From Pseudomonadota bacterium (GTDB taxonomy: Bacteria > Desulfobacterota > Syntrophorhabdia > Syntrophorhabdales > Syntrophorhabdaceae): a DNA stretch of 64,000 nt. Location of the stretch: the NCBI GenBank assembly GCA_026388315.1, contig JAPLKA010000024.1, positions 1 to 64,000 on the forward strand. Direction: 5' to 3'. Under the pieces are notes generated by a model. That model did no database searches. It had not been told where the DNA came from and worked only from the letters and a program-made list of their open reading frames with translations. A program made the position numbers and the translations under genes. Positions within the stretch are counted from its first letter, which is position 1. Each line of letters starts with the position of its first letter. This document shows, piece by piece, positions 1 to 64,000 of this stretch.

Positions 1-654
1 CCATGCCCTGCCGTCGGGGATATCAGACAGATCATACCCGAACAGCTTTGTGAACCTGGCGTTGATATAGGTAAAACGACCCTCCTTATCGACGAGAGCC
101 ATCCCGAAGGGGGCATTGTCCGAGAGGGTTTTTAGTTTCTCTCTCCCCCCGATGATCTCTTCCTCGGCCTGCCTGCGGGTGGTTATGTCCTCCACGGTTC
201 CTGCATAGTACATGACCGTGCCTTTATTATCCCTTACCGCATGGGCACTTATGGATGCCCATACAGTGTTTCCGTCTTTGTTGAGGAGTTGTACCTCAAG
301 CCCTTTGATGACCCCTTCCGCTTCAAGGGTGTTTTTGTATGTTTCGCGATCTTCCGGATTCACATAATGCTGTCTGCCGATATCAGTGATCTGCTCCATG
401 TATTCCTGCGGGGAGTCATATTTGAAGAGCTTTGCCAGGGCAGGATTTGCGGAGATGAATCTTCCCTCCGATGTGGTCTGGAAGATGCCTTCTACAGCAT
501 TATCAAAGAGGGAGCGGTACTTTTCTTCGCTCTCCCGCAGTGCCTCCTCCACCTGCTTGCGGCCTGATTCCGATTGTTCCAGCTCTTTGATTCTCTGTTT
601 TAAGAAGGATATCTCTTCGATCAATTCCGGATTTGTCTTTGATGTATCTTTCAT
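1..654 (-). CDS. PAS-domain sensor protein, N-terminal part (cut by window edge)
   Basis: This gene reads leftwards off the window, so only its first 218 codons are visible. The start is ATG at 654, preceded by an AGGAG ribosome site. After a short coiled segment (residues 1-45, ending in EEALRESEEKYR) comes one PAS domain (about 45-155) closed by the typical PAC ending DITTRRQAEEE. A second PAS domain follows (about 165 onward, with LSDNAPFGMALVDKEGRFTYIN). No membrane segment is seen, so it is probably cytoplasmic. Such N-termini usually lead into a histidine kinase or GGDEF output, but the output domain lies outside the window. It is not clearly linked to the flagellar genes. Confidence 0.85.
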   Translation of the reverse strand, partial: MKDTSKTNPELIEEISFLKQRIKELEQSESGRKQVEEALRESEEKYRSLFDNAVEGIFQTTSEGRFISANPALAKLFKYDSPQEYMEQITDIGRQHYVNPEDRETYKNTLEAEGVIKGLEVQLLNKDGNTVWASISAHAVRDNKGTVMYYAGTVEDITTRRQAEEEIIGGREKLKTLSDNAPFGMALVDKEGRFTYINARFTKLFGYDLSDIPDGRAW

Positions 655-815
655 CTGGCTCTCCTGTGGTGATAAATAGTGCGAGATATATCACAGGATA
701 TTAAGGATATTACAGGATATCCATTGAGGTGTCAAATGGTAATGGATAAATCCAAGCAGGAACACAATGTGAAGATAAGTATTTGGAGCCCGGGCAGCAT
801 TGTTTCTTTTACCAC

Positions 816-3269
816 CTACTTTTCCAATACCTCCCGGATCTTCCTGGAAATATGGGCTATACTGAAAGGCTTCTGGATAAATCCGTGGCATCCTTTATTC
901 ATAATCTGCTGTGCCTGACCGTTCAGGCTGTAGCCGCTGCTGAGGATTATCCTCGCTGAAGGGTTCAGTTCCCTGATACGGTCAAAGGTTTCATTCCCCG
1001 AAAGTCCCGGCATGATCATGTCAAGGATTATAAGGGAGATATCGTCTTTCTTTTCTTTATAAAAAGCGATTGCCTCCTGTCCACTTCTCATGCCATGTAC
1101 GGTATACCCGAAAGATTCAAGGATCTCTTTGCTCACTGCAAGGACACTCGGCTCATCATCCACAAGGAGAATGGTTTCGGTACCCCTGAGTACATCCGGG
1201 GCGGCGGGTTTCTCTTCAAGGGCCTTTTTCTCTGATGCAGGAAGGTAGAGGGTAAAGGTGGTACCGTGGCCGGGTTCACCGTAGACATTGATGAAGCCCT
1301 TATGCCCCTTCATGATTCCGTAGGCCATGGCAAGCCCCAATCCCGTTCCTCGCCCCATTTCCTTTGTAGTAAAGAAAGGGTCAAAGATTCGCTTTCTTGT
1401 CTTTTCGTCCATGCCTACGCCGGTATCAGTGACGGAGATCTTGACGTAATTCCCGGAAGGCACACCATGGAGCGCTGTATAGTTCTCATCAAGAGTAACG
1501 TTTTTGGTCTCAAGGTAGAGTTCTCCCCCCGTGGGCATGGCATGCCAGGCATTCACATAGAGGTTGAGGAGGACCTGCTCGATTTGGCCCTGATCCGCTT
1601 CAACCGCCGCGAGATCCTTCTCGTATTTTCCGTGGATGGTAAGCTCTTTCTTTGTTCTGCCGAACATGGAAGAGCTCTTCCTGAGGATATTGTTTATGTT
1701 TAGAGACGGCATCTCGTACCTGCCGCCTCGGGCAAAGCCCAGGAGCTGCTTTGTGAGATCCGCAGCACTCTGGACCTGTTCCTCGATCCGTTTGAGCCGC
1801 TCATAGTTGGGGTGGGATGTATCGAGTTCCAACATCATAATGGAAGCGTACCCCTGAATCCCCATGAGGAGGTTGTTGAAGTCATGGGCAATGCCTCCGG
1901 CAAGGGTGCCGATTGCTTCCATCTTCTGGGACTGGATAAGCTGGGCCTCAAGACGTTTACGCTCGGTGATATCGTTACCGACGCACAGAATCTCGCTGAC
2001 ATCACCGTTCTGGTCAAAGATCGGTTTATTGGTCCAGGCAATCCAGACGCGTTCCCCGTTGCTACGCATGTTCTCATTTTCATTGGTGACATACATATCG
2101 GGGTTGCGGCCGATATCGGCTATCATGGCAACAAGATCACGACCGGTGGTCTCTTGTTCCGGTACAATCGTACCGACAACGTTCCGCCCGATGATGTCTT
2201 CTTTCAGGAATCCGAAAAATCGCTGTGCGAATTCGTTGAAGAAAGTTATCCGACCTTCCTTGTCCATTCGCAGGATAATGCTGTTTGCATTTTCCACCAG
2301 TTCCCGATATTTCTCTTCGCTTTCCTGCAGTGCCTCGGTCTTTTTGATATTCAGAGCTATCTCCTCCTCCAATCTCATGGTCCTCTCACGGACCTTCTTG
2401 CGGAGGGTACGGTTCCATACAATCAGGAACAATACAATAACAATGAGGGCCCCCAGGCCTGTTCCAATATGGCGAAGGTAGGGATGAAATACACTCGTTT
2501 CGGTACCGAACCACTTGCGGTTAATGGCCTGGTACTCGCTTTCGGAAATCTGCGAAAACCCTTCTTCTACTGATTTCAAAATAGCCGTATTGCCCTTCTT
2601 AACAGCCCGATGGAACTCCCCTGTATATAAGGGTGCCGAGTAACGGAACTGATCCAGAATACCCATTTTGTAAAGAAAGTAGAGGGCTGGAGGGTTGTCA
2701 ATAACGGTTACCATTACTTTTTGCTCTTTTGCGGCCCTGATGATAGCCTCATAGGAAGGGTACTCCTGAAAGAGGCTGATCCCTTTTCCCCTTAGATGAT
2801 CAATCGCATTGTCGCCGCTCTTGACAGCGACGACAAAGCCCTGAAGTGAATCTGCATCGGAAATACCGGAGATGTTCTTATGGAAAAATATCGAGACATC
2901 TAATTTTGCGTAGGGTTTTGTGAAGTCGTATATTTGTGCGCGACGTTCATTGAAGAAAATGGTGTCGATCACGTCGAACTCTCCCGCCCCCATACGGCTC
3001 AGAGCCTTACCCCAATCCATACCGGAAATGTCTGCTTTAATGCCTGTTTTCAGTTCCCATAATCGCCACTGGTCTATCAGGATGCCCTGCAGGTTTCCTT
3101 TACCGTCAAGGAAGACGTAGGGCGGGTAGTTGTTGTCCATGACGACTTTAATTGTTTTGGGAGGATTTTTCGGGTCTGACGGTGAGGCTGCATCGGCATA
3201 CAAACATCCGACCGCGACCAGCAAGAAAATAAACAATAAGCGGATATATCTGTTCATATGCCGGATCAT
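816..3269 (-). CDS. Hybrid sensor histidine kinase with periplasmic solute-binding domain
   Basis: This is an 817-residue membrane sensor kinase. It has a signal peptide or membrane anchor at about 8-27, a periplasmic SBP_bac_3 type amino-acid-binding-like domain at about 39-260, and a transmembrane helix at about 270-292. A PAS domain follows at about 320-440, then HisKA with the H-box GGIAHDFNNLL near 463. HATPase_c has N-box, DTGVGMDE and GTGLGLAMAYGIMKGH motifs (about 555-675). A C-terminal receiver (about 695-810) carries LLVDDEP, LDMIMPG and the conserved K in QKPF. The HDFNN H-box is the type that often pairs with an internal receiver. The ligand cannot be told from the sequence. It lies upstream of the flagellar genes on the opposite strand, so a functional link is only possible. 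Confidence 0.93.
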   Translation of the reverse strand: MIRHMNRYIRLLFIFLLVAVGCLYADAASPSDPKNPPKTIKVVMDNNYPPYVFLDGKGNLQGILIDQWRLWELKTGIKADISGMDWGKALSRMGAGEFDVIDTIFFNERRAQIYDFTKPYAKLDVSIFFHKNISGISDADSLQGFVVAVKSGDNAIDHLRGKGISLFQEYPSYEAIIRAAKEQKVMVTVIDNPPALYFLYKMGILDQFRYSAPLYTGEFHRAVKKGNTAILKSVEEGFSQISESEYQAINRKWFGTETSVFHPYLRHIGTGLGALIVIVLFLIVWNRTLRKKVRERTMRLEEEIALNIKKTEALQESEEKYRELVENANSIILRMDKEGRITFFNEFAQRFFGFLKEDIIGRNVVGTIVPEQETTGRDLVAMIADIGRNPDMYVTNENENMRSNGERVWIAWTNKPIFDQNGDVSEILCVGNDITERKRLEAQLIQSQKMEAIGTLAGGIAHDFNNLLMGIQGYASIMMLELDTSHPNYERLKRIEEQVQSAADLTKQLLGFARGGRYEMPSLNINNILRKSSSMFGRTKKELTIHGKYEKDLAAVEADQGQIEQVLLNLYVNAWHAMPTGGELYLETKNVTLDENYTALHGVPSGNYVKISVTDTGVGMDEKTRKRIFDPFFTTKEMGRGTGLGLAMAYGIMKGHKGFINVYGEPGHGTTFTLYLPASEKKALEEKPAAPDVLRGTETILLVDDEPSVLAVSKEILESFGYTVHGMRSGQEAIAFYKEKKDDISLIILDMIMPGLSGNETFDRIRELNPSARIILSSGYSLNGQAQQIMNKGCHGFIQKPFSIAHISRKIREVLEK

Positions 3270-3438
3270 GAGATGCTTCCCCTTGACTTTTTAAGGGTAT
3301 TTTTCTGCCAATCTACCTTATGAGGTTGTGTTCAGTGTCATCGGACAGCCTCCAAAAATTGTATGCCTGTTGGTAAAATAAGTATGTGATCCAACAGACA
3401 TGCCTAAGGGAACAGTATAAAAGAGGGTTTAAACCGTG

Positions 3439-3723
3439 TCAATAATTATTAACAAGATGAACTGTTATGTATTGGAGGGTAGGGTTAACAGAGTCAGGGT
3501 TGAAACCTTGCATAATAAAGATATCTTCCAGGTCATTGACTCCATTATAAAATGTTGCGTGTTTTGCGCTCCAGGTGCCATTATCCCATCCCCATACAAC
3601 TTTCCATTTATCTCCTATACTCGATAATGCTATCGTAACGCTTGTATTATCTGCCCCTTTATGCCCGAAAAAATTGTTGGCTTTAATCTTCTTACCGTAC
3701 ATATAACAGTTTAATGCCTTCAC
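3439..3723 (-). pseudogene. Short unknown ORF, possibly a C-terminal gene remnant
   Basis: This is a 94-codon reading frame that would start at GTG and overlaps the stop of the frame before it. The composition looks protein-like (for example GDKWKVVWGWDNGTW), but no family is recognised. There is no convincing ribosome site. Together with the 75-codon frame upstream it may be the remains of one older gene broken by a frameshift. Real, but not certain to be translated. Confidence 0.25.
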
Positions 3724-3947
3724 TTAGAGGGTTTGGCAGTCTGGAACCATTTCTTTGATTTTGGGGTTTCCGGTGCACGTCCGGCCAGAGCCGTCATCAT
3801 GCTCAGGGTCGGCAACTGGAAGGAGAGTGCACCGTGGTTGTGCAGTTTTGTTGCAGCAATTCTTTCATTCAGGCAAGATGTAGCATGTATCACACCGAAA
3901 TAGGAAGTATTTAAGGTTGGAAATGTCTTTGGCGGGTAGCTGAACAT
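3720..3947 (-). pseudogene. Short unknown ORF upstream of the 94-codon frame
   Basis: This is a 75-codon frame from ATG at 3947, with no Shine-Dalgarno sequence before it. It ends TCT AAG TGA, where the last bases overlap the GTG of the following frame. The protein is basic at its C-terminus and resembles nothing I know. It is listed only because the stretch between the kinase and the flagellar activators has no better gene. It may be non-coding. Confidence 0.18.
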
Positions 3948-4362
3948 TATTCGCCTTGAAAGGAGGTCCTATAGGACGACACGAGGATCACGAAAAGCTT
4001 TAAAACAGTGATTGAGGGTCCACAGGCTCTTTCCGTGATCTCGGACTGATTCCTGCAAATAGGTTGTGTTCATTTTTTTGTCAATATTGCGAGCATACCT
4101 ATTGTCAGAAATGAGGGCGAATTGATTGTTCCCTACAGCATCGGGATGGGAACAAGACCGGCGTTTTTGGTATCCTTCTGAACGGCGCTAACGATTGAGG
4201 TTAGTATATTAGAGCTAAACCTGGATTTCCATAAAATGTTAGACATTTAAGCAATTATATTATAGAGTTATTCTGTCGGGTTGGGGTTGAGGATAAAATC
4301 ACAGATAACCTTTTATCTTACTATTGAAAAAAATTATACTTTGGAATCTTAAAAGGAAGCAA
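3948..4362. other. Intergenic stretch without a gene
   Basis: No gene is seen in these 415 bases. A perfect 12-bp palindrome (GTCCTATAGGAC) lies at 3966-3977. The right half is AT-rich and should hold the promoter of the activator gene that follows. Confidence 0.6.
4239..4266 (+). promoter_or_regulatory. Possible sigma70-type promoter of the first sigma54 activator
   Basis: TTAGAC (4239-4244) and TATAGA (4261-4266) are 16 bases apart, about 100 bases before the ATG at 4363. The match is modest and the region is AT-rich, so this is a weak call. Confidence 0.25.
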
Positions 4363-5796
4363 ATGGAGAAAGGCAAGATCATTGTTGTCGAGGACGAAGA
4401 GAGCATCTTGATGATGCTAACCGAGTTTTTACGAAACAACGATTACACGGTAGATCCTTTTCTGGAAAGTAAAGAGGCATTATCTGCACTGAAGAACAAT
4501 AATTACCAAGTTTTGATTACAGATCTCACCATGCCCAAGGTAGATGGTCTGCAGTTAATAAATTATATTCAAAAAGAATATCTCGATACTATAGGCATCG
4601 TCATGACCGGGTACGGAAGCCTTGAAACCGCTATAAGCGCCATGAGACTCGGTGCTTTTGATTATATCCTGAAACCCTTTAAGTTCGAAGAGATACTCGC
4701 ATCTGTTGATTCAGCATTGTACTATTATAAAATGCTGAAAAACGAAAATATCCCTAAGGGGTTAGTATCAAAGGCAAATCTTTTGAAAAGGTTTTCTCAG
4801 AGCAAGTTGCTTTTGGAAAATACAATCTTGAGGACTCGTCTCAAGGATAAATACAAGTTTGAAAATATCTTAGGGATAAGCTTTGGGATGCAAAAGATCT
4901 TCGAACTTATTGAAAAAGTAGCCGACACAAGCGCGACAGCCCTTATTACAGGCGAGAGCGGGGTTGGAAAAGAACTGGTTGCCAGGGCTATCCACTATAA
5001 TTCCTCGAGGAAAGACAACCCTCTTGTCGTAGTAAATTGTGGTGCAATTCCGGAAAATCTGTTAGAAAGTGAACTTTTTGGTTATGAAAAGGGCGCCTTT
5101 ACCGGTGCGTTCAACACCCGGTACGGCAAGTTCGAAATTGCCAATACAGGCACAATCTTTCTCGATGAAATCGGGGATATGAGTCTTAACCTTCAGGTGA
5201 AAATCTTAAGGGTCTTGCAGGAAAGAACCCTTGAACGAATTGGCGGCTCTAAAACAATTAAAGTCGATATAAGGGTTATCGCTGCAACGAACAGAATTTT
5301 AGAAAAACTGGTAAAGGAAGGTGCCTTCAGAGAAGACCTTTATTACAGATTGAATGTGGTTCCGATTCATATCCCTCCGCTCCGGGAAAGGAGACAGGAT
5401 ATACCCTTACTTCTAAATCATTTTCTTGAGCAGTCCAATCGTTTAAATGATGCCGCTGTTGAAGGATTCTCGGAAGAGGCCATGGATATTTTAATTAGTT
5501 ACGAATATCCAGGAAATGTGAGAGAATTACAGAATATTGTTGAAAGAAATGTTGTTTTGAAAAAGAAGGGCTGTATAGCGGTGGAAGACCTGCCGGAAAA
5601 GTTGTGGAATGTAAAAGATAAAGAACAACAACTTGATATTCAGAAGGGATACGAGACCCTTGTAACGGAATTTGAAAAATCAATTATTGCAAAAGCCCTC
5701 CAGGAAACAAAAGGGGTAAAAAGCAAGGCAGCCAACATACTTAATCTAAACAGGACTACCTTAATCGAAAAGATGAAACGTTTCGGGATGGACTAA
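4363..5796 (+). CDS. NtrC-family sigma54 activator (flagellar type)
   Basis: This response regulator is 477 residues from ATG 4363, chosen over a TTG at 4324 because of the AAGGAAG site just before it and because [13 protein letters not shown] is the normal receiver start. The receiver is at about 1-120 (VVEDEE, D in ITDLTMP, K in LKPFKF). The AAA+ domain is at about 165-405, with Walker A GESGVGKE, the sigma54-contact loop GAFTGA near 245 and Walker B LDEIGD. The C-terminal Fis-type helix-turn-helix reads [17 protein letters not shown]. It should activate sigma54 promoters of the flagellar middle genes seen in this window. It resembles FleQ, FlgR and FlbD in role, but which one it matches cannot be settled by eye. 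A second activator lies 1.2 kb downstream. Confidence 0.93.
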
Positions 5797-5805
5797 TTTT
5801 TTCTC

Positions 5806-5821
5806 TGTCAATAATTTGACA
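5806..5821. promoter_or_regulatory. Possible activator site (TGTCAA-N4-TTGACA)
   Basis: Two 6-base arms in inverted repeat are separated by TAAT, about 90-105 bases upstream of the sigma54-like element at 5912. Position and symmetry fit an enhancer site for an NtrC-type activator. A similar half-conserved palindrome lies before fliL at 19053. Confidence 0.35.
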
Positions 5822-5911
5822 ATCATTAGATACGCCTGGAAACAACAAAATCCTTACAAAGATCAACTTCTCTTAAAAACTGAAACGGGCTGGCAGTGTG
5901 AGAGTTGGGAT

Positions 5912-5927
5912 TGGTATATATCTTGCA
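5912..5927 (+). promoter_or_regulatory. Sigma54-like -24/-12 element
   Basis: TGGTATATATCTTGCA has GG at 5913-5914 and GC at 5925-5926 with exactly 10 bases between. Transcription would begin near 5937-5938, only two or three bases before the ATG chosen for the kinase, which would give a nearly leaderless message. It may therefore be a chance match. Confidence 0.4.
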
Positions 5928-5939
5928 GAGGTTAAGGTT

Positions 5940-7031
5940 ATGTCCATTTCAGAAGCAGAATTGCTGAAAGATGCGTTTAACGGGTTTTCAAGGGCCTCTG
6001 ATTCCATAGTTAATTATTATAATGTTCTTGAGAGCCAGATAAGACTCTTAAAAGAAGAGGTAGAAAGTAAAAACAGGGAGTTAGAAAAGGCTAAGGAGTA
6101 CCTGTATAATATACTTGATTCTATTCCGGTAGGCATTGTTGTTGTTGATCAGAAATCCATATCGTTTTTAAATAAAACAGCAGAAAGGCTGAGTTCAGAG
6201 AAATTTATTGATGACCTGAATAACAGCAGCCAGAAGGCTGGTGAGATCAAAAATGGTAAAGGTCAATACAGATGGAAAAAGGATGTATTGAGGAACGGCT
6301 TTACAGGCAAAGAAGTAATAGTCATTGAAGATGTAACTGAGTTTGAAAAGATGAAAGAGAGGTTTGAAAGGGATGAGAGATTACGGGCTATGGGCGAAAT
6401 GGCTGCCAGGATCGCCCATGAAATAAAGAACCCTCTCGGCAGTATGGAGCTTTTTCTTTCAATGCTGTCGGATAGAAAGCTGAAACCCAAAGAGAAAAAA
6501 TATGTCGACTATATACATTTCGGTGTGCAGACGATCGACAGGATTATTAATAACATTCTTTCTTATACGAGGCCAAGAAGCCTTGTAATGAATGAAGAAA
6601 AGATAGACAAGGTGGTTGAAGAGACACTGGATTTTATGAAACTGTCGATTATGAGCAGGAATATAAATGTTCATTATGATGTTCATTATGACGGGGTTTC
6701 TTTTTTTGATCCCGATATGATGAAGCTTGTAATAATGAACTTCATCAGCAATGCCATTGATGCAGTGACCGGCAAGGGCTCGATACGAATTGAAATAAAG
6801 GAAGAAGGAAAATATGTAGTAATCGTCGTTAACGATAACGGTGCTGGAATGAGCGAGGATGTAAGAAAGAACATATTTAATCCGTTTTTTACAACAAAAG
6901 ACAAAGGTGTTGGACTTGGGCTTTTTATCGTGCACAACATCGTGCAAGCCCATAAGGGATACATAGAGGTAGAGTCAACCGAAGGTGTTGGTACAACATT
7001 TTTTGTTTATATTCCAAAGGACAGCCAATGA
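5940..7031 (+). CDS. Soluble flagellar sensor histidine kinase (FlgS-like)
   Basis: This kinase has 363 residues from ATG 5940, preceded by AGAGG at 5927-5931. An in-frame GTG at 5898 has no good ribosome site. It has an N-terminal coiled coil (about 25-55) and a degenerate PAS domain (about 55-140). HisKA has phosphorylation site H160 in ARIAHEIKNPLGS. HATPase_c (about 245-360) has the N-box NFISNAIDA, DNGAGM and GVGLGLFIVHNI. There is no membrane segment, as in FlgS of Campylobacter and Helicobacter, which senses export-apparatus assembly and phosphorylates a sigma54 activator. The next gene, overlapping by ATGA, is exactly such an activator, so they form a two-component pair. Confidence 0.9.
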   Translation: MSISEAELLKDAFNGFSRASDSIVNYYNVLESQIRLLKEEVESKNRELEKAKEYLYNILDSIPVGIVVVDQKSISFLNKTAERLSSEKFIDDLNNSSQKAGEIKNGKGQYRWKKDVLRNGFTGKEVIVIEDVTEFEKMKERFERDERLRAMGEMAARIAHEIKNPLGSMELFLSMLSDRKLKPKEKKYVDYIHFGVQTIDRIINNILSYTRPRSLVMNEEKIDKVVEETLDFMKLSIMSRNINVHYDVHYDGVSFFDPDMMKLVIMNFISNAIDAVTGKGSIRIEIKEEGKYVVIVVNDNGAGMSEDVRKNIFNPFFTTKDKGVGLGLFIVHNIVQAHKGYIEVESTEGVGTTFFVYIPKDSQ

Positions 7032-8329
7032 AGACCAACGTGCTTGTTATTGATGATGATTATCATATGAGGGTTGCCCTGAAGGAATCCCTGACAAAAA
7101 CAGGATATACAGTTTTCCTTGCTGAGAACGGTATGAAGGCAATTAATGAAATAAGCAAACGTATTTTTGATCTTGTTATAACGGATGTTAAAATGCCACA
7201 TTTAAATGGCATCGAACTCTTAAAACATATACGGAAAGAACATCCCTTGCTGCCGGTAATTCTTGTTACTGCCTACGGGACAATTCAGGATGCAGTGAGT
7301 GTAATAAAAGAGGGCGCGTTTGATTATATTCAAAAGCCTTTTACCGCCGATACACTCTACAGTACAATAAAACGTGCCATCGGCGTGAACAACGGAAAGA
7401 TTATCTATGCTTCAAAGGCTATCAAGGATGTTCTTATGAAAGCGGAAAAGGTTGCAAAGTCGGATGTCACTGTGCTCGTTCTTGGTGAAAGCGGTGTTGG
7501 TAAAGAACTTATTTCACGCTTTATTCATGAAAACAGCGACAGGCCTAAGAGTCCTTTTGTACCGGTAAACTGTGCGTCCTTACCCGAAAATCTCCTTGAA
7601 AGTGAACTTTTTGGTTATGAAAAAGGTGCATTCACCGGTGCTTATTCAAGGAAAATGGGTAAATTTGAGATAGCCGACAGAGGAACGATACTCCTTGACG
7701 AAATAACAGAGATGGATTTCAGGCTCCAGGCCAAGTTGCTAAGGGTATTGCAGGAAAAGGAAATAGAGGTAGTTGGCTCGAAGTATCCTAAGAAGATCGA
7801 TGCAAGGGTTATTGCAACGACGAACAGAAATATTGTGAAACTGGTGGAGGAAGGCAAATTCCGCGAAGATCTTTATTATCGGCTCAATGTCTTTCCGATA
7901 TATGTTCCCCCGCTAAGGGAAAGGAAAGAGGATATCCCGGAGCTTGTGGCATATTTTTTGCGTAAGCATTCAAAAGGTATGGACGTGAGTATAAACGAAG
8001 AAGCAATGAATTTTTTAATGGAAAACAATTGGAAAGGTAATGCACGAGAGCTTGAGAACGTCATTGCAAGGGCGTGCATCTTATCTAATTACTCTGTTAT
8101 AAAATTGACACATTTACAGGAAATGACATTTGCCCAGGATAGTTCACGGGGGTCGATCAGGGAAATGGAGATGAAGCTCATCCTGGATGCACTTAAAACC
8201 TGTAATGGAAATAGAACAAGGGCTGCATCGATGCTTGGTAAAACAACAAGAACCCTGAGAAACAAAATTAAGGAATACAAAGACACGGGTATCCTGCCCG
8301 CAACAGAGGACAAACAATGGATGTCTTGA
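7028..8329 (+). CDS. Sigma54-dependent flagellar response regulator (FlgR-like)
   Basis: This regulator has 433 residues, translationally coupled to the kinase by an ATGA overlap. The receiver is at about 1-120 (VIDDDY, D in ITDVKMP, K in QKPFTA). The AAA+ domain has Walker [15 protein letters not shown] near 200 and Walker B LDEITE, and a Fis-type helix-turn-helix sits near the C-terminus (RTRAASMLGKTTRTLRNKI). It is the likely partner of the kinase just upstream and the activator of rod, hook and ring genes. The C-terminus overlaps the flgB start by 13 bases, tying its expression to the basal-body operon. It differs from the activator at 4363 mainly in the linker and DNA-binding end, so the two may act at different sites or as a hetero-pair. 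Confidence 0.92.
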   Translation: MKTNVLVIDDDYHMRVALKESLTKTGYTVFLAENGMKAINEISKRIFDLVITDVKMPHLNGIELLKHIRKEHPLLPVILVTAYGTIQDAVSVIKEGAFDYIQKPFTADTLYSTIKRAIGVNNGKIIYASKAIKDVLMKAEKVAKSDVTVLVLGESGVGKELISRFIHENSDRPKSPFVPVNCASLPENLLESELFGYEKGAFTGAYSRKMGKFEIADRGTILLDEITEMDFRLQAKLLRVLQEKEIEVVGSKYPKKIDARVIATTNRNIVKLVEEGKFREDLYYRLNVFPIYVPPLRERKEDIPELVAYFLRKHSKGMDVSINEEAMNFLMENNWKGNARELENVIARACILSNYSVIKLTHLQEMTFAQDSSRGSIREMEMKLILDALKTCNGNRTRAASMLGKTTRTLRNKIKEYKDTGILPATEDKQWMS

Positions 8330-8655
8330 GTTTTGTAGAAAAAGCACTAAATGTCAGGGCCTTTAATCATAAAGTCCTTGCAGGGAACATAACACATGTT
8401 GAGACTCCGAACTATAAGGAAAAAGAGGTTGATTTTAAGCAAGCGCTTGAAAGACAGATGGCAGGTCTGAAAAATATCGAGATACAGGAAAAAACTGAAA
8501 GCGACGGCATGGGCAGTGTGGATGGCAATACGGTAAACATGGAGGTTCAGATGGTTAAGATGAACGAAAACAGCATGATGTATAATGCCCTTATTCAGAT
8601 TATTTCAAAGAAATTCTCTATGATGCGTTATATGATTTCTGAAGGAAGGCGATAA
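8317..8655 (+). CDS. flgB: Flagellar proximal rod protein FlgB
   Basis: The protein is 112 residues, a normal length for FlgB. It has an N-terminal rod-family helix ending in LAGNITHVETPNYKEKEVDF, a variant of the usual ANNxANxxTPGY motif, and a C-terminal helix (MVKMNENSMMYNALIQIISKKF). FlgB forms the proximal rod in the periplasm with FlgC and FliE and is exported by the type III apparatus. The start overlaps the end of the activator gene. Confidence 0.95.
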   Translation: MDVLSFVEKALNVRAFNHKVLAGNITHVETPNYKEKEVDFKQALERQMAGLKNIEIQEKTESDGMGSVDGNTVNMEVQMVKMNENSMMYNALIQIISKKFSMMRYMISEGRR

Positions 8656-8724
8656 CCTAATGAGAAAGAGATGGGAACAGAGCAAACAAAGAAGGTCTCA
8701 AGTTCATAGCTCAGGAGGGAGAAT

Positions 8725-9156
8725 ATGAGCATTCTTGACATTTTAAGAATAAGTGCGTCAGGGTTGAAAGCCCAGCGGATAAGGATGGAAGTGATAGCAA
8801 CAAACCTCGCCAATATACAAACCACAAGGACTGACGAAGGCGGTCCCTACGCGAAAAAAGAGGTTGTTTTCACAACGGCGGATGTTTCTGAAGCAGGCGG
8901 ATTCGGCAAAATGTTTTCCGAGAAGATTGAGGGAGTGAAGGTTGAGGAAATTGCCAATAGCAAAAAACATTTTGAAAAGGCATATGATCCTGGCCATCCC
9001 GATGCAGACCAAGAGGGATACGTGACCAGTCCAAATGTCAATCTTATGGAAGAAATGGCAGACATGATATCGGCTACCAGGGCGTATGAAGCAAATATAA
9101 ATGTTGTTAACACGACAAAAGAGATGTTCCTAAAAACGCTTGAAATAGGTAAGTAG
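8725..9156 (+). CDS. flgC: Flagellar proximal rod protein FlgC
   Basis: The protein is 143 residues. The N-terminal flagellar rod motif IATNLANIQTTRTDEGGPYAKK and the C-terminal family motif (VNLMEEMADMISATRAYEAN) are clear. A strong ribosome site, AGGAGGGAG, lies just before the ATG. Between flgB and flgC are 69 untranslated bases with nothing else notable. It builds the proximal rod with FlgB and FlgF. Confidence 0.96.
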   Translation: MSILDILRISASGLKAQRIRMEVIATNLANIQTTRTDEGGPYAKKEVVFTTADVSEAGGFGKMFSEKIEGVKVEEIANSKKHFEKAYDPGHPDADQEGYVTSPNVNLMEEMADMISATRAYEANINVVNTTKEMFLKTLEIGK

Positions 9157-9165
9157 GAGGGATAA

Positions 9166-9453
9166 ATGAAGATTGAAGCATTACAGCTACCCAACTTTGC
9201 TGAAAAAAAGGGTGCCACGGAGGTGAAGGGATCTGCTTCGTTCACAGAAATTTTAAAAGATTCTATGAACAAGGCGAATGAACTGCAGAAAGAAGCAGAC
9301 CAGGAAACCCAAAAGATTGCAAAAATGGAAAGCGTGGATATACATACTGCTATGATTGCCGCTGAAAAGGCAAGCCTGACATTCCAGACCATGATGCAGG
9401 TACGGAATAAGATAATAGAGGCTTATGGAGAAATTATGAGGATGCAGGTGTAA
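9166..9453 (+). CDS. fliE: Hook-basal body complex protein FliE
   Basis: The protein is 95 residues, the usual size. The conserved C-terminal helix reads VDIHTAMIAAEKASLTFQTM followed by a segment ending in RNKIIEAYGEIMRMQV. FliE joins the MS-ring to the rod and is among the first exported substrates. It sits 9 bases after flgC and 2 bases before fliF. Confidence 0.96.
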   Translation: MKIEALQLPNFAEKKGATEVKGSASFTEILKDSMNKANELQKEADQETQKIAKMESVDIHTAMIAAEKASLTFQTMMQVRNKIIEAYGEIMRMQV

Positions 9454-9455
9454 TC

Positions 9456-11099
9456 ATGGCGGCAACAGAGTTGCTTTTGAACAACGCGAAAAGCTATATC
9501 ACGAATGTCCCGAAAAACAAGCTCTATCTATATTTGTTTCTTTTTGTATCTATCGTAGGGGGCTCTGTTCTTGGTTTATCTTTTCTCCAGAAAGAGGACT
9601 ATCAAACCCTTTTCTCCGGTCTGGCTGTTGAGGATGCTTCAATGATTGTTGCAAAGCTGAAGGAGCAAAAAGTCCCTTATAAGTTAGGGTTGGGCGGGAC
9701 AACCGTATATGTACCAAAAGAAAAGGTTTATGATGTAAGGCTTTTGCTCGCTTCACAGAATGCATTGCCAGGGAATAGCGGGGTAGGCTTTGAACTTTTT
9801 GATAAAACCAACTATGGCATGACTGAATTTATGCAGAACATTAACTATAAACGGGCAATCCAAGGAGAATTGGCAAGGACAATTAACCAGATGCCTGAAG
9901 TAAAAACATCCCGTGTCCATATTGCTCTTCCGGAAAGGACACTTTTTTACGATAGAGAAAAACAAGTAACTGCATCTATTTTTTTAAAACTTAAACCAGG
10001 GAAGGCCCTCCCAAAAGAGCAGGTTGCAGGAATTGTCCAGTTTGTGGCAAGCAGCATCGAAGGTCTCAAGGCAGAAAACATAACAGTAATAGATTCCTCA
10101 GGGAAAATACTTTACAAAAGTGGGGATGCAAGTTCGCCGATTGTCCTCTCCGGACAACAATATGAACTTCAGAAGAACGTAGAACGAAAATTCGAGGAAT
10201 CCATCCAATCACTGCTTAATACTTTTCTACCGGCGAGCAGGTCTATAGTGAGGGCAAGTGTTGAGCTTAACCTGAGAAAGGTAGAAACAGTTGAAGAAGA
10301 GTATAATCCCGAAAAGGCCGTTGTAGCAACCTCAAAAAAGAGCAGGGAAATGGTTGCAAGCAGAGCAGCAAAAGCTGGAGGTGTTCCGGGCGTAGCATCC
10401 AATACTCCTAATGCACCAAAAAAAGAGGGGAATAAGAATAAGGGAAATCAGGAGAACCCGGACAAAGCCAAAGAATCCGAAAGAGAAGAGGAACATAAAA
10501 CGTATGAACTCACTAAAACCATTAGAAAAATTGTAGAACCTTATGGAGATATCAAAAAGCTCTCCCTTGCAGTAGTGGTTGATGGCAAATACGAGAAAGT
10601 TAAAGGACAAAAAGGGGAGGAATCGAGATATGCCCCAAGATCCCAGAAAGAATTGCAAGACATAAAGAATTTGATTGCCAGGGCGGTTGGATATAATGAG
10701 CAACGCGGCGATAAATTGGAAGTGCAAAGTGCGCCGTTTGAGATTGAAAATGTAGCCGAGGATAAAAGTTTATTGGAAAGTTCGAATAAAAAAGAGATGA
10801 TATACAATATAGGGAAATATGTCTTTTATTTGGCAATACTTCTTTCGATCTTTACCTTTGTCGTAAAGCCTGTAATAGGCTTGTTCAAAGATAGAGCTGG
10901 ATCAATAGCTATGAGACAAGTCAGCGGCATAAAGGATACGTATGCAGGAAGCAAAGGCGCTATAAACGATGCCAGTGCCAAAGGAGGCGCCGATTCCACG
11001 CCTGTCTTAAGCAAAGCACAGCCAGCCTTTGCGAGCGCACTCCAGGATAAAGCCCTTGTAAAATCTATTATTAAAGAATGGGTCAGGGAGAGAAGCTAA
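9456..11099 (+). CDS. fliF: Flagellar MS-ring protein FliF
   Basis: The protein is 547 residues with two membrane segments (about 22-43 and 445-465). Two ring-building (YscJ/FliF) domains lie between them, with motifs such as LALLDKTNYGMTEF-like ELFDKTNYGMTEFMQNINYK and INQMPEVKTSRVHIALPE. A low-complexity charged linker lies at about 310-345 (KKEGNKNKGNQENPDKAKES). The cytoplasmic tail (about 520-547, LVKSIIKEWVRE) binds FliG. FliF forms the membrane ring on which the motor and export gate assemble. Its stop codon overlaps the fliG start (TAATG). Confidence 0.97.
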   Translation: MAATELLLNNAKSYITNVPKNKLYLYLFLFVSIVGGSVLGLSFLQKEDYQTLFSGLAVEDASMIVAKLKEQKVPYKLGLGGTTVYVPKEKVYDVRLLLASQNALPGNSGVGFELFDKTNYGMTEFMQNINYKRAIQGELARTINQMPEVKTSRVHIALPERTLFYDREKQVTASIFLKLKPGKALPKEQVAGIVQFVASSIEGLKAENITVIDSSGKILYKSGDASSPIVLSGQQYELQKNVERKFEESIQSLLNTFLPASRSIVRASVELNLRKVETVEEEYNPEKAVVATSKKSREMVASRAAKAGGVPGVASNTPNAPKKEGNKNKGNQENPDKAKESEREEEHKTYELTKTIRKIVEPYGDIKKLSLAVVVDGKYEKVKGQKGEESRYAPRSQKELQDIKNLIARAVGYNEQRGDKLEVQSAPFEIENVAEDKSLLESSNKKEMIYNIGKYVFYLAILLSIFTFVVKPVIGLFKDRAGSIAMRQVSGIKDTYAGSKGAINDASAKGGADSTPVLSKAQPAFASALQDKALVKSIIKEWVRERS

Positions 11100-12097
11100 T
11101 GGATGTCTCTGATATTACAGGCGCAAGAAAGGCAGCAATACTGCTTTTAACAATGGATGAAGAATTATCCAAGGAGATCCTGAAGGAGTTTGAAAAAGAT
11201 GAGATAGAAACGATCGGGAGGGAAATAGCAAATTTAAAGTATATCCCTGAAAATACAGTAAGGCTGGTTCATGGCGAATTCTTGAAAAGCCTTGAAAAAA
11301 GCGGTTTAGCTGTTGTAGATGGGCAAAACAAGTTTAAAGCACTCATGAAGAAGAGCCTGGGCAATGAAACGGCAGACGCTATTTTTGACTCAATGGGGGG
11401 CAAAGAAGGCGCACCAGGTGACTTCCTGAGGACCTGCGACTCAAGATTGCTTGCGGCTACCATTAAAGGGGAACATTCCCAGACTATTTCACTTATTGTA
11501 TCACTCTTGCCTTCAAAGAAGGCCTGCGAGGTAATCGGTATGCTCCCGGGAAATATGCAGGGAGATGTAATAACAAGAATGGCAAATCTCGGTAGAGTAG
11601 ACAAGAATGTTTTGTCAGAGATTGAAGGTATTATGCGCGAACAACTGCAAGATTTAGGGGTTGGTGAAGAAAAACAGATGGGCGGAGTAAGCGCCGTAGC
11701 AAACATTCTTAACCAGATGGATAAAACTCGAGAGGGCGAAATCCTTGGAATTATCGAAGAAATGAATCCTGAACTTGCAGAAAGAATAAAACAATTTATG
11801 TTTACCTTCGAAGATCTTATCAAACTTGACAATAAGAGTATCCAGAGCCTTCTCAAAGAGATTTCCACAGAGGATCTTGCCATAGCCTTAAAAGGCGCAT
11901 CAGATACCATAAAAGCAAAGATCTTTACCAATATGTCAGAAAGGGCAGCTGCCATGCTTAAAGAAGATCTCGAGGCAATGGGCCCGGTAAGGTTATCAGA
12001 GGTTGATCAGGCACAGAAAAGGATTGCGTTAACGGCAAAAAGACTTGAGGCTGAAGGAAAGATCATCATTACAGGTGAAAATGAAAAATTCGTATAA
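11099..12097 (+). CDS. fliG: Flagellar motor switch protein FliG
   Basis: FliG is 332 residues from ATG 11099, which overlaps the fliF stop and follows GGGAGAG at a good distance. An upstream in-frame ATG at 11078 lies inside fliF and has no better site. N, middle and C domains are recognisable, with ILLLTMDEELSKEILKEF at the start and the C-terminal segment MFTFEDLIKLDNKSIQSLLK carrying the charged torque helix. It forms the C-ring top that meets the stator. Confidence 0.96.
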   Translation: MDVSDITGARKAAILLLTMDEELSKEILKEFEKDEIETIGREIANLKYIPENTVRLVHGEFLKSLEKSGLAVVDGQNKFKALMKKSLGNETADAIFDSMGGKEGAPGDFLRTCDSRLLAATIKGEHSQTISLIVSLLPSKKACEVIGMLPGNMQGDVITRMANLGRVDKNVLSEIEGIMREQLQDLGVGEEKQMGGVSAVANILNQMDKTREGEILGIIEEMNPELAERIKQFMFTFEDLIKLDNKSIQSLLKEISTEDLAIALKGASDTIKAKIFTNMSERAAAMLKEDLEAMGPVRLSEVDQAQKRIALTAKRLEAEGKIIITGENEKFV

Positions 12098-12734
12098 TAA
12101 AAAAGAGGTTCACCCGCTTACCTTAAATTCCTTTGCCGATATTCTCCCAAATGATGAAAATGTCAAATTTATCTCTTTTTTCGGTAGTTCCCCTGAAAAA
12201 AAAGGACATTGGCAGGAAGTTGGAAGGCAATTAAAGAACGAGGCAGATATCGAAACCGAGACAAGAAAGGTATTCGAAGATGCATATAAGGAGGGCGAAA
12301 AAGCAGGATTCGAAGTAGGCATGAAAAAGGTTGAGCCTCTTATTAGAAGACTAAATGGAGATATAGCTGCGTTGTCTGCATTTAAAGAAGAGCTTTATAA
12401 AAAAGCAGAAGAAATGTCGGTTGAACTGGCGTTGGTGTTTGCAGAGGCTATTGTCTTGCAAGAGTGTACAAAAAACAGGGATATTGTTCTTAATATGGCA
12501 AAAAAGGCACTTGAAATTTGTGAAGAAAAACACGAAATAACCATCAGAATCAGAAGAGATGATATCAGATATATTTCGGAAGACGCCATAAGTTCATTAA
12601 AAGTTATACCGGATGATACATTGAAGGACCCAGGTTTTATCATTGAGTCAAATTTTGGTGCTATAGACGGAACTATTGCCACACAGATAGAGGAACTGAA
12701 AAAAGAGTTTTGCAAGGAATATGCAGACAGATGA
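12081..12734 (+). CDS. fliH: Flagellar assembly protein FliH (export ATPase regulator)
   Basis: The start is ATG 12081, inside the end of fliG, behind AGGTGA, giving 217 residues. A TTG start at 12045 is less likely. The N-terminal third is variable, the middle (about 65-110) is a charged coiled coil with a short GxxxG-like run (EGEKAGFEVGMKK), and the C-terminal third resembles the FliH/V-ATPase E-subunit domain (CTKNRDIVLNMAKKALEI). FliH dimers hold FliI and tether it to the C-ring. It overlaps fliI by 14 bases. Confidence 0.9.
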   Translation: MKNSYNKKEVHPLTLNSFADILPNDENVKFISFFGSSPEKKGHWQEVGRQLKNEADIETETRKVFEDAYKEGEKAGFEVGMKKVEPLIRRLNGDIAALSAFKEELYKKAEEMSVELALVFAEAIVLQECTKNRDIVLNMAKKALEICEEKHEITIRIRRDDIRYISEDAISSLKVIPDDTLKDPGFIIESNFGAIDGTIATQIEELKKEFCKEYADR

Positions 12735-14040
12735 AAAGTTGCTTGTTATTCGAGAAGCACTAAAAGGTTTTTACCCCTACAAGGTATACGGCAAAGTAAA
12801 TCAGGTGGTAGGGCTTGTCATTGAAGGGAAAGGTCCCATATCATCGGTTGGCGATGCAGCGCTGATTCATCCGGTGGACGGAACTTCGCCGATTAATGCT
12901 GAAGTTGTTGGTTTCAAAGACGGGAAGACCCTACTTATGCCTCTTGGCGACTTAAGGGGGATCGGGGTAGGATCAAAGATACTTTCAAGAAAACAGACGG
13001 TAAATGTTGCCGTGGGTGAAGGCCTCCTCGGAAGGGTTATAGACGGACTTGGAAATCCCATGGATGGCAAGGGGCCCATTAATTGTTCTGATTTTGTGCC
13101 TGTTTACAGAGAGACGGTAAACCCTATGAAAAAAAAGAGGATTCTTGACCCTCTCGACCTTGGCATACGGAGTATGAACGGCCTTCTTACCTGCGGGAAG
13201 GGACAGAGAATAGGGATATTTGCAGGCTCAGGTGTCGGAAAAAGTGTGCTCCTTGGCATGATTGCAAGACATACAGAAGCAGACATTAATGTCATAGGGC
13301 TCATCGGCGAACGAGGAAGAGAGGTGCGGGAGTTTATTGAAAAGGACCTCGGGGATGGTTTGGGTCGCTCTGTCGTTATCGTTGCTACCTCGGACCAGCC
13401 GCCTCTTATCAGGGTAAGGGGGGCATTTTTAACCGTTGCTATTGCCGAATACTTCAGGGATGTGGGTAACAATGTGCTTCTGATGATGGATTCACTTACG
13501 AGATTCAGCATGGCACAGCGGGAAGTGGGGCTTGCAATCGGCGAACCCCCGACATCAAAGGGGTATACGCCAAGCGTGTTTTCTCTTCTCGCAAAACTCC
13601 TGGAAAGGACAGGGAACGGCGAAAAAGATGGTACTATGACAGCAATATATACAGTGTTAGTAGAAGGCGATGACCTCGATGACCCCATTGCAGATGCAGC
13701 CAGATCAATTCTCGATGGGCACGTTGTTCTCTCGAGGAAGCTGGCAGACATGAATCAATATCCCCCCATCGATGTTTTAAAAAGCATCAGCAGAACCATG
13801 AAGGATATTGTGCCGGGAGAACAGACAGAGTATGCAGGCAGGATAATCGGAATCCTCTCAGAATATGAGAGGGCTGAGGATTTGATCAATATAGGCGCCT
13901 ACAACCCCGGGAGTAATGAAAAAATCGATTATTCCATATCCATGATGGATAAAGTGAGGACATTTCTGACCCAGGGTGTGGACGAAAAGGTAACCCTTGA
14001 GGATTCCCGGAACAGTATGAAGATACTATTCTATGTGTAA
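12721..14040 (+). CDS. fliI: Flagellar export ATPase FliI
   Basis: The protein is 439 residues of the rotary ATPase family. The P-loop AGSGVGKS lies near 170-177. Further motifs are GERGREVREF, Walker B VLLMMDSLTRF, the arm motif MAQREVGLAIGEPPTSKGY, and the fingerprint YPPIDVLKSISR near the end. It hydrolyses ATP at the cytoplasmic face of the export gate to help unload chaperones from substrates. The start is ATG within fliH with AAGGA before it. The last base of its TAA stop is the first base of the intergenic repeat that follows. Confidence 0.97.
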   Translation: MQTDEKLLVIREALKGFYPYKVYGKVNQVVGLVIEGKGPISSVGDAALIHPVDGTSPINAEVVGFKDGKTLLMPLGDLRGIGVGSKILSRKQTVNVAVGEGLLGRVIDGLGNPMDGKGPINCSDFVPVYRETVNPMKKKRILDPLDLGIRSMNGLLTCGKGQRIGIFAGSGVGKSVLLGMIARHTEADINVIGLIGERGREVREFIEKDLGDGLGRSVVIVATSDQPPLIRVRGAFLTVAIAEYFRDVGNNVLLMMDSLTRFSMAQREVGLAIGEPPTSKGYTPSVFSLLAKLLERTGNGEKDGTMTAIYTVLVEGDDLDDPIADAARSILDGHVVLSRKLADMNQYPPIDVLKSISRTMKDIVPGEQTEYAGRIIGILSEYERAEDLINIGAYNPGSNEKIDYSISMMDKVRTFLTQGVDEKVTLEDSRNSMKILFYV

Positions 14041-14165
14041 TACCAAGTCGCCTTCATTCGCTCATCTTTGTTATCTCCTCCTCGCACTCCTCGACGTACG
14101 TTCTGTGTACGCCTGCGTCGGCTCGTTGTCGCTGCCTCGATGCGCCTTTGAATGCAACTTGGTAT
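14040..14165. repeat. Intergenic palindromic repeat, copy 1 (126 bp)
   Basis: The ends are ATACCAAGT at 14040-14048 and ACTTGGTAT at 14157-14165, in perfect inverted repeat and extended inwards with mismatches (GCCTTCA against GCATTCA). The interior has a small hairpin around 14092-14120 (GACGTAC, loop, GTACG) flanked by CTCCTCCTCGC and GTCGCTGCCTCGATG. Related copies lie at 35768-35959 and 61368-61492. It begins on the last A of the fliI stop codon. No ORF is present. It may be a MITE, a REP-type element or a structured RNA at mRNA 3' ends. Confidence 0.85.
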
Positions 14166-14221
14166 GATAGATGCCCGTCCGTCCGCCCAGATAAAACCAT
14201 TCGTGGGCATGGTTAGCTAAT

Positions 14222-14644
14222 ATGTCAACACAGCGCATAGAGAGAATCATAGACCTCAAAGAAAAGCTCATGGAGGACAAACAGAGGGAAATTGAAAATA
14301 CTCTCGGTTTAATGAATAAAATAACAAATGGCATTATTGGTATAGATAACAATATTAATTCAAATTATGAGCGTATGACTATAACAAGCATAAGTGGAAA
14401 CGATTTTTGCGTAATAAAAGATAACCTGACATACCTTGAAAACAGGAAAAGCGAACTCATGGAACAGAAAGAGGCATATAACAAAAAGGTGAGTATACTC
14501 AGGATGGAACTGATTGAACAGGCAAGAGAAGTAAAAAAACTTGAAACGTTAGAATCGAAGACCCTCCAGGTCATCAAAAAGGCTCGAAACAGAAAAGAAC
14601 AAAAATCTCTCGATGAAATTGCCCTGAAAAAACAGAATATTTAG
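14222..14644 (+). CDS. fliJ: Flagellar export chaperone FliJ
   Basis: The protein is 140 residues and almost entirely charged coiled coil (RIERIIDLKEKLMEDKQREI at the start, EQAREVKKLETLESKTLQVIKK near the end), with the size and position of FliJ between fliI and fliK. FliJ is the stalk-like partner of the FliI ring and escorts chaperones to FlhA. Sequence conservation in this family is low, so the call leans on position and shape. It is separated from fliI by the 126-bp repeat. Confidence 0.85.
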   Translation: MSTQRIERIIDLKEKLMEDKQREIENTLGLMNKITNGIIGIDNNINSNYERMTITSISGNDFCVIKDNLTYLENRKSELMEQKEAYNKKVSILRMELIEQAREVKKLETLESKTLQVIKKARNRKEQKSLDEIALKKQNI

Positions 14645-14741
14645 GAAAAGTTTTCCCACCCGTGGAACAATTTTCCTTCGCAGCGCTGATTAAACACCTG
14701 CCAAAAACAACAACATATTGAAAATAAACAATAAATAAGTT

Positions 14742-14757
14742 TGGCACGCATTTTGTT
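14742..14757 (+). promoter_or_regulatory. Sigma54-like element before fliK
   Basis: TGGCACGCATTTTGTT has a consensus -24 block (TGGCACG) at the right distance, but GT instead of GC at -12. Transcription would begin near 14768, three bases before the fliK ATG. If active, the message is leaderless. No Shine-Dalgarno sequence precedes that ATG, which fits. Confidence 0.5.
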
Positions 14758-14770
14758 ATATATATTGGGT

Positions 14771-16366
14771 ATGGAAAATCTTCTTATCAATGGTTTATCT
14801 GGATGTTTCTCGGGTTCTGAAAAAATTCCATTTACAGGTGAAAACGTTTCTGACGGAAAAACGGGACCCGATGAATTTCTCAATGTTCTGAAGGATATCA
14901 TCGGAAAGGATTTCACGGCAAACCTTCAAATGCAGTCCGGTATCCCGCTGAATATCGATAAAGGCACTTCTCTCCCTGTATTGGCCCTGCAGGTTGTTAC
15001 TGCCCTTCAGTTGCCGGATGAAGCAGGGGAAGATGTATCGGCCGTTCTGATGTCAATCCTGTCCGCGTTCGGGTTAAACATCGCGCCCGAAGCCATGTCC
15101 TGTATACCGGAGAGCGGTATCGAGGCCCCGAAGTCGGGCAGCACAAACGCTACGCAGGGTGATAAGGAAGATGCTCCATATAAAGAAGCAATGGCTATAT
15201 TATGTAATGAATTATGCAAAATATTTAATCCAATTGAAGGCGTGATTCCGGTATCTATCGGGGCCGGAAACAGCCTGTCCGCTTCCTCTTCCGATGAACC
15301 GGGGCGGGAAACATTATCGGGTGAAATTAAAAAACTGTTAGAGAGACCGGACATAATTGCCATGCTTCAATCCCATGGAATACCCATTCAACCGGATCCC
15401 TCTATGGATATCCCTGTATTGCTGTACAGGGCCATGAACATGGCGGCTCAGCAGCAGAAAGCCGTTGCCGGCAGTGAAGGTGTTCAGGAAAACACGCCGG
15501 ACATGACAGAGCAAAGGATACAGGGTGACGGCGCTTTCTCTTTTAGAGACACACAAGGTTCCAGACTTTACCATATGGCCTCCACAAAGACAGACCGTAT
15601 TGAAACCGGTGTTTCCGTTGAAGCCAGCACCATGCCACCCTTTGCCGGAGATAAAGATATGCCGGCGGACATGGATGTGAGGCTAAAAACAGACGGGATG
15701 ATAAACAAGAACCCGGAGATAAAGAATATTCATGCGAACATGAATTTCCGGATTCCAGAACAGGTTGTAGATGAAATGAAGCTCGCCGAAGGCTTCAATG
15801 CTGCGAGCGAAAAGAATGGCAGTATCTTGAAGAATATTATAGCAGGATTGCAAAACGAGACCATCGAAGCGCCGCAGAAGGATACAAAATTTTCATTCAA
15901 AGAAAACGATTACATGCCCTTTGCAAAATCCGGCCATTTTGAAGCAGATCAATCCCCTGAGGCAAAAGGGACGCAGACTGTTGAAAAAGGGTCTTTCGCA
16001 TCCATGATTACAGACAGAATTGAAAAGATTATCGGGCAGAATCAGGTAAGGAATACACCTATGGATATGGTGATGAGGATGAATATAAATGAGAAGGAGA
16101 GTCTACTCATCGGACTCAAGCGTGAAGGTCAACAGATTTTTGTCGAAATCAAAACGGGAAGCTCATCGATTATGAACCTGCTGCAGGCCAACAAGGAAGT
16201 TATTATCCGGAATCTGGAAATGAAGAACGTAAATGCAAATATTTTTGTAAATCCCGACAGTGATGGCGGCTTTGAAAGAAGAGAAAACAGGAGGGAAAAC
16301 AGGAGGGGCGCCGCAAATGGCAAAGCGCAGAATAATTTTTTTGAGTTGCTGGAAACACAGGCATAA
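14771..16366 (+). CDS. fliK: Flagellar hook-length control protein FliK
   Basis: The protein is 531 residues from ATG 14771. A TTG at 14741 lies inside the promoter-like element and is rejected. The long middle is low in conservation. The C-terminal domain (about 415-500) carries the FliK signature region MRMNINEKESLLIGLKREG followed by QIFVEIKTGSSSIMNLLQANK. The tail has a tandem REN motif (ERRENRRENRRG). FliK measures hook length and switches FlhB to filament-class export. It is followed closely by flgD and flgE, its usual partners. Confidence 0.85.
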   Translation: MENLLINGLSGCFSGSEKIPFTGENVSDGKTGPDEFLNVLKDIIGKDFTANLQMQSGIPLNIDKGTSLPVLALQVVTALQLPDEAGEDVSAVLMSILSAFGLNIAPEAMSCIPESGIEAPKSGSTNATQGDKEDAPYKEAMAILCNELCKIFNPIEGVIPVSIGAGNSLSASSSDEPGRETLSGEIKKLLERPDIIAMLQSHGIPIQPDPSMDIPVLLYRAMNMAAQQQKAVAGSEGVQENTPDMTEQRIQGDGAFSFRDTQGSRLYHMASTKTDRIETGVSVEASTMPPFAGDKDMPADMDVRLKTDGMINKNPEIKNIHANMNFRIPEQVVDEMKLAEGFNAASEKNGSILKNIIAGLQNETIEAPQKDTKFSFKENDYMPFAKSGHFEADQSPEAKGTQTVEKGSFASMITDRIEKIIGQNQVRNTPMDMVMRMNINEKESLLIGLKREGQQIFVEIKTGSSSIMNLLQANKEVIIRNLEMKNVNANIFVNPDSDGGFERRENRRENRRGAANGKAQNNFFELLETQA

Positions 16367-16375
16367 GGAGGTACT

Positions 16376-16990
16376 ATGAGCATTTCAGCGATAAACAGCA
16401 CCGGCAATACCACGACCGCAACCGGCAGTACTACGCCGGCCAATTTTGTGAGCAAAGACGCTTTTTTGAAGATCCTCGTAGCACAACTCAAGTATCAGAA
16501 CCCGTTAGAGCCCATGAAGCCTGACCAGTTCTTAACCCAACTCTCGCAGCTTACCCAGGTTGAACAGTTGCAGACTATCGCAGACTCGCTTGCCGGTATG
16601 AAAAAGGCATCTGAGACGGGAAATATGATGCAGTGGATAAACACAATAGGGAGAAAAGTGAATGTAGACAGTACAACGCTTTCAAAGGGAGATCAAGTTT
16701 ATTTAACGCCGGGTGGCGATTATGATCAAGTGGTACTTACTTTAACGAGTCAAACAGATGGTTCCATCAATAAAGTGACGTTTAATAAAGGCGAGGCCCT
16801 TGTTTACACATATGACGGCACTGATATTGTGACGATGACTGCGGCGGCCACGAAAAACAATACGTCTGTAGGGTGCACAACAAATGTGGGCAGGGTTGTA
16901 GCAGGAATAGACATGAGCAGCGGCATACCTCTTCTTGTAATGGGCAGCGGGGAAAGTTATTCAACAGACAAGATTAAACAAATATATTAA
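16376..16990 (+). CDS. flgD: Flagellar hook cap protein FlgD
   Basis: The protein is 204 residues. The N-terminal FlgD motif is clear: FVSKDAFLKILVAQLKYQNP, followed by LEPMKPDQFLTQLSQLTQVEQL. The C-terminal half (about 95-200) is the beta-rich FlgD domain. FlgD caps the growing hook and is discarded afterwards. The start follows AAGGAGGT. The N-terminus is rich in serine and threonine (SISAINSTGNTTTATGSTTP), typical of type III exported proteins. Confidence 0.95.
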   Translation: MSISAINSTGNTTTATGSTTPANFVSKDAFLKILVAQLKYQNPLEPMKPDQFLTQLSQLTQVEQLQTIADSLAGMKKASETGNMMQWINTIGRKVNVDSTTLSKGDQVYLTPGGDYDQVVLTLTSQTDGSINKVTFNKGEALVYTYDGTDIVTMTAAATKNNTSVGCTTNVGRVVAGIDMSSGIPLLVMGSGESYSTDKIKQIY

Positions 16991-17016
16991 ACAAATAAAA
17001 GAATAGGAGGTACACT

Positions 17017-18978
17017 ATGTTAGGCTCTATGTTCTCAGGGATCAGCGGTTTGATGTCAAACAGTCAGGCGATAAATGTGGTTGGAAATAATATTGCCAAT
17101 GTGAATACTATCGGATTTAAGGGAAGCAGGGCAACCTTTTCGGACCTTTTGTATCAGTCCATAAATGGAACGGCGGGTGCAAGCCAGGTTGGCCGCGGTT
17201 CCACGCTGACTGCGGTTGATACCCAGTTTGCCCAGGGTTCTTTTGAAAGCACAACCGAGCCTACGGATCTTGCCATTGGCGGGAAGGGTTTTTTTGTTGT
17301 AAAAAGGCCTGAAGGCGATATGACAGAATATTATACAAGGGCAGGACAATTCAGATTCGACAAGGATGGCAACCTTGCTAATCCTACAGGGCTTATTTTA
17401 CAGGGTAAAGCGATAGACACGACAACCCAGAAGGCAGTAGGTGTTGATACAAATGTAATCATTTCACAAAAACCAAGCGATCCACAGATAACAACGGCAA
17501 TCGATATGACGGTAAACCTCCAGTCGAACGCTGTATGGAAGGGGTCCGTAGGCAGTCTCGCTACCACCGCTGGAACGGGAAGCATTGCCTCGGTAACCAA
17601 TACGCTCGGAAAGTGGCCGATTGCCGGTGATTATACAGCCACCACAGTATTAACTACTCCAGCCGTGAAAGCAACGGGCACCGTTACGTCGTCCGGAGTC
17701 AATGTCACCGCCGGTGACACCGTCACTATCGCAGGGAAGATATACACGTTTGTTGCTGTCCCGGCGATCGAAGGCAATGTTCTCATCGGTGCGGATGCGG
17801 CAACGACATTGGACAATCTAAAGTCTGCAATCAATCATACTGGAACTCCAGGCACAGATTACTTTTGTGCTGCTGCGCATCCAACTGTCACAGCAACAAC
17901 CAACACCGCCACGGTACAAACTTTAGAAGCTATCACGGCAGGAACGGATGGTAATGTTGCTTTGGCGGAGGGTGCGGCTACTCTAACAGCAAGCGGTGCA
18001 GCGCTTACAGGCGGGACGGACGATGTCAATACATTGACCGTTGCGGTCACACGGCTCAAGGCCGATGGAGTGACCCTTGGAGATACGGTCTCTGAAAGCA
18101 AAGTGATAACGGCAGGAACCAGCATAGCCAACTTTGAGGATTTAGGCGTTGATATCACTCCCGGCTCAGTCGTTGCCGCCGGTACCCAGACATTCAACGT
18201 TTCGGGCTTTAACGTGGATAGCCCCACAGCCACTGCGAATTATTCTTCCGCCATAACCGTGTATGATTCCAATGGCCAGTCACATGTCGTTACAGCATAT
18301 TTCAGGAAGTCTAATATAGATGCATCATCGAACAGCATATGGGAATGGATGGCCGTTGTGGGAGCGGGCGATGCGGCAGCGGGCGAAAATACCCTGGCTT
18401 TATCCGGTGACCTTACATTCGATGATGCGGGCGTACTGCAGGGCGAGGGTTCCAACCATCAGGTCTTTTTTAATTTTACTACACCTGCCCAACAGAACCA
18501 GCCCATTAATCTGTCCTTCGGAACACTTTCGGCTATTTCCGGCGGCACCACGAAAGACCCCCTGACACAATACCCCATAGACTCAGCAACCAACTACCAG
18601 GCCCAGGACGGGTTCCCTCCTGGAACCCTCACCAGTGTTTCCGTAGATGCTGAGGGCATCATTTCAGGCCATTATTCTAACGGGCAGATTATTGACCAGT
18701 ACCAGATAACCCTTGCAAATTTCGGCGACCCTGTGGGACTCACAAAGGAAGGGAATAACCTTTTTTCTGCAAACAACAAAACAGGCGATGCATATAAGTA
18801 TGCACCGGGTGTTTCCGGGACCGGAAAGATAAACCCCAATTCCCTTGAACAATCAAACGTTGATCTTGCAACGGAATTCGTGAAGATGATCGTAGCCCAG
18901 AGAGGATTCCAGGCTAATTCCAGGGTTATTACCACATCGGATGAGATACTGCAGGAGCTTATGAACCTGAAGAGATAG
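17017..18978 (+). CDS. flgE: Flagellar hook protein FlgE with an extra inserted domain
   Basis: The protein is 653 residues, longer than the common 400-450. The N-terminal rod/hook motif (VVGNNIANVNTIGFKGSRA) and the C-terminal motif (SNVDLATEFVKMIVAQRGFQ) are normal. An insert at about 205-345 contains GDTVTIAGKIYTFVAVP, then AATTLDNLKSAIN, then a threonine/alanine-rich stretch. This pattern (TITINGxxYTFV, then NLxxAIN) occurs in phage tail-like and surface proteins and is loosely repeated in the flagellin of this window. FlgE forms the hook. The gene ends the operon with a strong terminator. Confidence 0.95.
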   Translation: MLGSMFSGISGLMSNSQAINVVGNNIANVNTIGFKGSRATFSDLLYQSINGTAGASQVGRGSTLTAVDTQFAQGSFESTTEPTDLAIGGKGFFVVKRPEGDMTEYYTRAGQFRFDKDGNLANPTGLILQGKAIDTTTQKAVGVDTNVIISQKPSDPQITTAIDMTVNLQSNAVWKGSVGSLATTAGTGSIASVTNTLGKWPIAGDYTATTVLTTPAVKATGTVTSSGVNVTAGDTVTIAGKIYTFVAVPAIEGNVLIGADAATTLDNLKSAINHTGTPGTDYFCAAAHPTVTATTNTATVQTLEAITAGTDGNVALAEGAATLTASGAALTGGTDDVNTLTVAVTRLKADGVTLGDTVSESKVITAGTSIANFEDLGVDITPGSVVAAGTQTFNVSGFNVDSPTATANYSSAITVYDSNGQSHVVTAYFRKSNIDASSNSIWEWMAVVGAGDAAAGENTLALSGDLTFDDAGVLQGEGSNHQVFFNFTTPAQQNQPINLSFGTLSAISGGTTKDPLTQYPIDSATNYQAQDGFPPGTLTSVSVDAEGIISGHYSNGQIIDQYQITLANFGDPVGLTKEGNNLFSANNKTGDAYKYAPGVSGTGKINPNSLEQSNVDLATEFVKMIVAQRGFQANSRVITTSDEILQELMNLKR

Positions 18979-18987
18979 GTTTTAATT

Positions 18988-19013
18988 GAAGGGTGGCGTA
19001 ATAGCCACCCTTC
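18988..19013 (+). terminator. Rho-independent terminator after flgE
   Basis: A perfect 10-bp stem (GAAGGGTGGC with GCCACCCTTC) and a 6-base loop GTAATA are followed by TCTTTCG and a T-rich run. It begins 9 bases after the flgE stop and closes the operon that began near 5.9 kb. Confidence 0.85.
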
Positions 19014-19052
19014 TCTTTCGATTTATTCTTAAAATTATGTTGATACCATACC

Positions 19053-19068
19053 TGTCAAAGATGTGACT
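19053..19068. promoter_or_regulatory. Possible activator site upstream of fliL
   Basis: TGTCA-N6-TGACT forms an inverted repeat about 120 bases before the sigma54 element at 19185. It shares the TGTCA...TGAC layout with the site at 5806-5821. It is a candidate enhancer for one of the two NtrC-family activators. Confidence 0.35.
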
Positions 19069-19184
19069 ATTTTGTCTTGTTTCCCGACACTCACGCTTTA
19101 ATTCTATAAACTCAGAAGAGAAAACCTCGAACCTGCAGTCCATAACTAATTAATATTATTGGTTCTACTGTGGTGTTATGCCCA

Positions 19185-19200
19185 TGGCATATATATTGCT
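19185..19200 (+). promoter_or_regulatory. Sigma54 promoter of the fliL operon
   Basis: TGGCATATATATTGCT has GG at 19186-19187 and GC at 19198-19199 with exactly 10 bases between. Transcription should begin near 19211, leaving a 15-base leader with the AGGAGGAG ribosome site before the fliL ATG at 19227. Confidence 0.85.
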
Positions 19201-19226
19201 CATCAGTTATCTTGCAGGAGGAGTGT

Positions 19227-19754
19227 ATGCCAGAGGAAGAAGTAACAAGCGAGAGTCAGGAACCACAAGAAGAAGAAAAGAAGAAGGGCAAGTTTAAGTT
19301 TATTCTACTTATTGTATGTGTTGTATTTTGTCTGGGTATCGGGGGCACATATTTCTTTTACGGCGATACAATACTGGGAATATTTTTCAAAAAGCCTCCA
19401 GATAAAAATGGGGAAAAGCCAAAAGAGCATGAAAAGAAGATGGAAAGAACAATAGGGCCAATGCTGTCTCTTGAACCTTTCCTTTTTAACATCGCCGGAA
19501 ATAGTTCAAAATTTGCAAAAATATCGATAGGTATAGAACTGAAAGATATCAAGGCCTTAGAAGAAGCAAAAAAAATGACTCCCTTAATAAGAGACAACAT
19601 CCTTTCCATACTTGGGTCCAAGAGTACAGAAGTGCTTATGGGCGTAAACAGCAGGGATGTCATTAGACAGGAAGTACATAATACACTCAAGGGTCTCTTC
19701 AAAAAACCTACAGATATTAATGCGATATATATAACTGATATTATTATTCAATGA
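19227..19754 (+). CDS. fliL: Flagellar basal body-associated protein FliL
   Basis: FliL is 175 residues from ATG 19227, which follows AGGAGGAG. A GTG at 19170 lies upstream of the promoter and is rejected. It has an acidic N-terminal cytoplasmic segment (EEEVTSESQEPQEEEKK), one membrane helix (about 27-48, FILLIVCVVFCLGIGGTYFF) and a periplasmic stomatin-like domain. FliL rings surround the stator units and stabilise torque generation. It heads the operon fliL-M-N-O-P. Confidence 0.93.
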   Translation: MPEEEVTSESQEPQEEEKKKGKFKFILLIVCVVFCLGIGGTYFFYGDTILGIFFKKPPDKNGEKPKEHEKKMERTIGPMLSLEPFLFNIAGNSSKFAKISIGIELKDIKALEEAKKMTPLIRDNILSILGSKSTEVLMGVNSRDVIRQEVHNTLKGLFKKPTDINAIYITDIIIQ

Positions 19755-19763
19755 GGATAACAG

Positions 19764-20738
19764 ATGGAACAGGTATTATCGCAAGAAGAAATCGATGCAT
19801 TGTTGGGTGGGCTGTCGGAAGGTATAATCGAGACAGAGCAGGAAGCGGAGCCTGAACAAAAACAAGAAGTCAAGCCATTCGATCTTGTCCAATACACGAG
19901 AGGCAAAAAAGATAGTCTGCCGGCGTTGCAATTCATATACGAAAGGTTTTCAAAATCCTTTCGATCTGCCCTCTCACTTTTTCTCGGGAGAGATGTTGAG
20001 GTTGAGCAAAATCCCGTTCAGCACTTAGAATATAGAGAATTTATTAAGACATTGGCATTGCCTACAAATATGAACATCATTACTACAGAAAACTTAAATG
20101 GATTTTTCATTATAATATTCGATGCAAAGATGGTTTTTTGTGTATTAGAGGCCCTTTTCGGAAGTACAGGTGTATCCCTTCCGAGGATTGAGGGAAGGGA
20201 GTTTACAAAGATTGAATTAAATGTAATCAAAAAGCTGGCGGACATCGTTTCGGTTGAGATGGAAAAAGCATGGGCACCAGTTTACGAGATAAAGTGCAAA
20301 TATTCCAGGTCTGAAATGAATCCCAATTATGTCACCATGATTTCCCAGGATGAGACCGTAAGCCTTTGTCAATTTTCACTTGAGATTGACAATATTAATA
20401 GCTGGATAAAAATGTGTGTACCTTACGGAATCCTTGAAACCATCAAAGATTATCTGATTTCAACCCCTTCAAGAGAGGGTATGGAAATGAGACAAAAATG
20501 GATTGAAAAAATGAAAGAAGGTATCTTGCATGTGCCGCTTGAAATAAGGGCAATACTCGGAAAGAAGAAAATGTCTCTACAGGATTTTTTAGGTATCACT
20601 GAAGACAGCATAATCATTGTGGACAGATATGTGAATGACCCGGTTGATATAGTGGTCGGCAGTAAAACAAAGTTTAAAGGTAAACTTGGGATTTTGAAAG
20701 GGAACAAAGCGATACAAATTGAAGGGCCGGTTCATTAA
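19764..20738 (+). CDS. fliM: Flagellar motor switch protein FliM
   Basis: The protein is 324 residues. The N-terminus carries the CheY-binding-type start (VLSQEEIDALLGGLSEG, the FliM EIDALL motif), the middle is the CheC-like domain, and the C-terminus (about 245-320) is a SpoA domain that packs with FliN. FliM is the switch component that receives phospho-CheY. The single CheY of this window (33542) is the obvious partner. Confidence 0.96.
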   Translation: MEQVLSQEEIDALLGGLSEGIIETEQEAEPEQKQEVKPFDLVQYTRGKKDSLPALQFIYERFSKSFRSALSLFLGRDVEVEQNPVQHLEYREFIKTLALPTNMNIITTENLNGFFIIIFDAKMVFCVLEALFGSTGVSLPRIEGREFTKIELNVIKKLADIVSVEMEKAWAPVYEIKCKYSRSEMNPNYVTMISQDETVSLCQFSLEIDNINSWIKMCVPYGILETIKDYLISTPSREGMEMRQKWIEKMKEGILHVPLEIRAILGKKKMSLQDFLGITEDSIIIVDRYVNDPVDIVVGSKTKFKGKLGILKGNKAIQIEGPVH

Positions 20739-20763
20739 AGACGGCTTAAGAGGAGGAGGTACC

Positions 20764-21075
20764 ATGGAAGAACCCTTAATAAAAAATCAACAACCAGAAA
20801 CTTCAAAAAAATTTGAGTTAAATTTTGAAAGTCTTCTGGATATACCAATTGAGATCTCTGTCGAGATAGGAAGGACAAAGATGGCTATAGGCGAACTCCT
20901 GTCGCTGTCGAAGGGGTCAACGATAGAGTTGGACAAAATTGCCGGAGAATCTGTTGATATTTATGTGAACGAGAAACTCCTTGGCAGGGGAGACATTGTT
21001 GTGGTGAATGAAAGGCTGGGTGTAAGAATCATCGAAATCGTTACACCGAAAGAAAGGGTTCAGACATTAGCATGA
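20764..21075 (+). CDS. fliN: Flagellar motor switch protein FliN
   Basis: FliN is 103 residues from ATG 20764, behind a strong GAGGAGGT site. A longer frame from 20719 would overlap fliM and lacks support. A single SpoA domain (about 28-98) contains LLDIPIEISVEIGRTKMAIG. It forms the bottom of the C-ring and docks FliH. Confidence 0.95.
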   Translation: MEEPLIKNQQPETSKKFELNFESLLDIPIEISVEIGRTKMAIGELLSLSKGSTIELDKIAGESVDIYVNEKLLGRGDIVVVNERLGVRIIEIVTPKERVQTLA

Positions 21076-21347
21076 TTGACATGTATACAAGTATCATAAA
21101 AGTGTTTTTTATCCTTCTGGGGATGATCGCTGTCATGATCCTGTTGTACAGGTATGCCGGCAAACTGAAATTGAATCTGAAGCCAAAGGATACGACATAT
21201 GGTCTCAGGAAAGTGGATACAATACATCTTGGATATAAAAAATTTGTTTCTGTCCTTGAAGTAAAGGATTATGTCCTTGTCGTCGGTGTCAGTGAGAAAG
21301 AGATGTCATTGTTGACCCAATGGAAAAAAGAGGACAGTCGCATATGA
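21072..21347 (+). CDS. fliO: Flagellar biosynthesis protein FliO
   Basis: The protein is 91 residues, coupled to fliN by an ATGA overlap. It has one membrane helix near the N-terminus (about 8-25, VFFILLGMIAVMILLY) and a small cytoplasmic domain with the FliO pattern VDTIHLGYKKFVSVLEVKDYVLVVGVS (shown by its ends, VDTIHLG and VLVVGVS). FliO helps assemble the FliP ring of the export gate. Its length is at the short end for the family. Confidence 0.87.
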   Translation: MIDMYTSIIKVFFILLGMIAVMILLYRYAGKLKLNLKPKDTTYGLRKVDTIHLGYKKFVSVLEVKDYVLVVGVSEKEMSLLTQWKKEDSRI

Positions 21348-22102
21348 AAGTTATTATCGTCCTTATGGTTGTTGCATCGATATTTTTTGTGGCTCTCGTG
21401 CCTGGTGCACATGCTGCACCAAAGGAAAAATCACAGGCAAAGCTCGATATTTTTGGCTCCTTTGCGGGCGCTGAAGGCGGAAAAAACTTTATAAGCATTG
21501 TCATATTGCTTACCATACTGGCCTTCGCCCCGGCAATACTCCTCCTCATGAGTTCTTTTACAAGGATTGTCATCGTGTTATCAATGATGCGTCAGGCCAT
21601 CGGGATTCCGCAACTCCCTCCCAATCAGATTGTCATCGGACTTTCGCTGTTTCTGACCTTTTTTGTTATGGCGCCCACATATGAAAAGATCCATGCCAAT
21701 GCGCTTTCTCCGTATATGGACAATAAAATAGGATATGAGGAATTTCTCTCAAAGTCATCTAAAGAGATAAGCACCTTTATGCTGAGGTATACAAAAGAGA
21801 AGGATTTGGCACTGTTCATGAATATAGCGGGACTGAAAAGACCGAAGGGCGACACCGAAATCCCTCTTCGCATACTGGTACCGGCATTTGCGATTGGTGA
21901 ATTAAAACGGGCGTTCCAGATAGGGTTTCTCCTTTACATTCCCTTTCTTGTCATCGATATGGTAGTGGCCAGCGTGCTTTTAGCGGCCGGCATGATGATG
22001 CTCCCGCCTATTTTTGTCTCTTTACCGTTCAAGCTCATGCTCTTTGTCCTTGTGGACGGGTGGAACCTGCTCATAGGTTCATTGATGAAGGGGTTTTATT
22101 AA
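21344..22102 (+). CDS. fliP: Flagellar export gate protein FliP
   Basis: FliP is 252 residues from ATG 21344, coupled to fliO by ATGA with GAGGA upstream. It has a cleavable signal peptide (about 1-24, ending VPGAHAA) and then four membrane segments. Family motifs include LLMSSFTRIVIVLSMMRQA with IGIPQLPPNQI, and FAIGELKRAFQIGFLLYIPF. FliP forms the core of the export gate with FliQ and FliR. Confidence 0.97.
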   Translation: MKVIIVLMVVASIFFVALVPGAHAAPKEKSQAKLDIFGSFAGAEGGKNFISIVILLTILAFAPAILLLMSSFTRIVIVLSMMRQAIGIPQLPPNQIVIGLSLFLTFFVMAPTYEKIHANALSPYMDNKIGYEEFLSKSSKEISTFMLRYTKEKDLALFMNIAGLKRPKGDTEIPLRILVPAFAIGELKRAFQIGFLLYIPFLVIDMVVASVLLAAGMMMLPPIFVSLPFKLMLFVLVDGWNLLIGSLMKGFY

Positions 22103-22109
22103 TGAATGA

Positions 22110-22171
22110 TTCAGCGTTCAGCGTTCAGCGTATAGCGTATAGCGTAAAAAAGCAGAGAGCAGAGAGCAGAG
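22110..22171. repeat. Heptanucleotide tandem repeats between fliP and fliQ
   Basis: Three 7-bp runs follow one another: TTCAGCG three times (22110-22130), TATAGCG twice (22131-22144) and AGCAGAG three times (22151-22171). They lie in a 130-base gap inside an otherwise tightly packed operon. Related 7-bp runs lie inside flgA and flgI. Confidence 0.9.
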
Positions 22172-22232
22172 AGCTAAAGCAGATTCAAGGGATTTCAAAT
22201 TCCAAGTCCGAAATCTTAATGCGGAGGTTTTT

Positions 22233-22502
22233 ATGAGTCAGGATTTAATTGTTCAGATTTTTCGGGAGGTTATTAAAACAACACTTCTTGTAATGGCCCC
22301 GGCATTACTGGTATCGATCGTTGTGGGGCTACTGGTCAGCATTTTTCAGGCGGCAACACAGATACATGAAATGACACTGGTATTTGTTCCCAAGATACTT
22401 GCCATTGCCGCATGTATGATAGTCCTGTTCCCGTGGATGCTGAATATCCTCGTTTCATATACGACCAATCTCCTGACCAATATCCCCATGTATGTGAGAT
22501 AA
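22233..22502 (+). CDS. fliQ: Flagellar export gate protein FliQ
   Basis: The protein is 89 residues with two membrane helices (about 16-38 and 50-73) and the typical ALLVSIVVGLLVSIFQAATQ core. It is a component of the export gate with FliP and FliR. GCGGAGGT precedes the ATG. The 130-base gap before it holds 7-bp repeats. Confidence 0.96.
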   Translation: MSQDLIVQIFREVIKTTLLVMAPALLVSIVVGLLVSIFQAATQIHEMTLVFVPKILAIAACMIVLFPWMLNILVSYTTNLLTNIPMYVR

Positions 22503-23273
22503 ATGCTTACCAGCCTTGGCGCCGACGGATTGAAGTTTATTATAATATTTTTCAGGGTAGCCTCAGTCCTCTGGTTTTTGCCCATTTTTTCGTTGAGATC
22601 TGTTCCATTACCTTTCAAAATCGGGTTTTCCCTCAGCATCTCCCTTCTGCTCTTCGACGTGGTCACGATAAACGCCGCCTTAAACAGTGACCCCTATTTC
22701 ATGGCATTACTGATTCTGAAAGAGGTCTTTATCGGGCTGACCATAAGCTTTTTCGTGATGACACTCTTTGCTATCGTCTATGTGGCCGGTGAGGTTGCCG
22801 CCATACAGACCGGCTTTTCCTTTGCCCGCGTTATGGACCCCTTCACTATGTCCCAGTCATCTGTTCTGGAACAATTCCTGAATCTGCTTGCCGTCATGGT
22901 CTTCTTCGCAATAGATGCCCACCACATTCTCATTAAAGGGATTTTATTAAGTTTCAGGGAATTGCCCGTGGGCACACTGACGCTCAATGAGGCCTTGATG
23001 AACCATATCGTTGGGCTGACGAGCAAGATATTTTCCATAGGGCTCAAAATTGGCGCCCCGATCATTGTGACCCTTTTTGTTATTGAGATTGCCCTTGGCC
23101 TGCTCTCCAAACTGATCCCGCAGGTTAATGTTTTTATTGAGGGGATGCCGATAAAAATCCTTATAACGATGATGATCCTTGCCTTTTCTCTCAGCGCCAT
23201 TGTGCCCAACATTGCCGCAATCTTCAGGGGCATGGATACGGAGATTTTAAGGATCATGAGGTTTATGGTGTAG
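22503..23273 (+). CDS. fliR: Flagellar export gate protein FliR
   Basis: The protein is 256 residues, starting directly after the fliQ stop. It has about six membrane segments, and family motifs include GEVAAIQTGFSFARVMDP and LGLLSKLIPQVNVFIEGMPIK (shown from LGLLSK to FIEGMP). It forms the single-copy element of the export gate spiral. Confidence 0.96.
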   Translation: MLTSLGADGLKFIIIFFRVASVLWFLPIFSLRSVPLPFKIGFSLSISLLLFDVVTINAALNSDPYFMALLILKEVFIGLTISFFVMTLFAIVYVAGEVAAIQTGFSFARVMDPFTMSQSSVLEQFLNLLAVMVFFAIDAHHILIKGILLSFRELPVGTLTLNEALMNHIVGLTSKIFSIGLKIGAPIIVTLFVIEIALGLLSKLIPQVNVFIEGMPIKILITMMILAFSLSAIVPNIAAIFRGMDTEILRIMRFMV

Positions 23274-23275
23274 GT

Positions 23276-24340
23276 ATGGCGGGGGACTCATTTCAGGAAA
23301 AGACAGAACAGCCTACCGATAAGCGGCTTGAAGAGGCCAGGAAAAAGGGTCAGGTAGCCCAGTCAAAGGAGTTATCCGCCTGTCTTATCATCCTGTTCAC
23401 ATCGATATTTCTCTATTTTTCCATGTCTCAGGGGTTCAGCGAGATGTTCAAGGTATACATAAGTTATGTAAAGAGCGTTGATCTTGATGTGAACATCTCC
23501 AATATCCAGGGTATCCTGTCCTTCGGCCTCTTTAAGTGGCTCAAACTTGTTTTGCCGGTTTTCGGACTCATTTTTGCACTTTCCATATTCGGGAATGTTG
23601 TCCAGACAGGGTTCATGTGGAGTTCTGAAGCAATGCAGGTCAAGCTGGAATCCCTCAACCCCTTTGAAGGCATCAAAAAACTCTTTTCAAAAAAATCGGC
23701 CGTTGAAGTCTTAAAATCCATCATCAAGATTGTTATCTTAATCTATATTGCCTATACCCTCATTATTAAGGAACTCCCGGCCATGCTTTCCCTGTCTTCA
23801 CAGGACATTAAATCGATCATTGAATATTGCGGGAAGACCGCATTTTCTCTTGCCGTAAAGGTGAGCGTTATCCTGCTCTTCATTGCTGGACTGGATTTCT
23901 TCTACCAGAAATGGCAGCACAAAAAGGACCTCATGATGACCCAGCAGGAAGTCAAAGAGGAGTCCAAAGAGAGAGAAGGCAACCCTCAGATAAAATCGAG
24001 GATACGGAGCCTCCAGAGGGATATGTCAAGGAGAAGGATGATCGAGGACGTAAAAAAAGCAGATGTAATAGTTACCAACCCGACAACATTTGCCGTTGCC
24101 CTCTCATATAAAATAGGTGAAATGTCTGCACCTATGGTCGTGGCAAAGGGTGCCGGTTTTGTGGCAGAGAAGATAAGAGAAGTGGCAAACCGGCACGGGA
24201 TTCCTTTAATGGAGAATAAACCCCTTGCACGGGGACTTTTTTACTCTGTAAAAATTGGAAGCTATATTCCTGAACAGTTTTACATCATCGTTGCTGAACT
24301 TCTTGCAGAGGTATACAAGAAGAACAGAGTGAGGTTGTAA
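23276..24340 (+). CDS. flhB: Flagellar export switch protein FlhB (NPTT variant)
   Basis: The protein is 354 residues. The N-terminus has the usual EKTEQPTDKRLEEARKKGQ, followed by four membrane helices and a cytoplasmic domain. The self-cleavage site reads N268-P269-T270-T271, whereas nearly all known FlhB and YscU proteins have NPTH. The neighbouring motif (TFAVALSYKIGEMSAPMVVAKG) is otherwise normal. FlhB switches export from hook to filament substrates under FliK control. The gene begins 3 bases after fliR and its stop abuts flhA. Confidence 0.96.
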   Translation: MAGDSFQEKTEQPTDKRLEEARKKGQVAQSKELSACLIILFTSIFLYFSMSQGFSEMFKVYISYVKSVDLDVNISNIQGILSFGLFKWLKLVLPVFGLIFALSIFGNVVQTGFMWSSEAMQVKLESLNPFEGIKKLFSKKSAVEVLKSIIKIVILIYIAYTLIIKELPAMLSLSSQDIKSIIEYCGKTAFSLAVKVSVILLFIAGLDFFYQKWQHKKDLMMTQQEVKEESKEREGNPQIKSRIRSLQRDMSRRRMIEDVKKADVIVTNPTTFAVALSYKIGEMSAPMVVAKGAGFVAEKIREVANRHGIPLMENKPLARGLFYSVKIGSYIPEQFYIIVAELLAEVYKKNRVRL

Positions 24341-26392
24341 ATGAACGGTATCGTTAAGGCCATAAAAGAGAAAAGCGACATCTTCGTCGCGATAAGTGTT
24401 GTTTTTGTCATACTTATCATGATCGTCCCCCTCAACAGTTTCTTTATCGACATCTTTCTTACCCTGAGCATATCCATTTCACTCATCATCCTCTTTATCG
24501 GTATGTATATTCAGAAACCCCTCGATTTTTCGGTTTTCCCTTCTGTCCTGCTCATCACCACCCTCTTCAGGCTTTCTCTGAACGTTGCATCCACACGGCT
24601 GATACTGGTTCACGGTGATGAGGGTGCCCATGCTGCAGGAAAGATTATCAAGGCCTTTGGAACATTTATCATCGGCGGCAATTATGTTGTCGGCGGGGTG
24701 GTTTTCCTGATCCTTGTCATTATCAATTTTGTTGTCATTACAAAAGGCGCAGGCAGGGTTGCAGAAGTGGCCGCACGGTTTACCCTCGATGCCATGCCCG
24801 GCAAGCAGATGAGTATAGATGCCGACCTGAACACAGGGCTTATCAGCGATACGGATGCGCGGAAGAGGAGAGAACAGGTTGAGATGGAGGCCGATTTTTA
24901 TGGCGCCATGGATGGTGCAAGCAAGTTTGTGAGGGGCGATGCCATTGCGGGTATCATCATAATATTTGTCAATATCATAGGCGGGTTGATTATTGGAATA
25001 GTCCAGAAAGGAATGCCTGTCGATGATGCTATCACCATATATACCATCCTTACCATCGGTGATGGTCTCGTCAGTCAGATTCCCGCCCTCCTGACATCAA
25101 CCGCTGCAGGCATCATCGTCACAAGGGCGGCTAGCAACGCGAATCTCGGAACAGATGTCATTAACCAGTTATACAAGCAGCCCAAGGCCATGGTGCTGGC
25201 TTCAGTCATCATTTTATCCATCGGAATGATTCCCGGTATCCCTCTCATGCCTTTTCTGATCCTTTCTTCTTTTACCTTCGGCACGAGCTATTTGATGAAC
25301 AAGAACAAAGAGGAAGAGATTACAACTCTTCCCGATATTGCTCCCGTTGAGGCAGAGGAGCGGGAAGTTATACAACCTCTGGAAGTTATCGAATTGGAGA
25401 TCGGGTATGGGCTGATTCCCATTGTGGATGCAGAACAGAGCGGGGAGCTCCTCGATAAATTAAAGGCAATGCGCAAACAGATTGCAATGGAGCTCGGTAT
25501 TGTAGTCCCGCCGATGAAATTACGGGACAATCTCCAGTTAAAGGCAAGCGAGTACCTTATTCTCCTTAAAGGCATTGAGATGGGGAGGGGAGAACTGTTT
25601 CTCGGACATGTCATGGCCATGGGGCCCGAGGAAAAACAGAAAACGATGGAAGGTATCCCTGTAAAAGAACCTGTCTTTAATCTTGATGCGATCTGGATAA
25701 AAGAAAAAGACAGGGAAAAGTATGTTGCAGAGGGCTTCACAGTTGTAGACCATCCCACAATCATTGCTACCCACTTAACAGAAATCGTTCGCAACAATGC
25801 CCACGAGCTTACGACAAGACAGGAGACGCAGAAACTTGTGGAAATGGTATCTTCCACACATCAAAAGGTTATAGAAGAACTCGCACAGGCTCAGGTAAAT
25901 ACCGGCATTATACAGAAGGTCCTGCAAAATTTGCTCAGGGAGCAGGTATCGATCCGGGACCTCGTGTCGATACTTGAAGCTATTGCCGATGTAGCATTCA
26001 CAACGAGGGATCCTGATGTCATAACAGAATATATCAGGCAGCGCATGTCAAGAAGTATCATAAAACCATATATTGTTGATGGGGTTTTGAATATCCTTAT
26101 TATTGATAAAACAGTTGAAGAAACCATTATTAACAGCTTGCAACCCCAGGACCAGGGGGGTCTATTCTCCTTTGACCTTGCATTCAGTCAGCGTTTTATT
26201 GAAAGCTTGGGTAACGAGGTAAAAAGGGCGATCCTACAGAATATGCAGCCGGTTTTACTCGTTCATCCGTTGATTAGATTAAAATTAAGAAGGTTCCTTG
26301 AGAGATATATCCAAGGGATTACAGTGATTTCACATAACGGAATCCCCCCGCAAATCAGAATTCAAACGTTAGGGGTTGTAAAGATATCATGA
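24341..26392 (+). CDS. flhA: Flagellar export apparatus protein FlhA
   Basis: The protein is 683 residues, the usual length. It has about eight membrane helices in the first 310 residues. The FHIPEP-family loop TRFTLDAMPGKQMSIDADLN appears as ARFTLDAMPGKQMSIDADLN near 150. The large cytoplasmic domain (about 345-683) forms the nonameric ring that binds chaperone-substrate pairs. It starts directly after the flhB stop and overlaps flhF by 4 bases. Confidence 0.97.
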   Translation: MNGIVKAIKEKSDIFVAISVVFVILIMIVPLNSFFIDIFLTLSISISLIILFIGMYIQKPLDFSVFPSVLLITTLFRLSLNVASTRLILVHGDEGAHAAGKIIKAFGTFIIGGNYVVGGVVFLILVIINFVVITKGAGRVAEVAARFTLDAMPGKQMSIDADLNTGLISDTDARKRREQVEMEADFYGAMDGASKFVRGDAIAGIIIIFVNIIGGLIIGIVQKGMPVDDAITIYTILTIGDGLVSQIPALLTSTAAGIIVTRAASNANLGTDVINQLYKQPKAMVLASVIILSIGMIPGIPLMPFLILSSFTFGTSYLMNKNKEEEITTLPDIAPVEAEEREVIQPLEVIELEIGYGLIPIVDAEQSGELLDKLKAMRKQIAMELGIVVPPMKLRDNLQLKASEYLILLKGIEMGRGELFLGHVMAMGPEEKQKTMEGIPVKEPVFNLDAIWIKEKDREKYVAEGFTVVDHPTIIATHLTEIVRNNAHELTTRQETQKLVEMVSSTHQKVIEELAQAQVNTGIIQKVLQNLLREQVSIRDLVSILEAIADVAFTTRDPDVITEYIRQRMSRSIIKPYIVDGVLNILIIDKTVEETIINSLQPQDQGGLFSFDLAFSQRFIESLGNEVKRAILQNMQPVLLVHPLIRLKLRRFLERYIQGITVISHNGIPPQIRIQTLGVVKIS

Positions 26393-27450
26393 AAGTTAAG
26401 ACCTATATCTTTGATGATGTAAAAAAGGGTATTGAAATTTTAAAGAGCGAGCATGGTCCTGACACCATTATTGTAGATGTTAAGGAAAACATCAAAAGCG
26501 GTTCTCATAAGACCTGTAAAATCTCAGTGGCTGTTGAAAACGGTTTCCAACCCGGTAAATACGACCCCGTCAGGACAAGGGAAAAGACTGAAGATATATG
26601 GAACTGTACGACAAAATTACTTCTGGATAAAATCTCTCTACTCGAGTCAGAGATTATCATGGACAGGTTGAAATCTTACCCCTTACCGCTGAGGTTCATT
26701 TACGGCAAGATGGTTGAAAACGGTTTTAATGCACAGCTCGCTATGACCATTGTCTCGGAAGTATACAGTAATATAGGCGAATTGGCAAAAGAAACAATTA
26801 TAGCCAACTATTTTCTGAAAGACCTCTTAGGAGAGAAAATTAAAATAAGCGACATTACGGGTACAGACGATTCTGCTATTTTGCTGGGTCCAGCCGGTGC
26901 AGGAAAAACGCAAACCGCAAAAAAACTCGCTATGATGCGCTCTGCGCTGGGAAAATCGGTCTCAATAGTTGCATATGATCCTGTGAACAGTGAAGGTTGT
27001 GATGAATTGAAAACCTTTTCGGAAAATGCTGGAATACCATTTTCATTCACCGTTCAAGTTGACGAACTATGCTCTATTCTCGAAAAAGACAGTAGAAAAA
27101 AGATTATTGATATTCCCGGTCACATAACTCTTCAAAAAGGTATTGTTGAAAAATTAAAGGACGTGAAGCGAATCATACTCCTGCCTGCAGGGGCAAGAGA
27201 TGAAAAGATAAGAAACTATTTCAATCAATTCAACGATTTAAATACTGCAGAGCTTATATTCACCAAGCTCGATGAGGAAGAGACGCTGGGCCATGTCTGC
27301 CATAACCTTATTATGTTAAGACAGCCTGTTTGCTGCTTTACTACCGGTGCAAATATTAGAGATATTGTTATGCCAAGTAAAGAGCTGTTTTATAAAATTC
27401 TTTTTGAGGGTAATAAATGGAAAAGAGAAGAGGAAAAACCATTACAATAA
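26389..27450 (+). CDS. flhF: Flagellar placement GTPase FlhF
   Basis: The protein is 353 residues of the SRP-GTPase family. The N-terminal B domain begins MKVKTYIFDDVKKGIEILKSEHGPDTIIVD as in other FlhF proteins (ends shown: MKVKTYIFDD and GPDTII). G1 reads GPAGAGKTQTAKKLA near 165, G3 is weak (IDIPGH in place of DTAGR) and G4 is TKLDE. FlhF sets where a polar flagellum is built, with FlhG as its partner. It overlaps flhA by ATGA and flhG by 34 bases. The altered G1 and G3 are unusual, yet the fold is plain. Confidence 0.92.
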   Translation: MKVKTYIFDDVKKGIEILKSEHGPDTIIVDVKENIKSGSHKTCKISVAVENGFQPGKYDPVRTREKTEDIWNCTTKLLLDKISLLESEIIMDRLKSYPLPLRFIYGKMVENGFNAQLAMTIVSEVYSNIGELAKETIIANYFLKDLLGEKIKISDITGTDDSAILLGPAGAGKTQTAKKLAMMRSALGKSVSIVAYDPVNSEGCDELKTFSENAGIPFSFTVQVDELCSILEKDSRKKIIDIPGHITLQKGIVEKLKDVKRIILLPAGARDEKIRNYFNQFNDLNTAELIFTKLDEEETLGHVCHNLIMLRQPVCCFTTGANIRDIVMPSKELFYKILFEGNKWKREEEKPLQ

Positions 27451-28160
27451 CAAGTGGAAAGGGCGGGGTTGGCAAATCATCCATAGTTACGAATATGGCA
27501 TATATTTTAGGGGCCAACAAGGAGTCAACGTACATAGTTGACGCTGATTTATCCCTTGGTAATATCGACATCTTTTTTGGTATGTCTCCTAAATTCAATA
27601 TTAAAGATTTGATAGAGGGCAGAAAAACCATTAATGAAATCATTGTTGAAGGCCCCCATGGTATCAAAATTATTCCTGCAACATCAGGAATAGCCGAACT
27701 TTCAAGCCTTACCGATGAACAAAGGAATATTTTGTTATCTTCCTTGCAGGAATTAGCAGAGTATGATTTTCTGCTGGTTGATACCCCGGCGGGGATATCA
27801 TCCAACGTCATCTATTTTAACTCAATCAGCGAAAATATCTTTATTGTAGTAACGCCTGACCCTGCAAGCATTACTGATTCCTATGCGGTAATTAAAGTCT
27901 TGCACAACAAAACGGGGAGAAGGGATTTCAATATTATTGCCAATATGGTAAAAGACGAGGCAGAGGCCTTGAGTATTTATAAGAAACTGCTAACAGTTTC
28001 GGATCAATTTTTAAATGTTTACCTGGATTATATGGGCTATATTCCGATTGATGCAAATGTACGCCTCGCAACTAAAAAACAGAAATTATGGGTGGAACAT
28101 TATCCAGATACACAAGCTACAAAGGCACTCATAAAAATTTGTAACAAGCTGGTATCCTGA
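27417..28160 (+). CDS. flhG: Flagellar number ATPase FlhG (MinD family)
   Basis: The protein is 247 residues with a MinD/ParA deviant Walker A (SGKGGVGKSS near 14-23), the switch region DADLSLGNIDIFFG, and LLVDTPAGI. It counters FlhF and limits flagellar number in polar flagellates. The C-terminal amphipathic helix is weak but present (TKALIKICNKL). It is followed directly by fliA. Confidence 0.94.
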   Translation: MEKRRGKTITITSGKGGVGKSSIVTNMAYILGANKESTYIVDADLSLGNIDIFFGMSPKFNIKDLIEGRKTINEIIVEGPHGIKIIPATSGIAELSSLTDEQRNILLSSLQELAEYDFLLVDTPAGISSNVIYFNSISENIFIVVTPDPASITDSYAVIKVLHNKTGRRDFNIIANMVKDEAEALSIYKKLLTVSDQFLNVYLDYMGYIPIDANVRLATKKQKLWVEHYPDTQATKALIKICNKLVS

Positions 28161-28898
28161 ATGGTAAAGTGGGCATACTCTAATAGAGGAGAAAACGAAA
28201 GAGAAAAGACAATCGAGGAATTTCTCCCTGTAATAAAGCATCTTGCCTATAAAATATCTAGAGGCTTTGAAGATAATACCACCACCGACGACCTTATTGC
28301 TTCGGGAATAACGGGACTGCTCGAGGCTATAGAAAAATATGATGCGAGCAGGGGGGTAAAACTTAAAACATTTGCATATCTCAGGATAAGAGGTGCAATG
28401 ATAGATGAATTAAGGGCAAAGGACTGGTTTTCGAGAAATGCACGGTCTAAGTCAAAAAAGATAGAGGAGGTAATCAGGAAACTCGTAATCAGACTTGGAA
28501 GGCACCCTGAAGAAGAAGAAATAGCTCAAGAATTGAACATCAGTCTGGAAGACTACCTATCATTAATAAAAGATTTTAAGAATCTCTCAGTTCTGAGTCT
28601 TGAAGAAATATACGAGAGTGTTGGCGAAGGCAGAGAAAAGATCATCGGATATGTTGTGGATGAAACCAATGATCCGAGCGTATATGCGGAATTTCATGAA
28701 ATAGAGGGGATACTTGCGAAAGAAATTGATAAACTTCCAGAAAAGCAAAAAATGGTTTTGAGCCTTTACTATTACGAAGATATGAATATGAAGGAAATTG
28801 CAGCAGCTATTGGTATTACTGAAGCAAGGGTCAGCCAGATTCACTCGCAGGCAATACTAAATTTGAGATCGATCACAAAAAAACAACTCTCACGCTAA
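28161..28898 (+). CDS. fliA: Flagellar sigma factor FliA (sigma28)
   Basis: The protein is 245 residues. Region 2 has DLIASGITGLLEAIEKYD and KTFAYLRIRGAMIDELRAKDWF (given by its parts KTFAYLRIRG and MIDELRAKDW), both typical of FliA. Regions 3 and 4 have LPEKQKMVLSLYYYEDMNMKEIAAAIG (parts LPEKQKMVLSLYY and MKEIAAAIG) and an HTH ending in EARVSQIHSQAI. It directs late flagellar genes and is held by FlgM (41640) until the hook is complete. The stop codon overlaps the -35 block of a sigma28 promoter for the next operon, so FliA would read its own neighbour. Confidence 0.97.
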   Translation: MVKWAYSNRGENEREKTIEEFLPVIKHLAYKISRGFEDNTTTDDLIASGITGLLEAIEKYDASRGVKLKTFAYLRIRGAMIDELRAKDWFSRNARSKSKKIEEVIRKLVIRLGRHPEEEEIAQELNISLEDYLSLIKDFKNLSVLSLEEIYESVGEGREKIIGYVVDETNDPSVYAEFHEIEGILAKEIDKLPEKQKMVLSLYYYEDMNMKEIAAAIGITEARVSQIHSQAILNLRSITKKQLSR

Positions 28899-28922
28899 AG
28901 TTCTACCGGAATAATTCGATAA
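28896..28922 (+). promoter_or_regulatory. Sigma28 promoter of the HDOD-che operon
   Basis: TAAAGTTC (28896-28903), 11 bases, then TTCGATAA (28915-28922), matching the sigma28 pattern TAAAGTTT-N11-GCCGATAA. Its first three bases are the fliA stop codon. Transcription should begin near 28929, shortly before the ATG at 28941. Confidence 0.8.
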
Positions 28923-28940
28923 TATTTTGGATGGTAATCT

Positions 28941-29831
28941 ATGGATTATGACAGCAAAATAATGGAAAGATTAAAAAAGGTTGAACTTTTGCCTACCTTT
29001 TCAAATATAGTTGGGGAGATATTGAATATTATCGATGACCCCATGAGCTCTGCTTCGGATATTGCAAAACATATGGATCCATCTATGGTCGGGGAGGTTT
29101 TAAGGATAGCCGGTAGCGCCTATTTCAACACAGGTGGTTTAAGAAAAATTTCTTCTATCGAACATGCCATAGCAATGATAGGTTGCGAACAGCTTTCCCA
29201 TATAGTTCTACAGATGCCTTTTCTCACGTTGGCAAATAAAGATGACAAAATATTTGATGCAAAGGGATTTTTCAACCATTCGACGTTATGCGGAGTGCTG
29301 TCAAAAACTATAAGCTCATCAGCCTTTCTTGGAAATCCTAACGAGGTCTATATCAGTGGGATAATGCATGATGTTGGAATCATTGTCATCTATCGCTTTT
29401 TTCAAGATGAATGGAGAGAAATAATCTCCTTAATGGAAAATGAGAACAAGTCAAGGCTCGATGCGGAGCGGGAGGTTTTTTCTTTTGATCATGGTTTTAT
29501 AGGTGCCATGCTTTTGGATATCTGGCATATACCGAAATCCGTAACAGACGGGGTCAGGTATCATCATTGTCCCGAAATGGCTGAAGAAAACAAGGGAAAT
29601 GTGGCAGCTACGTATCTCGGGAACCTTCTGTCACGGCAGATTGATTTTAAAAATGACATAGATAGTTTTATCAATTTTATGATGTCCCATAGGGACTTTG
29701 TAGAGAAGATAACTCAATTCAGACGTGCATTCTCGTCGAGTGAAGAAATTGAGTTATTCCAGATGATATACAATGCCTTAAAAAGTACAAACAATTTATT
29801 AAAAGGAACTGAAAATGGCAGCGAAGATTAA
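28941..29831 (+). CDS. HDOD-domain protein
   Basis: This is a 296-residue cytoplasmic protein. An HDOD domain covers about 15-215, with the usual start LPTFSNIVGEILNIIDDP, then ASDIAKHMDPSMVGEVLRIAG and HDVGIIVIYRFF. The HD-type metal ligands are incomplete, as is normal for HDOD, which is thought to lack phosphohydrolase activity. HDOD proteins act as signalling adaptors, often near flagellar or chemotaxis genes, but the exact role is unknown. It heads a sigma28-driven operon with cheB, whose start lies 16 bases inside its end. Confidence 0.88.
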   Translation: MDYDSKIMERLKKVELLPTFSNIVGEILNIIDDPMSSASDIAKHMDPSMVGEVLRIAGSAYFNTGGLRKISSIEHAIAMIGCEQLSHIVLQMPFLTLANKDDKIFDAKGFFNHSTLCGVLSKTISSSAFLGNPNEVYISGIMHDVGIIVIYRFFQDEWREIISLMENENKSRLDAEREVFSFDHGFIGAMLLDIWHIPKSVTDGVRYHHCPEMAEENKGNVAATYLGNLLSRQIDFKNDIDSFINFMMSHRDFVEKITQFRRAFSSSEEIELFQMIYNALKSTNNLLKGTENGSED

Positions 29832-30852
29832 AGTTCTTGTGGTGGACGACTCGGCTTTCATGAGGAGTATGATCACGAAAATGCTCGAAAGCGATAGCGA
29901 AATTGAGGTGATTGGCACGGCAAAGAATGGACAGGAGGCTATCGAGAGGATTGAAGTATTGAAACCAGACGTTGTAACGCTCGATATTGAAATGCCTGTA
30001 ATGAACGGCATTGAAGCGCTAAGGCATATAATGAATAATAACCCGCTTCCTGTGATCATGTTTAGCTCACTTACCAAGGAAGGTGCCGAGGTTACCCTTG
30101 AAGCCCTGAATATTGGTGCTTCGGACTTTATAGCAAAGGATTTTTCAAATTTTTCTATAAGGATATCAAGAAATGAAAACGAATTAATTAATAAAGTAAA
30201 AACAGTGGCAAAGAAAAAAACAATGTATTTGCTGAGAAGGATCACTCTTCTTAGAAAACCAGTCACAATGAATAGTCCAAATAGGATTAAGCATAGCGTT
30301 CTCGCTATTGGCGCGTCAACAGGTGGTCCACCTGCAATAGAGCATATTCTCTCAAGTATTCCAAGTGATTTTCCAGTACCCATAGTGATTGCACAACACA
30401 TGCCCAAGCTATTTACAAAATCCTTTGCACAGAGGTTAAACAATATCTCTCAAATTGAAGTAAAAGAGGCAGAAAATGGGGAAGTCCTAAAGATTGGAGC
30501 TGCCTTGATTGCGCCTGGTGATTCTCACATGAGTATCAAGAGAAGAAATAATGAAGTAGTTGTAGAGTTTGTTAATGATGCAAAATATATTTATAGACCT
30601 TCTGTGGACCTTCTTTTTAGTTCTACTGCACAGGTATATGGTGCAGAGTCGTTTTGTGTCATATTAACAGGCATGGGGAATGACGGGCTGGTCGGAATAA
30701 AGGAAATAAAATCAAAAAATGGCTACGTTATTGCGCAGGACGAAGATACATGCGTTGTATATGGGATGCCCAGGGCGGTGGTAAACGCAAATATGGCGGA
30801 TGCCGTACTGCCCCTTGATAAGATATCTGAGGCAATAATCAAAAACTTGTGA
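29815..30852 (+). CDS. cheB: Chemotaxis methylesterase/deamidase CheB
   Basis: The protein is 345 residues. The receiver domain is at about 5-125 (VVVDDSAFMR, D in TLDIEMP) and the methylesterase domain at about 155-345, with the catalytic serine in GASTGGPPA, the histidine in IAQHMP and the aspartate in GMGNDG. It removes methyl groups from chemoreceptors when phosphorylated by CheA. In this receiver the usual lysine region reads IAKDFSNFS. No receptor gene is seen in the window. Confidence 0.96.
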   Translation: MAAKIKVLVVDDSAFMRSMITKMLESDSEIEVIGTAKNGQEAIERIEVLKPDVVTLDIEMPVMNGIEALRHIMNNNPLPVIMFSSLTKEGAEVTLEALNIGASDFIAKDFSNFSIRISRNENELINKVKTVAKKKTMYLLRRITLLRKPVTMNSPNRIKHSVLAIGASTGGPPAIEHILSSIPSDFPVPIVIAQHMPKLFTKSFAQRLNNISQIEVKEAENGEVLKIGAALIAPGDSHMSIKRRNNEVVVEFVNDAKYIYRPSVDLLFSSTAQVYGAESFCVILTGMGNDGLVGIKEIKSKNGYVIAQDEDTCVVYGMPRAVVNANMADAVLPLDKISEAIIKNL

Positions 30853-30863
30853 GGAACGGGCCT

Positions 30864-32696
30864 ATGAAAAAACAAGAAAACGGACAGATAAGTAAAGGGA
30901 AGATGGCACGCCTTATCAAGGCATTGAAGGAGGGGGACAGCTTTGACAAAGAAAAGGCCATAGAAACCCTGGTTGCTTTCCCTGACAAAACAGTCATCGA
31001 ACAGGTTATCCCTCTCCTGGATGGCAACGTTACCCAGGCACGGATGTCCGCATGGGAGGTTTTGAAAAAGGTTGGACATCACAACATTGAAGCAGTAGCT
31101 GCCCTCCTTGATCATGAGAGCGAAGATGTAAGGGTATATGCAGCGGAAATCCTCGGGACACTCAAGGAGAAAAGTACATTACCTCAATTAATAAAAAAGA
31201 TTCACGATGAAAGCCCTAATGTAAGAAACACCGTATGTATTGCTCTCGGGAGTTTTAATGACGAAATTGCAGTAGATGCACTTCTGGAGGCATTACATGA
31301 TGATGACTGGATAGCATTTTCTGCTACAGAAGCCTTGGGGAAAACCGGCAATGAAAGGGCGATTAAGCCATTGCTTGCCATATTTAAAGACGGGAGCGAA
31401 GAGGTCTCATTGGCAGCCTGCGAGGAGCTTATGGGGTTTAACGACAAAAAAATAAAAAATGAAATATTCGATATTCTGAAAAGATGGGAGCCTGAAAAGA
31501 GAGGTGCTTTTGTTGATATTATTCTGGATAAGGTCGATGATGAGACATTCGAGAACATGAAAGAAAGGATGGGCGAAGAAGTATTCGAACACCTCTTCAA
31601 CAGTGTTAGGAATGACACGGGGAAACCGGTAAGTCTCATACGGCTTTTGGCGCATTTCAGGCGGACAGAAGCCTGCGACGCGATTCTTTATGTTTTGAGT
31701 TCCATGAACCCTGACGACGAAGAATACACTGAAGTCTTAAATGTTTTTGCCCATTTGAGCGATGTATGGAAAGACCGTATTGCATACTATGTGGAACAGA
31801 ATGAGGGCTATGCAATGCCCGTGATTGAGAGCTGTAAAATTGCAGGGGTGAAAATTGCCGAGGCTCTGCTGTTGAAAATATTTCTTGCGACTTCCATGGA
31901 CGTGAAACGGGAGATCATAAAAAATCTGCCCGTTTTCTTAGAAGGGGGTGGTCTTTCCGTAATCAAAGAGGCGATAAAGGATCCTGATGGCCATGTAAGG
32001 GCTGATGCGCTTACAGTAATCGGAATAATGTCATTGGAGGTAATGAAAGATGACGTCATTACAGCGGTGCGGAAGGACTTTCTTGATGTACGGATACATG
32101 CACTGAAAGCCCTCATGAGACTCGATTTCGATAATGGATTGGAACTCATCAGGACCTTTGTGAATAATGGTTCCGATGATGATAAGAAACTGTATCTTGC
32201 GGTGGCGAAATTTGGAGATGCCGATAACAATTTTCCCTTTGTTGTAAAGCTCTTATCCGATAAGGACGATAAGATTCGAAGGGCTGTTATCAGTGTAATC
32301 GGGCATTTCCTTGACGATGAGAGATATATGGCCATGTTTGTGAAGTTGTTAACGGATGAAAATATTCCCCATGAAACATTGAAGGTGATAAGGGAAAAGA
32401 GACTCACCATATTCAGAGATCGTTTACAGGAGATTTTCCACGATACGGACAAGGAATTGTGGACAAGGTACTATGCCTTATCAGCCTTAAGCACCTTTGA
32501 AGATGGTTCCCTCTTTGATACTTTTGTAAATGGGCTAAAAGACGATAACAGCATCATAAAAATTGCCTGTATAAAGGCTTTAGCGGATTTGAATGATGTG
32601 AGGGCGCTTGAACATATCTATCCTTTTGTTCAAAGCAACGACAACGATGTAAGATCTACAGCAGAGTTTGTCATAGGCAGACTCGAGGGATTTTAG
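30864..32696 (+). CDS. HEAT-repeat protein in the che operon
   Basis: The protein is 610 residues from ATG 30864, preceded by GAGGAAC. A GTG at 30849 overlaps cheB and is less likely. It is made of repeated helical HEAT/PBS-lyase-like units throughout, for example ALLDHESEDVRVYAAEILG, ALHDDDWIAFSATEALGKTG and VKLLSDKDDKIRRAVISVIG. There is no signal peptide or membrane segment. Such solenoids are protein-binding scaffolds. Lying between cheB and cheR, it may organise receptor-modifying enzymes or bind a receptor, but that is inference. Confidence 0.9.
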   Translation: MKKQENGQISKGKMARLIKALKEGDSFDKEKAIETLVAFPDKTVIEQVIPLLDGNVTQARMSAWEVLKKVGHHNIEAVAALLDHESEDVRVYAAEILGTLKEKSTLPQLIKKIHDESPNVRNTVCIALGSFNDEIAVDALLEALHDDDWIAFSATEALGKTGNERAIKPLLAIFKDGSEEVSLAACEELMGFNDKKIKNEIFDILKRWEPEKRGAFVDIILDKVDDETFENMKERMGEEVFEHLFNSVRNDTGKPVSLIRLLAHFRRTEACDAILYVLSSMNPDDEEYTEVLNVFAHLSDVWKDRIAYYVEQNEGYAMPVIESCKIAGVKIAEALLLKIFLATSMDVKREIIKNLPVFLEGGGLSVIKEAIKDPDGHVRADALTVIGIMSLEVMKDDVITAVRKDFLDVRIHALKALMRLDFDNGLELIRTFVNNGSDDDKKLYLAVAKFGDADNNFPFVVKLLSDKDDKIRRAVISVIGHFLDDERYMAMFVKLLTDENIPHETLKVIREKRLTIFRDRLQEIFHDTDKELWTRYYALSALSTFEDGSLFDTFVNGLKDDNSIIKIACIKALADLNDVRALEHIYPFVQSNDNDVRSTAEFVIGRLEGF

Positions 32697-32709
32697 AAAG
32701 AGAGGTAAG

Positions 32710-33537
32710 ATGCTGACAAAAGAGAGTTTCATCTTATTGAGAGACTTTATATATGAAAAGACAGGCATATTCTTTGCCGAGAATAAGACCTACCTGATGG
32801 AGAGCAGGCTGACGAACAGACTGAGTGAGCACGGTTTCAGCACCTATGAAGATTACTATTATTTCCTGAAATACGGAGGTGAAAAGTCGAAGTCGGAAAT
32901 GCTCAGTCTCTTCGATGCGGTAACCACAAATGAAACAAGCTTTTTCAGGAATCCTCCCCAGCTTGATGCGTTCAAAATGATAATGCAGAAACATTACTTC
33001 AACGGTAAGGGCGCAGGTACCCAGTTAAGGATTTGGAGCGCTGCCTCCTCTACAGGAGAAGAGGCCTATACGCTGGTCATTATTCTCCTTGATATGATGG
33101 AAAAGCTGAAGAGGAACATCTCATTTACGGTCGTTGCGACGGATATAAGCCCTAAAGTCCTGGAATCTGCCAGGAAAGCGGTATTTGGTTCATACAGCGT
33201 GAGGAATATAGATGAAGCCATACGCAAAAAATATTTTGTCGAAGAGGGGGGGGTTTTCAAGCTGAAAGACATTGTGAAGAAATACGTCAAATTCGATTTT
33301 ATGAATCTGATGGATGCGAATGCATACCGGACGTACAAGCATATGGACGTCATCTTTTGCAGGAATGTTCTTATCTATTTTGATGACAAGATGAAGAAAA
33401 AGGTCATTGATAACATGTATGAGTGTCTGAAATTGCCGGGATTCCTTACCATCGGCCACGCTGAGTCTCTCCATAACCTTTCAAGGGCATTTAAACCCTT
33501 GGTTTTTCCCGGGACAACTACTTATCAAAAAGGATAA
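32710..33537 (+). CDS. cheR: Chemotaxis receptor methyltransferase CheR
   Basis: The protein is 275 residues. A helical N-terminal domain (about 1-80, with FILLRDFIYEKTGIFF) is followed by a Rossmann SAM-binding domain with WSAASSTGEEAYTLVI (motif I, normally GCSTGEEPYS), ATDISPKVLESARKAVFG and FCRNVLIYFDD. It methylates glutamates of chemoreceptors. The SAM motif differs from the usual CASTGEE only in having AASSTGEE. Confidence 0.95.
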   Translation: MLTKESFILLRDFIYEKTGIFFAENKTYLMESRLTNRLSEHGFSTYEDYYYFLKYGGEKSKSEMLSLFDAVTTNETSFFRNPPQLDAFKMIMQKHYFNGKGAGTQLRIWSAASSTGEEAYTLVIILLDMMEKLKRNISFTVVATDISPKVLESARKAVFGSYSVRNIDEAIRKKYFVEEGGVFKLKDIVKKYVKFDFMNLMDANAYRTYKHMDVIFCRNVLIYFDDKMKKKVIDNMYECLKLPGFLTIGHAESLHNLSRAFKPLVFPGTTTYQKG

Positions 33538-33541
33538 CATT

Positions 33542-33913
33542 ATGAAAACAATATTAATTATTGATGACTCACCGACGATACGAAAATTGTTAACCTATGT
33601 GTTAAAAAAACAGGATTATATCATTGCAGAAGCAGAAGATGGAATAGACGCTATGGAAAAATTGAGCCATGTTCAAGCGGATATCATCATTGTAGACCTC
33701 AATATGCCGAACATGGACGGTATAGAATTTGCGAAAAACCTGAGGAGCAATTACTATTACATGGATACGCCAATTATCATGCTGACTACGACAAAAGATG
33801 ACGAGTTGAAAAGACAGGCACTGGAAGCCGGTGTCAATCTATTCTTAAATAAACCTATCCAGCCGAATATACTTTTATATAAAGTTCAAAGTCTTTTGAT
33901 GGGGGTGGAATAA
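33542..33913 (+). CDS. cheY: Chemotaxis response regulator CheY
   Basis: This is a 123-residue single receiver domain with acidic pocket D8-D9, phosphorylation site D52 (VDLNMP), the switch threonine in LTTT (82-84) and lysine K104 (NKPIQP). Lying four bases before cheA, it is very probably the CheY that turns FliM. The sequence after D52 (NMPNMDGIEF) is standard. Confidence 0.95.
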   Translation: MKTILIIDDSPTIRKLLTYVLKKQDYIIAEAEDGIDAMEKLSHVQADIIIVDLNMPNMDGIEFAKNLRSNYYYMDTPIIMLTTTKDDELKRQALEAGVNLFLNKPIQPNILLYKVQSLLMGVE

Positions 33914-33916
33914 GCG

Positions 33917-35737
33917 ATGGGAAATGAATTTTTGCAAGACGACGAAATGCAGGAGATAATCAACGATTTTATCGTTGAATCGGGTGAGCTGGTTGAAAAT
34001 GCAATCCAGGATGTTGTCGAGATTGAACAGAACCAGAATGAGGAGACTATCAACAGTATTTTCAGGGCGGTCCATACAATAAAAGGGACTTCGAGCTTCC
34101 TGGGGTTTAGTGCTTTATCAAATCTTGCCCATAGGGCTGAAGACTTGCTTGGTATGATAAGAAAGGGAGAAATAATTATTGATAAGGAGATAGCTGATAC
34201 CCTGCTTGAAGCGATGGACCTGATGAGGACAATGATAGAAGAAATAAAGGAACATGGTGCAGAAAAACAGGATACCAGTGTAATCTTGAATAAACTGGAA
34301 ATCTTGAGCAAAGTTGAAAAAAAGATGCTTGGAGAAATCCTTATTGAAGAGAAGATTATCACAAAAAAGGAACTCGAAAATGTCCTTGATAAACAGAAAG
34401 AAGATAAAAACAAGAAATTAGGTGAAATTGTTGTTGAAGAGAAACTCATTACCGACAAGCAATTAGACAATATCCTGTCGAATCAGAAGGTGCGCAAAGA
34501 TGATCAAACAGTAAGGATAGATGTTAAGAAGCTTGATGAGCTTATGAATCTCGTAGGTGAACTTGTGCTTGGAAGAAACAGGCTCATAATGGTCAATAAT
34601 ATGGCAAAAAGGGACTCAAGCACGAATAGCACGCTTGATAATCTTGAAGATGTAACAAATTACCTTGAAGTTATTACAAACGAACTCCAGCTCTCAATAA
34701 TGAAGGCACGGCTTGTTCCCATGAGCAAACTATTTAATAAAGTTCCGCGACTTGTAAGGGATTTGTGTAATACATTTACAAAGGAGATCGACTTAAAAAT
34801 AACCGGAGAAGAAACAGAGCTTGATAGGTCTTTGATAGAATTGCTGCACGATCCTTTGACGCATATCATCAGGAACTCTGTAGATCACGGCATTGAAACA
34901 CCGGAAGAACGCAATAAAAAGGGTAAACCGGAAAAGGGGCTGTTATCGATTAGTGCTTATAACGAAGGTAACCACGTTATTATAGACATAAAGGATGATG
35001 GAAAAGGTATCAACCTCGAGGCGCTTAAAGAAAAGGTTGTCGAGAAAGGTTTTATGAATGAATCTGAATTGAAGGATTTGACAGAAAAAGAAATTATGAA
35101 TTTGGTGTTTATTCCCGGTCTCAGTACTGCCAAAAAGTTGAGCAGTGTTTCGGGGAGAGGCGTTGGAATGGACGTAGTAAAGACGAACATAGAAAAGATG
35201 AACGGTCAGGCTTACATTGATTCTAAACAGGGTAAATGGACAAAACTTACGATTAAACTTCCACTAACTCTTGCTATCATGGGGGCATTGATGGTTGAGA
35301 TAGGAAAAGAATTGTATGCAATCCCCCTGAGCAATGTTATAGAGCTGGTAAAATTGAAGAAAGAATCCATCAAGTCTGTAAATAAAAACGAGGTATTGAT
35401 GTTGAGAGATACCATTATTCCTATCGTGGATGTGTCAAAGGTTATGTCGATTGGTGTCAATGGCAGTGACGGCGGATACCTTGTAATCTGCAAAATAGGC
35501 GAGAAAATCGTAGGCGTTAAGGTTAGTTCGGTGATAGGACAAGAGGAGATAGTAATAAAGCCCCTTGGTGAATTCATGGGAAACATAAATGGGATATGTG
35601 GCGCTACGATAAGCGGTGATGGTAAGGTTATTTTGATTCTCGATATACCGGCAATGATAAACAGTAGTTATATGAATAAAATCCACAAGAAAAAGGAAGA
35701 AAAATATGAAGGCCAACCCGTAGCATTGCAACAGTAA
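33917..35737 (+). CDS. cheA: Chemotaxis histidine kinase CheA with MshEN-like linker repeats
   Basis: The protein is 606 residues. The P1 phosphotransfer domain has H53 in AVHTIKGTSSFLGF. In place of a normal P2 (CheY/CheB-binding) domain, residues about 135-195 hold two copies of the motif LGEILIEEKIITKKELENVL, as found in the N-terminal domains of GspE/MshE-type ATPases. Next come the P3 dimer domain, P4 kinase (NSVDHGIE, DDGKGI, SGRGVGMDVVK) and P5 CheW-like domain (about 460-595). CheA phosphorylates CheY and CheB. The gene is followed by the expanded copy of the palindromic repeat. Confidence 0.96.
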   Translation: MGNEFLQDDEMQEIINDFIVESGELVENAIQDVVEIEQNQNEETINSIFRAVHTIKGTSSFLGFSALSNLAHRAEDLLGMIRKGEIIIDKEIADTLLEAMDLMRTMIEEIKEHGAEKQDTSVILNKLEILSKVEKKMLGEILIEEKIITKKELENVLDKQKEDKNKKLGEIVVEEKLITDKQLDNILSNQKVRKDDQTVRIDVKKLDELMNLVGELVLGRNRLIMVNNMAKRDSSTNSTLDNLEDVTNYLEVITNELQLSIMKARLVPMSKLFNKVPRLVRDLCNTFTKEIDLKITGEETELDRSLIELLHDPLTHIIRNSVDHGIETPEERNKKGKPEKGLLSISAYNEGNHVIIDIKDDGKGINLEALKEKVVEKGFMNESELKDLTEKEIMNLVFIPGLSTAKKLSSVSGRGVGMDVVKTNIEKMNGQAYIDSKQGKWTKLTIKLPLTLAIMGALMVEIGKELYAIPLSNVIELVKLKKESIKSVNKNEVLMLRDTIIPIVDVSKVMSIGVNGSDGGYLVICKIGEKIVGVKVSSVIGQEEIVIKPLGEFMGNINGICGATISGDGKVILILDIPAMINSSYMNKIHKKKEEKYEGQPVALQQ

Positions 35738-35767
35738 ACGGGCGTGAAGTTGTGTCGTTATTTGTTT

Positions 35768-35959
35768 ATACCAATTCGCCTTCATTCATAGACCCGTGTT
35801 TGGACACGGGTACCCCTCTTCGTTGCCATCGTCCGGGTACCCATGAAATGGGTGTCTCTCGACGTACTGCGACCCGCAAGCTGGTGCCCCGCGCCTCCGT
35901 CGCCTCCTCCTCGTCGCCCGGGGACCCTCTGGGTGCTATCTTTGAATCCGAATTGGTAT
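35768..35959. repeat. Intergenic palindromic repeat, copy 2 (192 bp, expanded)
   Basis: The ends are ATACCAATT (35768-35776) and AATTGGTAT (35951-35959), a perfect inverted repeat with different bases from copies 1 and 3 but the pairing kept. The interior is longer and richer in hairpins (ACCCGTGT with ACACGGGT near 35792-35811; ACCCAT with ATGGGT). The blocks CGACGTACT and CTCCTCCTCGTCGCC are shared with the other copies. It lies between cheA and cheW, ending 15 bases before the cheW sigma28 promoter. Confidence 0.8.
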
Positions 35960-35974
35960 TATTTACGAAAAAAT

Positions 35975-36001
35975 TTAAGTTGTAGAGAAAATTGCCGAAA
36001 A
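35975..36001 (+). promoter_or_regulatory. Sigma28 promoter of cheW
   Basis: TTAAGTTG (35975-35982), 11 bases, then GCCGAAAA (35994-36001), one base away from GCCGATAA. Transcription should begin near 36008 just before the AGAGGAGGTG ribosome site of cheW. Confidence 0.75.
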
Positions 36002-36024
36002 TATAAAGTAAGAGGAGGTGCCAC

Positions 36025-36492
36025 ATGAATGACGATGCAATATTACAACTTGTTACCTTTAAGCTGGAAAATGACGAGTTTGGTGTTGATATTTTGAAAG
36101 TTCAGGAAATCAACAGGATGATGAACATAACAAAAATACCGAATACGCCCAGCTTTACTGAAGGGGTTATCAATCTGAGGGGAAAAATCATTCCCATTAT
36201 TGATTTGAGAAAAAAGCTTGGCTTTGAGAGTAAAGCATATGACAAGGCGACAAGGATTATTGTGATAGAACTGGATGGGATCGTACTTGGTTTTGTTGTA
36301 GATTCCGTATCAGAGGTTCTAAGGATACCCAGAAATACTATTGAACCACCCCCATCGATTATTGGAGGTGTTGAGTCTGATTACATCGAAGGTGTTGGCA
36401 AACTGGAAGACAGACTTTTAATCCTCCTTGAGCTGGAAAAGGTTTTTACCAATTCTGAACGGAAAGGGATTGAAAAAATAAACCTTAATTAG
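36025..36492 (+). CDS. cheW: Chemotaxis coupling protein CheW
   Basis: The protein is 155 residues, a single CheW domain (about 5-145) with VTFKLENDEFGVDILKVQEI, IPNTPSFTEGVINLRGKIIP and IDLRKKLGFE. It couples CheA to chemoreceptors. It has its own sigma28 promoter, separated from cheA by the 192-bp repeat. Confidence 0.96.
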   Translation: MNDDAILQLVTFKLENDEFGVDILKVQEINRMMNITKIPNTPSFTEGVINLRGKIIPIIDLRKKLGFESKAYDKATRIIVIELDGIVLGFVVDSVSEVLRIPRNTIEPPPSIIGGVESDYIEGVGKLEDRLLILLELEKVFTNSERKGIEKINLN

Positions 36493-36546
36493 GGTGCTTT
36501 ACGTTTTGCACGGTTATGGTATATCGGTTGCTGTCAGGAGTTATAT

Positions 36547-36762
36547 ATGAATGAATTATTCGATGTGAACCTTCTTTCTCAAATCAAGGGAATAGATAAA
36601 AAGTTATCTATTTCGAGAGAACAGGTCCAGTTGAAAAGGCAAGTCGCGGGAGAACAAAAACATGAGGGTCATCAGCATACGCCGAAGAAACCTGTAGCGC
36701 CGCCAAAAAATGAAAAATCAGAAGATATGAACGAACATCGTAGTGTTGATATCGTAGTGTGA
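36547..36762 (+). CDS. Small unknown protein between cheW and flgF
   Basis: The protein is 71 residues and hydrophilic, with a helical N-terminal half (LLSQIKGIDKKLSISREQVQ) and a proline-, histidine- and lysine-rich tail (HEGHQHTPKKPVAPP). CAGGAG precedes the ATG at a good distance, and it lies 54 bases after cheW in the same direction. I do not recognise a family. It may be transcribed with cheW from the sigma28 promoter. Confidence 0.6.
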   Translation: MNELFDVNLLSQIKGIDKKLSISREQVQLKRQVAGEQKHEGHQHTPKKPVAPPKNEKSEDMNEHRSVDIVV

Positions 36763-36869
36763 AAAAAATACCTACCCTGGAAAATTTTTCCCATCAGTAA
36801 CCTTTACTTATGTTCATCTGTTTCAATCAGGACACAAATAATACTGTCGGTCAATTAGAAAGCCCGTAA

Positions 36870-36885
36870 TGGCACATTTATTGCT
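36870..36885 (+). promoter_or_regulatory. Sigma54 promoter of the flgF operon
   Basis: TGGCACATTTATTGCT has GG at 36871-36872 and GC at 36883-36884 with exactly 10 bases between, and a consensus -24 block. The expected start of transcription is near 36896, leaving 13 bases before the flgF ATG with GAGG inside. Confidence 0.9.
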
Positions 36886-36908
36886 TGTATATAAGATATG
36901 AGGTCATT

Positions 36909-37631
36909 ATGTTGAAGGGGATATATAGAACACTGGCAGGAAAATATGTAACTGAAAGACGAATGGAGATGGTGACGAATAATATCGCCAATGCGTTAAC
37001 ACCGGGGTACAAGTCATCCAGACCACTATTAAATACGTCAAGGGACGAGACTGCTCAGCGAAATGACAATCCGGCAGCAGCTGCACATATTAACGCTCTT
37101 GATTCATACATCAATTTTGCTGATGCCCCTCTCATAGAAACCGGCAACAGACTGGATCTTGGCATCGAAGGGGATGGTTTTTTTGTTGTTTCGGTGAATG
37201 GTCAGAATATGTACACAATAAATGGTCAATTTACATTAAACAGCGAAAAGAAACTTGTCACGCTTGATGGCTACTCTGTTATGGGAGATGGTGGAGAGAT
37301 AACCTTAGACGGAAAAGACGTTAAAATAGAAAGTGACGGTACAATTTATGTTGACAAGAGTCTTACAGGCAAAATAAAGGTCGTTTCTTTTGAAGAAAAA
37401 AAGGGCTTGAAAAACTACGGGAGAAGCTTATTTGTCAACACAAATCCGAATAATGCTGAAGCAATCCCGGAAAAATATTCCGTAAAACAAGGATACTATG
37501 AAGCCTCAAATGTTGATGTAATGCGAGAAATGATAGAAATGATGTCCACCTTGCGTACCTATGAATCGTACAGCAAGGTTGATCAGTTTTTTAGTGACAT
37601 GATTGGCAAACTGATTAATATAGGAAGGTAG
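36909..37631 (+). CDS. flgF: Flagellar rod protein FlgF
   Basis: FlgF is 240 residues from ATG 36909, behind GAGG. A TTG at 36885 lies inside the promoter and is rejected. The N-terminal rod motif is METVTNNIANALTPGYKSSR-like (MEMVTNNIANALTPGYKSSR), and the C-terminal motif is ASNVDVMREMIEMMSTLRTYE. It forms the rod beneath FlgG. It heads flgF-G-A-H-I-J. Confidence 0.93.
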   Translation: MLKGIYRTLAGKYVTERRMEMVTNNIANALTPGYKSSRPLLNTSRDETAQRNDNPAAAAHINALDSYINFADAPLIETGNRLDLGIEGDGFFVVSVNGQNMYTINGQFTLNSEKKLVTLDGYSVMGDGGEITLDGKDVKIESDGTIYVDKSLTGKIKVVSFEEKKGLKNYGRSLFVNTNPNNAEAIPEKYSVKQGYYEASNVDVMREMIEMMSTLRTYESYSKVDQFFSDMIGKLINIGR

Positions 37632-37641
37632 GAGGTAAGTC

Positions 37642-38430
37642 ATGATAAGAGCGCTGTGGACTGCTGGAACAGGAATGGTTGTACAACAGGCAAACCTTGA
37701 TGTTATCGCTAACAACATTGCGAATGTTAATACAACCGGCTTCAAAAAAAGTAGGGCAGACTTTCAGGACCTCATGTATCAAACGCTGAGGTTGCAAGGC
37801 ACAAAGACTGAAGGGGGTGGCCAGATACCGACAGGTATCCAAGTCGGGCATGGTGCAATGTTGGCGGCCGTTCAAAAGGTATTTATGCAGGGTGATTTTC
37901 AAGAAACGCAGAATGAGCTCGATCTGGCAATTGAAGGGACTGGATTCTTAACGGTTATTATGCCCTCAGGAGAAAAGGCTTATACGAGGTCAGGTTCACT
38001 AAAAAGGGATTCAGATGGAAAGATCGTTACCTCCGAAGGATACTCGATTGAACCAACCATTACCATACCGAATAATGCGATTTCTGTGTCAACAGGAACC
38101 GACGGGATAGTTTCTGCAAAACTGCCAAATCAGTCTTCGCCGCAGCAGATTGGCACAATGCAATTAGCCTCATTTCCAAACCCGGCAGGGTTGAAGTCAA
38201 CGGGGAAAAATCTTTATATGGAAACGGATGCGAGCGGCGCTCCTAACACTGGCAAGCCCGGTGAAAACGGTCTTGGCACGCTGCTTCAGGGTTTTCTTGA
38301 AATGTCAAATGTGAATGTAATGCAGGAAATGATAAACCTGATTGTCGGTCAGAGGGCTTATGAAGTGAACTCAAAAGCAATCCAGGCGGCGGACGAAATG
38401 CTTCAGATGGCAAATAACGTGAGAAGGTAA
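37642..38430 (+). CDS. flgG: Flagellar distal rod protein FlgG
   Basis: The protein is 262 residues, the normal length. The N-terminus has VIANNIANVNTTGFKKSRAD and DLMYQTLR. The C-terminus has LEMSNVNVMQEMINLIVGQR. It forms the distal rod that crosses the peptidoglycan. AGGAGGT precedes its ATG. Confidence 0.97.
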   Translation: MIRALWTAGTGMVVQQANLDVIANNIANVNTTGFKKSRADFQDLMYQTLRLQGTKTEGGGQIPTGIQVGHGAMLAAVQKVFMQGDFQETQNELDLAIEGTGFLTVIMPSGEKAYTRSGSLKRDSDGKIVTSEGYSIEPTITIPNNAISVSTGTDGIVSAKLPNQSSPQQIGTMQLASFPNPAGLKSTGKNLYMETDASGAPNTGKPGENGLGTLLQGFLEMSNVNVMQEMINLIVGQRAYEVNSKAIQAADEMLQMANNVRR

Positions 38431-38434
38431 TACC

Positions 38435-39181
38435 ATGAAAAGTGAAAAGCTAAATGTGAAAAGTGGAAAACAGGAAAGCATGAGAACAAGATTTGTTCTA
38501 TATATATTACTATTCACTATTCACTATTCACTATTCACTGCTTTCGCTGTTTTTGCAGCAGACCAATCTACAGTCGAGGTGAAATTAACCAATTTTATAA
38601 AACAGTTCTATAGTGAAAAGGGAGATGTTTATATAAAGTTTAATAATTACCCTGAGGTACTGAAGGATAAGGCGAAGGTAAGCCATATTAATTTTGCAAA
38701 GGTGCCGGATTCGAATGGAGATGGGCTCTGCACAGTAGAAATTGAAGATAAACGAGGGCTTAGGAGGAATGTTTATGTGTCTTTCAAGGCTCTAAACAAA
38801 AAAAGACTCTATGCCTTAAAACAAAATCTAAAGAAAGGCGACATCGTTACCGCCAGAGATATTGCGAAAAAAGAAGTATTCTTGAACGAAAATAAAGGAA
38901 ACTATCCATCGGAGATAGAGGATGTTATTGGAAAGGTTATTAAAAAAGATGTGAATGCAGGTGCAGTCTTTACAAATGACATGATCGAGGACAATTATGT
39001 TATCAAAAAAAATGAGATTATAAACGTTGTGGCGCAAAGCAAAAGACTTTCTGTACAAACCAAAGGTAGGGCCGAAGAGAAAGGAAGAATCGGCGATACC
39101 ATAAGAGTCAAAAATATGACTTCTCAAAAAGAGATTCTGGGTAAAGTGACAGGAAGCGGTGTTGTGAATGTTGACATGTAA
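38435..39181 (+). CDS. flgA: P-ring assembly chaperone FlgA, signal peptide built from 7-bp repeats
   Basis: The protein is 248 residues from ATG 38435 (AAGG before it). A second in-frame ATG at 38480 (AGGAAA before it) would give a tidier signal peptide. The signal sequence (hydrophobic core about residues 20-36, FVLYILLFTIHYSLFTAF) is partly encoded by CTATTCA repeated four times. The mature part has a SAF domain (about 125-190, with GDIVTARDIAKKEVF) and a C-terminal FlgA domain. FlgA is a periplasmic chaperone for FlgI. The 7-bp unit means that a change in copy number would shift the frame. Confidence 0.9.
   Translation: MKSEKLNVKSGKQESMRTRFVLYILLFTIHYSLFTAFAVFAADQSTVEVKLTNFIKQFYSEKGDVYIKFNNYPEVLKDKAKVSHINFAKVPDSNGDGLCTVEIEDKRGLRRNVYVSFKALNKKRLYALKQNLKKGDIVTARDIAKKEVFLNENKGNYPSEIEDVIGKVIKKDVNAGAVFTNDMIEDNYVIKKNEIINVVAQSKRLSVQTKGRAEEKGRIGDTIRVKNMTSQKEILGKVTGSGVVNVDM
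38510..38537. repeat. CTATTCA x4 within the flgA signal-peptide codons
   Basis: Four perfect copies of a 7-base unit. They encode residues about 26-35 of FlgA. Each added or lost unit would change the reading frame downstream of either possible start. Confidence 0.95.
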
Positions 39182-39196
39182 CGGAGGCAAAAGGTT

Positions 39197-39982
39197 ATGA
39201 TAAACTTAACGCTTAAGCACGGAACGATGGCATTTGTCACCGGATTGCGGCATCCACGTTTCAGAATTGTTAAACGGTTATTTTCAACATCTTGTTTATT
39301 GATTGTGACGCTATTGTGCGGATGCAATACAACAGAGTATACAAGCCGGATCAGGAACGAACCCTTCAACATAGATAACACCTTCAAGCATATCCCGCAA
39401 CAACAGGTACGTAAGAATAATAATACAGGAACAGTCTGGCCCGGAGAAAGGAATACAAACAACTTTTTTTCAGACAACAGGGCAGCCAGGGTGGGCGACG
39501 TAATAACGATAAAGGTTGCAGAGGCAACCAAGGCGAATGAAGCAGCAACGACCGATTTAAAGAGGACGGGCGCTAACGTAAACCTCGGCGTACCGAATTT
39601 TTTTGGCCTGGAAACAAACAAATATCCTTCAAGCATAAACCCGGCAAGCATGGTTAACGCAACGGTCAAGAACGACTTCAAAGGCGAAGGTGAAACCACG
39701 AGAAATGGTACTTTTGCTGCCACACTTGCGGCAAAGGTTGTCGAAGTTATGCCGAACGGGAATCTTGCTGTTGAAGGAAAAAGGGAGATTTCAGTCAATA
39801 ACGAGAGAAAAGAGATGCTGTTCCAGGGAATAGTAAGACCCAAAGATATCGCAGCCGATAATTCTGTTTTCTCAACCCAGGTGGCCGATGCAAAAGTCAT
39901 TATGACAGGGATTGGTGTTGTAGGCGAAAAACAATCACCTGGCTGGCTTGCCAGGATATTTGATATTGTTTGGCCGTTCTAA
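39197..39982 (+). CDS. flgH: Flagellar L-ring lipoprotein FlgH
   Basis: The protein is 261 residues. The signal peptide ends in a lipobox (LLCGC near 36-40), so the mature protein is an outer-membrane lipoprotein. Family motifs include FFSDNRAARVGDVITIKVAE and VEVMPNGNLAVEGKREISVN. The long N-region before the hydrophobic core is odd, and a later start cannot be ruled out. FlgH forms the L-ring. Its presence shows a two-membrane cell. Confidence 0.93.
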   Translation: MINLTLKHGTMAFVTGLRHPRFRIVKRLFSTSCLLIVTLLCGCNTTEYTSRIRNEPFNIDNTFKHIPQQQVRKNNNTGTVWPGERNTNNFFSDNRAARVGDVITIKVAEATKANEAATTDLKRTGANVNLGVPNFFGLETNKYPSSINPASMVNATVKNDFKGEGETTRNGTFAATLAAKVVEVMPNGNLAVEGKREISVNNERKEMLFQGIVRPKDIAADNSVFSTQVADAKVIMTGIGVVGEKQSPGWLARIFDIVWPF

Positions 39983-39989
39983 GAGAGCA

Positions 39990-41204
39990 ATGAGTATGGA
40001 GCAGAGAGTAATGAAAGAAGTCAGAAGACAGAAGACAGAAGACAGCATAGAAAACTCAAAACTCAAAACTCAAAACTCAAAACGGTTTCATCAACGCCTG
40101 CTGCCTGCCGCATACTGCTTAGCCTTCATCGCTCTCTGCACTCCGCTCTTCGCTCCTCATGCGGACGCTACGCGGATAAAGGAGCTATGCCATATAGATG
40201 GCGTCAGAGCAAACCAGCTTGTAGGCTATGGTCTTGTCATCGGCTTAAATGGAACCGGAGATAAAGTAAATACAATTTTTACTACTCAATCGCTTGCCAA
40301 TATGCTTGAAAAAATGGGGTTAAGGGTTGATCCCCTTGCAATCAAGGTTAAAAATGTTGCGGCGGTAATGGTCACGGCTGATCTGCCACCGTTCAGTAAA
40401 ATAGGAAGTAAGATTGACGCAACGGTGTCCTCAATTGGTGATTCAAATGGTCTGACAGGAGGTGTTCTTATTATGACACCTCTTAAGGGTGCCGATGGAG
40501 AGGTGTATGCTGTAGCACAGGGACCGCTGGTTGTGGGCGGGTTTTCTGTTGCAGGTACGGGCGCAACTATGCAAAAAAATCATCCCACTGTGGGAAGGGT
40601 CCCTAATGGCGTTACAATAGAAAAAGAGATCGGTTATGAATACGTCAAGGCACAATCAATCATGATTTCGCTTAAAGTACCCGACTTTACAACTGCGAGG
40701 AGAATAGAGGAACGAATCAATTCAATATACGGAGGTATCTCATCTGCGGAGGATGGCGGAACGGTCAACGTGCAAATCCCGGACAACCTGAAGGCTGATC
40801 CCGTAAAATTCCTTTCAGCTATCGAAAACATCGAAGTAAAACCGGATATGCTGGCAAAGATCGTTGTTGATGAAAAAACTGGAACTATTGTGATTGGAGA
40901 GAATGTAAGGATTTCTACGGTTGTGATATCCCATGGCAATATCAGTGTTATGGTCAAGGAGGACCAGCAGGTAAGTCAGCCCCTGCCTTTTGCTCCAGTA
41001 GGTGCACAGACTGTTGTTACGCCGGACACACAGATTAAAGTGGAAGAAGAGAAGGGCCGCTTTAAGTTGATGCAGGGGGATGTTACCATAAAGGAGCTGG
41101 TCAATGTGCTGAATGCCGTCGGTGTTTCAACAAGGGATGTGATAGTGATACTTCAGACAATTAAAGCAGCAGGAGCTTTATTTGCAGAGCTGGAGATAAT
41201 ATGA
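39990..41204 (+). CDS. flgI: Flagellar P-ring protein FlgI with repeat-encoded N-terminus
   Basis: From ATG 39990 the protein is 404 residues. The exact start is unsure: further in-frame ATGs lie at 39996 and 40011, and a longer frame from 39948 would overlap flgH. All of these precede the repeats. The first 45 residues are a signal peptide with an unusually long charged n-region (RRQKTEDSIENSKLKTQNSK), encoded by CAGAAGA x3 and AAAACTC x4. The core is then standard: ATRIKELCHIDGVRANQLVG, GYGLVIGLNGTGD and TPLKGADGEVYAVAQGPL. FlgI forms the P-ring in the peptidoglycan layer, helped by FlgA. Confidence 0.93.
   Translation: MSMEQRVMKEVRRQKTEDSIENSKLKTQNSKRFHQRLLPAAYCLAFIALCTPLFAPHADATRIKELCHIDGVRANQLVGYGLVIGLNGTGDKVNTIFTTQSLANMLEKMGLRVDPLAIKVKNVAAVMVTADLPPFSKIGSKIDATVSSIGDSNGLTGGVLIMTPLKGADGEVYAVAQGPLVVGGFSVAGTGATMQKNHPTVGRVPNGVTIEKEIGYEYVKAQSIMISLKVPDFTTARRIEERINSIYGGISSAEDGGTVNVQIPDNLKADPVKFLSAIENIEVKPDMLAKIVVDEKTGTIVIGENVRISTVVISHGNISVMVKEDQQVSQPLPFAPVGAQTVVTPDTQIKVEEEKGRFKLMQGDVTIKELVNVLNAVGVSTRDVIVILQTIKAAGALFAELEII
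40022..40078. repeat. CAGAAGA x3 and AAAACTC x4 in the flgI signal-peptide codons
   Basis: Perfect 7-base units lie at 40022-40042 (three copies) and 40051-40078 (four copies), both inside the FlgI reading frame upstream of any ATG-free core. Copy-number change would move FlgI out of frame. Confidence 0.95.
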
Positions 41205-41281
41205 AAAAAGTTCACGGTGCGCAACTCACAGTCCACAGTTTAAAATCTAAAATTCAAAACCAAAAATGGGTTTGTTTATGA
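41201..41281 (+). CDS. Possible 26-codon coupling ORF between flgI and flgJ
   Basis: An ATG at 41201 overlaps the flgI stop (ATGA), and the frame ends at a TGA that overlaps ATG 41278 (ATGA again), where flgJ most likely starts. The peptide begins MKKVHGAQLTVHSLKSK and looks repeat-derived. There is no ribosome site for flgJ, so this frame may carry ribosomes from flgI to flgJ. It may also be chance. Confidence 0.3.
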   Translation: MKKVHGAQLTVHSLKSKIQNQKWVCL

Positions 41282-41604
41282 GTGACGGAATAAAAATGAA
41301 TTTACCGACAGTGGCGCAAGACCCTTCGTTTAGCAGATCCAGCTTGCGTAGTATAAACGGGGAGTCCCGTGCCAAGGAACCAAATATTGAAAAAGCAGCG
41401 CAGGAGTTTGAATCATATTTAATATTTACAATGCTGAAAGAACTCGAAAAAACTACAAACAGCTCTAAAAAGGGCAGCACGGAACAGACCTACACGTCTC
41501 TTCTCTATGAGAAGGTAGGCGACTATATTGCAAAGAAGGGGATAGGGATAAAGGAAATGCTTACAAAGCACATGGAAAAAAATACTAAAGTTTTAGAAAA
41601 ATAA
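41278..41604 (+). CDS. flgJ: Rod-binding protein FlgJ (short form, no muramidase domain)
   Basis: FlgJ is 108 residues from ATG 41278. An ATG at 41266 is in frame, but neither has a ribosome site. The rod-binding domain is plain: EKAAQEFESYLIFTMLKELEKT, then YTSLLYEKVGDYIAKKGIGIKEM (ends shown: YTSLLYE and GIGIKEM). It caps the rod during assembly. The C-terminal peptidoglycan hydrolase domain of gammaproteobacterial FlgJ is absent, so another enzyme must open the wall. Its last codons contain the flgM sigma28 promoter. Confidence 0.9.
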   Translation: MSDGIKMNLPTVAQDPSFSRSSLRSINGESRAKEPNIEKAAQEFESYLIFTMLKELEKTTNSSKKGSTEQTYTSLLYEKVGDYIAKKGIGIKEMLTKHMEKNTKVLEK

Positions 41605-41612
41605 TGCGATAA
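41586..41612 (+). promoter_or_regulatory. Sigma28 promoter of flgM
   Basis: TAAAGTTT (41586-41593), 11 bases, then TGCGATAA (41605-41612), nearly the full consensus. It overlaps the end of flgJ. Transcription should begin near 41619, just before AAAAAGGAGG and the flgM ATG at 41640. Confidence 0.9.
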
Positions 41613-41639
41613 TATTGCTAAGTAAAAAGGAGGTATTCC

Positions 41640-41945
41640 ATGAAGATAACAAGCAACAAGCAAAACAATGTCCCCGATACCCTTCTTAAATCAGTTGATA
41701 ATAAGCCCTTGAAGGAATCAGTGTCTGATCTGAGAGGCAACAAGAATATCACTGACAGGGTTGAACTCTCAAGCAAAAAGCAGACTATAGAAAAACTCAC
41801 GGAGAAGGTCAAAGCAATACCGGTAATAAGACAGGAAAAGGTAGACCAGATAAAAGAGGCTATTAAAGCCGAAACTTATAACGTGAAAGGTGAACTTGTG
41901 GCAAGGAGCATTTTGAAAAGTAGCATTCTTGACGCGATTTTGTAA
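41640..41945 (+). CDS. flgM: Anti-sigma28 factor FlgM
   Basis: The protein is 101 residues. The C-terminal half carries the FlgM signature DRVELSSKKQTIEKL, then IPVIRQEKVDQIKEAIKAET and YNVKGELVARSIL. The N-terminal half is unstructured. FlgM binds FliA until it is exported through the finished hook. It has its own sigma28 promoter, giving the usual feedback. Confidence 0.95.
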   Translation: MKITSNKQNNVPDTLLKSVDNKPLKESVSDLRGNKNITDRVELSSKKQTIEKLTEKVKAIPVIRQEKVDQIKEAIKAETYNVKGELVARSILKSSILDAIL

Positions 41946-41954
41946 ACATAGGCT

Positions 41955-42386
41955 ATGAAAATGGAACATGTTGTCATTGAAATAGCAACTAAAGAGTTAC
42001 AGGCCTTGAAAGATTTTATAAAGGCGCTCAGTGATGAAAGGGATGCCATTATCTCTTTTTCGCTCGAAGGTATCATAAGAGGAAACAACAGAAAAGAGGA
42101 GATTATCAGGAAAATAGAATATCTTGAAAGCGAAAAAGAAAGGTTTATACAGGAAATGACGGATCCGGAGACTATATTCAACGATGAAAAATGGGTTTTT
42201 CTCTCCCGGAAGACAAGGCCGGTAATGAAAGAAATCAATGTGGCTCTTGAAAAAAACATGAAGCTTTTATCTTTTTCGATGGACCACGTAAGAGGTTCCA
42301 TTGAGAATATCCTTGGGTTCATCAACAAGGCCGCCTATATGAACAAAAAAAGGCGGATTTCCCTCTTTCCTTCTCGAGAGATATAG
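41955..42386 (+). CDS. flgN: Flagellar chaperone FlgN
   Basis: The protein is 143 residues, mostly long helices (EIATKELQALKDFIKALSDE at the start). Size, position between flgM and flgK and helical pattern all fit FlgN, the export chaperone of the hook-filament junction proteins FlgK and FlgL encoded next. Conservation is low in this family. Confidence 0.85.
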   Translation: MKMEHVVIEIATKELQALKDFIKALSDERDAIISFSLEGIIRGNNRKEEIIRKIEYLESEKERFIQEMTDPETIFNDEKWVFLSRKTRPVMKEINVALEKNMKLLSFSMDHVRGSIENILGFINKAAYMNKKRRISLFPSREI

Positions 42387-42388
42387 AG

Positions 42389-43774
42389 ATGAGCATATCT
42401 TCCATACTGAATATTGCTAAAAATGCGATGTATGCGCAGCAGACGGCGATGCAGGTCGTGTCTAACAATATTTCAAACGTGAATACAACAGGATATGCCA
42501 GACAGGAAGCGGTGTTTAATGAAGCCGGCGCAGTAATCTCGGATGCCGGGCTTGTCGGGACAGGGGTTAGGGTGCAGTCCATCATGCAGCACTATAATAG
42601 GTACCTTGAGATGTCTGTTGCTAAGGAAAATAATGCCCTCGAAGAGCAGAAAACCTTTGAAAAATATTTTGAGCGGATTGAAGGCGTGCTTGATGAAAAC
42701 AATTCAAAGCTTACCTCCAATATCGTTGCATTTTTCAACGGGTGGCACGAATTATCAGCCGACCCGTTGAGCGTTATTGCAAGGACGGATGTGGCAACAA
42801 AGGCTATAAACCTCGGAAGGACAATCAGCAACATAAGCGAAGAACTTAAAAATATGCAAATCGAAATCGACCAAAATATCGGGCAGGACGTTACAGAGAT
42901 TAACCAGATGCTCAATTCTATTGCAGAACTGAACAATAAAATTTATGAGAGCGGTACAAACGAAAATTCGAGTTTTGCAAACAATCAATTACAACTATTC
43001 CGGGAGCTTTCGGCGAAACTGGACATTACATCCTTCAGGGACGGCAACGGAGGACTGACAGTGATGACCACAGGCGGCAAAGTTCTTGTGGATAGGATAA
43101 CGGCTTACCAGCTTACAGCAGAAAAACAAGGTGGATTTTCCACAGTTGTCTGGAATGGAGGCTCTGGCACATCCCTTGATATTACAGATGAAATCAAGAG
43201 CGGCACATTAAAAGGTCTTTTTGATCTCAGAGACACCTACCTCGACGGTTTCCTGGGAGATACGGACGACCTGGCAAAATCTATCATGACAGAAATCAAT
43301 AGTGTCCACGAGACAGGCTATAACATGAACGGTACAACCGGCATCTCATTTTTCAAGACTGTGGATGATGATTATGCAATAAATATGGATATCAGTGACG
43401 AAGTAAAGTCTGATGTAAGAAACATTGCCGTAACTTCGTCGGCAGGCAACCCGTCCGGCAACGATATTGCATTGGCTATCGCAGAACTCGGCGACAGTAC
43501 GGTTACGATCGGCGGCCAGGATAGGACGTATGTTGAATTTTCTTCATCCATAGTAAGCGAGATCGGTAACCTGACGAAAAACGCAAAAGACCTCTCTGCA
43601 TACCATCAAAACGTTATGACTATGGTAGAAAAGCAGCGGGACAGCATTTCCGGTGTTTCCATTGACGAGGAGATGTCGAACCTTATCAAATTTCAATATG
43701 CATATCAGGCAGCAGCCCGCCTTATCAATGTTGCGGATGAGCTTTTCCAGAGCGTACTGGGGATTGGCACATGA
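42389..43774 (+). CDS. flgK: Hook-filament junction protein FlgK (HAP1)
   Basis: The protein is 461 residues. The N-terminus has QTAMQVVSNNISNVNTTGYA and the motif RQEAVFNEAG. The C-terminus has GVSIDEEMSNLIKFQYAYQA AARLINVADELF (a joined pair of short motifs). It is compact compared with enteric FlgK (about 550). It lies between FlgN and flgL and shares an ATGA overlap with flgL. Confidence 0.95.
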   Translation: MSISSILNIAKNAMYAQQTAMQVVSNNISNVNTTGYARQEAVFNEAGAVISDAGLVGTGVRVQSIMQHYNRYLEMSVAKENNALEEQKTFEKYFERIEGVLDENNSKLTSNIVAFFNGWHELSADPLSVIARTDVATKAINLGRTISNISEELKNMQIEIDQNIGQDVTEINQMLNSIAELNNKIYESGTNENSSFANNQLQLFRELSAKLDITSFRDGNGGLTVMTTGGKVLVDRITAYQLTAEKQGGFSTVVWNGGSGTSLDITDEIKSGTLKGLFDLRDTYLDGFLGDTDDLAKSIMTEINSVHETGYNMNGTTGISFFKTVDDDYAINMDISDEVKSDVRNIAVTSSAGNPSGNDIALAIAELGDSTVTIGGQDRTYVEFSSSIVSEIGNLTKNAKDLSAYHQNVMTMVEKQRDSISGVSIDEEMSNLIKFQYAYQAAARLINVADELFQSVLGIGT

Positions 43775-45627
43775 GAATTACGGACAGTTTGAGATACCAA
43801 CTGTTTCAGTCAAGCATTAGTAATGTCCAGAAAATGCTTGACGATATAGAAAGAAAGATTTCCACACAAAAAAAGGTTAATGTACCTTCAGATGATGCCC
43901 TGAGCTTTTCAAAAAACATCGAATTGGATGCGAATGTCAGTATCTACGGTCAGTTTAACAAAAATATGGAGCAATCGAAGACGCTTGGGTCAATGTACGG
44001 CACTTCATATGAAAGCATCGGGAACCAACTGGACATTCTCTACAAAGAAGCAAATGCATACGGCACGATGGATGACGATCTGAAAAGGGCTGCCGGTGTT
44101 GAGGTTGAGGGTATCATAGAGCACCTCATCACTATAGGAAATACGAAGCTTGGAAATAATTATATCTTTGGAGGGAAACAGGCAGATGTGCCCCCGTTTC
44201 AGTTGAATAATGACTATTCAGTTGGTTTTAATGTTTCTCAACAGGCAGAGGAGGCAACAAAGATATATATCGATAAGGCGCAGACAGGAAAATATGGTGT
44301 TTCCGGGAGAACGGCATTCTACGACACCTCAAAGATTGCCTTTGGCCGTGTTGCAAATACCTATACAGGGGATATCTATTCCAATACGGATAAATTTGCA
44401 TATGTTATCGATGCAACGAATAACAAGATATTCCTGAATGGGGCGGCAGTTACACTCACATCAGGTGTGTACACAGGCGGAGGTCTCGCAAAAGAGATTC
44501 AGAGTAAAATTGGTGTCACCTACTCAGCAGGGTTCGATTCGACTACCCGTAAATTTGTCATTACCAATAACACGGACGCTGCTGTGACCTTTAACTGGTC
44601 TGACGCCGGTGCTACGGCGAGAAGTGTGCTTGGTTTCGATAATATCGATTCTGTTATTGCTTCGGGCAAGACGGAGACAAGCGATATCGACACGGGTAGA
44701 AAATCATTTCTCGTGGAGACTACAACCGCAGGCGCTACAACCGGAGCCCTTGGCGCAAGGGCGGTTTACCGCTATTCCCTTGATGGAGGCGCTACTTGGA
44801 CTGCAGGCGTTACAGTTAATACCGGCGGTGCCGATGAAACAACGGCGGACATCACGATAGATGCAACCAACAACACGCTCTATAGAAATGGCGTTGCCAT
44901 AACCCTCGCAAGCGGAACATACACGGGCGACTCGGAGACATTCCCGGCGACATCCCTTGCAACGGAGATTCAAACGAAACTCAACGCTGTCCAGGCAGGG
45001 CATATTGTCACCTATGATGCATTAACGAGAAAGTTTAATATTACCAACAACACCGGAGATGTTGTCAACTTCAACTGGTCAAATACCGGTGCAACCGCTG
45101 CAGGCGTCCTCGGTTTTGATAACGTGGATTCTGCGTTGAGCAACGGGACAGCCGATGTCAGCGACTATGATGCAGGTATGTTTATTGACGGGGCAGGTGT
45201 TGTAAACACAACAAACAACCGTATCAAATTGCTTTTCAGCACAACAGGAAACCTTGTGGCAGGCGGAACGCCGGATACCTTTGAAGTTAAAGACTTAAGC
45301 ACATTTGAATTACTTAAGAATTACAAAGATGCCTTTGAGTCCGGCAACACGGAATGGGTTTCAAAAAATCTGAAAAACCTGCAATCAGCACGGGAACTTA
45401 CCACAAAAAATGCCGCCGTTGTAGCCTTCAGCGGTGTTCAGGCAGATAATCTGATAGCAGATAACAAACTAAGGGATGCAAGAATTGCTGAAACGCAGTC
45501 AAAGCTTATGGATGCCGATATGACGGAGCTTGCAACACAATTTAATGCGCTGCTCAATACATACCAGGCAATGCTCTCTGTATTAGCCAAGATGCAGTCA
45601 ATAAGCATTCTCAATTATCTGAAATAG
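43771..45627 (+). CDS. flgL: Hook-filament junction protein FlgL with a duplicated insert
   Basis: The protein is 618 residues, about twice the usual 300. The N-terminal D0/D1 (MRITDSLRYQLFQSSISNVQ) and C-terminal (QSKLMDADMTELATQFNALL) regions are normal. In between, two related units lie at about 212-306 and 363-468. Each begins IDATNN, has a GVAITLASGTYTG-like strand pair, a TRKFxITNNT segment, FNWSxxGATA and VLGFDN. The units were clearly duplicated and will be displayed on the outside of the junction. An ATGA overlap with flgK couples the two. Confidence 0.94.
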   Translation: MRITDSLRYQLFQSSISNVQKMLDDIERKISTQKKVNVPSDDALSFSKNIELDANVSIYGQFNKNMEQSKTLGSMYGTSYESIGNQLDILYKEANAYGTMDDDLKRAAGVEVEGIIEHLITIGNTKLGNNYIFGGKQADVPPFQLNNDYSVGFNVSQQAEEATKIYIDKAQTGKYGVSGRTAFYDTSKIAFGRVANTYTGDIYSNTDKFAYVIDATNNKIFLNGAAVTLTSGVYTGGGLAKEIQSKIGVTYSAGFDSTTRKFVITNNTDAAVTFNWSDAGATARSVLGFDNIDSVIASGKTETSDIDTGRKSFLVETTTAGATTGALGARAVYRYSLDGGATWTAGVTVNTGGADETTADITIDATNNTLYRNGVAITLASGTYTGDSETFPATSLATEIQTKLNAVQAGHIVTYDALTRKFNITNNTGDVVNFNWSNTGATAAGVLGFDNVDSALSNGTADVSDYDAGMFIDGAGVVNTTNNRIKLLFSTTGNLVAGGTPDTFEVKDLSTFELLKNYKDAFESGNTEWVSKNLKNLQSARELTTKNAAVVAFSGVQADNLIADNKLRDARIAETQSKLMDADMTELATQFNALLNTYQAMLSVLAKMQSISILNYLK

Positions 45628-45768
45628 CCTCATCCTCACAAGTAAGTCGTACAGTTTCAGGAAAAATGCTTTTTATACTTTCGCAATGTTCCGCCTTCGG
45701 CAGGATTAAGGCTTGCGCAATACAACTTTCACGATGCCAAAAAAATACTAAATAAAAGATGTTTCCCC

Positions 45769-45795
45769 TTAAGTTTTTTCTCAATCAATCGATAA
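45769..45795 (+). promoter_or_regulatory. Sigma28 promoter of flagellin
   Basis: TTAAGTTT (45769-45776), 11 bases, then ATCGATAA (45788-45795). Transcription should begin near 45802, almost exactly at the ATG of the leader ORF at 45803 and about 123 bases before the flagellin ATG. Confidence 0.88.
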
Positions 45796-45802
45796 TACAT
45801 TC

Positions 45803-45910
45803 ATGAAGATAAGTATTAAATCAGTACCTGCGAGGGAGGTGAAAGGAATAAAAGGAGTGGGTACAAAAGTAACAATCCCCGGCGAGATCGCCGGGAGAAA
45901 AAATTCCTAG
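45803..45910 (+). CDS. Possible 35-residue leader peptide upstream of flagellin
   Basis: The frame runs from ATG 45803 to TAG 45908-45910 and stops one base before the flagellin Shine-Dalgarno region. It encodes a basic, glycine-rich peptide (starts MKISIKSVPAREVKG, ends PGEIAGRKNS). It would start at, or within a base or two of, the expected transcription start, so it would be translated without a leader. It could couple or tune flagellin translation. It is short enough to be chance, so confidence is limited. Confidence 0.35.
   Translation: MKISIKSVPAREVKGIKGVGTKVTIPGEIAGRKNS
45878..45895 (+). promoter_or_regulatory. GC-rich hairpin in the flagellin 5' leader
   Basis: CCCGGCG pairs with CGCCGGG around a 4-base loop (AGAT), 16 bases before the ribosome site. 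It is a candidate target for the FlbT regulator encoded 1.4 kb downstream, which in Caulobacter acts on the flagellin 5' leader. Confidence 0.5.
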
Positions 45911-45925
45911 AAAAGGAGAACTACC

Positions 45926-47092
45926 ATGAGTAACGTATCTTTAACCACAGGCATGAGACAAAACTTATTAAGCTTACAGTCAACGAACATTTTACAGGAA
46001 ATGACACAGAACAGGCTGGCTACAGGGAAGAAAGTCAACTCGGCGCTTGATAACGCCACAAACTATTTTACCGCCCTTTCTCATACAAACCGTGCAAGCG
46101 ACCTTCTTGGTTTTAAGGATGCTATTTCAGAGTCAATCCAGACCATTAAGGCGGCAGACACAGCGATTAGCGGCATAACAACGCTGATCAACTCTGCAAA
46201 GGCTTTGGCTGAGGATGCAAAAGGCGCAATCAATCAGTCTTCAATGAGCCAGACTCTGACAATCAGTAGCATTACCGGACTAACCGCAGCAAGCACCTTA
46301 ATGATCGGTGGTACTACATTTACAGCAGTTTTGTCTTCCACTTCACAATCGGTAGGCGATTCAAAGTTTTATGTCGGCACCACTGCGGCGGAATTGGCCA
46401 CCAACCTTGCCTTTGCAATCAACACTAAAACTGAAGGCACTGATCCTATGAGCGCCACGGTATCCGGCAACGTTATCACAATTAAGAAAGACACCGTTGC
46501 TGCGATGGTCGCCACAGATATCGACCTCGGCGGCGCGACTGCCGCAGCCGTGATGACTGAATCAACTATTGGCAGCGGTGCCGAGCTTGACGCAAAGGTA
46601 GCAAAGTATGCAACCTTTATGAGCCAGCTCGATGATCTGAAGACTGATGCATTTTACAAAGGGAAAAACCTCCTTGGAGGTACAGGCGGTGGTACTAACG
46701 ATATGGTTGTTAATTTTGGCAACAACCACTCACTCACTGTGGCGTCCTTTGATGGTTCCAGATCGGGCTTGTCTCTCAGCCAGACCGCTACTGGCAGTTG
46801 GGCTACGGAAGCCAATATCGAAACAGATACCGACAAGCTGGATGCAGCCCTTGTGACATTGAGAATCCAATCTGCAGATCTGTCCAGTAACCTGGCTATC
46901 GTCAACGCCAGGGATGAATGGATTAAGGGCATTGCGGCTACCCTCCAGGCCGGTGCAGACAAACTGACCCTTGCAGACAGCAACGAAGAAGGAGCCAATA
47001 TGCTCATGCTCCAGACCAGACAGTCAATCAGTACATCGGCATTGAGCATGTCAGCTCAGGCTGCGCAGTCGGTATTGAGATTGTTCCAGTAA
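45926..47092 (+). CDS. fliC: Flagellin with an inserted middle domain
   Basis: The protein is 388 residues. The N-terminal D0/D1 has MRQNLLSLQSTNILQEMTQN and RLATGKKVNSALDNATNYF, and the C-terminus has LQTRQSISTSALSMSAQAAQ and SVLRLFQ. A middle insert (about 105-215) contains LMIGGTTFTAVLSSTS, SKFYVGTTAAELATNLAFAI and TVSGNVITIKKD, similar in layout to the insert of FlgE in this window. It forms the filament and is the presumed substrate of the nearby glycosylation genes. AAAAGGAGAA precedes the ATG. Confidence 0.95.
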   Translation: MSNVSLTTGMRQNLLSLQSTNILQEMTQNRLATGKKVNSALDNATNYFTALSHTNRASDLLGFKDAISESIQTIKAADTAISGITTLINSAKALAEDAKGAINQSSMSQTLTISSITGLTAASTLMIGGTTFTAVLSSTSQSVGDSKFYVGTTAAELATNLAFAINTKTEGTDPMSATVSGNVITIKKDTVAAMVATDIDLGGATAAAVMTESTIGSGAELDAKVAKYATFMSQLDDLKTDAFYKGKNLLGGTGGGTNDMVVNFGNNHSLTVASFDGSRSGLSLSQTATGSWATEANIETDTDKLDAALVTLRIQSADLSSNLAIVNARDEWIKGIAATLQAGADKLTLADSNEEGANMLMLQTRQSISTSALSMSAQAAQSVLRLFQ

Positions 47093-47112
47093 CGGGTAAT
47101 ACAGACAAAGAA

Positions 47113-47135
47113 GGAGGAGGGCAAGGCCCTCCTCC
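47113..47135 (+). terminator. Strong hairpin after flagellin (terminator or mRNA stabiliser)
   Basis: A perfect 10-bp GC-rich stem (GGAGGAGGGC with GCCCTCCTCC) encloses a 3-base loop AAG, 20 bases after the flagellin stop. It lacks a T-run, so it may protect the 3' end or halve the readthrough into flbT and flaF rather than fully stop transcription. Confidence 0.7.
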
Positions 47136-47160
47136 CATTGCATGATCAGGAGGTGTAATC

Positions 47161-47358
47161 ATGTCAATAGATAAAATAGGCAGTATAAATACAACTTTGT
47201 ATACTGATCCCAGGGCAGTGCCAAAAAAGCAGCACCCTGTTCCGGAAAAGACAGAAAACATACCTACCGATAAAGCAGGGAAAGTAAATAACGTGGCAAA
47301 GATCAAAGACCCTCCCTTTTTTCCTATCGGAGATACATGGAGCATATTTAACGAATAA
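47161..47358 (+). CDS. Small unknown protein after flagellin
   Basis: The protein is 65 residues and hydrophilic, proline- and lysine-rich (DPRAVPKKQHPVPEKTEN), with a short hydrophobic end (PPFFPIGDTW). AGGAGGTG lies just before the ATG, which argues that it is translated. It occupies the position where some species carry flaG, but I see no FlaG signature. It is followed by flbT 11 bases later. Confidence 0.6.
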   Translation: MSIDKIGSINTTLYTDPRAVPKKQHPVPEKTENIPTDKAGKVNNVAKIKDPPFFPIGDTWSIFNE

Positions 47359-47369
47359 ACGGGACTACT

Positions 47370-47768
47370 ATGGCGCTGAAAATATATTTAAAACCGCAGG
47401 AACGTGTAATTATCGATGGAGCAGTCATAACAAACGGTAATACAAAGTGTGAATTGATTGTTGAAAACAATGTACCGCTTTTACGTGAAAGGGACATACT
47501 CCGCGAGAAGGATGCGGTAACCCCTTGTAAGCGGATATACTTTATGATCCAGCTTATGTATATCGACAAAAACGATCTTGCCGGGAAACACGAAACTTAC
47601 CGGGCACTGGTAAAGGATGTCACAGAAGCAGCGCCGAGCACGGCAGTAGTGCTCGGGCAGATAAGCGGGCATATTTTAAACGGTGCATACTATCCGGCGC
47701 TCAAATTGGCAAAGAAGTTAATCAGGTACGAAGAGGAGGCCATGGAACATGCCAGGGGCAGGGCTTAA
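47370..47768 (+). CDS. flbT: Flagellin synthesis regulator FlbT
   Basis: The protein is 132 residues. The start MALKIYLKPQERVIIDGAVI and the segment CKRIYFMIQLMYID are characteristic of FlbT. In Caulobacter FlbT binds the 5' leader of flagellin mRNA and blocks its use until the hook is ready. Here it lies just after flagellin and overlaps flaF by 20 bases. It is mainly known from alphaproteobacteria. Confidence 0.9.
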   Translation: MALKIYLKPQERVIIDGAVITNGNTKCELIVENNVPLLRERDILREKDAVTPCKRIYFMIQLMYIDKNDLAGKHETYRALVKDVTEAAPSTAVVLGQISGHILNGAYYPALKLAKKLIRYEEEAMEHARGRA

Positions 47769-48126
47769 CGCTTACAAAGAAACACAGAAGGCAACCCTGT
47801 CGGGCCGGGATCTGGAGGCATCGGTCCTCACGAAGGCAGCCCTCCTGCTCAAGTCATGCCAGGAGCAGTGGAACGGAGGAGGCCATTTTAAAAGGTTCGA
47901 TGAGGCCCTGACATTCAACCAGAAGATCTGGACCATTTTCCAGGATGAGCTTGCAAGAAAAGATAACCCCATGCCGGCACAATTAAGGGCAGATATTTTG
48001 AAGCTTAGTCTTATCATTGATAAACGGATTATTGAAGTGATGAGTAACCCGTCACCTGAGAAACTTGATCTTATCATCAATATTAATCTCAATATTGCCG
48101 CAGGTCTTCGAGGCTCGCCGGCATAG
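47749..48126 (+). CDS. flaF: Flagellin synthesis regulator FlaF
   Basis: The protein is 125 residues of the FlaF family: the start has GLNAYKETQKATLSGRDLEA, then EASVLTKAALLLKSCQEQW and FNQKIWTIFQDELARKDNP. FlaF promotes flagellin translation or secretion and opposes FlbT in alphaproteobacteria. It overlaps flbT by 20 bases, so the two are made together. Confidence 0.9.
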   Translation: MPGAGLNAYKETQKATLSGRDLEASVLTKAALLLKSCQEQWNGGGHFKRFDEALTFNQKIWTIFQDELARKDNPMPAQLRADILKLSLIIDKRIIEVMSNPSPEKLDLIININLNIAAGLRGSPA

Positions 48127-48196
48127 TCAGATAAACACGAAAGAAGTACCCCTCAACCAAACAATACCATGGCCAAAACTGACGTTCGATTAGAAA

Positions 48197-51100
48197 CTAT
48201 ATCACGTTTTCAGTTTGAGCATTCAGCTCCTCTAAAAGAACAACGGAATCCTTGAGTGTGTTGTACCCGGAGGCAACCACGCTTTTCAGGAGGAGTTTTG
48301 CATATTCGCTCCTCTCTGCCTTAATCAGTTTTTTAGAAAGGGAATGGAGTGCAATGCTGCAGTCATACCGCTTTGCCTGCATCTCTTTGAGCAGCGCAAT
48401 GCCCTTACCTGTTTTTTCGCCAATGCAGTATGCAGCAGCCAATGCCCCTATGGCCGTCAGATACCCGGGTTCTTTTTTGTGTAGATTCTCCAGGACGTCA
48501 GTTGCTTCCATAATATCTCCCCAACAGATGGAGGATGTCGCAAAACCGAGCAGGGCCTCTTTTGACTGTGGATTTATGTCCCTCGCAATCCTTGCCGCAG
48601 CAAGGGCCTTTTCGAATTCTCCTGTCTCAAGATAAAGGGTTGTCATATTAAAATATGCAGTATGGTCATCAGGTTTAAACTTGATATACATCTCCCAGAG
48701 TCCAATGGCTGCCGTATATTTTCCGAGCTCACCTGCCTGTATGGCAAGCTCCCGTAGCGCCTTTGTATCCTGAAAAGACATCATCTTTTTTCTGCCCAAT
48801 TCAAAGTACATCTCGGCCCTTGACGAAGATCTTTCCTGATCAAGCTTACCGTAATGGTGTATGGGGATGGTGCAGTGTCTGATTTCAATCCCGGCTTGTG
48901 CTAATGAAGGCTCCACGAATTCGTGGACCTGATTCTGGAATCGTATTCTGCTATCATTGCGAAATAGTCTGGTTTTTATCGAGGGGTGCCAGCCGGCAGC
49001 CTCTTCTTCGTCAGGGTACTCACCGCTGTTCTGGTTCCAGCCTTCAACGGACGAGTTATTCGTATAGTTTCTGGTCGTTAGTGTATACGCTACGAGTTGG
49101 GGTGTTTTCTGCCCGATAATATCCTTCAGTTTATCGTAATCACGGGATGATATGACTTCGTCCGCGTCATGGACGAGGATCCATTGACCCTTTGCAAATG
49201 ATAATGAATGATTCCTTGATGTGGAAAAATCATCAGTCCACGGAAGATCATAGACCTTTGCCCCGAAAACCCTCGCGATGTCCTTTGTTCTGTCTGTGGA
49301 TCCCGTATCAACGACGATGATCTCATCAGCGACGGGTATGAGGCTTACAAGGCAGCGCGCTATGTACTTTTCTTCGTTTCTTGCGATCATGCACACCGAA
49401 AGAGTACCGGTTTTCCTGCTCGAAGCGTTAATGATGAGAGAACCGATGTTTTCTCGCACGGAGAGTGCAGCAGAGAGTATTTCATCATCAATACCAAAGG
49501 TTACCAGTGCATTTTCTATTTCTTCCATTGCCTCAGTGTATTTTTCCTGCTGCAAAAGAATACCGATGAAAAGAAACGAGAGTCTTTTATTCTCAGGAAA
49601 GAGCCCACAGGCTTCCATAAATACCCTTTCCGCCCTTGAAAACTCATTTAAAGAGGCGATGGCGGAATTGTATGTTGTTGAGAAGTCCCCGGTTTCCGGT
49701 GAAAGAATAAAGCCCTTTTCAATGAGGTCCAATGCTTCCCTGTGTTCGTTGTTGTGCCATTTTATTGTTCCCATATTCACATAGGAGCCTGCGAAACAAG
49801 GATCCGCAGCTATTGCCTGTCGAAACAAAACTTCGGCTTTCTTTCGATCTTCCCGTTTAAGCGCCATTAAACCCTTGAGATTAAGAGCCCTCGCTGAATC
49901 ATTTGAAAAGGAAAGTACACGATCAGCATAGTTTTCAGCTTCTTCCATGCGGCCTGTATAGTAACTACAATACCCGAGTATCTCCAATGCCCTTGCCTTG
50001 CTCCTTCCTGCTTCCGGCAACGACCGTATAGCTTCTATAGATTCTTCGTATTGTTTTTCCTCTAACAAGATTTCAGCAAGACAATAATAAAGTTCCTCCT
50101 CTTCAGGTGCGTATTTTATCCCTTCCATAATGGCCTGCACCGATTCATCGAGGAGGCCCTTGCTGTTAAAATCACGGGCGTTTTTCATGGCGACAAAAGG
50201 TGAAAGTTTTTTCCCTGTTGCGCTATGAGGGTTAAATATATCCCATTGTTCATGAAAGACTTCATTTGACCCTTTCCTTCTTATATCGCCCCGGCCAAGA
50301 TACATGCAGCTATTGCCTGCAATCACAGCCTGCTGTCCTTCAACAAGCGCCCGCATACGAAAATCGTTGATTACAAAATAGGGGGCTTCTATTTGTTCGT
50401 TGAAAAGACCAATGGTATCAATTAGCTCTCTTTTGGTAAGCGCATATATACAGTCAATTTCAGAGGTTACGATATAACGATGCCGGTTGCGGTCGCCAAA
50501 AGCCCTCGCGTATTCCTCAAAATCCTTGAAAGACATTTGCTGAGTCTTGGGAATCTGCTGGATGCCGATTGCACGATTTGACATGGGGACGGTTATCCCG
50601 TACTCCGGGCGTGCATCCATGCACTCACGCATTTTCTTAAGGGACCCTTTAAGCATGACCGTGTTTCCGTCGAGAATCAGGACATATTGCCCGGTGGCTT
50701 TTTCCAATGCCATGTTGCAACTGGCGGCATAGTTGGCGTTTTTTGCAGTGCCTATTATCTTGCAATGAGTATTTATGGCAATAAATTTGTTCAGCCACGC
50801 AGGCGTTTTTAACGAACCGATTGTGGCGAGGATAATTTCATGTGGTTCAGTAACATGAGCACGGATTGACTCAAGGCATCGCCTTGTATTATCGTTGAAT
50901 TCAGATACCGGGATGATTATTGATGTCAGCCCTGGAACCATTGTGGTTTTGATCTTTTTGGTTTTGATCTGCTCATGATTCGTAGCGAGTTGTCCTTTTT
51001 TCGTCGCTACATTGGCATCCCTGCAGTCATTGTCGATTTTGTTGGTCACGACCTGAGCTGGACGGACAGGTTCCCGCCTCTCATAGCGGGCAAACCAAAT

Positions 51101-53665
51101 GCTGGTACCTCCGATTACCCCATGCTCAACCGGGGGCGTGCCTGAAAATATCAACTCGTGGACCGCCCGGATCACGTCCACCCCACCGGTGTGATAGTCA
51201 TGCCCGCAGATGATGCCGCCAGGCTTGATACATTTTAGCGCAGCGGTAATGTCGCGCCGGACATTCTCGTAATCATGGGCTCCGTCGACAAAGATTAGAT
51301 CGAAAAATAGCTCAGGCAGGATGCCGGCAAACTGTGCCGTCGAGCCTCGCAGAATCCTGATTTTATCGCCAAATTGCTCCACATTGCGCAGAAAGTCTTC
51401 GAATATTGCGAAATCGCTGTGTGGCAGAAGGTCTGCAGTGGCATCCAGTTGCCGGATACCCTGCTCCATAAAATCCCGCCAGACATCGAGGCAATAAAGC
51501 TCCATGCCGGTATCGCGCATGGCGTAGCCGATGGCGTTGGTCGACCTCCCCCGATACGACCCGATTTCCAGAATCTTTGCCGAGTTCGGCAACAGTTTGA
51601 TCAGCCGATGGAGCGAGAGGACTTCCGCCGTTGTGAACCAGCCGCCGATGGGCTCGATGGCGCCGAGAACCGTGATCTCAGATGCAGTGAGCGGTACTGC
51701 GGCCAGTTTGGCAAGTGATAACTCGCGGTTGTCGTCATGGGACAATATAGACCTGGGCACATATTTTTCTAAGATTGAACGTTCATACAGAGGCGAATAG
51801 TGTTTGCTCTTATCGAATTTCCGGGATAATATTTCTGCAATGTCATAAGGAGAACCGTAGGGGAGATCTTTCTTAATACCCCACTTTTCCTTAAACATCT
51901 CCCATGCACCCAACATTAATTCGTTATATTGATTATCTCCTCTTCCCTGAGGGCCGCCGGTATGATGAATAAAGATATCATCTGCAATCAAAAGCTTAAA
52001 TCCCGCAACCTGGGTGCGGAGTGAATAATCATCATCATCAAATCCAAACAGCTTGCCAAAATTGGGGTCTATGCAACCAATTTTATCGATCACTTTTCTG
52101 GAGATGAACATACAAAAACCGATCAGGCGAATTGTTTGTGTCACGTGGTCATGATTCTGACTGGACCACGCTTCGGCAAATGTCTCCAATTCGACGATAT
52201 TATGGTAAGAAGCATTGTTAACGATCTGAGGCCCGGAAACATAATTCGATCTCGGCCCGATAATCCCCACCTCAGGATGATTTTCCGCGTGCTTTATAAA
52301 TTTACTCGCCCAGCCTTTTGTGACTATCGCATCATCGTCCAAGGAAGCAATATATTTCCCCCTTACCAGCGACATCGCTTGTGCCCGGGCAGGCGAGTAG
52401 CCTATATTCGTGGGGTTTGCTATTACGACAGTACCGGGAACCGTTTTAACATAATCCAAGGATCCATCATTTTTTGCATTATCGACAACCACAATTTCGT
52501 GACTTTCGGGAGTATTCCTTTTAATGGATTCTACACAGGCCTTAATATGATCGATCCCGTTGTAACTGATGATCATAATGGATAACAGCGGGGTTGCCTC
52601 AACACATTTTGTTGCCATGTCAGCCCATGTCCATCGTGAAAGCGCTTGTGTTTCCATCCCAAGCTTTTCGCGGGCCTCGGCAACGGGAAGAGAAATCCAT
52701 TCCTTTGCTTTAATATAGTCTGAGGGTACAGGGCAATGTGTGCGTCGTGCAAAGATTTCCACTATATGATCATAAAGCCCCTGGCAAGAGTACTTGCTGA
52801 GGTTTCCCGCTTCTACCCATGTATCTATGTTTGCAATGTATTGAAGATACTCCGATTCACTCATCAACATTAAATAATTGCTAAGGTCTTGGTAAGTCGA
52901 GAACGATCGCATATCAATAAAACACGAAGAAGGAATGTAGTCTTCGATATTTGTGCAACCGAGATAGATAGGTACGGTTCTGGTCTCAAAGCAATCGAGC
53001 ATTTTTTCAGAAACATACCCGCGCGAATATTCTGGATGATTAATATTTTCGAATGCAACTGCAAATTTATACTTTGCCAATGTCCGATATTTTGATTCTT
53101 TGGTAAAACTTGATCCATCCATCAGTGCTCCGCGATAGTTGGGCAAGGGAAATGGAGGATATCCATACACATCGAACGCAAGCTGAGAGTGTTCACCAAA
53201 CCAGCGTGCAATTTCCAACCGCTTGGAATAAAGCTCTCCTTCAACCGCCGACTGTTTATACCCTGCAATCATACAGATCGCTTGCTGCCTATCCCGCAAT
53301 GGATATACGACCTCCCGTTCATCCTTGTTTTCGATGGCAGCCGGATAATGAGCCCAACCCAACCGGGGGGTGAGGATGTAAGAAATGTTTTTCTCTTCAG
53401 ACGCGAGTGCTTCATAATAGGTTACTATGTGGTCGAACTCCTTCCACACGGCCTCATGAAACTGTCCAGGTAACACAATGATGGGTTCCCCTAAAAGAAG
53501 CACGCTAAAACCTGGAATTATGCCGGTATAACTAAAGGCGTCCCAATAAACGTAGATATCGCACCCAATAATTGGTTTCGCCGACCATATTACCGTCACA
53601 GAACCGCGGCGAAGAGACTGGGTGTCATCAGCTCTCAAATGTGCATAGACGATATTAATATCCAT
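48197..53665 (-). CDS. Giant multi-glycosyltransferase/methyltransferase/TPR fusion
   Basis: The protein is 1822 residues with no signal peptide. In order: a GT10-like (fucosyltransferase-type) domain at about 1-310 (KYKFAVAFENINHPEYSRGY, then EKMLDCFETRTVPIYLG); GT2 at about 355-600 (SIMIISYNGIDHIKACVESI, DDD metal motif); a class I SAM methyltransferase at about 670-860 (LEIGSYRGRSTNAIG); a second GT2 at about 908-1130; TPR repeats at about 1170-1405; a third GT2 at about 1420-1640 (CMIARNEEKYIARCL, DADEV); and more TPR to the end. It probably builds a glycan on flagellin, with TPR units binding the protein. It ends the minus-strand sugar operon. The methyltransferase stretch is clearly richer in GC. 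Confidence 0.93.
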   Translation of the reverse strand: MDINIVYAHLRADDTQSLRRGSVTVIWSAKPIIGCDIYVYWDAFSYTGIIPGFSVLLLGEPIIVLPGQFHEAVWKEFDHIVTYYEALASEEKNISYILTPRLGWAHYPAAIENKDEREVVYPLRDRQQAICMIAGYKQSAVEGELYSKRLEIARWFGEHSQLAFDVYGYPPFPLPNYRGALMDGSSFTKESKYRTLAKYKFAVAFENINHPEYSRGYVSEKMLDCFETRTVPIYLGCTNIEDYIPSSCFIDMRSFSTYQDLSNYLMLMSESEYLQYIANIDTWVEAGNLSKYSCQGLYDHIVEIFARRTHCPVPSDYIKAKEWISLPVAEAREKLGMETQALSRWTWADMATKCVEATPLLSIMIISYNGIDHIKACVESIKRNTPESHEIVVVDNAKNDGSLDYVKTVPGTVVIANPTNIGYSPARAQAMSLVRGKYIASLDDDAIVTKGWASKFIKHAENHPEVGIIGPRSNYVSGPQIVNNASYHNIVELETFAEAWSSQNHDHVTQTIRLIGFCMFISRKVIDKIGCIDPNFGKLFGFDDDDYSLRTQVAGFKLLIADDIFIHHTGGPQGRGDNQYNELMLGAWEMFKEKWGIKKDLPYGSPYDIAEILSRKFDKSKHYSPLYERSILEKYVPRSILSHDDNRELSLAKLAAVPLTASEITVLGAIEPIGGWFTTAEVLSLHRLIKLLPNSAKILEIGSYRGRSTNAIGYAMRDTGMELYCLDVWRDFMEQGIRQLDATADLLPHSDFAIFEDFLRNVEQFGDKIRILRGSTAQFAGILPELFFDLIFVDGAHDYENVRRDITAALKCIKPGGIICGHDYHTGGVDVIRAVHELIFSGTPPVEHGVIGGTSIWFARYERREPVRPAQVVTNKIDNDCRDANVATKKGQLATNHEQIKTKKIKTTMVPGLTSIIIPVSEFNDNTRRCLESIRAHVTEPHEIILATIGSLKTPAWLNKFIAINTHCKIIGTAKNANYAASCNMALEKATGQYVLILDGNTVMLKGSLKKMRECMDARPEYGITVPMSNRAIGIQQIPKTQQMSFKDFEEYARAFGDRNRHRYIVTSEIDCIYALTKRELIDTIGLFNEQIEAPYFVINDFRMRALVEGQQAVIAGNSCMYLGRGDIRRKGSNEVFHEQWDIFNPHSATGKKLSPFVAMKNARDFNSKGLLDESVQAIMEGIKYAPEEEELYYCLAEILLEEKQYEESIEAIRSLPEAGRSKARALEILGYCSYYTGRMEEAENYADRVLSFSNDSARALNLKGLMALKREDRKKAEVLFRQAIAADPCFAGSYVNMGTIKWHNNEHREALDLIEKGFILSPETGDFSTTYNSAIASLNEFSRAERVFMEACGLFPENKRLSFLFIGILLQQEKYTEAMEEIENALVTFGIDDEILSAALSVRENIGSLIINASSRKTGTLSVCMIARNEEKYIARCLVSLIPVADEIIVVDTGSTDRTKDIARVFGAKVYDLPWTDDFSTSRNHSLSFAKGQWILVHDADEVISSRDYDKLKDIIGQKTPQLVAYTLTTRNYTNNSSVEGWNQNSGEYPDEEEAAGWHPSIKTRLFRNDSRIRFQNQVHEFVEPSLAQAGIEIRHCTIPIHHYGKLDQERSSSRAEMYFELGRKKMMSFQDTKALRELAIQAGELGKYTAAIGLWEMYIKFKPDDHTAYFNMTTLYLETGEFEKALAAARIARDINPQSKEALLGFATSSICWGDIMEATDVLENLHKKEPGYLTAIGALAAAYCIGEKTGKGIALLKEMQAKRYDCSIALHSLSKKLIKAERSEYAKLLLKSVVASGYNTLKDSVVLLEELNAQTENVI

Positions 53666-53737
53666 TTTTCTCCTATCAGATATGTGCCATATAACGAAGC
53701 AATTCGTTTCAGTCGACGATATTTTGCTGGTGCCTAC

Positions 53738-54664
53738 TTAAATAACTCGATACGGTGAATAGATCGTATAGAATTTATACAACTTCACTAATTCACGAAT
53801 CCCTTCGTCAAGTGTTTTTTGAGCCTTAAAGCCGAGATCGCGGATTTTCTTGAATGAAACGAGAAAATTGCGTACATCAATATCCGGTAATGAAGAGTCT
53901 ATAATCTCATGAGCAATATATTGATTTATTGCTTTTGCAATGTCCGCTTTGGAAAAGTTCAATTGTTCGTCGCCTACATTGAAAACTTGCCCTTTCATTT
54001 TGTCTGCATGATCCAACGCAAAGAGATATCCGTTGATTGCATCCTCGATATGCACAAAAGTTCTTTTTGATTGTGCAGCAAAGAGCACCACAGACCGATC
54101 ATGTACTGCTTTGTAGCAAAAGTCATTGACCATCAAGTCGTCCCGCATTTTGGGGCTAAGGCCAAAAACAGTCGCAAATCGAAGCGCAATTGAATTTTTT
54201 CTCTGCATGATGCTACGTTCTGCTTCATATTTCGTACGACCATAAATGCTCACTGGCTGCACCGGAGTATTTTCATCACATTCTGTCCCTGAAGCGCCAT
54301 AAAATGAGGTGGTAGAGGCATATATTAGAAGCTGCTCATCAGACAGCAATGTTACCAAGCGACGCGAGGCATCAATGTTAATCATCTCGGCAGAATTGGG
54401 GTTGGCAGCACAAGCAGGCATACCACTAATTCCAGCCAAATGATAGATCGTATCGTACCCTTTGACAGCCTCATGATTGAGATTTCGAATATCCATCGGC
54501 ATAATCGTTAGGTTCGGATGAGAAACAATATGCAAAATGGAGCCATAACCGAACATAAAATTATCAAGGATAGTTACCTTATGGCCACGCTCCAAGAGCT
54601 TCGTAACAAGTACGATGCCTTTGTAGCCTGCCCCGCCCGTCACAAGTATGCGTGATTGTTTCAT
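53738..54664 (-). CDS. NAD-dependent epimerase/dehydratase (extended SDR)
   Basis: The protein is 308 residues. The Rossmann motif GGAGYKG lies near 10-16 (usually GGAGFIG), the catalytic YGRTKYE gives the YxxxK pair, and the segment FNVGDEQLNFSKADIAKAI is typical of nucleotide-sugar epimerases. It acts on an NDP-sugar, and the exact sugar is not readable. GGGAGG precedes the ATG. It lies 72 bases before the giant glycosyltransferase gene in the direction of transcription. Confidence 0.9.
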   Translation of the reverse strand: MKQSRILVTGGAGYKGIVLVTKLLERGHKVTILDNFMFGYGSILHIVSHPNLTIMPMDIRNLNHEAVKGYDTIYHLAGISGMPACAANPNSAEMINIDASRRLVTLLSDEQLLIYASTTSFYGASGTECDENTPVQPVSIYGRTKYEAERSIMQRKNSIALRFATVFGLSPKMRDDLMVNDFCYKAVHDRSVVLFAAQSKRTFVHIEDAINGYLFALDHADKMKGQVFNVGDEQLNFSKADIAKAINQYIAHEIIDSSLPDIDVRNFLVSFKKIRDLGFKAQKTLDEGIRELVKLYKFYTIYSPYRVI

Positions 54665-54701
54665 GTATGACCTCCCCTATGTATAGGTTTATTCGTCATT
54701 C

Positions 54702-55469
54702 TTAATCAATAATTATATATGAACCACGTACATAATTCGGATATCTTTTAATTGCATAATTCCGAAGTCCCAACACCTCCTTGACCGCAAGTGTCTCACC
54801 CGGAAACGCATGTTCATTCAGCTCGTCGAAGCCAAGCACTGTTCCGCGGGTGATACGATCACGGATTGCATGCAAGCAGGATAATGTTGGTTCATAAAGA
54901 TCCATATCGAAATATGCGAGTGAGATAATTGACTCAGGGTTTTGCACGAAGTAGTCAGGCACAGTAGCACGGACATCACCTTTTACGAGTTCAAATTTCT
55001 TCATATATGAAAGTGGACTTTCCATTTCTTGTTGTATGAGAACTGTATCCAAATAATTTGCGTAGTTTGGAGTAACTCCATAGTTATGCGGTACTACCGC
55101 CGGATGCTTTCCGTCCGCTTCTGAAGCTGGAAGAAAACCTTCAAACGTATCAAATCCAACAACCTTGCGCAACCGATTGAATGGTTCGTAGATCCCACGA
55201 AATGAAGTCCATAGCACAAGATTTTGTCCCCACCTGCATCCGAACTCTACCAAAATCCCTTGCACTTCAAGTGCCCGTCGATATAAAAAATCCATGAAGA
55301 GAATTCTTGACAGAGTTTGAGGCGTCAAAAAGAGACCAAGATTCGATAGAAATTCTTTTTCCGGAATCGGACACGATCTAAGAAGCGTATTCAACTCTTT
55401 GCGGTTGTCCACATCTTTGTTCTCGCCGAATGTTATTGTGTTGTGACTTACTGTCGTTTTCGTTTTCAT
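54702..55469 (-). CDS. TylF/MycF-like sugar O-methyltransferase
   Basis: This methyltransferase is 255 residues from ATG 55469, behind AAGGAC. An in-frame start at 55487 has no site. It has a class I Rossmann SAM site (ILVEFGCRWGQNLVLW) and the acidic metal-binding set near the C-terminus (AYFDMDLYEPTLSCL, VLGFDELNEHAFPGE), as in macrocin-type O-methyltransferases. It probably methylates a sugar hydroxyl in the operon's glycan. No transfer signs are seen beyond the operon itself. Confidence 0.82.
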   Translation of the reverse strand: MKTKTTVSHNTITFGENKDVDNRKELNTLLRSCPIPEKEFLSNLGLFLTPQTLSRILFMDFLYRRALEVQGILVEFGCRWGQNLVLWTSFRGIYEPFNRLRKVVGFDTFEGFLPASEADGKHPAVVPHNYGVTPNYANYLDTVLIQQEMESPLSYMKKFELVKGDVRATVPDYFVQNPESIISLAYFDMDLYEPTLSCLHAIRDRITRGTVLGFDELNEHAFPGETLAVKEVLGLRNYAIKRYPNYVRGSYIIID

Positions 55470-55489
55470 AGCTATCGTCCTTCGCACGG

Positions 55490-56419
55490 CTATTTGTTGG
55501 GTTTCCAGACCACTAACGAGTGCCCTTCGATGTAGTATGAACCCGTGTAGATTCGTTGTTGTCGAATAATGGTAATGCTTCCTTGCGCTTCAAGCTCGCG
55601 TAAGCGTGTGAGAAATCCATAAAGATAGTTCCTTTTCCGAAAATAGAGGATCGACAGGCCATCTATCAGCGAATGTATGTCGAGGAGCTCTTCGATCGGT
55701 TCAAAATGTAAGCATATATCGGGTCGTTTTCGAATCAAGAATTGAAGAAATGGTTCGAATTGATCACCAAGCTGCTCAAGTGCTGCGACGGTATAGATGC
55801 AGCTTCCCAATTGAACCTCTAAAGATTCATCCGGCTCAAAGAAATTGAACTGTCGTCCTTCGATGTTCGTTTCAATTCCAGCATCCGCAACACATTGAAT
55901 AATATTCTGGGATGTGTTCGTCCAATCAAGACCGATCAAACGTGCCGTGGAGTTAATCACGCGCGCGCGAAGCAGATGATAGGCTGGACCGCATCCAAAT
56001 TCATAGATAGCTTTCGCATTTCTTCCGTAGGAATACAACGCCCAATCAACAAACAACGCAAGGATGTGATAATCAAAATTTTGCGAGATGGGACGAATAA
56101 TTTGTTGTTTCCAACGCGAGAATGTGTGCTTGCCGTAGTATTTCGGTATTAATGCCAAGCGTTTAGGATCACGCATGACCAAATCAAGGTTTTCCTGCCA
56201 ACCTCGCTCCCAGTCGCTGAGCCGGTCTTTCCCTGCTGAGGGCATGTCAAGGTGCAATAAATCTCGAACGACATTCAGAATGTAACCGTCACGCTCTTCA
56301 GGAGTAAGAGATTGGTACTGTAAGAGAGCCGTCCGACAGCGATTCTGCAAAAAGTTCGGCAGCGGCTCACCAATGATTTGTTCAACATCTTCCGGCAAGA
56401 TATTATGGACATTAATCAT
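55490..56419 (-). CDS. Putative SAM-dependent methyltransferase
   Basis: The protein is 309 residues. The SAM motif reads AIYEFGCGPAYHLLRARVI near 140, followed by IGLDWTNTS, and the N-terminal helical part (about 1-120) is family-unknown. It is part of the same operon, 20 bases upstream of the TylF-like gene. A second sugar methylation or C-methylation is a fair guess, but the substrate is unknown. Confidence 0.75.
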   Translation of the reverse strand: MINVHNILPEDVEQIIGEPLPNFLQNRCRTALLQYQSLTPEERDGYILNVVRDLLHLDMPSAGKDRLSDWERGWQENLDLVMRDPKRLALIPKYYGKHTFSRWKQQIIRPISQNFDYHILALFVDWALYSYGRNAKAIYEFGCGPAYHLLRARVINSTARLIGLDWTNTSQNIIQCVADAGIETNIEGRQFNFFEPDESLEVQLGSCIYTVAALEQLGDQFEPFLQFLIRKRPDICLHFEPIEELLDIHSLIDGLSILYFRKRNYLYGFLTRLRELEAQGSITIIRQQRIYTGSYYIEGHSLVVWKPNK

Positions 56420-56428
56420 GTACGATAA

Positions 56429-57463
56429 TCACTCCACACTGTATAGATTTTTTTGCCATTCGATAATGTTTTTCACACCTGTTTCTAATCCTACAAATTC
56501 TCTCTCTCCAAATTCAGAAGTATATCTGGCGATGTCCAGTTGCACAACTTCTGGAGCACATGAGTCACCGCCGCCTCCGTGATGAGGGAAAATCACATTC
56601 ACATTGACGATTTTTCCCACAAGCCGGGCAAGATCAGCAATTGTCACACTCGAAACCCCTCCGACATTGTACACAGATTCTTTTCCCTCCAAAAGTATGC
56701 GCAACATCATATTAACTGCATCCGACACGTAGCAATACGTGCGCTTGGCTCCCCCATTGTCCAATAATGCGATCTCTTTTTGTAAAAGGGCTTTTTCTAC
56801 AAAATTATTGATGACTCGCCTATCTCCACGCCTTGTCCCAGGTCCGTACGCCAGACTCAATCTTGCGGATGTGGCAGAACAACCTTTATTGCGATACACA
56901 TTAACCACAGCTTCTCCGCATCGTTTTGCCTCTATATAGCATGCTCGCGGATGATCAGGCGTTGTCGATCCCATTTGCGTTTCTGAAAACGGCGTAGTCG
57001 TTAAACCGCTATACACTTCACTGCTGCTGATGAATAAAAAATTCCCGTTTTTTTTGAGCATTTTTTCCAATAAAACGGAGGTAACGTATGTGTTTAGTTT
57101 TATGGTTATCTCCGGATAATCCATGAACATACCGGGTTGACCATAGGTTGCTGCATGAACGATCAGGTCGGCTGGTGGAAGGTTGCAAACGAAGGCTTCC
57201 TTTGCCAAATTACCCTGGATAAATTGGATCGCATTGGCATTTGATAGGCTGGTAAGGTGTTCAGGGATACCTCTGTTCACAATCGCAATTACTTTTACGT
57301 TTACGCACAATACTGTCTGAAGATAGTGCAAAGCGTAAAGGAAATGCGTCCCGATGAGACCTGATGCACCAGTAAGAAGCACTGTCCTGTTCTCTAATTG
57401 ATCTATTGCAACATCAAGCGAACAGTTTTTGCCGTCCGATGCTAATACGTCACATTTTAGCAT
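56429..57463 (-). CDS. NAD-dependent epimerase/dehydratase (extended SDR)
   Basis: The protein is 344 residues. TGASGLIGTHF lies near 31-41, the catalytic YIEAKRCGE gives YxxxK, and the segment VYNVGGVSSVTIADLARLVG is typical of the family. The start overlaps the transketolase gene by 14 bases, with GAGGG 8 bases upstream. It acts on a nucleotide sugar. Together with the transketolase pair it suggests a rare, possibly branched, sugar. Confidence 0.9.
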   Translation of the reverse strand: MLKCDVLASDGKNCSLDVAIDQLENRTVLLTGASGLIGTHFLYALHYLQTVLCVNVKVIAIVNRGIPEHLTSLSNANAIQFIQGNLAKEAFVCNLPPADLIVHAATYGQPGMFMDYPEITIKLNTYVTSVLLEKMLKKNGNFLFISSSEVYSGLTTTPFSETQMGSTTPDHPRACYIEAKRCGEAVVNVYRNKGCSATSARLSLAYGPGTRRGDRRVINNFVEKALLQKEIALLDNGGAKRTYCYVSDAVNMMLRILLEGKESVYNVGGVSSVTIADLARLVGKIVNVNVIFPHHGGGGDSCAPEVVQLDIARYTSEFGEREFVGLETGVKNIIEWQKNLYSVE

Positions 57464-58343
57464 TAAAAAAACCCTCTAACCTTGTCTTGATGCCTGCAAC
57501 ATCTAATCCGCAAGCAACATCTTGTTCAGAAGCCAATCCATAATTTATCAGAAATTTTCTGGGCACGCCAACTGACAACATATTTATTGATTTCCCTTGG
57601 AGGGAAGACACAATATCATGGCTCATCGTTCCTTCATAGAATGGCTCGACGACGGCGATCTTTCCTTTTTGGAATGTGGAAGAGAGTAATGCAGCATCGA
57701 AAGGGGACAATGTTGTGTAATACAATATTGTCACATTCACATTAATGCATGCATTCACAACCCTTTCCAACATCGGCCCGATTGCAACAACAGTTCCGTC
57801 TCTCCCTTCACGAATCTTCGTCCCTCGGCTAAAAGTGACAGGGACGTCCAGAGCGTGCCCCTTCTCCGTCAATCTGAAATAGTTCGGATTGTGTCCAGAA
57901 TATGCAGCTCGAAACAGTACATCGAAATCTCTGTCGCTACCGGGTACGATAATATTCATTCCTGGAATTGTTTTTAATAGCGAAATGTCGCCAGGACAGT
58001 GGTGTGTACACCCTAATGCCGCATAATCATAAGAGGCCCCAACACTTACGAAGTTTCCACCAAGCCCCTGATAGCAAAAGTCGATTTTTAATTGTTCCAG
58101 ACTCCTCTCGATTAAAAACGGTGCAATTGTATGGACAAGAGGTATAAGATCTGTTTTCGCCAGGCCAGCAGCAAGGCTGATGGTAGACTGCTCGAGAATC
58201 CCGATATTGTAAACACGGTCCGGATATTGTTCAAAAGCCTTTCGAAAGCCAAAAACACCGATATCACCGAGCAGCAGCACCAAGCGATCATCCTGCATTA
58301 AAATGTTTTCTATCGTATCCGTAAACTGTTTCCGCATGCTCAT
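57450..58343 (-). CDS. Transketolase, C-terminal half (pyrimidine-binding and C domains)
   Basis: The protein is 297 residues from ATG 58343, which overlaps the stop of the N-half gene (ATGA). A longer frame to 58400 would run into that gene. The Pyr domain has the catalytic-type glutamate in YNIGILEQSTISLAAGLAKT (ends shown), and the C domain lies beyond about 185. With the N-half it makes a two-subunit transketolase or DXS-like enzyme moving a 2-carbon unit. Such split pairs occur in sugar-branching clusters. Confidence 0.9.
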   Translation of the reverse strand: MSMRKQFTDTIENILMQDDRLVLLLGDIGVFGFRKAFEQYPDRVYNIGILEQSTISLAAGLAKTDLIPLVHTIAPFLIERSLEQLKIDFCYQGLGGNFVSVGASYDYAALGCTHHCPGDISLLKTIPGMNIIVPGSDRDFDVLFRAAYSGHNPNYFRLTEKGHALDVPVTFSRGTKIREGRDGTVVAIGPMLERVVNACINVNVTILYYTTLSPFDAALLSSTFQKGKIAVVEPFYEGTMSHDIVSSLQGKSINMLSVGVPRKFLINYGLASEQDVACGLDVAGIKTRLEGFFNAKM

Positions 58344-59179
58344 GAAAGTCCCTCTAAAATTCCATCGAGTTCCTCTTTGTTCGGTGACTTGTGATGCCAT
58401 TCCGGATTATTTTCCATCGTTTTGCAACCATATCCTTTAATGGTTTCGGCAATGATTGCGGCGGGCCGTTTTTTATGAGCCTTCGTCAGCGCACGGTATA
58501 TTTCTTCATGGTTATGTCCATTAATAATGGCGCTTTCCCACCCGAAGGCGCGAAATTTTTTCGAAAGATCGCCAACTTGTAATGCCCTGTCGGTTGAATG
58601 GTTATAATCGATGATACAACATAAATTCGATAATCTATGGTGTGCTGCTAAGAGCGCAGATTCCCATATGGTTCCCTCATTGCACTCACCGTCACCAATA
58701 AGGGTAAAAACCTTGCAATTTTTTTTCTGTATCTTAAGACCCAGGGCAATACCGATAGCCATGGGGAAACCGTGCCCGAGGGATCCTGTTGATGCTTCAA
58801 TGCCAGCTATTTTATTACAGTCGGGGTGCCCGCCAAAGGCACTTTCGTAGCTCGCAAAGGTATCCAGATCGGCATAGGGGAAAAAGCCTTTCTCAGCAAG
58901 GATGGTATACAATCCGAGAGTGCCATGACCCTTACTCAGTATAAACCTATCTCGATCAGGATTGCCGGGATGAATCGGATCAATATGAAGAACTCCGTCG
59001 TAAAGCACCCAAAGTATATCGAGAATAGATAATGCGCTTGGGATGTGTCCTTCGCCGGCATCGGCTGACATTGTTATAATGGATCGTTTCATTCTATTCA
59101 TTTTGAGCCGAAGTGCTGCGTTATCATACTCGATTTGCAAATGTTTAAAGGAAACTGAAGGACTATTTTCATGAGACAT
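58340..59179 (-). CDS. Transketolase, N-terminal half (TPP-binding)
   Basis: The protein is 279 residues. The thiamine-diphosphate site is GDGECNEGTIWESALLAAHH followed by N in IIDYN, with GHGTLGLY and STGSLGHGFPMAIGIA also typical. It is the first gene of the minus-strand operon and is coupled to the C-half by an ATGA overlap. There is no clear promoter motif upstream. Confidence 0.92.
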   Translation of the reverse strand: MSHENSPSVSFKHLQIEYDNAALRLKMNRMKRSIITMSADAGEGHIPSALSILDILWVLYDGVLHIDPIHPGNPDRDRFILSKGHGTLGLYTILAEKGFFPYADLDTFASYESAFGGHPDCNKIAGIEASTGSLGHGFPMAIGIALGLKIQKKNCKVFTLIGDGECNEGTIWESALLAAHHRLSNLCCIIDYNHSTDRALQVGDLSKKFRAFGWESAIINGHNHEEIYRALTKAHKKRPAAIIAETIKGYGCKTMENNPEWHHKSPNKEELDGILEGLS

Positions 59180-60348
59180 TAAGGAACCTCGATATTATGC
59201 TGTGCCATATTACACGAACCTCTGTTTTTCTTCCTGTTTATACATGATGTTCCACATCTGAAACTGTTTTTTAGCACACCTGCTATATTGTGCAAGACAA
59301 TTCTCTGTTTTTAGACGGTACATCATGGAAGATGTTGCAAATTCAATGCCATGTAGGAAAGACCATTGTCAGATAATTATACTCTTTGTATTAAGCTTGC
59401 TTCCAGGTATTGAAACAAATGCTCCAGGCATATTTTGCGTGTCTGATCACAAAACAAGATGTATCTCTTTGCCATTATTGATACCTACAACAGAAAGATT
59501 ATCAGGTGGCATCTCTAACGCCGCCGTCAATAAGATGACAAAATGCATGAGACTATGACTCTGATTATAGTACTCAGATAACAAAAAAGTTTTGCCTAAA
59601 ATATGCATTCGGTAAGTTGATTGACATGTGGCATCCTTAGGTTCAATGTGTAACGTTCAAGATTGGAGCAACCGGGTGCTGAAAAACGGGAACCAATTGG
59701 TTTTGTAAAATGGGGTTGAGCGTCGCGGGGAATCCGCAGGTAGTGGTAATATGGCTTTATCGACGGGTTTGAGGCGGCGATCCTTGAGCTTCTGCGAGGT
59801 AGGGGCGGTTAAGTCTACAAGAGTATCCCTGGGGTCGGACCACGTTAAGTACTTAATATTCATATATTATAGTCCAAAAGATACCCGTGTGTCAGCGAAA
59901 TACAAATGCGTTGCACAGGGCAGGTCTGTTTTCAGGGCTTACAACACTGTTTTCTATGGCAAAATAAAAAGTATGATAGCACATGGATGAAGGCCCGTTA
60001 GAACTGCTTCGGTCGGTCGGCCTGCTTTAAAATTCCATTAGCCGTGTGGCGCGACTTGATTTTACTATCTACAGGAAAACGACGGTTTGTCATAGTACTA
60101 TATCATATCTCATGGTCACCGCCGCCCTGCCTTTCAAAGTGACGGTTGTTTTACAGAAGTATCCTTTTGATAGCAGGGGTGTAATCAGCCGTTTCCCGGA
60201 ATGCATACCCTTCATAAATGGACATATCCGTTGTGAATTTATTTTTTCATGACAATGTCGCCTACCAATTTCGCGTTCCTGTTCTATCGGTCCGGTTCAG
60301 TTTCTTCCAGCCCTCTCGACATGTTCCGCGATTTGCTTTGTGCAGGAT
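59180..60348. other. Long intergenic region without a convincing gene
   Basis: About 1.17 kb, AT-rich, between the sugar operon and the next sigma28 unit. Two short frames (59325-59558 and 59751-59990 on the plus strand) lack ribosome sites and resemble nothing I know. The segment around 59640-59860 has a different, more GC-rich look and a 12-bp palindrome (AACCAATTGGTT, 59691-59702), and may be a decayed remnant of an unknown element. The promoter of the sugar operon should lie near 59180-59300, but no motif is clear. Confidence 0.55.
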
Positions 60349-60375
60349 TTAAGTAATTTCATTCCGGTGCGATAA
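60349..60375 (+). promoter_or_regulatory. Sigma28 promoter of the 306-residue gene
   Basis: TTAAGTAA (60349-60356), 11 bases, then TGCGATAA (60368-60375). Transcription should begin near 60382, giving a 66-base leader that ends in GAAGGAGGCGG before the ATG at 60448. Confidence 0.78.
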
Positions 60376-60447
60376 TATGAACAAGCTATTGCAGCTACTG
60401 TTCGGCATTGTATCATTTGTGCTGAAGATGTCTGAAGGAGGCGGTAT

Positions 60448-61368
60448 ATGCTTGACCCCGTCAGTCTAAAGATGTTTTTCCGGTGTATGTGTCAAAAATC
60501 TGCCAGAGTAACAACAAATACCAGCCAGGTAACGGTTTCCGCCCTACCCGGACAACGCTCTGCAGATGACATGTCCCAACTCTCGCCTCTTTCGCGTCTC
60601 CTGGATAAGATCACCTCTCTTCTGAACTCCCTTGGCGGCAATGCCCCCGGTGGACAACCGGCGTCCGGGGATACATCGATGGAGACGGGCGTCTCGCCCA
60701 AGGGCATGACGAGTGACCTGGCCGATGTCCTGTCTGATTCAAACGCAAACGATAAACAGGGTGCTGTCCTCAACGGAAAGATGGTCACAGAGGGGGTTGT
60801 CCTCAACGGAAAGATGGTCACAGAGGGGGTAATCTTGCTTGTCGATAGCATCAATCAGGTGCTTTCGGATATCGATAAAGAGGTTGCAGGCATGCGCGAA
60901 CAGCCGGATGTCTCCCATAGACAGACGATAGAGCTATCCGGGATAAAAAAGGATATTATTAATGTTGTCCTTCTTGGTTCCGATGATTCAGTGAGTGAAG
61001 CGGTTGCGAAGATTGGTATTTTTCTTGAAAAGAATGGTCTTTTAAGCGTCAATAAACAGTCACTCGAATACCGTATGAATGCCAATGTTAATGACACGGT
61101 AAATGTTTTAAAAAATGTTTGCGACACACTCTATGAAAGAATTCATCTTCTGATTAATGCAGGTGCACTGATGTATGCTGTATCGGAAAAGACGCAATGG
61201 GGTCGTGGAAACGGCACCGACAAGGCACAAGCGCTTCTGGATAAATCATTCAAAGAGCAGGCGGAAGCCCTTGAAAGCAAATTGAATACCGTTAAGGTGC
61301 TCATCGAGGGTTCATACAGCCTGCAGGGATTTTTGCAATTATCCCCGACGGATGGCAACAATGAATAA
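60448..61368 (+). CDS. Unknown sigma28-regulated protein, 306 residues
   Basis: No family is recognised. The first 120 residues are low-complexity and rich in serine, glycine and proline, and contain two perfect 11-residue repeats (VVLNGKMVTEG type). The last 185 are helical with regularly spaced hydrophobics (SINQVLSDIDKEVAGMREQP; NVLKNVCDTLYERIHLLINA). There is no signal peptide, so export through the flagellar apparatus is possible but unproven. Ribosome site GAAGGAGG. Its sigma28 promoter and position near a FliT/FlgN-like chaperone gene suggest a late flagellar role. Confidence 0.8.
   Translation: MLDPVSLKMFFRCMCQKSARVTTNTSQVTVSALPGQRSADDMSQLSPLSRLLDKITSLLNSLGGNAPGGQPASGDTSMETGVSPKGMTSDLADVLSDSNANDKQGAVLNGKMVTEGVVLNGKMVTEGVILLVDSINQVLSDIDKEVAGMREQPDVSHRQTIELSGIKKDIINVVLLGSDDSVSEAVAKIGIFLEKNGLLSVNKQSLEYRMNANVNDTVNVLKNVCDTLYERIHLLINAGALMYAVSEKTQWGRGNGTDKAQALLDKSFKEQAEALESKLNTVKVLIEGSYSLQGFLQLSPTDGNNE
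60766..60831. repeat. Two 33-bp direct repeats within the 306-residue gene
   Basis: Units at 60766-60798 and 60799-60831 are identical except for the last base and encode VLNGKMVTEGV twice in frame. The identity at third codon positions shows a recent duplication or strong constraint. Confidence 0.95.
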
Positions 61369-61492
61369 TACCGAGTCGCCTTCATCCGCCCCTCTTTGTT
61401 GTCTCCTCCTCGCATTCCTCGACGTACTACAAGTACGCCTTCGTCGGCTCGTCGTCGTCGCCTCGATGTGCAAATGAATACAACTCGGTATA
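61368..61492. repeat. Intergenic palindromic repeat, copy 3 (125 bp)
   Basis: The ends are ATACCGAGT (61368-61376) and ACTCGGTAT (61484-61492). The base pair that differs from copy 1 (A-T to G-C) is changed on both sides. The inner hairpin CGTAC-TACAA-GTACG is like copy 1. As with copy 1, it begins on the last A of the preceding gene's TAA stop. Confidence 0.85.
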
Positions 61493-61529
61493 AAGTTTCA
61501 ATAACGGCGATAAAAATATCAAAGGGCGT

Positions 61530-61853
61530 ATGATGAGTTTGGAACACATGCGGAATTTCATTGATCTAACCTTGAAGGCCCTGGATGAGGCCGATGCTGA
61601 TGCGTTCATCGAGATTCTTATGACACGTGAAAAAGAGAGAATGCAGGTAATGCAGGAAGATATGCACCTGGATGAAGAGGTAATAAAGAGTTGTATTGAA
61701 AAGGAAACGCGACTCATGGAACGCCTGGAGAAGGAGAGAAGCAGGCTTTTCAAAGAGATGGACAATCTCTCGCAAAGCAAAAGGGCAGCAAGGCGGTACT
61801 CGCCCAAATACCCTTTCCCGCCTATGCCTGTTTTTTTTGATAAAGAGGGCTAA
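61530..61853 (+). CDS. Small helical protein, FliT/FlgN-like chaperone candidate
   Basis: The protein is 107 residues (ATG 61530 or 61533). It is almost all helix with heavy charge (REKERMQVMQEDMHLDEEV and IEKETRLMERLEKERSRLFK), then a proline-rich end (SPKYPFPPMPVF). The size and pattern resemble FliT or FlgN export chaperones, but no firm signature is seen. Its position next to late flagellar genes supports a chaperone role. The ribosome site is weak (GGG). Confidence 0.6.
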   Translation: MMSLEHMRNFIDLTLKALDEADADAFIEILMTREKERMQVMQEDMHLDEEVIKSCIEKETRLMERLEKERSRLFKEMDNLSQSKRAARRYSPKYPFPPMPVFFDKEG

Positions 61854-61860
61854 ATTTTAC

Positions 61861-61887
61861 TTAAGTTTTAAAAATATTATCCGATAA
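61861..61887 (+). promoter_or_regulatory. Sigma28 promoter of the 79-residue gene
   Basis: TTAAGTTT (61861-61868), 11 bases, then TCCGATAA (61880-61887), near consensus. Transcription should begin near 61894, 11 bases before the ATG at 61905. The promoter starts just after the stop of the preceding gene. Confidence 0.88.
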
Positions 61888-61904
61888 CGATAATAGGTGA
61901 TGGA

Positions 61905-62144
61905 ATGACAATATCTGATTTCCAGATTAGTAGTGTTATAAAAAGTTACACAATGAGTATGAAGGCTAAAGCGAAGGCCGACGAAAAAGAGCCGACGAAT
62001 GGCAGCGTTGTGCACGAGGATCAGGTAATGATATCAGAAGACGCAAAAAGAATGTTATTTGAAAGAATAGGGGAGCAGATGTCGGAAAGATTTAAGGGGC
62101 ATGATGAAGAAGGATATGTTATTTCGACTACTTATAGTGGATGA
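61905..62144 (+). CDS. Small FlgM-associated-like protein (DVU0524-like)
   Basis: The protein is 79 residues: MTISDFQISSVIKSYTMSMK at the start, then a segment with VMISEDAKRMLFERIGEQM. This layout (an ISxxQxxxVLxxY start and an SEDAKR helix) reminds me of the small proteins annotated as DVU0524 family FlgM-associated in Desulfovibrio. The match is from memory and weak. It is driven by a sigma28 promoter. It overlaps the following response regulator gene by about 44 bases. Confidence 0.6.
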   Translation: MTISDFQISSVIKSYTMSMKAKAKADEKEPTNGSVVHEDQVMISEDAKRMLFERIGEQMSERFKGHDEEGYVISTTYSG

Positions 62145-62685
62145 CAATGCAGAGATCAGAGAAATTGTTCAGGAATATCTTAGTGATAACGATTGTCTGG
62201 TCGAAGGGGTAAGCAATGGGAGAGAGGCATTAGAAAAATACAACACAAACCCCTATGACATTATCGTTACAGATTTAAAAATGCCGGAACTATCCGGTAT
62301 AGAACTGATAAAACTCATTAAACAAAAGACTGATATAACGGAATTCATTATTATCACAGGATATGCATCTGTTGATACCGCAATAGAAGCAGTAAAAATC
62401 GGCGCCTTTGATTACATCGTTAAGCCTTTCAGAATGGAAGAACTAAAGGTTGCGATAAAAAACGCCAAAGAGAAGATTATCCTCAAAAGAGCTAACGAAG
62501 AGCTACTGGGAAAATTGAAAATGTTTTATTCTGAAATAGAAAGATACAAGCAAAACGATAAGGATATCCCGGAGCTGAAAAATGTAGAGCAGGGTTATGA
62601 TACTGAAAAACTTGTCGATAAAATAAAGTTTCTGGAAAAGCTGACGAAAAAACGTTTGATGATTGATGAAAACGCTAAGGATTAA
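62101..62685 (+). CDS. Response regulator with C-terminal coiled coil
   Basis: The protein is 194 residues. The receiver is at about 9-125 (LLIVDDNAEI, D in VTDLKMP, T in ITGYAS, K in VKPFRM), followed by a helical tail of about 65 residues without a recognised output domain. ATGs at 62101, 62104 and 62116 are possible, with AAGGGG before the first and AAGAAGGAT before the third. It overlaps the small gene upstream, and the next regulator starts 4 bases after it. It may act as a phosphate relay or protein-binding switch. Confidence 0.85.
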   Translation: MMKKDMLFRLLIVDDNAEIREIVQEYLSDNDCLVEGVSNGREALEKYNTNPYDIIVTDLKMPELSGIELIKLIKQKTDITEFIIITGYASVDTAIEAVKIGAFDYIVKPFRMEELKVAIKNAKEKIILKRANEELLGKLKMFYSEIERYKQNDKDIPELKNVEQGYDTEKLVDKIKFLEKLTKKRLMIDENAKD

Positions 62686-62688
62686 GCC

Positions 62689-64000
62689 ATGATCGAAGGG
62701 ACAAACATCCTGATTGTTGATGATAATAACGATATAACATGCATCCTCTCCGACTTTTTTTTATTAAATGATTGCAACGTCTACACAGCCCCAACAGGTA
62801 AAAAAGCGATAGAACTTATCGGCAAAGAAAATATTGACGTAGCGATACTCGATGTGAAACTGCCTGATATAAACGGCATTGAGCTTCTCGATACAATAAA
62901 AATAGAGAACCAGACTGTTGCAGTAATAATGATGTCCGGCTATAACGACCATAATGCTATCATAGAAGCCATGAAAAAAGGGGCATCTGATTTTTTGCTG
63001 AAACCATTTGAGCTCGATAAGTTGATCCTTGTTATGCTGAGGACATTACGGGAAAGGTCTTTGTTGATTGAAAATGAACATATCTACAAAAGCTTAGAGG
63101 ACAAAAAAAAGATTGAACTCCTGAACAGAGAACTACAGGGAAAGATCAAGGAACTGACGATGACGTATAACATATCGAACCGGTTCAACTCACTCAATAT
63201 CTACGATGATATATACGAAAAGATGCTTGATATTATTTTCGATGTACTGGATGTAAGGCTTTGCAGATTCTATTTTTTTGATAGCTGCAGCAAGGAACCT
63301 ATTCTCTACAAAGAAAAAAGGGGGAGCAATGGTGTTGCAGTTGACAGTAAAACATTCCTTTCGGAAGAATTTCTCCAACATTTGCATACCCCAAAAAAAT
63401 GCCTGATCAGAGACAATCAGTTGTTTCTACCTATCATGATCAAGGACGAATACATAGGTTTTGTAATGGTTGAGAGAAAAAGAAATGGATCAGAAATAAA
63501 CAACTACTACCACGACAGCGACGTATTTTTCCTGAAACTCATAGGAGAGAAGGCATCCACACAGATTGAAAATAGAATTTTATATGAGAGCCTTTTTGAA
63601 AATGTCTTTCAGACCCTTACATCTCTTATAGAGGCAATTAACAAAAGGGATTCATACACGGAAAGCCATTGCAAAAGGGTTACTGATACGAGTCTGCTTT
63701 TAGCAGAAAAAATGGGGCTGGCTGGCTATGAAAGGGATGTCATTAGATTTGTGGGACCTGTCCATGACCTCGGCAAGATAGGCATACCTGACTCGATACT
63801 GCTTAAACCGGGGGTGCTTACAGAAGAAGAATATCAAATAATGAAAAGTCACTCCATTTTTGGTGAAGAGATTCTTAGCAGGTTCGTAATCCTCGCCAGG
63901 GAATCAAAAGTAATAAGAAGTCATCACGAAAGATATGACGGCAAGGGCTATCCGGACGCGTTATCCAAAGAAGACATACCCGTCAGCTCACGAGTCATTG
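62689..64000 (+). CDS. Response regulator with GAF and HD-GYP domains (cut by window edge)
   Basis: At least 437 residues from ATG 62689. The receiver is at about 5-120 (LIVDDNNDI, D in AILDVKLP, K in LKPFEL), then a coiled linker, a GAF-like domain at about 165-300, and an HD-GYP domain from about 305 (HCKRVTDTSLLLAEKMGL; HDLGKIGIPDSIL; HHERYDGKGYP). HD-GYP enzymes break down cyclic di-GMP. It would lower cyclic di-GMP in response to a sensor, which favours motility. The 3' end lies outside the window. Confidence 0.92.
   Translation, partial: MIEGTNILIVDDNNDITCILSDFFLLNDCNVYTAPTGKKAIELIGKENIDVAILDVKLPDINGIELLDTIKIENQTVAVIMMSGYNDHNAIIEAMKKGASDFLLKPFELDKLILVMLRTLRERSLLIENEHIYKSLEDKKKIELLNRELQGKIKELTMTYNISNRFNSLNIYDDIYEKMLDIIFDVLDVRLCRFYFFDSCSKEPILYKEKRGSNGVAVDSKTFLSEEFLQHLHTPKKCLIRDNQLFLPIMIKDEYIGFVMVERKRNGSEINNYYHDSDVFFLKLIGEKASTQIENRILYESLFENVFQTLTSLIEAINKRDSYTESHCKRVTDTSLLLAEKMGLAGYERDVIRFVGPVHDLGKIGIPDSILLKPGVLTEEEYQIMKSHSIFGEEILSRFVILARESKVIRSHHERYDGKGYPDALSKEDIPVSSRVI

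Follow-up and report, generated by a model that had tools for sequence, protein, structure and literature searches.

The flagellin locus described here raises the question of whether a short open reading frame (ORF) that fills the 5′ leader of a flagellin gene works through its peptide or through its translation, or whether the leader acts as an RNA that the frame happens to cross. The window, i.e. the whole 64,000-nucleotide stretch of DNA analysed, lies on contig C24 of a draft genome of 3.8 Mb. Among named relatives, the nearest are MAGs of Deltaproteobacteria, several of which bear the label Syntrophorhabdus. The reading favored here, which we consider quite probable, is that positions 45803-45925 form the structured 5′ leader of a flagellin mRNA transcribed by σ28 and controlled by FlbT.

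The flagellin locus and its 5′-proximal reading frame

The flagellin gene (45926-47092, + strand, Pfam Flagellin_N) is preceded by two ORFs, 42389-43774 and 43771-45627, which are flgK- and flgL-like by sequence, the latter ORF matching Flagellin_C only below the cut-off. Downstream lie flbT (47370-47768, + strand, PF07378, 142 bits) and then flaF (47749-48126, + strand, PF07309, 111 bits), while a 65-codon ORF lacking a Pfam match (47161-47358) is located between flagellin and flbT.

An exact match to a σ28-type promoter (TTAAGT-N15-CGATAA) is present at 45769-45795 on the + strand, and a comparable block occurs in all relatives of the order. A first-pass annotation had placed the end of the −10 block at 45795, an ATG at 45803 and a 35-codon frame running to a TAG at 45908, all of which is confirmed by ORF calling and the exact promoter match. 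This frame (the uORF, 45803-45910, + strand, stop codon 45908-45910), also seen in the leaders of relatives, would encode the 35-residue peptide MKISIKSVPAREVKGIKGVGTKVTIPGEIAGRKNS, which matches no Pfam family. It is predicted to start at the mRNA 5′ end, itself a prediction from the promoter, and is thus possibly leaderless. The GC hairpin noted earlier within the frame is likewise present (CCCGGCG-AGAT-CGCCGGG, 45878-45895). The stop codon does adjoin the flagellin ribosome site, as had been claimed, but the gap before the Shine-Dalgarno (SD) sequence AGGAG (45914-45918) is three bases and not one. The uORF ATG and the flagellin ATG at 45926 are 123 nt apart and share a frame, because the distance from the TAG to the flagellin ATG is fixed at 18 nt. 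A second exact TTAAGT-N15-CGATAA site is found at 60349-60375, and an ATG lies one base beyond it (CGATAATATGAACAAG); this site is present in genome G002 too.

Conservation of the start codon, frame and peptide

Leaders oriented from the collected flagellin relatives gave 15 distinct uORF-type leaders in the order, representing genera g1, g5 and g11 of family f1 and one f2 genome. In all 15, the ATG lies exactly 7 nt past the −10 block [CT]GATAA, and the trinucleotide is constant while its flanking bases vary. Among the 58 other flagellin leaders that contain a CGATA block, only 8 have an ATG anywhere 4-12 nt past it. The start codon singled out in the first-pass annotation, close to the predicted 5′ end, is shared by three genera of the family and is found in a second family as well. 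A general association of this ATG with σ28 promoters of the family was considered and rejected, as the other σ28-like sites inspected carry no ATG at that distance. L024, which is more distant, also combines an ATG and an open frame, though without a clear −10 block. A degenerate pattern search for further uORF leaders in the order returned nonspecific matches only, and missed known leaders.

Twelve of the 15 leaders, spanning three genera of the family, keep the frame open as far as the shared TAG. The distance from ATG to TAG is 96, 99, 102, 105 or 120 nt in the in-frame leaders, and small indels offset one another in L006, L020, genus g1 (L003/L004) and L016. The exceptions are L008 (early stop), L013 (TAA 2 nt before flagellin) and L018 (frame ending inside flagellin). 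Counted by lineage, 9 of 12 are open to the TAG, versus 36% of segment-swap chimeras (p about 0.006), a comparison drawn from a small set of related leaders and inflated by relatedness, since segment exchange removes the effect of common descent only partly; frame keeping beyond this null is suggestive only. Because frame 3 is also open in 8 of the 15 leaders (frame 2 in none), an open frame of this size is by itself unremarkable. The kept ATG position and the keeping of the frame moderately exceed simple expectation.

These observations bear on two explanations of the uORF. One, to which we give tentative and minority weight, holds that the leaderless uORF is translated: ribosomes would melt hairpins 2 and 3 of the leader (described below) and stop at the TAG, 3 nt short of the SD, thereby coupling flagellin translation to that of the uORF or throttling it, and leaving the peptide free to drift. 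The fixed spacing of the ATG from the −10 block, the lack of such an ATG at the other σ28-like sites inspected, and the indels that restore the frame are consistent with this, as are mycobacterial cases in which a uORF within a structured leader controls the gene that follows (PMC11260477, PMC4633059), but the three deviating leaders and the inflation of the frame test are not in its favor. The other explanation, the chances of which appear evenly balanced, is that the open frame is an accident, in which common descent left a purine-rich, RNA-constrained leader open, and the ATG is no more than the conserved surroundings of the transcription start (+1 A). The similarly open frame 3 fits an accidental origin, which accounts less readily for the closed frame 2, the compensated indels, and the invariance of the ATG amid changing flanks. 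Neither explanation conflicts with control of the leader by FlbT.

The substitution pattern, which the first-pass annotation had proposed to check for synonymous changes in related species, argues against a conserved leader peptide. For the 17 pairs compared, the uORF frame has a pN/pS of 1.24 and the two other frames have 0.91 and 0.89, versus 0.43-0.44 for flagellin as control coding sequence, with no synonymous bias and no sign of purifying selection on the uORF amino acids. For example, L003 and L004 differ by 7 substitutions within the ORF, all non-synonymous, and the frame that crosses the hairpin varies by lineage. The unconserved peptide counts against a translated uORF, and the predominance of non-synonymous changes fits an accidental frame. 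The same holds for L009 and L012, whose leaders are nearly identical despite highly diverged flagellin synonymous sites (pS 0.61), suggesting that RNA constraint suffices to preserve the frame. As judged from these sequence comparisons, the constraint on the leader falls on the RNA and not on the peptide; since the peptide is not kept, at most the act of translating the uORF would matter.

Covarying tandem hairpins in the leader RNA

The window leader folds better than its shuffled versions (z −3.4, 0 of 200). In the MFE structure, stem-loop 1 (45824-45864, + strand) is formed by the arms GTACCT (45824-45829) and GGGTAC (45859-45864), and covariation is seen in helices 1 and 2; within the order, stem 1 shows a GC-to-AU double change in 3 sequences, with 96-98% of cells paired. 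Loop 1 exposes the SD-like box GGGAGGTGA (45834-45842, + strand), which has no well-spaced start codon. By motif counts, GGAGGT occurs in 15 of 15 uORF leaders, and GGAGG in the 5′ half of 44 of 68 other leaders, versus 9.8 expected. A role of the box as ribosome binding site of another uORF was rejected, as only 1 of these 44 has a suitably spaced start codon. Hairpin 2 (45878-45895, + strand) is the GC hairpin mentioned above, with a conserved AGAA/AGAU-type loop, and is followed by the anti-SD hairpin 3 (TCCT-AGAAA-AGGA, 45905-45917, + strand), which holds the uORF TAG and covers the SD. The pairing probability of the SD AGGA in the window is 0.92-0.99, while the GGGAGG of loop 1 is mostly unpaired.

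The two hairpins extend well beyond the order. Fifty-eight flagellin leaders, taken from records under the labels Deltaproteobacteria, Nitrospirae and a small number of other groups, can be aligned over an AGAA-type-loop hairpin and a further hairpin, CC(U)AGAAAAGG, in which the SD lies. This tandem element shows 81 double-changed cells, compared with 21.5 (sd 3.9) in shuffled alignments, and a covariation score of 0.355, compared with at most 0.142 when slid. A covariance model of the tandem hairpins, R1, matches the window at 45867-45928 (+ strand) with 66.4 bits, the window having been in the training set. The conserved feature in these sequences is thus a pair of tandem AGAA-type-loop hairpins, the second of which hides the SD, together with an exposed GGAGG box, and the flagellin leader is predicted to be structured around a hidden SD, with covarying support. 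A long-range pairing of 5′ UGAAGA with flagellin codons, present in the MFE structure, was discarded because it would be disrupted in L004, L013 and L015, which carry G-to-C changes. A weak R1 match at 33487-33544 (13.5 bits, E 0.07), immediately upstream of an ORF at 33542, is probably due to chance.

The uORF TAG sits within the RNA hairpin CCUAGAAAAGGAG, which is also present in leaders without the ORF: TAGAA is found in 38 of 68 flagellin leaders without the uORF, and most of the remainder have C(C)CAGAAA. The position of the stop, which the first-pass annotation had proposed to compare among relatives, is fixed because the TAG belongs to this hairpin, and is accounted for by it. A translated uORF is further disfavored because the passage of ribosomes would disrupt the conserved hairpins, and because the RNA is retained where the uORF is missing, both in paralogous flagellins and in other lineages. 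Among the paralogs, the L026 and L029 flagellins of genus g5 retain hairpin 2 and lack the uORF ATG. L026, L027 and L029 are second, larger flagellins of this genus with different promoter-proximal sequence; in L026 and L029 the CCCGGCGAGATCGCCGGG hairpin is kept, and the SD stands in another context, without a uORF. The uORF is best read as a lineage-specific overlay on an FlbT-type leader, and its translation, going by sequence, is possible though doubtful.

FlbT and CsrA/FliW as candidate regulators of the flagellin leaders

Among 99 genomes, FlbT was found in 21, CsrA in 44 and FliW in 42. FlbT and FliW overlap in none of the 99 (hypergeometric about 1e-6, phylogeny uncorrected), and FlbT and CsrA only through one weak match. 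R1 matches above 50 bits occur in 20 of the 99 genomes, 19 of them among the 21 FlbT genomes, a co-occurrence confounded by phylogeny and drawn mostly from MAG sequences; most of the strong R1 matches came from the training set, whereas the absence of R1 elsewhere is not circular. In the twentieth genome (G032), which lacks FlbT, the flagellin lies at a contig end, and conversely G069 has FlbT without an R1 match. Of 18 further genomes with such flagellin leaders, 12 of which were picked since no FlbT was seen next to their flagellin, 14 contain FlbT and none CsrA; FlbT was not found in the genomes of L062, L092, L106 and L093, all MAGs. Genus g1 holds both types, with CsrA/FliW in G001 and FlbT in G000 and G002, which suggests, at the level of gene content, replacement of one module by the other. 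FlbT/FlaF and CsrA/FliW may be two alternative modules for the same job.

A CsrA-controlled leader acting through GGA motifs, as in Campylobacter flaA, was also considered. Both layouts have two leader hairpins, one of them over the SD (PMC4894983), and the loop-1 box and the SD of the window leader both include GGA. Unlike in flaA, however, the conserved loops are of AGAA type and not ANGGA, and CsrA is lacking in all 18 further genomes with such leaders. Neither CsrA nor FliW was found in the window's genome, so that their control of this flagellin was rejected, and a CsrA-type leader is highly improbable.

FlbT has been proposed to bind the flagellin 5′UTR (PMC4347634, PMC3930126), and in Caulobacter it represses flagellin translation together with FljJ until FljJ is secreted (PMC7591256). 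As with the Caulobacter fljK and Brucella fliC leaders (PMC4347634, PMC3930126), a flagellin 5′ leader is here accompanied by flbT and flaF, and a role in translational timing is proposed. Unlike those systems, the present leader belongs to another phylum, follows a σ28 instead of an RpoN promoter, is a candidate FlbT target, and contains an RNA element defined by covariation. Binding data on FlbT are confined to Alphaproteobacteria, and its binding to the present leader is a proposal. In the favored FlbT-controlled reading, FlbT encoded downstream with FlaF would most likely bind the tandem hairpins and keep the SD closed, delaying flagellin translation until completion of the hook-basal body, as reported for Caulobacter, and its release would open the SD. 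The exposed GGAGG box of loop 1 could perhaps serve as a 30S standby site, where the subunit waits, or as a decoy. The uORF, if translated, would act through ribosome passage or through termination beside the SD, in competition with the fold. A stronger version, in which ribosomes loading at the 5′ AUG are in competition with FlbT for the leader RNA and SD opening is set by the act of translation and not by the peptide, seems rather unlikely. Two of the above papers (PMC4347634, PMC3930126) describe the mechanism of FlbT action on flagellin mRNA as unresolved, which gives value to a concrete candidate binding site: covarying AGAA-type hairpins that accompany FlbT in several phyla, in genomes that lack CsrA. 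The uORF clade also supplies naturally occurring variants for examining translation of the leader.

Other leaders offer partial parallels. Structured leaders of Mycobacterium tuberculosis also contain short ORFs (PMC11260477), and mycobacteria commonly use leaderless starts (PMC4633059); the sequences and regulators are unrelated, and the uORF here is a candidate known from sequence alone. The flg-Rhizobiales RNA (RF01736, listed in PMC2864571) is a candidate structured RNA whose name suggests flagellar genes, but its covariance model matches neither this region nor 14 other loci, and Rfam gave no relevant match for the region or for those loci, alphaproteobacterial ones included. Eight alphaproteobacterial flagellin leaders beside FlbT (from Azospirillum, Roseobacteraceae and Rhodovastum) show, by eye, a CAGAAAG-loop hairpin upstream of the start. 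R1 did not match the alphaproteobacterial leaders, and the likeness in layout is by eye only. Of the eight, the four from Roseobacteraceae have a second AGAA hairpin ahead of GGAG, i.e. an AGAA SD hairpin, and Methylorubrum L127 has tandem hairpins, but with other loops. In the window, the flagellin operon is adjoined by a 1822-codon ORF (48197-53665, − strand), whose sequence resembles glycosyltransferase and TPR modules and which possibly functions in flagellin glycosylation.
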